A stretch of 5,072 nucleotides of DNA from Flavobacteriaceae bacterium (GTDB lineage: Bacteria > Bacteroidota > Bacteroidia > Flavobacteriales > Flavobacteriaceae). The notes under the pieces are model-generated. The model was not told where the DNA came from. It searched no databases and saw only the letters and a program-made list of their open reading frames with translations. The stretch is taken from assembly GCA_030633225.1 (NCBI GenBank), contig DAOVTF010000170.1, positions 1 through 5,072 of the forward strand. The letters are read 5' to 3'. The translations under genes and the position numbers were made by a program. Shown piece after piece: positions 1 through 5,072 of this stretch. Positions within the stretch are counted from its first letter, which is position 1. Every line of letters starts with the position of its first letter.

Positions 1-502
1 CATCCATATTAAAAGCAACTCTAGGTAAATATCCAAAATCTTCTAATAAAGTGAACAAAGGAAAAAATATAGCCATTGGAGGTAACATTACTGCAATTAC
101 CCAAGCTACTGCCAAATAAACGCCATCAATTAAGAATCCATCTAACCACCACGGCATACCAATACTTAATGCCAAGTTTTTTAATATGGGATGGATATTA
201 TTTAATAATAGATCGGCTAACATTGCTGATGGATAATTTGCTCCTTCAATAGTCAACCAAAGAATTACACCTAAAATTAAAAACATGATAGGAAAGCCCC
301 AAGTTTTACTAGTTACGATCTTATCAATTTTACGATCTAATCTAAATCGTTTATTTTGATTTTCTGTACTTACAGAAGATTTCGTAATTTCTGAAGCATC
401 AGCATAAATTCCTTCGGCCAGATTATCATGAAAATCATCGCCAATTTGCCACCTTAAATCATTGGAAAGGTCTATAATTTTATCTATTGAATTGTCATCC
501 AT
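1..502 (-). CDS. feoB: FeoB ferrous iron transporter, membrane core (partial, C-terminus beyond window)
   Basis: This is the permease half of the FeoB ferrous iron transporter, which moves Fe(II) across the inner membrane. The first 167 residues are visible. Residues 1-60 are hydrophilic and correspond to the end of the helical region and linker that follow the G domain in one-piece FeoB proteins (EGIYADASEI at 30-39, then DRKIDKIVTSKTWG). A first membrane segment covers about 69-85. The Gate-type motif GANYPS is at 87-92, and a second hydrophobic stretch runs over about 122-152, ending in the FeoB signature LLEDFGYLPRVAFN (152-165). The ATG at 502-500 is separated from the TAA of the G-domain gene by one base, and its frame is closed by a stop about eight codons upstream, so this start is well determined. 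It is the fourth gene of the feo operon. The split from the G domain looks like genuine gene architecture, not a random lesion, because both halves are intact at the junction. Confidence 0.93.
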   Translation of the reverse strand, partial: MDDNSIDKIIDLSNDLRWQIGDDFHDNLAEGIYADASEITKSSVSTENQNKRFRLDRKIDKIVTSKTWGFPIMFLILGVILWLTIEGANYPSAMLADLLLNNIHPILKNLALSIGMPWWLDGFLIDGVYLAVAWVIAVMLPPMAIFFPLFTLLEDFGYLPRVAFNMD

Positions 503-503
503 T

Positions 504-1268
504 TTAAACAAATTCTCCAGCTTTTAAAGCATTAATAATTTTGTTATCTCCCTCTAATAATCGAAATGCTATCCAACGACTATTTGAAATATTAGGAAAT
601 TGATTCTCTATTTCTGTACTTAAAGTGTCGACTGCTTTTTGAATATTATCTGGTACATTTTTTATTCGATGAGGTTTGCAAATAATTTTCCCACTTGCCA
701 CTTCACTTATGGTTTGAATAAGATCAGGTATTCCTTCATTAAATCTTGCGCTTGTTGGTACAACCGGTATTCCTAAGTCGCGTGCAAGAGTTCTTTCATC
801 AATTTCAATCTTATTCCGCTTAGCTTCATCCATTAAATTCAAACACAACACAGCTTTATCTGTAATTTCTAAAATCTGTAAAACTAAATTTAAGTTTCTT
901 TCTAATCTACTTGCATCAACAACAATAACGGTAACATCTGGTTTTCCAAAAAGGATAAAATTACGTGCAACTTCTTCATCTTGTGAAGTTGAAAGCAAGG
1001 AATAAGTTCCCGGAAGATCTACCAGTTTATATTTTTGGTTATTGTATTCAAAAGCTCCTTCGGCTCTAATAACAGTTTTACCCGGCCAATTTCCTGTATG
1101 TTGACGCAAGCCTGTTAAAGCATTGAAAACAGTACTTTTTCCTGTATTTGGATTTCCTGCTAAAGCAATAACAAAGTCGAAATTATCAGTATTTACACCT
1201 AATTTTTTAAGACCATCTGCATTAAAATGAGAACATGTTTCACAAGCGCTATTTGCTTTTTCACTCAT
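504..1268 (-). CDS. feoB: FeoB G-protein domain encoded as a separate protein
   Basis: This 254-residue protein is the cytosolic GTPase part of FeoB without the membrane core. GTP-binding motifs are complete: G1 GNPNTGKS at 38-45, a G2 threonine (T65) in GNWPGKTV, G3 DLPG at 84-87, G4 NLMD at 144-147 and G5 TSA at 172-174. N41 matches the G1 asparagine linked in other FeoB proteins to potassium-stimulated GTP hydrolysis. Residues from about 195 to 240 form the start of the helical GDI-like region ([10 protein letters not shown] at 232-241), whose remainder appears to continue in the next gene. The N-terminal extension carries a CxxC pair (C9, C12) followed by H14. The protein is expected to sit on the cytoplasmic face and associate with the separately encoded core to control iron passage. 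The start lies three bases after the preceding stop codon, and the stop lies one base before the core's ATG, which favours translational coupling. Confidence 0.94.
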
Positions 1269-1271
1269 TAC

Positions 1272-2291
1272 TTAAGTTTTTTGAATTAAAATTTTTGATG
1301 CTTGATCATTTCGTAAAGCAATGCTAGTGCCTTTAACCAGATAAGCTTTTGGGTTTTGTAAAGGACTTAAAAGATCAATACTGATTTCAGTTCCTTTTAC
1401 AAAACCAAGATCTAATAATCTCCTTCTGTTTTCTCCTCTACATTCCTTAGAAATTCCAACTATTTTAGCAATTTCTTCTTCTTGTAAGCTTGATAAGCGA
1501 ACTTTGTTTTCTTCAACTATTACATCTTTTTCAAGAAGCGCTACGGTAATATTTGCAGCAACAATTGGTGCTAATTTAAATTCTTCACCTTCAGAATAAA
1601 AAACTATTCTTTTAGTACTATTCTCAACTATTCTTATTTGAGAACCTATATGAATATTTTCTGCAAGAATCTGTTTATAAATAACATCGGGTTCATCTTC
1701 AATATGTGTTATTTTTCCTATACAGCTTTCCGCCAATGAAGATAAAGGCACACCATTTACAGTTGCAATTTTTCCTTGACTAGTTGGAATCGGATCTCCA
1801 TGAGGATCAAATACTGGATTTCCTAATTGAGATGCTAATAAGTCTGTTTCTTCATGACTCAATTTATGCTCCATTTCCTCAGCTCTTCCATGCCATTCCA
1901 TTTTATCAAAACCTGTTTTCTCAGCTAAGTATTTTTCCCATAATCTATGTACTCTTACAATTCGCAAAGCATAATCTCTACCTGAATTTGTTAATTTTAA
2001 AAAATCTCCTTCAAATTGTATTAATTCATTTATTGTCATTTTATTAATTGCACTAATAATATCATTATCATTAAATTTCAAAGCGTCAGTTAAATTGTTG
2101 ATATTAGCTTCTTTTCCTGAATTTTCATAATGATATAATTGTTTTAATACATCTTCAATAACCGTCTTTTCATTTACTCTAAAACTATTCTTTACGATCC
2201 AAAACCATCCTTTTACTGGCCTGAATAGTAGATAAATAAATACAGAAAGTGTTAAAAATATAAGCAAAGCTGTAAGTGGATTATACTGCAT
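1272..2291 (-). CDS. Membrane-anchored DtxR-like metal sensor fused to a FeoA domain
   Basis: This 339-residue protein combines parts normally found apart. A single hydrophobic segment (about 7-23) is followed by R24, K27 and K34, so the rest should face the cytoplasm. Residues about 43-110 resemble the winged helix of DtxR/MntR regulators. Residues 110-170 resemble the metal-binding and dimerisation domain, with H115, E119, H134, E138, E141 and H142 in the family spacing and the hallmark FDPHGDPIP at 161-169. Residues about 179-254 look like the SH3-type domain of DtxR proteins. Residues about 266-339 form a clear FeoA domain (RRRLLDLGFVKGTEI at 289-303, then a SPL...AYLVKGTSIALR pattern). 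FeoA is the small cytosolic partner of FeoB, and no separate feoA gene is visible. The presumed recognition helix (about 75-86, NDNDIISAINKM) is acidic, unlike that of the soluble paralogue, so DNA binding is doubtful. I infer a metal-sensing accessory subunit of the split FeoB transporter; a membrane-tethered repressor is the alternative. Confidence 0.88.
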   Translation of the reverse strand: MQYNPLTALLIFLTLSVFIYLLFRPVKGWFWIVKNSFRVNEKTVIEDVLKQLYHYENSGKEANINNLTDALKFNDNDIISAINKMTINELIQFEGDFLKLTNSGRDYALRIVRVHRLWEKYLAEKTGFDKMEWHGRAEEMEHKLSHEETDLLASQLGNPVFDPHGDPIPTSQGKIATVNGVPLSSLAESCIGKITHIEDEPDVIYKQILAENIHIGSQIRIVENSTKRIVFYSEGEEFKLAPIVAANITVALLEKDVIVEENKVRLSSLQEEEIAKIVGISKECRGENRRRLLDLGFVKGTEISIDLLSPLQNPKAYLVKGTSIALRNDQASKILIQKT

Positions 2292-2293
2292 AT

Positions 2294-2947
2294 CTATATT
2301 TTTATATTTAAGTTTTCGGCAACTTTTTTTGAAACTACTAAATGGTGTGTTTTGGTTTCTAAATGAATCGAGTTGTCAAAAGGCTCTATATCTACCACTT
2401 TAATTTTATCTCTAAGAGCTAAATTTTTCTTAGTCAAATACTTTAAAAATGTATCAGATGAATCTTTTAAATTATCTATAACGCCTTTTTGACCAACTTT
2501 TAAATTCAATAGATTAATCGTTTTAGTAATCATTATTTTTCCATCTTTATCTGGAATTGGATCTCCATGTGGGTCAAATTTTGGATACTTTAAAAATGAT
2601 TCTAATCTATCAATAAGGGTTTCAGATTTTATATGCTCTAATTGTTCAGCCATTTCATGTACTTCATCCCACTTAAATTTTAATTCCTTAACTAAAAAAT
2701 ATTCCCATAACCTATGTTTTCTAATTACCTTTAAAGCAACTTTTTTTCCTTTTGATGTTAGTTGAACTCCTTGATATTTTTTATAATCAACCAAATCTTT
2801 AACCGCTAATTTTTTTAACATATCGGTTACTGAAGATGGTTTTGTTTGCATCTTTTTTGCAATCAAATTAGTAGAAACATTATTTTGAAATTCTAATTCT
2901 AGAACGTAGATAGACTTTATATAATTCTCTTCAGCTTGTGAAAACAT
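2294..2947 (-). CDS. DtxR/MntR-family metal-dependent transcriptional repressor
   Basis: This 217-residue soluble regulator has the full DtxR-family layout. The winged helix-turn-helix covers about 5-70, with a typical recognition helix KPSSVTDMLKKL at 36-47 and the wing ending TSKGKK at 64-69. The metal-binding and dimerisation domain covers about 70-135, with H78, E82, H97, E101, E104 and H105 and the hallmark FDPHGDPIP at 124-132. A C-terminal SH3/FeoA-like domain covers about 147-217. E101 stands where corynebacterial DtxR has a cysteine and Bacillus MntR has a glutamate, and N8 stands where those have Met or Asp, so the metal cannot be assigned from sequence alone. Position as first gene of the feo operon favours iron. 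It probably represses the operon, including itself, through the palindrome just upstream. Its stop is two bases before the next gene's ATG. The start matches the usual N-terminus of the family. Confidence 0.93.
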   Translation of the reverse strand: MFSQAEENYIKSIYVLELEFQNNVSTNLIAKKMQTKPSSVTDMLKKLAVKDLVDYKKYQGVQLTSKGKKVALKVIRKHRLWEYFLVKELKFKWDEVHEMAEQLEHIKSETLIDRLESFLKYPKFDPHGDPIPDKDGKIMITKTINLLNLKVGQKGVIDNLKDSSDTFLKYLTKKNLALRDKIKVVDIEPFDNSIHLETKTHHLVVSKKVAENLNIKI

Positions 2948-2958
2948 AATCTTTTTTG

Positions 2959-2990
2959 CAAATATAAAAATATTTTTAGTCTTATCTAAA
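2959..2990 (-). promoter_or_regulatory. Predicted Bacteroidota-type promoter of the feo operon
   Basis: On the minus strand, TATATTTG (2966-2959) matches the Bacteroidota -7 consensus TAnnTTTG exactly. TTTAG (2990-2986), close to the TTTG/TTG -33 element, lies 19 bases upstream, which is the usual spacing. Transcription would begin around 2955-2952, leaving a leader of only about 5-8 bases before the ATG at 2947. The pattern match is direct; promoter activity is inferred. Confidence 0.6.
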
Positions 2991-2991
2991 A
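2974..2991. promoter_or_regulatory. Putative DtxR-family operator (TTTTAG-N6-CTAAAA)
   Basis: An 18-bp sequence made of perfect 6-bp inverted half-sites around a 6-base centre. Its size and TTAG/CTAA-type arms resemble operators of DtxR-family repressors. It covers the predicted -33 element of the operon whose first gene encodes such a repressor, so metal-bound regulator could block RNA polymerase. A further CTAAAA copy at 2999-3004 lies 13 bp from the right half-site in the same orientation. Binding is inferred, not shown. Confidence 0.55.
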
Positions 2992-3077
2992 TGTTAATCT
3001 AAAACATTTTTTAATGTGAAATTTTAATAGAATATATAGTGAAGAAATAAGTAGGTGTATTAACTTACCGAATGAAT

Positions 3078-4139
3078 TTAATCCTTAACTCTTTTCCATC
3101 TAAGAGTTCCAATCATCCAATTAGGTAATGATTTATTTGGGTTTCTATTTTGTAAGTTAAAATTCAATCCTAATTTTTTAATAATCGGAACTTTATGAGT
3201 TTCTACAAATTCAATTGGAATTCCATCTGGATCAGATATATAAGCAAAATGCCCTGCAGCTTCACCCATATCAAAAGAATTTGCACTATCAACAGTAAAT
3301 GGAAATCCTTTTGCTTTTACTTCATCGCGTAAAAATTCCATGCCAATGGTATCAAAACAAATATGAATAAAACCAAGATCACCCCAAATTCTATTTTTAT
3401 ATATATCACGTCCTTTTTTATCAATTAACTGGATCAATTCTATTTGGGTAGGACCATATAAAGGAGCAAATCCACCACTACGCTTATTTGAATGTTTTAA
3501 TAATACTCTTCTAACTTTTTTATGCCCACCAGGCAAACCAGAAAAATCATCAAAAACGCCTGTTTCATCATATACTATCTCATCATACATTAAAATATCT
3601 TGATAAATCTTTAACGATTTGTCAAGATCTGAAACTCCAATTATTGCTCCATAAATCCCCCCGGTTACTGCTTTACTTTTTTCAAACAAATAATCATCTT
3701 CTACAATCTGGAATAAATTTTCAAACGGATCTTTTATAAAAAAATGCTGTTTTTTATTAGGAGATGATTCTAATTTCCCAAGAACATTTAATTTATCCAA
3801 TTGCATTTTCTTAAAAGCACTAAGTGTATTTAAACTCTTAACTTTTGCTACAAAAATTCCTAAATCTCCAAGTTCTGGTTCAAAATTTGCTTTTTCAGGT
3901 TTTTTCCCAGTATGCTGCCAAATTTCTAAACCTCCACCTGATTGCATATTAAATGCCAGTACTGCATGTCTTTTTCGTGTTTCACCATTAGTATAATGAA
4001 GCATTAACTCAGCTACAGCTTCATCTTCAAAAACTTTGATATCAAACCCAAAATTCTTTCTATACCATTTCCATGCTTTATGCACATCTTCAACGCCAAC
4101 TCCAATTTGTTGAATTCCTGTAATTGTTTTTTTTTTCAT
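3078..4139 (-). CDS. VOC-superfamily (glyoxalase/dioxygenase fold) protein, two modules
   Basis: This 353-residue protein contains two vicinal oxygen chelate modules, at about 8-150 and 160-315. The repeated pattern is a VxDVxKAWKWYRKNFGF or VSDLDKSLKIYQDIL helix entry, a GLEIWQ or IELIQL strand, and a closing KDPFENLFQIVED or SDPDGIPIEFVE strand. In the second module E234, H259 and E310 occupy metal-ligand positions, but the first-strand ligand position appears to be glycine (G164). The first module has Q11, E72 and Q144 at the comparable places. VOC proteins include glyoxalases, ring-cleaving dioxygenases, 4-hydroxyphenylpyruvate dioxygenase and resistance proteins; the substrate here cannot be named. 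No signal peptide is seen, so it is probably cytosolic. The frame remains open for 20 more codons up to 4199, but those residues do not resemble the fold and would overlap the possible promoter, so the ATG at 4139 (MKKKTITGIQ) was chosen. It appears to be a single-gene transcription unit. Confidence 0.85.
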   Translation of the reverse strand: MKKKTITGIQQIGVGVEDVHKAWKWYRKNFGFDIKVFEDEAVAELMLHYTNGETRKRHAVLAFNMQSGGGLEIWQHTGKKPEKANFEPELGDLGIFVAKVKSLNTLSAFKKMQLDKLNVLGKLESSPNKKQHFFIKDPFENLFQIVEDDYLFEKSKAVTGGIYGAIIGVSDLDKSLKIYQDILMYDEIVYDETGVFDDFSGLPGGHKKVRRVLLKHSNKRSGGFAPLYGPTQIELIQLIDKKGRDIYKNRIWGDLGFIHICFDTIGMEFLRDEVKAKGFPFTVDSANSFDMGEAAGHFAYISDPDGIPIEFVETHKVPIIKKLGLNFNLQNRNPNKSLPNWMIGTLRWKRVKD

Positions 4140-4168
4140 TTTGATTAAATCGTTGTACTTTATTGTTT

Positions 4169-4199
4169 CAAAGTGTAAATAACGGCTAAAAATAATCAA
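4169..4199 (-). promoter_or_regulatory. Possible promoter of the VOC-protein gene
   Basis: On the minus strand, TTG (4199-4197) is followed after 19 bases by TACACTTTG (4177-4169). This resembles the Bacteroidota -7 element TAnnTTTG but has one extra base between TA and TTTG. A start of transcription near 4163 would leave a leader of about 25 bases before the chosen ATG at 4139. The match is imperfect. Confidence 0.3.
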
Positions 4200-4269
4200 T
4201 TCAACTAAAATAAAATATTCAACCCCATAGTTTAATTCATTAATTATAAAACTAGCTCTATGAAATTAC

Positions 4270-4304
4270 CATAAATAAAAAACCCTTTAAACAATTTAAA
4301 GGGT
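4270..4304 (-). terminator. Rho-independent terminator after the TerB-like gene
   Basis: ACCCTTTAA (4282-4290) pairs perfectly with TTAAAGGGT (4296-4304), giving a 9-bp stem with a 5-base loop. On the minus strand the stem is followed at once by a T-rich tract (TTTTT, A, TTT from 4281 down). It begins 24 bases after the TerB-like stop codon. A T7 run at 4310-4316 lies on the other side, five bases from the stem, so weak activity on the plus strand is possible, but no plus-strand gene ends here. Confidence 0.85.
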
Positions 4305-4328
4305 CAATATTTTTTTAATAATTGGGTG

Positions 4329-4763
4329 TCAAATTGGGTTCACTTTCATAATCTCTTTTTGAAATTCTTCTAAACTGCAATTTTCAATATCAATATGAAC
4401 CGCTTGAATAACAATATCATCTACATTTTTAAGAGAAAAAGCTAATCCAATAACTATCTTTCTTAAAGTTGAGACTTCCATAGATCGCATTTTATGATCT
4501 GCAAAAACCATTTTTAACAAATCAAATAATCTCTCTATACGCTCTTCACAACCTAATTGTGCTCGTATTGGGTAATATTCAGGATCTTTAAAAATAGCCT
4601 TAAAATTATCATCTGTTATTTGATATTTCTTGGCAATAGCTTTTAACAACTCTTCTTCTTCATTAGAAATTTCACCATCCGATTTTGCTATTTTTACAAT
4701 ATTTGCAAAATGACTGATATTCCTTTTTTGATCTCCACTTAAATAAATATCTGCAATAGTCAT
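4329..4763 (-). CDS. TerB-family (DjlA N-terminal-like) helical protein
   Basis: This 144-residue, all-helical acidic protein resembles the TerB/DjlA-N fold. The characteristic segment is IVKIAKSDGEISNEEEELL (about 23-41), matching the family pattern of a helix, then DGxIxxxE, then another helix; the DGEI loop with following glutamates may bind a divalent cation. A second helical half follows (RIERLFDLLKMVFADHKM at about 76-93, and on to 140). TerB domains occur in tellurite-resistance clusters and in many stress-associated or membrane-surface proteins, but a lone TerB-like protein does not show tellurite resistance, and no other ter genes are visible. No signal peptide or membrane segment is seen, so a cytosolic location is likely. 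The gene diverges from mfd, with about 148 bases between the starts, and ends at a strong terminator. A near-consensus -7 element TACATTTA (4791-4784) lies 20 bases upstream of the ATG, without a clear -33 partner. Confidence 0.75.
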   Translation of the reverse strand: MTIADIYLSGDQKRNISHFANIVKIAKSDGEISNEEEELLKAIAKKYQITDDNFKAIFKDPEYYPIRAQLGCEERIERLFDLLKMVFADHKMRSMEVSTLRKIVIGLAFSLKNVDDIVIQAVHIDIENCSLEEFQKEIMKVNPI

Positions 4764-4887
4764 AATTAGAAATTTAGTAACCTTAAATGTACGAAATATT
4801 ATTTTTTTTTCTTTCTGTTTTTTAAAAAAATATTCTAATCATTTTTACTAATTTTTTGAACTATTTATAGTGTTTCCTTTATAATAC

Positions 4888-4895
4888 TATCTTTG
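4888..4895 (+). promoter_or_regulatory. Predicted -7 promoter element of mfd
   Basis: TATCTTTG matches the Bacteroidota -7 consensus TAnnTTTG exactly and lies 16 bases before the TTG start of mfd. Only a weak -33 candidate is seen, TTTATAG at 4864-4870, 17 bases upstream. The leader would be roughly 12 bases long. The rest of the divergent intergenic region (4764-4887) is made of A- and T-runs with no other clear signal. Confidence 0.45.
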
Positions 4896-4911
4896 TTAAA
4901 AATCACAAAGA

Positions 4912-5072
4912 TTGAGTAAACAAATAATTGTTGATTTATACAATCAATTTGAAAAAGTAGATCGAATTGTAAGTGCCTTACTTCAAGAAAGAAACCAAGT
5001 AGAAATTTCTAATTTGGCTGGATCATCATTGTCTTTTGTAATCTCATCTGTATTTAGTAAAAGTGAAAAACC
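4912..5072 (+). CDS. mfd: Mfd transcription-repair coupling factor (N-terminal fragment, cut by window edge)
   Basis: The visible 53 complete codons read like the N-terminus of a flavobacterial Mfd protein, an ATP-dependent translocase that removes RNA polymerase stalled at DNA lesions and recruits the nucleotide-excision repair machinery. The supporting segment is LAGSSLSFVISSVF at about 35-48, which matches the start of the UvrB-like N-terminal domain; the helicase motifs lie outside the window. The frame is closed upstream by TAA at 4897-4899, no ATG occurs within the visible part, and TTG at 4912 is the first accepted start codon, giving MSKQIIVDLYNQ. A TTG start is therefore likely. The family assignment rests on this short region only. 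Confidence 0.72.
   Translation, partial: MSKQIIVDLYNQFEKVDRIVSALLQERNQVEISNLAGSSLSFVISSVFSKSEK

Follow-up and report, generated by a model that had tools for sequence, protein, structure and literature searches.

A predicted membrane-anchored DtxR-FeoA protein encoded beside a split FeoB may act as a post-translational metal gauge

Feedback on metal import has mostly been described for control at the DNA level. The window studied here, by which we mean the whole stretch of 5,072 bp analysed from a Flavobacteriaceae bacterium, raises the question of what a relative of metal-dependent repressors does when it is tethered to the membrane, ends in a FeoA domain and is encoded directly before the transporter FeoB. 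The genes concerned form a tightly packed operon in the order mntR, TM-DtxR-FeoA gene, feoB_N and feoB_C (Table 1). The ATG of feoB_C at position 502 is located one base past the feoB_N stop, and feoB_C is cut at base 1 by the contig end. The mntR product contains a single FeoA-like domain (Pfam, E 6.6e-9). On the minus strand, mntR is adjoined by a gene for a two-domain protein of the glyoxalase/dioxygenase superfamily (3078-4199), which is a candidate operon link only. Another contig of the same bin (C112, locus L142) contains an ordinary feoA (76 aa) and feoB, and the bin hence carries two Feo systems.

Table 1. Positions of the features identified in the window.
Feature	Position	Strand	Description and evidence
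mntR	2294..2947	-	Soluble DtxR/MntR-family regulator, 217 aa, intact DNA-binding domain; PF01325 E 2.8e-15, PF02742 E 5.8e-32
TM-DtxR-FeoA gene	1272..2291	-	339 aa, ATG start; Pfam, AlphaFold2, PDB fold matches, 101 other loci
Predicted TM helix, residues 5-22	2226..2279	-	AlphaFold2 helix; hydrophobic N-terminal stretch in other loci
Juxtamembrane PxxG and winged-helix domain, residues 25-100	1992..2219	-	Fold kept in the model
DtxR metal-binding/dimerisation domain, residues 101-170	1782..1991	-	PF02742; ligands present
First SH3/FeoA-like domain, residues 178-252, with H196, D199, E200	1536..1760	-	Weak FeoA match, conserved residues, fold
C-terminal FeoA domain, residues 264-337	1281..1502	-	Pfam FeoA E 2e-21
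feoB_N	504..1268	-	G domain and first part of helical domain; PF02421 E 8e-62, PF17910 partial
feoB_C	2..502	-	Remaining helical domain and membrane core; TIGR00437 E 2.6e-14
Predicted MntR operator, palindrome TTTTAG-N6-CTAAAA	2974..2991	.	27-44 bases upstream of the mntR start

A preliminary description of the window had read the 339-residue chain as an N-terminal transmembrane (TM) segment followed by a DtxR winged helix, a metal domain, an SH3-like domain and FeoA. Pfam and AlphaFold2 bore out this layout, the single TM helix and the fold being predictions. Pfam detected Fe_dep_repr_C at residues 101-170 (E 1e-23) as well as the FeoA domain, and the SH3-like domain at about residues 178-252 corresponds to a second, weak FeoA match (21.4 bits against a cut-off of 23). 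The AlphaFold2 model (pLDDT 91.6, based on an 87-sequence alignment) is composed of the TM helix, a helix formed by residues 29-57, a winged helix (residues 64-100), the dimer/metal domain and two SH3/FeoA domains. Twin C-terminal FeoA domains, a trait of the PgMntR type, are hence present; the second is clear and the first is under the cut-off, and both SH3 folds are modelled. A joint of six residues connects the TM helix to the first DtxR helix in the model, and because basic residues follow the TM helix the remainder of the protein is predicted to be cytoplasmic. The winged-helix and dimerisation fold of the DtxR/MntR repressors was recovered both by AlphaFold2 and by the PDB matches, and the winged-helix fold of the model superposes on DNA-bound DR2539 (8pw0) with an rmsd of 2.1 Å; unlike these soluble repressors, however, the protein has a predicted TM helix. 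For the C-terminal domain the fold match listed is 7r7b, the FeoA of a natural B. fragilis FeoAB fusion. Whereas FeoA is known as a small stand-alone protein, it here constitutes the C-terminal portion of a much longer chain. Membrane anchoring is predicted for other loci too, as an N-terminal hydrophobic stretch is present in 97 of 101. The four loci without a clear stretch are L013, which has a stop inside the matched stretch, L060 and L097, for which the start was perhaps mis-chosen, and L062, which falls just below the cut-off.

The protein belongs to a large family. A protein search yielded 4936 relatives at E<=0.001 among 7998 candidates scored, a number that includes soluble DtxR proteins. 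Among the 120 matches listed, 116 are 339-350 aa long, and the same pair of Pfam domains was present in every one of the 120. At least 586 encoding stretches were found in a scan of GTDB species genomes; the best 80 of these come from Bacteroidota, Ignavibacteriota, Chloroflexota, Acidobacteriota, Gemmatimonadota, Calditrichota, Planctomycetota, Verrucomicrobiota and KSB1, and also include one Methylococcaceae bin. By this measure the family appears to span about ten phyla, several of which rest on one or two metagenome bins. The 101 loci compared with the window consist of these best 80 of at least 586 plus 21 from close relatives, and are counted as loci, not as genomes, since some genomes are represented twice (e.g. 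L011/L038 and L018/L042). In the set thinned at 85% identity (set A2, 87 rows) PF04023 was matched in 87/87 family members, with feoB adjacent.

That FeoB is truly split, as had been claimed for the window, holds for the family as well. FeoB is known as one chain comprising G domain, helical domain and membrane core, but downstream of the TM-DtxR-FeoA gene it is split in 88 of the 101 other loci. Our parser scored the remaining loci as fused (8), as feoB_N alone near a contig end (3) or as without feoB (2). One of the latter two, L112, actually shows both feoB pieces, and in the other, L087, the contig ends 138 bases on; all loci but L087 have FeoB of the same type downstream. The break falls within the helical domain joining G domain and pore (domain limits as given in PMC4847171), at the place where the eight fused relatives carry a variable linker. 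Its recurrence in 88 loci, and its position in a loop that is filled by this linker when FeoB is fused, rule out a frameshift or assembly error. The phase of the second frame relative to the first also counts against such an error, since all three phases occur among 86 split loci (40, 25 and 21). As a separate observation, feoB_N and feoB_C are each in two frames at L045, and feoB_N is in two frames at L108, due to gene decay or sequencing error.

Co-occurrence with split feoB, a check put forward in the preliminary description, proved near-perfect. We used a sample of 198 Bacteroidota genomes including that of the window, in which the protein was scored at E<=1e-40 and a G domain was assigned to type 2 at E<1e-85 and 56-100% identity to that of the window; no G domain of the next class scores better than E 4e-51 or exceeds 54% identity. 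TM-DtxR-FeoA was present in 26 of these genomes and the type-2 G domain in 30, and in 26/26 carriers the latter is located directly downstream by coordinates. Likewise, among 60 close relatives the 22 genomes with the protein, here taken at E<1e-100 since weaker matches are MntR paralogues, are exactly those with type-2 FeoB. It could be argued that this pairing simply reflects joint inheritance of the operon, and that TM-DtxR-FeoA has no role in transport at all, as the genes nearly touch and so travel together. We give this hardly any credence, because the FeoA domain has been conserved, with a mean pairwise identity of 59%, because the pairing holds over about ten phyla, including the eight fused-FeoB loci that have no same-strand mntR just upstream and yet keep the TM-DtxR-FeoA protein, and because plain FeoA fills the place when the protein is absent.

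This last point follows from the four genomes with type-2 FeoB and without TM-DtxR-FeoA (G104, G184, G200 and G225), in each of which type-2 split feoB is directly preceded by a frame for FeoA alone (85-125 residues). Loci L136-L139 show plain FeoA instead of TM-DtxR-FeoA in this position. As plain FeoA interchanges with TM-DtxR-FeoA, the sensor half is dispensable for type-2 FeoB. In a FeoB tree built from 60 of 93 assembled rows, and rooted on ordinary FeoB, the 47 type-2 rows are placed apart from 13 ordinary FeoB (SH-aLRT 100; quick search with a long-branch warning). On this tree the partner (FeoA or TM-DtxR-FeoA) changes once among the type-2 rows and twice when all rows are considered, and the split or fused state changes five times among the type-2 rows. 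Plain FeoA together with type-2 split FeoB is possibly the ancestral state, with weak support in the tree.

The preliminary description had named H115, E119, H134, E138, E141 and H142 as metal ligands. All six are near-invariant in the 102 sequences, but the list had missed D47, which is D in 98 of them and which, by the offset taken from structural matches, aligns to DtxR Met10, the position of MntR Asp8. Invariant in 102/102 are H115, E119, H134, E141, H142, D162, H164, D166, H196 and D199, and the position of E138 is occupied by E (87), D (13) or C (2). The family hence has the ligand set D/E/E/H (D47, E138, E141 and H142), which corresponds to the manganese-type set known for MntR of B. 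subtilis, DtxR having Met/Cys/Glu/His (PMC4805248). For DtxR domains in general, binding of Fe(II) or Mn(II) had been cited in the preliminary description. The manganese-type ligands make iron doubtful as the sensed metal, and judged by these residues Mn(II) is the likelier of the two. This would mark type-2 FeoB as a FeoB type that may carry manganese. A scan of neighbouring genes aimed at metal identity covered 43 of 48 downstream genes (the five longest were dropped) and 34 of 45 upstream genes (two long ones, eight short ones and one near copy were dropped), and did not point to one particular metal. The commonest families were Phenol_MetA_deg downstream (5/43), which we take to be outer-membrane barrel-like, and TerB upstream of mntR (5/34; 4/34 with DnaJ); the window itself encodes a TerB-like protein (4329-4763, minus strand). 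A gene inside the operon at L035 (5172-5981) encodes a possible outer-membrane protein, perhaps a metal channel, and the same may apply to the downstream Phenol_MetA_deg genes.

Two explanations in which the metal conveys no signal have to be weighed against this pattern. First, the protein might be a static adaptor, in which a dimeric DtxR scaffold at the membrane keeps a pair of FeoA domains next to the separate G domain and any bound metal serves the structure without acting as a signal. For a split FeoB such an assembly factor would be plausible, plain FeoA can substitute for the whole protein, and no effect of FeoA on GTPase activity is reported in the tests described in PMC10353542 and PMC4847171. 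A scaffold would not need primary and ancillary ligands, D47 among them, that stay near-invariant over about ten phyla, though, nor would it explain why the protein is kept in the eight loci in which FeoB is fused, and we consider this explanation unlikely. Second, the DtxR ligands together with H196, D199 and E200 might take ions from the pore and pass them on as a chaperone would. The SH3 domain and the DPHGDP loop do contain many conserved ligand-type residues, and feoB_N has an N-terminal CxxC (C9 and C12, before the G1 motif) that is invariant in 89/89 type-2 G-domain proteins, that of the window included, and that is possibly an extra metal or redox site. The DtxR-fold chains matched are mostly named repressors or regulators, however, and we judge such a relay to be very improbable.

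Does the protein still read DNA? The 68 loci that encode both TM-DtxR-FeoA and MntR allow a direct comparison. In TM-DtxR-FeoA the recognition helix (residues 75-87) is the least conserved part, with a mean pairwise identity of 24%. The helix-turn-helix (HTH) as a whole has 26%, the metal domain 66%, and the first and second FeoA domains have 52% and 59%. The corresponding values for MntR of the same loci are 64% for the recognition helix, 52.5% for the HTH, 62% for the metal domain and 36% for its FeoA-like domain. The MntR helix keeps S/A39, T/S41, D42 (62 of 68), M43 (68), K/R46 and L47 (68). In the recognition helix of TM-DtxR-FeoA the hydrophobic positions are kept, and the commonest polar residue is K84, found in 33/68. 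The conserved DNA-reading helix of the DtxR/MntR repressors is thus lacking in the family. An acidic recognition helix, as had been described for the window protein, is correct for that protein but is ruled out as a family trait by a mean net charge of -0.07 over the 68 loci: the helix is unconserved, not acidic. The Pfam DNA-binding domain was absent from the matches of the window protein even at E<=1, and at E<=0.01 PF01325 was matched in 19/87 family members (best 2e-5) versus 58/58 MntR paralogues (best 1e-19). Homologues with a basic and conserved recognition helix had been named as evidence that would speak against a transport sensor; the search for them, with 24% identity and 19/87 matches as its outcome, did not refute that idea.

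The gene for a dedicated regulator is located next door: mntR lies directly upstream on the same strand in 68/101 loci. The palindrome TTTTAG-N6-CTAAAA was first noticed in the window and then scored across 69 mntR upstream regions, the window included, in which it is exact in 17, has one mismatch in 30 and is worse in 22. At most one mismatch was therefore found in 47/69 regions, as compared to 1.4/69 for a shuffled control. This distribution fits control by soluble MntR of its own operon at the palindrome, the putative operator. We dropped the attempt to derive an MntR regulon from the palindrome, and count only its position before mntR. WTTTAG-N6-CTAAAW occurred 11 times versus 3 for the reversed control in the genome of the window, but it was not in excess of that control in four other genomes (4/17, 3/11, 6/12 and 32/38).

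The membrane-DtxR module is not unique to Feo, as some related Bacteroidota genomes carry ABC metal permeases with a C-terminal DtxR domain (L167:1223-2509, L168:1809-3059 on the minus strand, L169:964-2217, L170:1914-3200 on the minus strand, L171-L181, L191 and L192). TM-DtxR-FeoA is not attached to such a permease; it has a single TM helix, and FeoB downstream. A junction of the form P..G.17.[ED][DNH]..[KR] right after the TM helix is found in 89/101 TM-DtxR-FeoA loci and in 16/17 ABC-permease fusions. In a DtxR tree (126 columns; a quick search on few columns) TM-DtxR-FeoA and the ABC fusions are together on one side (46 rows, SH-aLRT 97) opposite 29 soluble DtxR rows. These sequence comparisons suggest that the module is common to both transporter types. 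The permease was matched in 22/148 genomes, the match extending to where the DtxR part ends in 13 of them, and 0/22 are among the 26/198 genomes with TM-DtxR-FeoA, the two genome samples being different. Loci L182-L186 contain shorter permease frames (379-405 aa) in which the match ends in the DtxR region (query 368-374 of 428), perhaps reflecting a truncated DtxR tail. The net charge of the HTH is -1.3 for TM-DtxR-FeoA (102 rows), +3.3 for MntR (66 rows) and +4.8 for ABC-fused DtxR (17 rows). As the HTH of the ABC-fused proteins is basic, membrane attachment alone does not explain the loss of DNA-binding charge, a loss that these charges place in the Feo-linked line.

These data bear on a further explanation, namely that the protein is a transcription factor that acts while tethered or after proteolytic release, like YtgR from chlamydial YtgC. 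YtgR represses its own operon (PMC5599777), the membrane-to-DtxR junction is the same as that of the Bacteroidota permease fusions, and the winged helix is intact in the AlphaFold2 model. The recognition helix is unconserved, though, and the HTH is net negative where that of the ABC-fused relatives is basic; moreover, the work of a repressor is already assigned to the neighbouring MntR with its conserved palindrome, only the 6-residue joint separates the TM helix from the first DtxR helix, and the consensus from G28 to E46 offers few conserved residues as a cleavage motif. We consider a transcription factor of this kind decidedly unlikely.

With moderate confidence, then, we favor the view that TM-DtxR-FeoA is a relative of DtxR and MntR acting as a post-translational metal gauge that regulates split FeoB via its C-terminal FeoA. 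In essence this had been proposed in the preliminary description, and it is the best reading of the evidence, although the module is also found in ABC permeases. The sequences themselves show the domain order, the kept ligands, the decay of the HTH, the pairing with type-2 FeoB and the replacement by plain FeoA, and these are the main grounds for the gauge; metal binding, FeoA-FeoB contact, the identity of the metal and the direction of control are inferred. Proteins of the DtxR family bind metal between their N-terminal helix and dimerisation domain, which then move less freely against each other; for MntR this is discussed in PMC4805248. By analogy, a rise in cytosolic Mn(II) (or Fe(II)) would lead to binding at D47, E138, E141 and H142 and at the ancillary ligands, and the bound metal would clamp the first DtxR helix, which is continuous from the membrane anchor, onto the dimerisation domain. 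Clamping would change where FeoA sits with respect to the pore (feoB_C) and the separate G domain (feoB_N), and this shift would turn uptake down, while soluble MntR would do the slower transcriptional job at the palindrome. Inhibition at high metal is a guess from the logic of homeostasis. Such a metal-driven repositioning of FeoA on a FeoB with a separate G-domain chain is likely because the DtxR helix continues from the predicted anchor and the chain terminates in FeoA, and also because FeoA stabilises the GTP-bound G domain in the B. fragilis FeoAB fusion (PMC8980893) and is predicted in H. pylori to lock the hinge between the G and membrane domains of FeoB (PMC10353542). The break in the present FeoB lies in the helical domain between these two. 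The gauge is further supported in that the transcriptional role appears to be filled already by MntR. Counting against it are the winged-helix fold, which looks intact in the model, and the 19/87 members that still match the DNA-binding domain weakly. Also counting against it is YtgR, a membrane-fused DtxR that binds DNA after release (PMC5599777), the family having its junction in common with permease fusions of this kind. In addition, the role of FeoA may lie in assembly of the complex and not in gating, as the published tests mentioned above saw no effect on FeoB GTPase, and the interchange with plain FeoA shows that this FeoB can do without the sensor half. More tentatively, and with rather more doubt than belief on our part, a transcription-factor fold may have been put to new use on transporters: one membrane-DtxR module may plug into two unrelated classes of importer, ABC permeases and split Feo, the Feo line having wholly given up DNA to gate a Mn(II)-importing FeoB allosterically via FeoA.

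On this more tentative view, one operon would combine two readouts of one metal, a slow one through MntR and DNA and a fast one through the tethered protein. The action of FeoA on FeoB is still open (PMC8980893 and PMC10353542), and since cultured marine bacteria possess a natural FeoA with a likely metal sensor of its own, carriers including Tamlana agarivorans, Lutibacter oricola and Maribacter polysiphoniae, the question of whether FeoA gates FeoB can be put to a direct test. Many proteins named 'metal-dependent transcriptional regulator' would also gain a different likely role.

The open-access full texts, to which the search was confined, yielded no account of a DtxR-FeoA protein anchored in the membrane, nor of this split FeoB. 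FeoA-DtxR fusions had been removed from the survey data set of PMC8980893. The B. fragilis FeoAB fusion described there resembles the present system in that FeoA is kept beside the FeoB G domain by covalent linkage, but it has neither a DtxR part nor an anchor of its own, and its FeoB is unsplit. The Mn-dependent repressors 5zr6 and DR2539 (8pvz and 8pw0) differ in having one SH3 domain or none in the structure, and lack both the TM helix and the second FeoA domain.

PgMntR of Porphyromonas gingivalis (PMC4805248) is similar in that it is a DtxR protein that ends in two FeoA domains and shares its operon with a FeoB-type transporter (FB2, manganese), and its H166, D169 and E170 are spaced like H196, D199 and E200 here, as judged from the printed numbers and not from an alignment. 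The recombinant dimer binds DNA at its own operon, however, Cys occupies the position of E138, and it is not known to carry a TM anchor. A DtxR encoded near an FeoB of ~815 aa in genomes of family f30 was rejected as a stand-in for PgMntR, since by length and alignment it has one FeoA-like domain. Compared by architecture, and not with the chlamydial sequence, YtgC-YtgR (PMC5599777) is alike in having a DtxR joined to the membrane beside a metal importer; in that case, though, the importer is an ABC permease, FeoA is lacking, and YtgR is cleaved from the permease fusion, binds DNA and represses its own operon. The Bacteroidota ABC fusions, which group with TM-DtxR-FeoA and have the same PxxG-x17-[ED][DN] junction, differ from it by their basic HTH (+4.8 versus -1.3). 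As far as these sources go, the nearest described proteins are PgMntR, with its twin FeoA domains, DNA binding and manganese FeoB, and YtgR.
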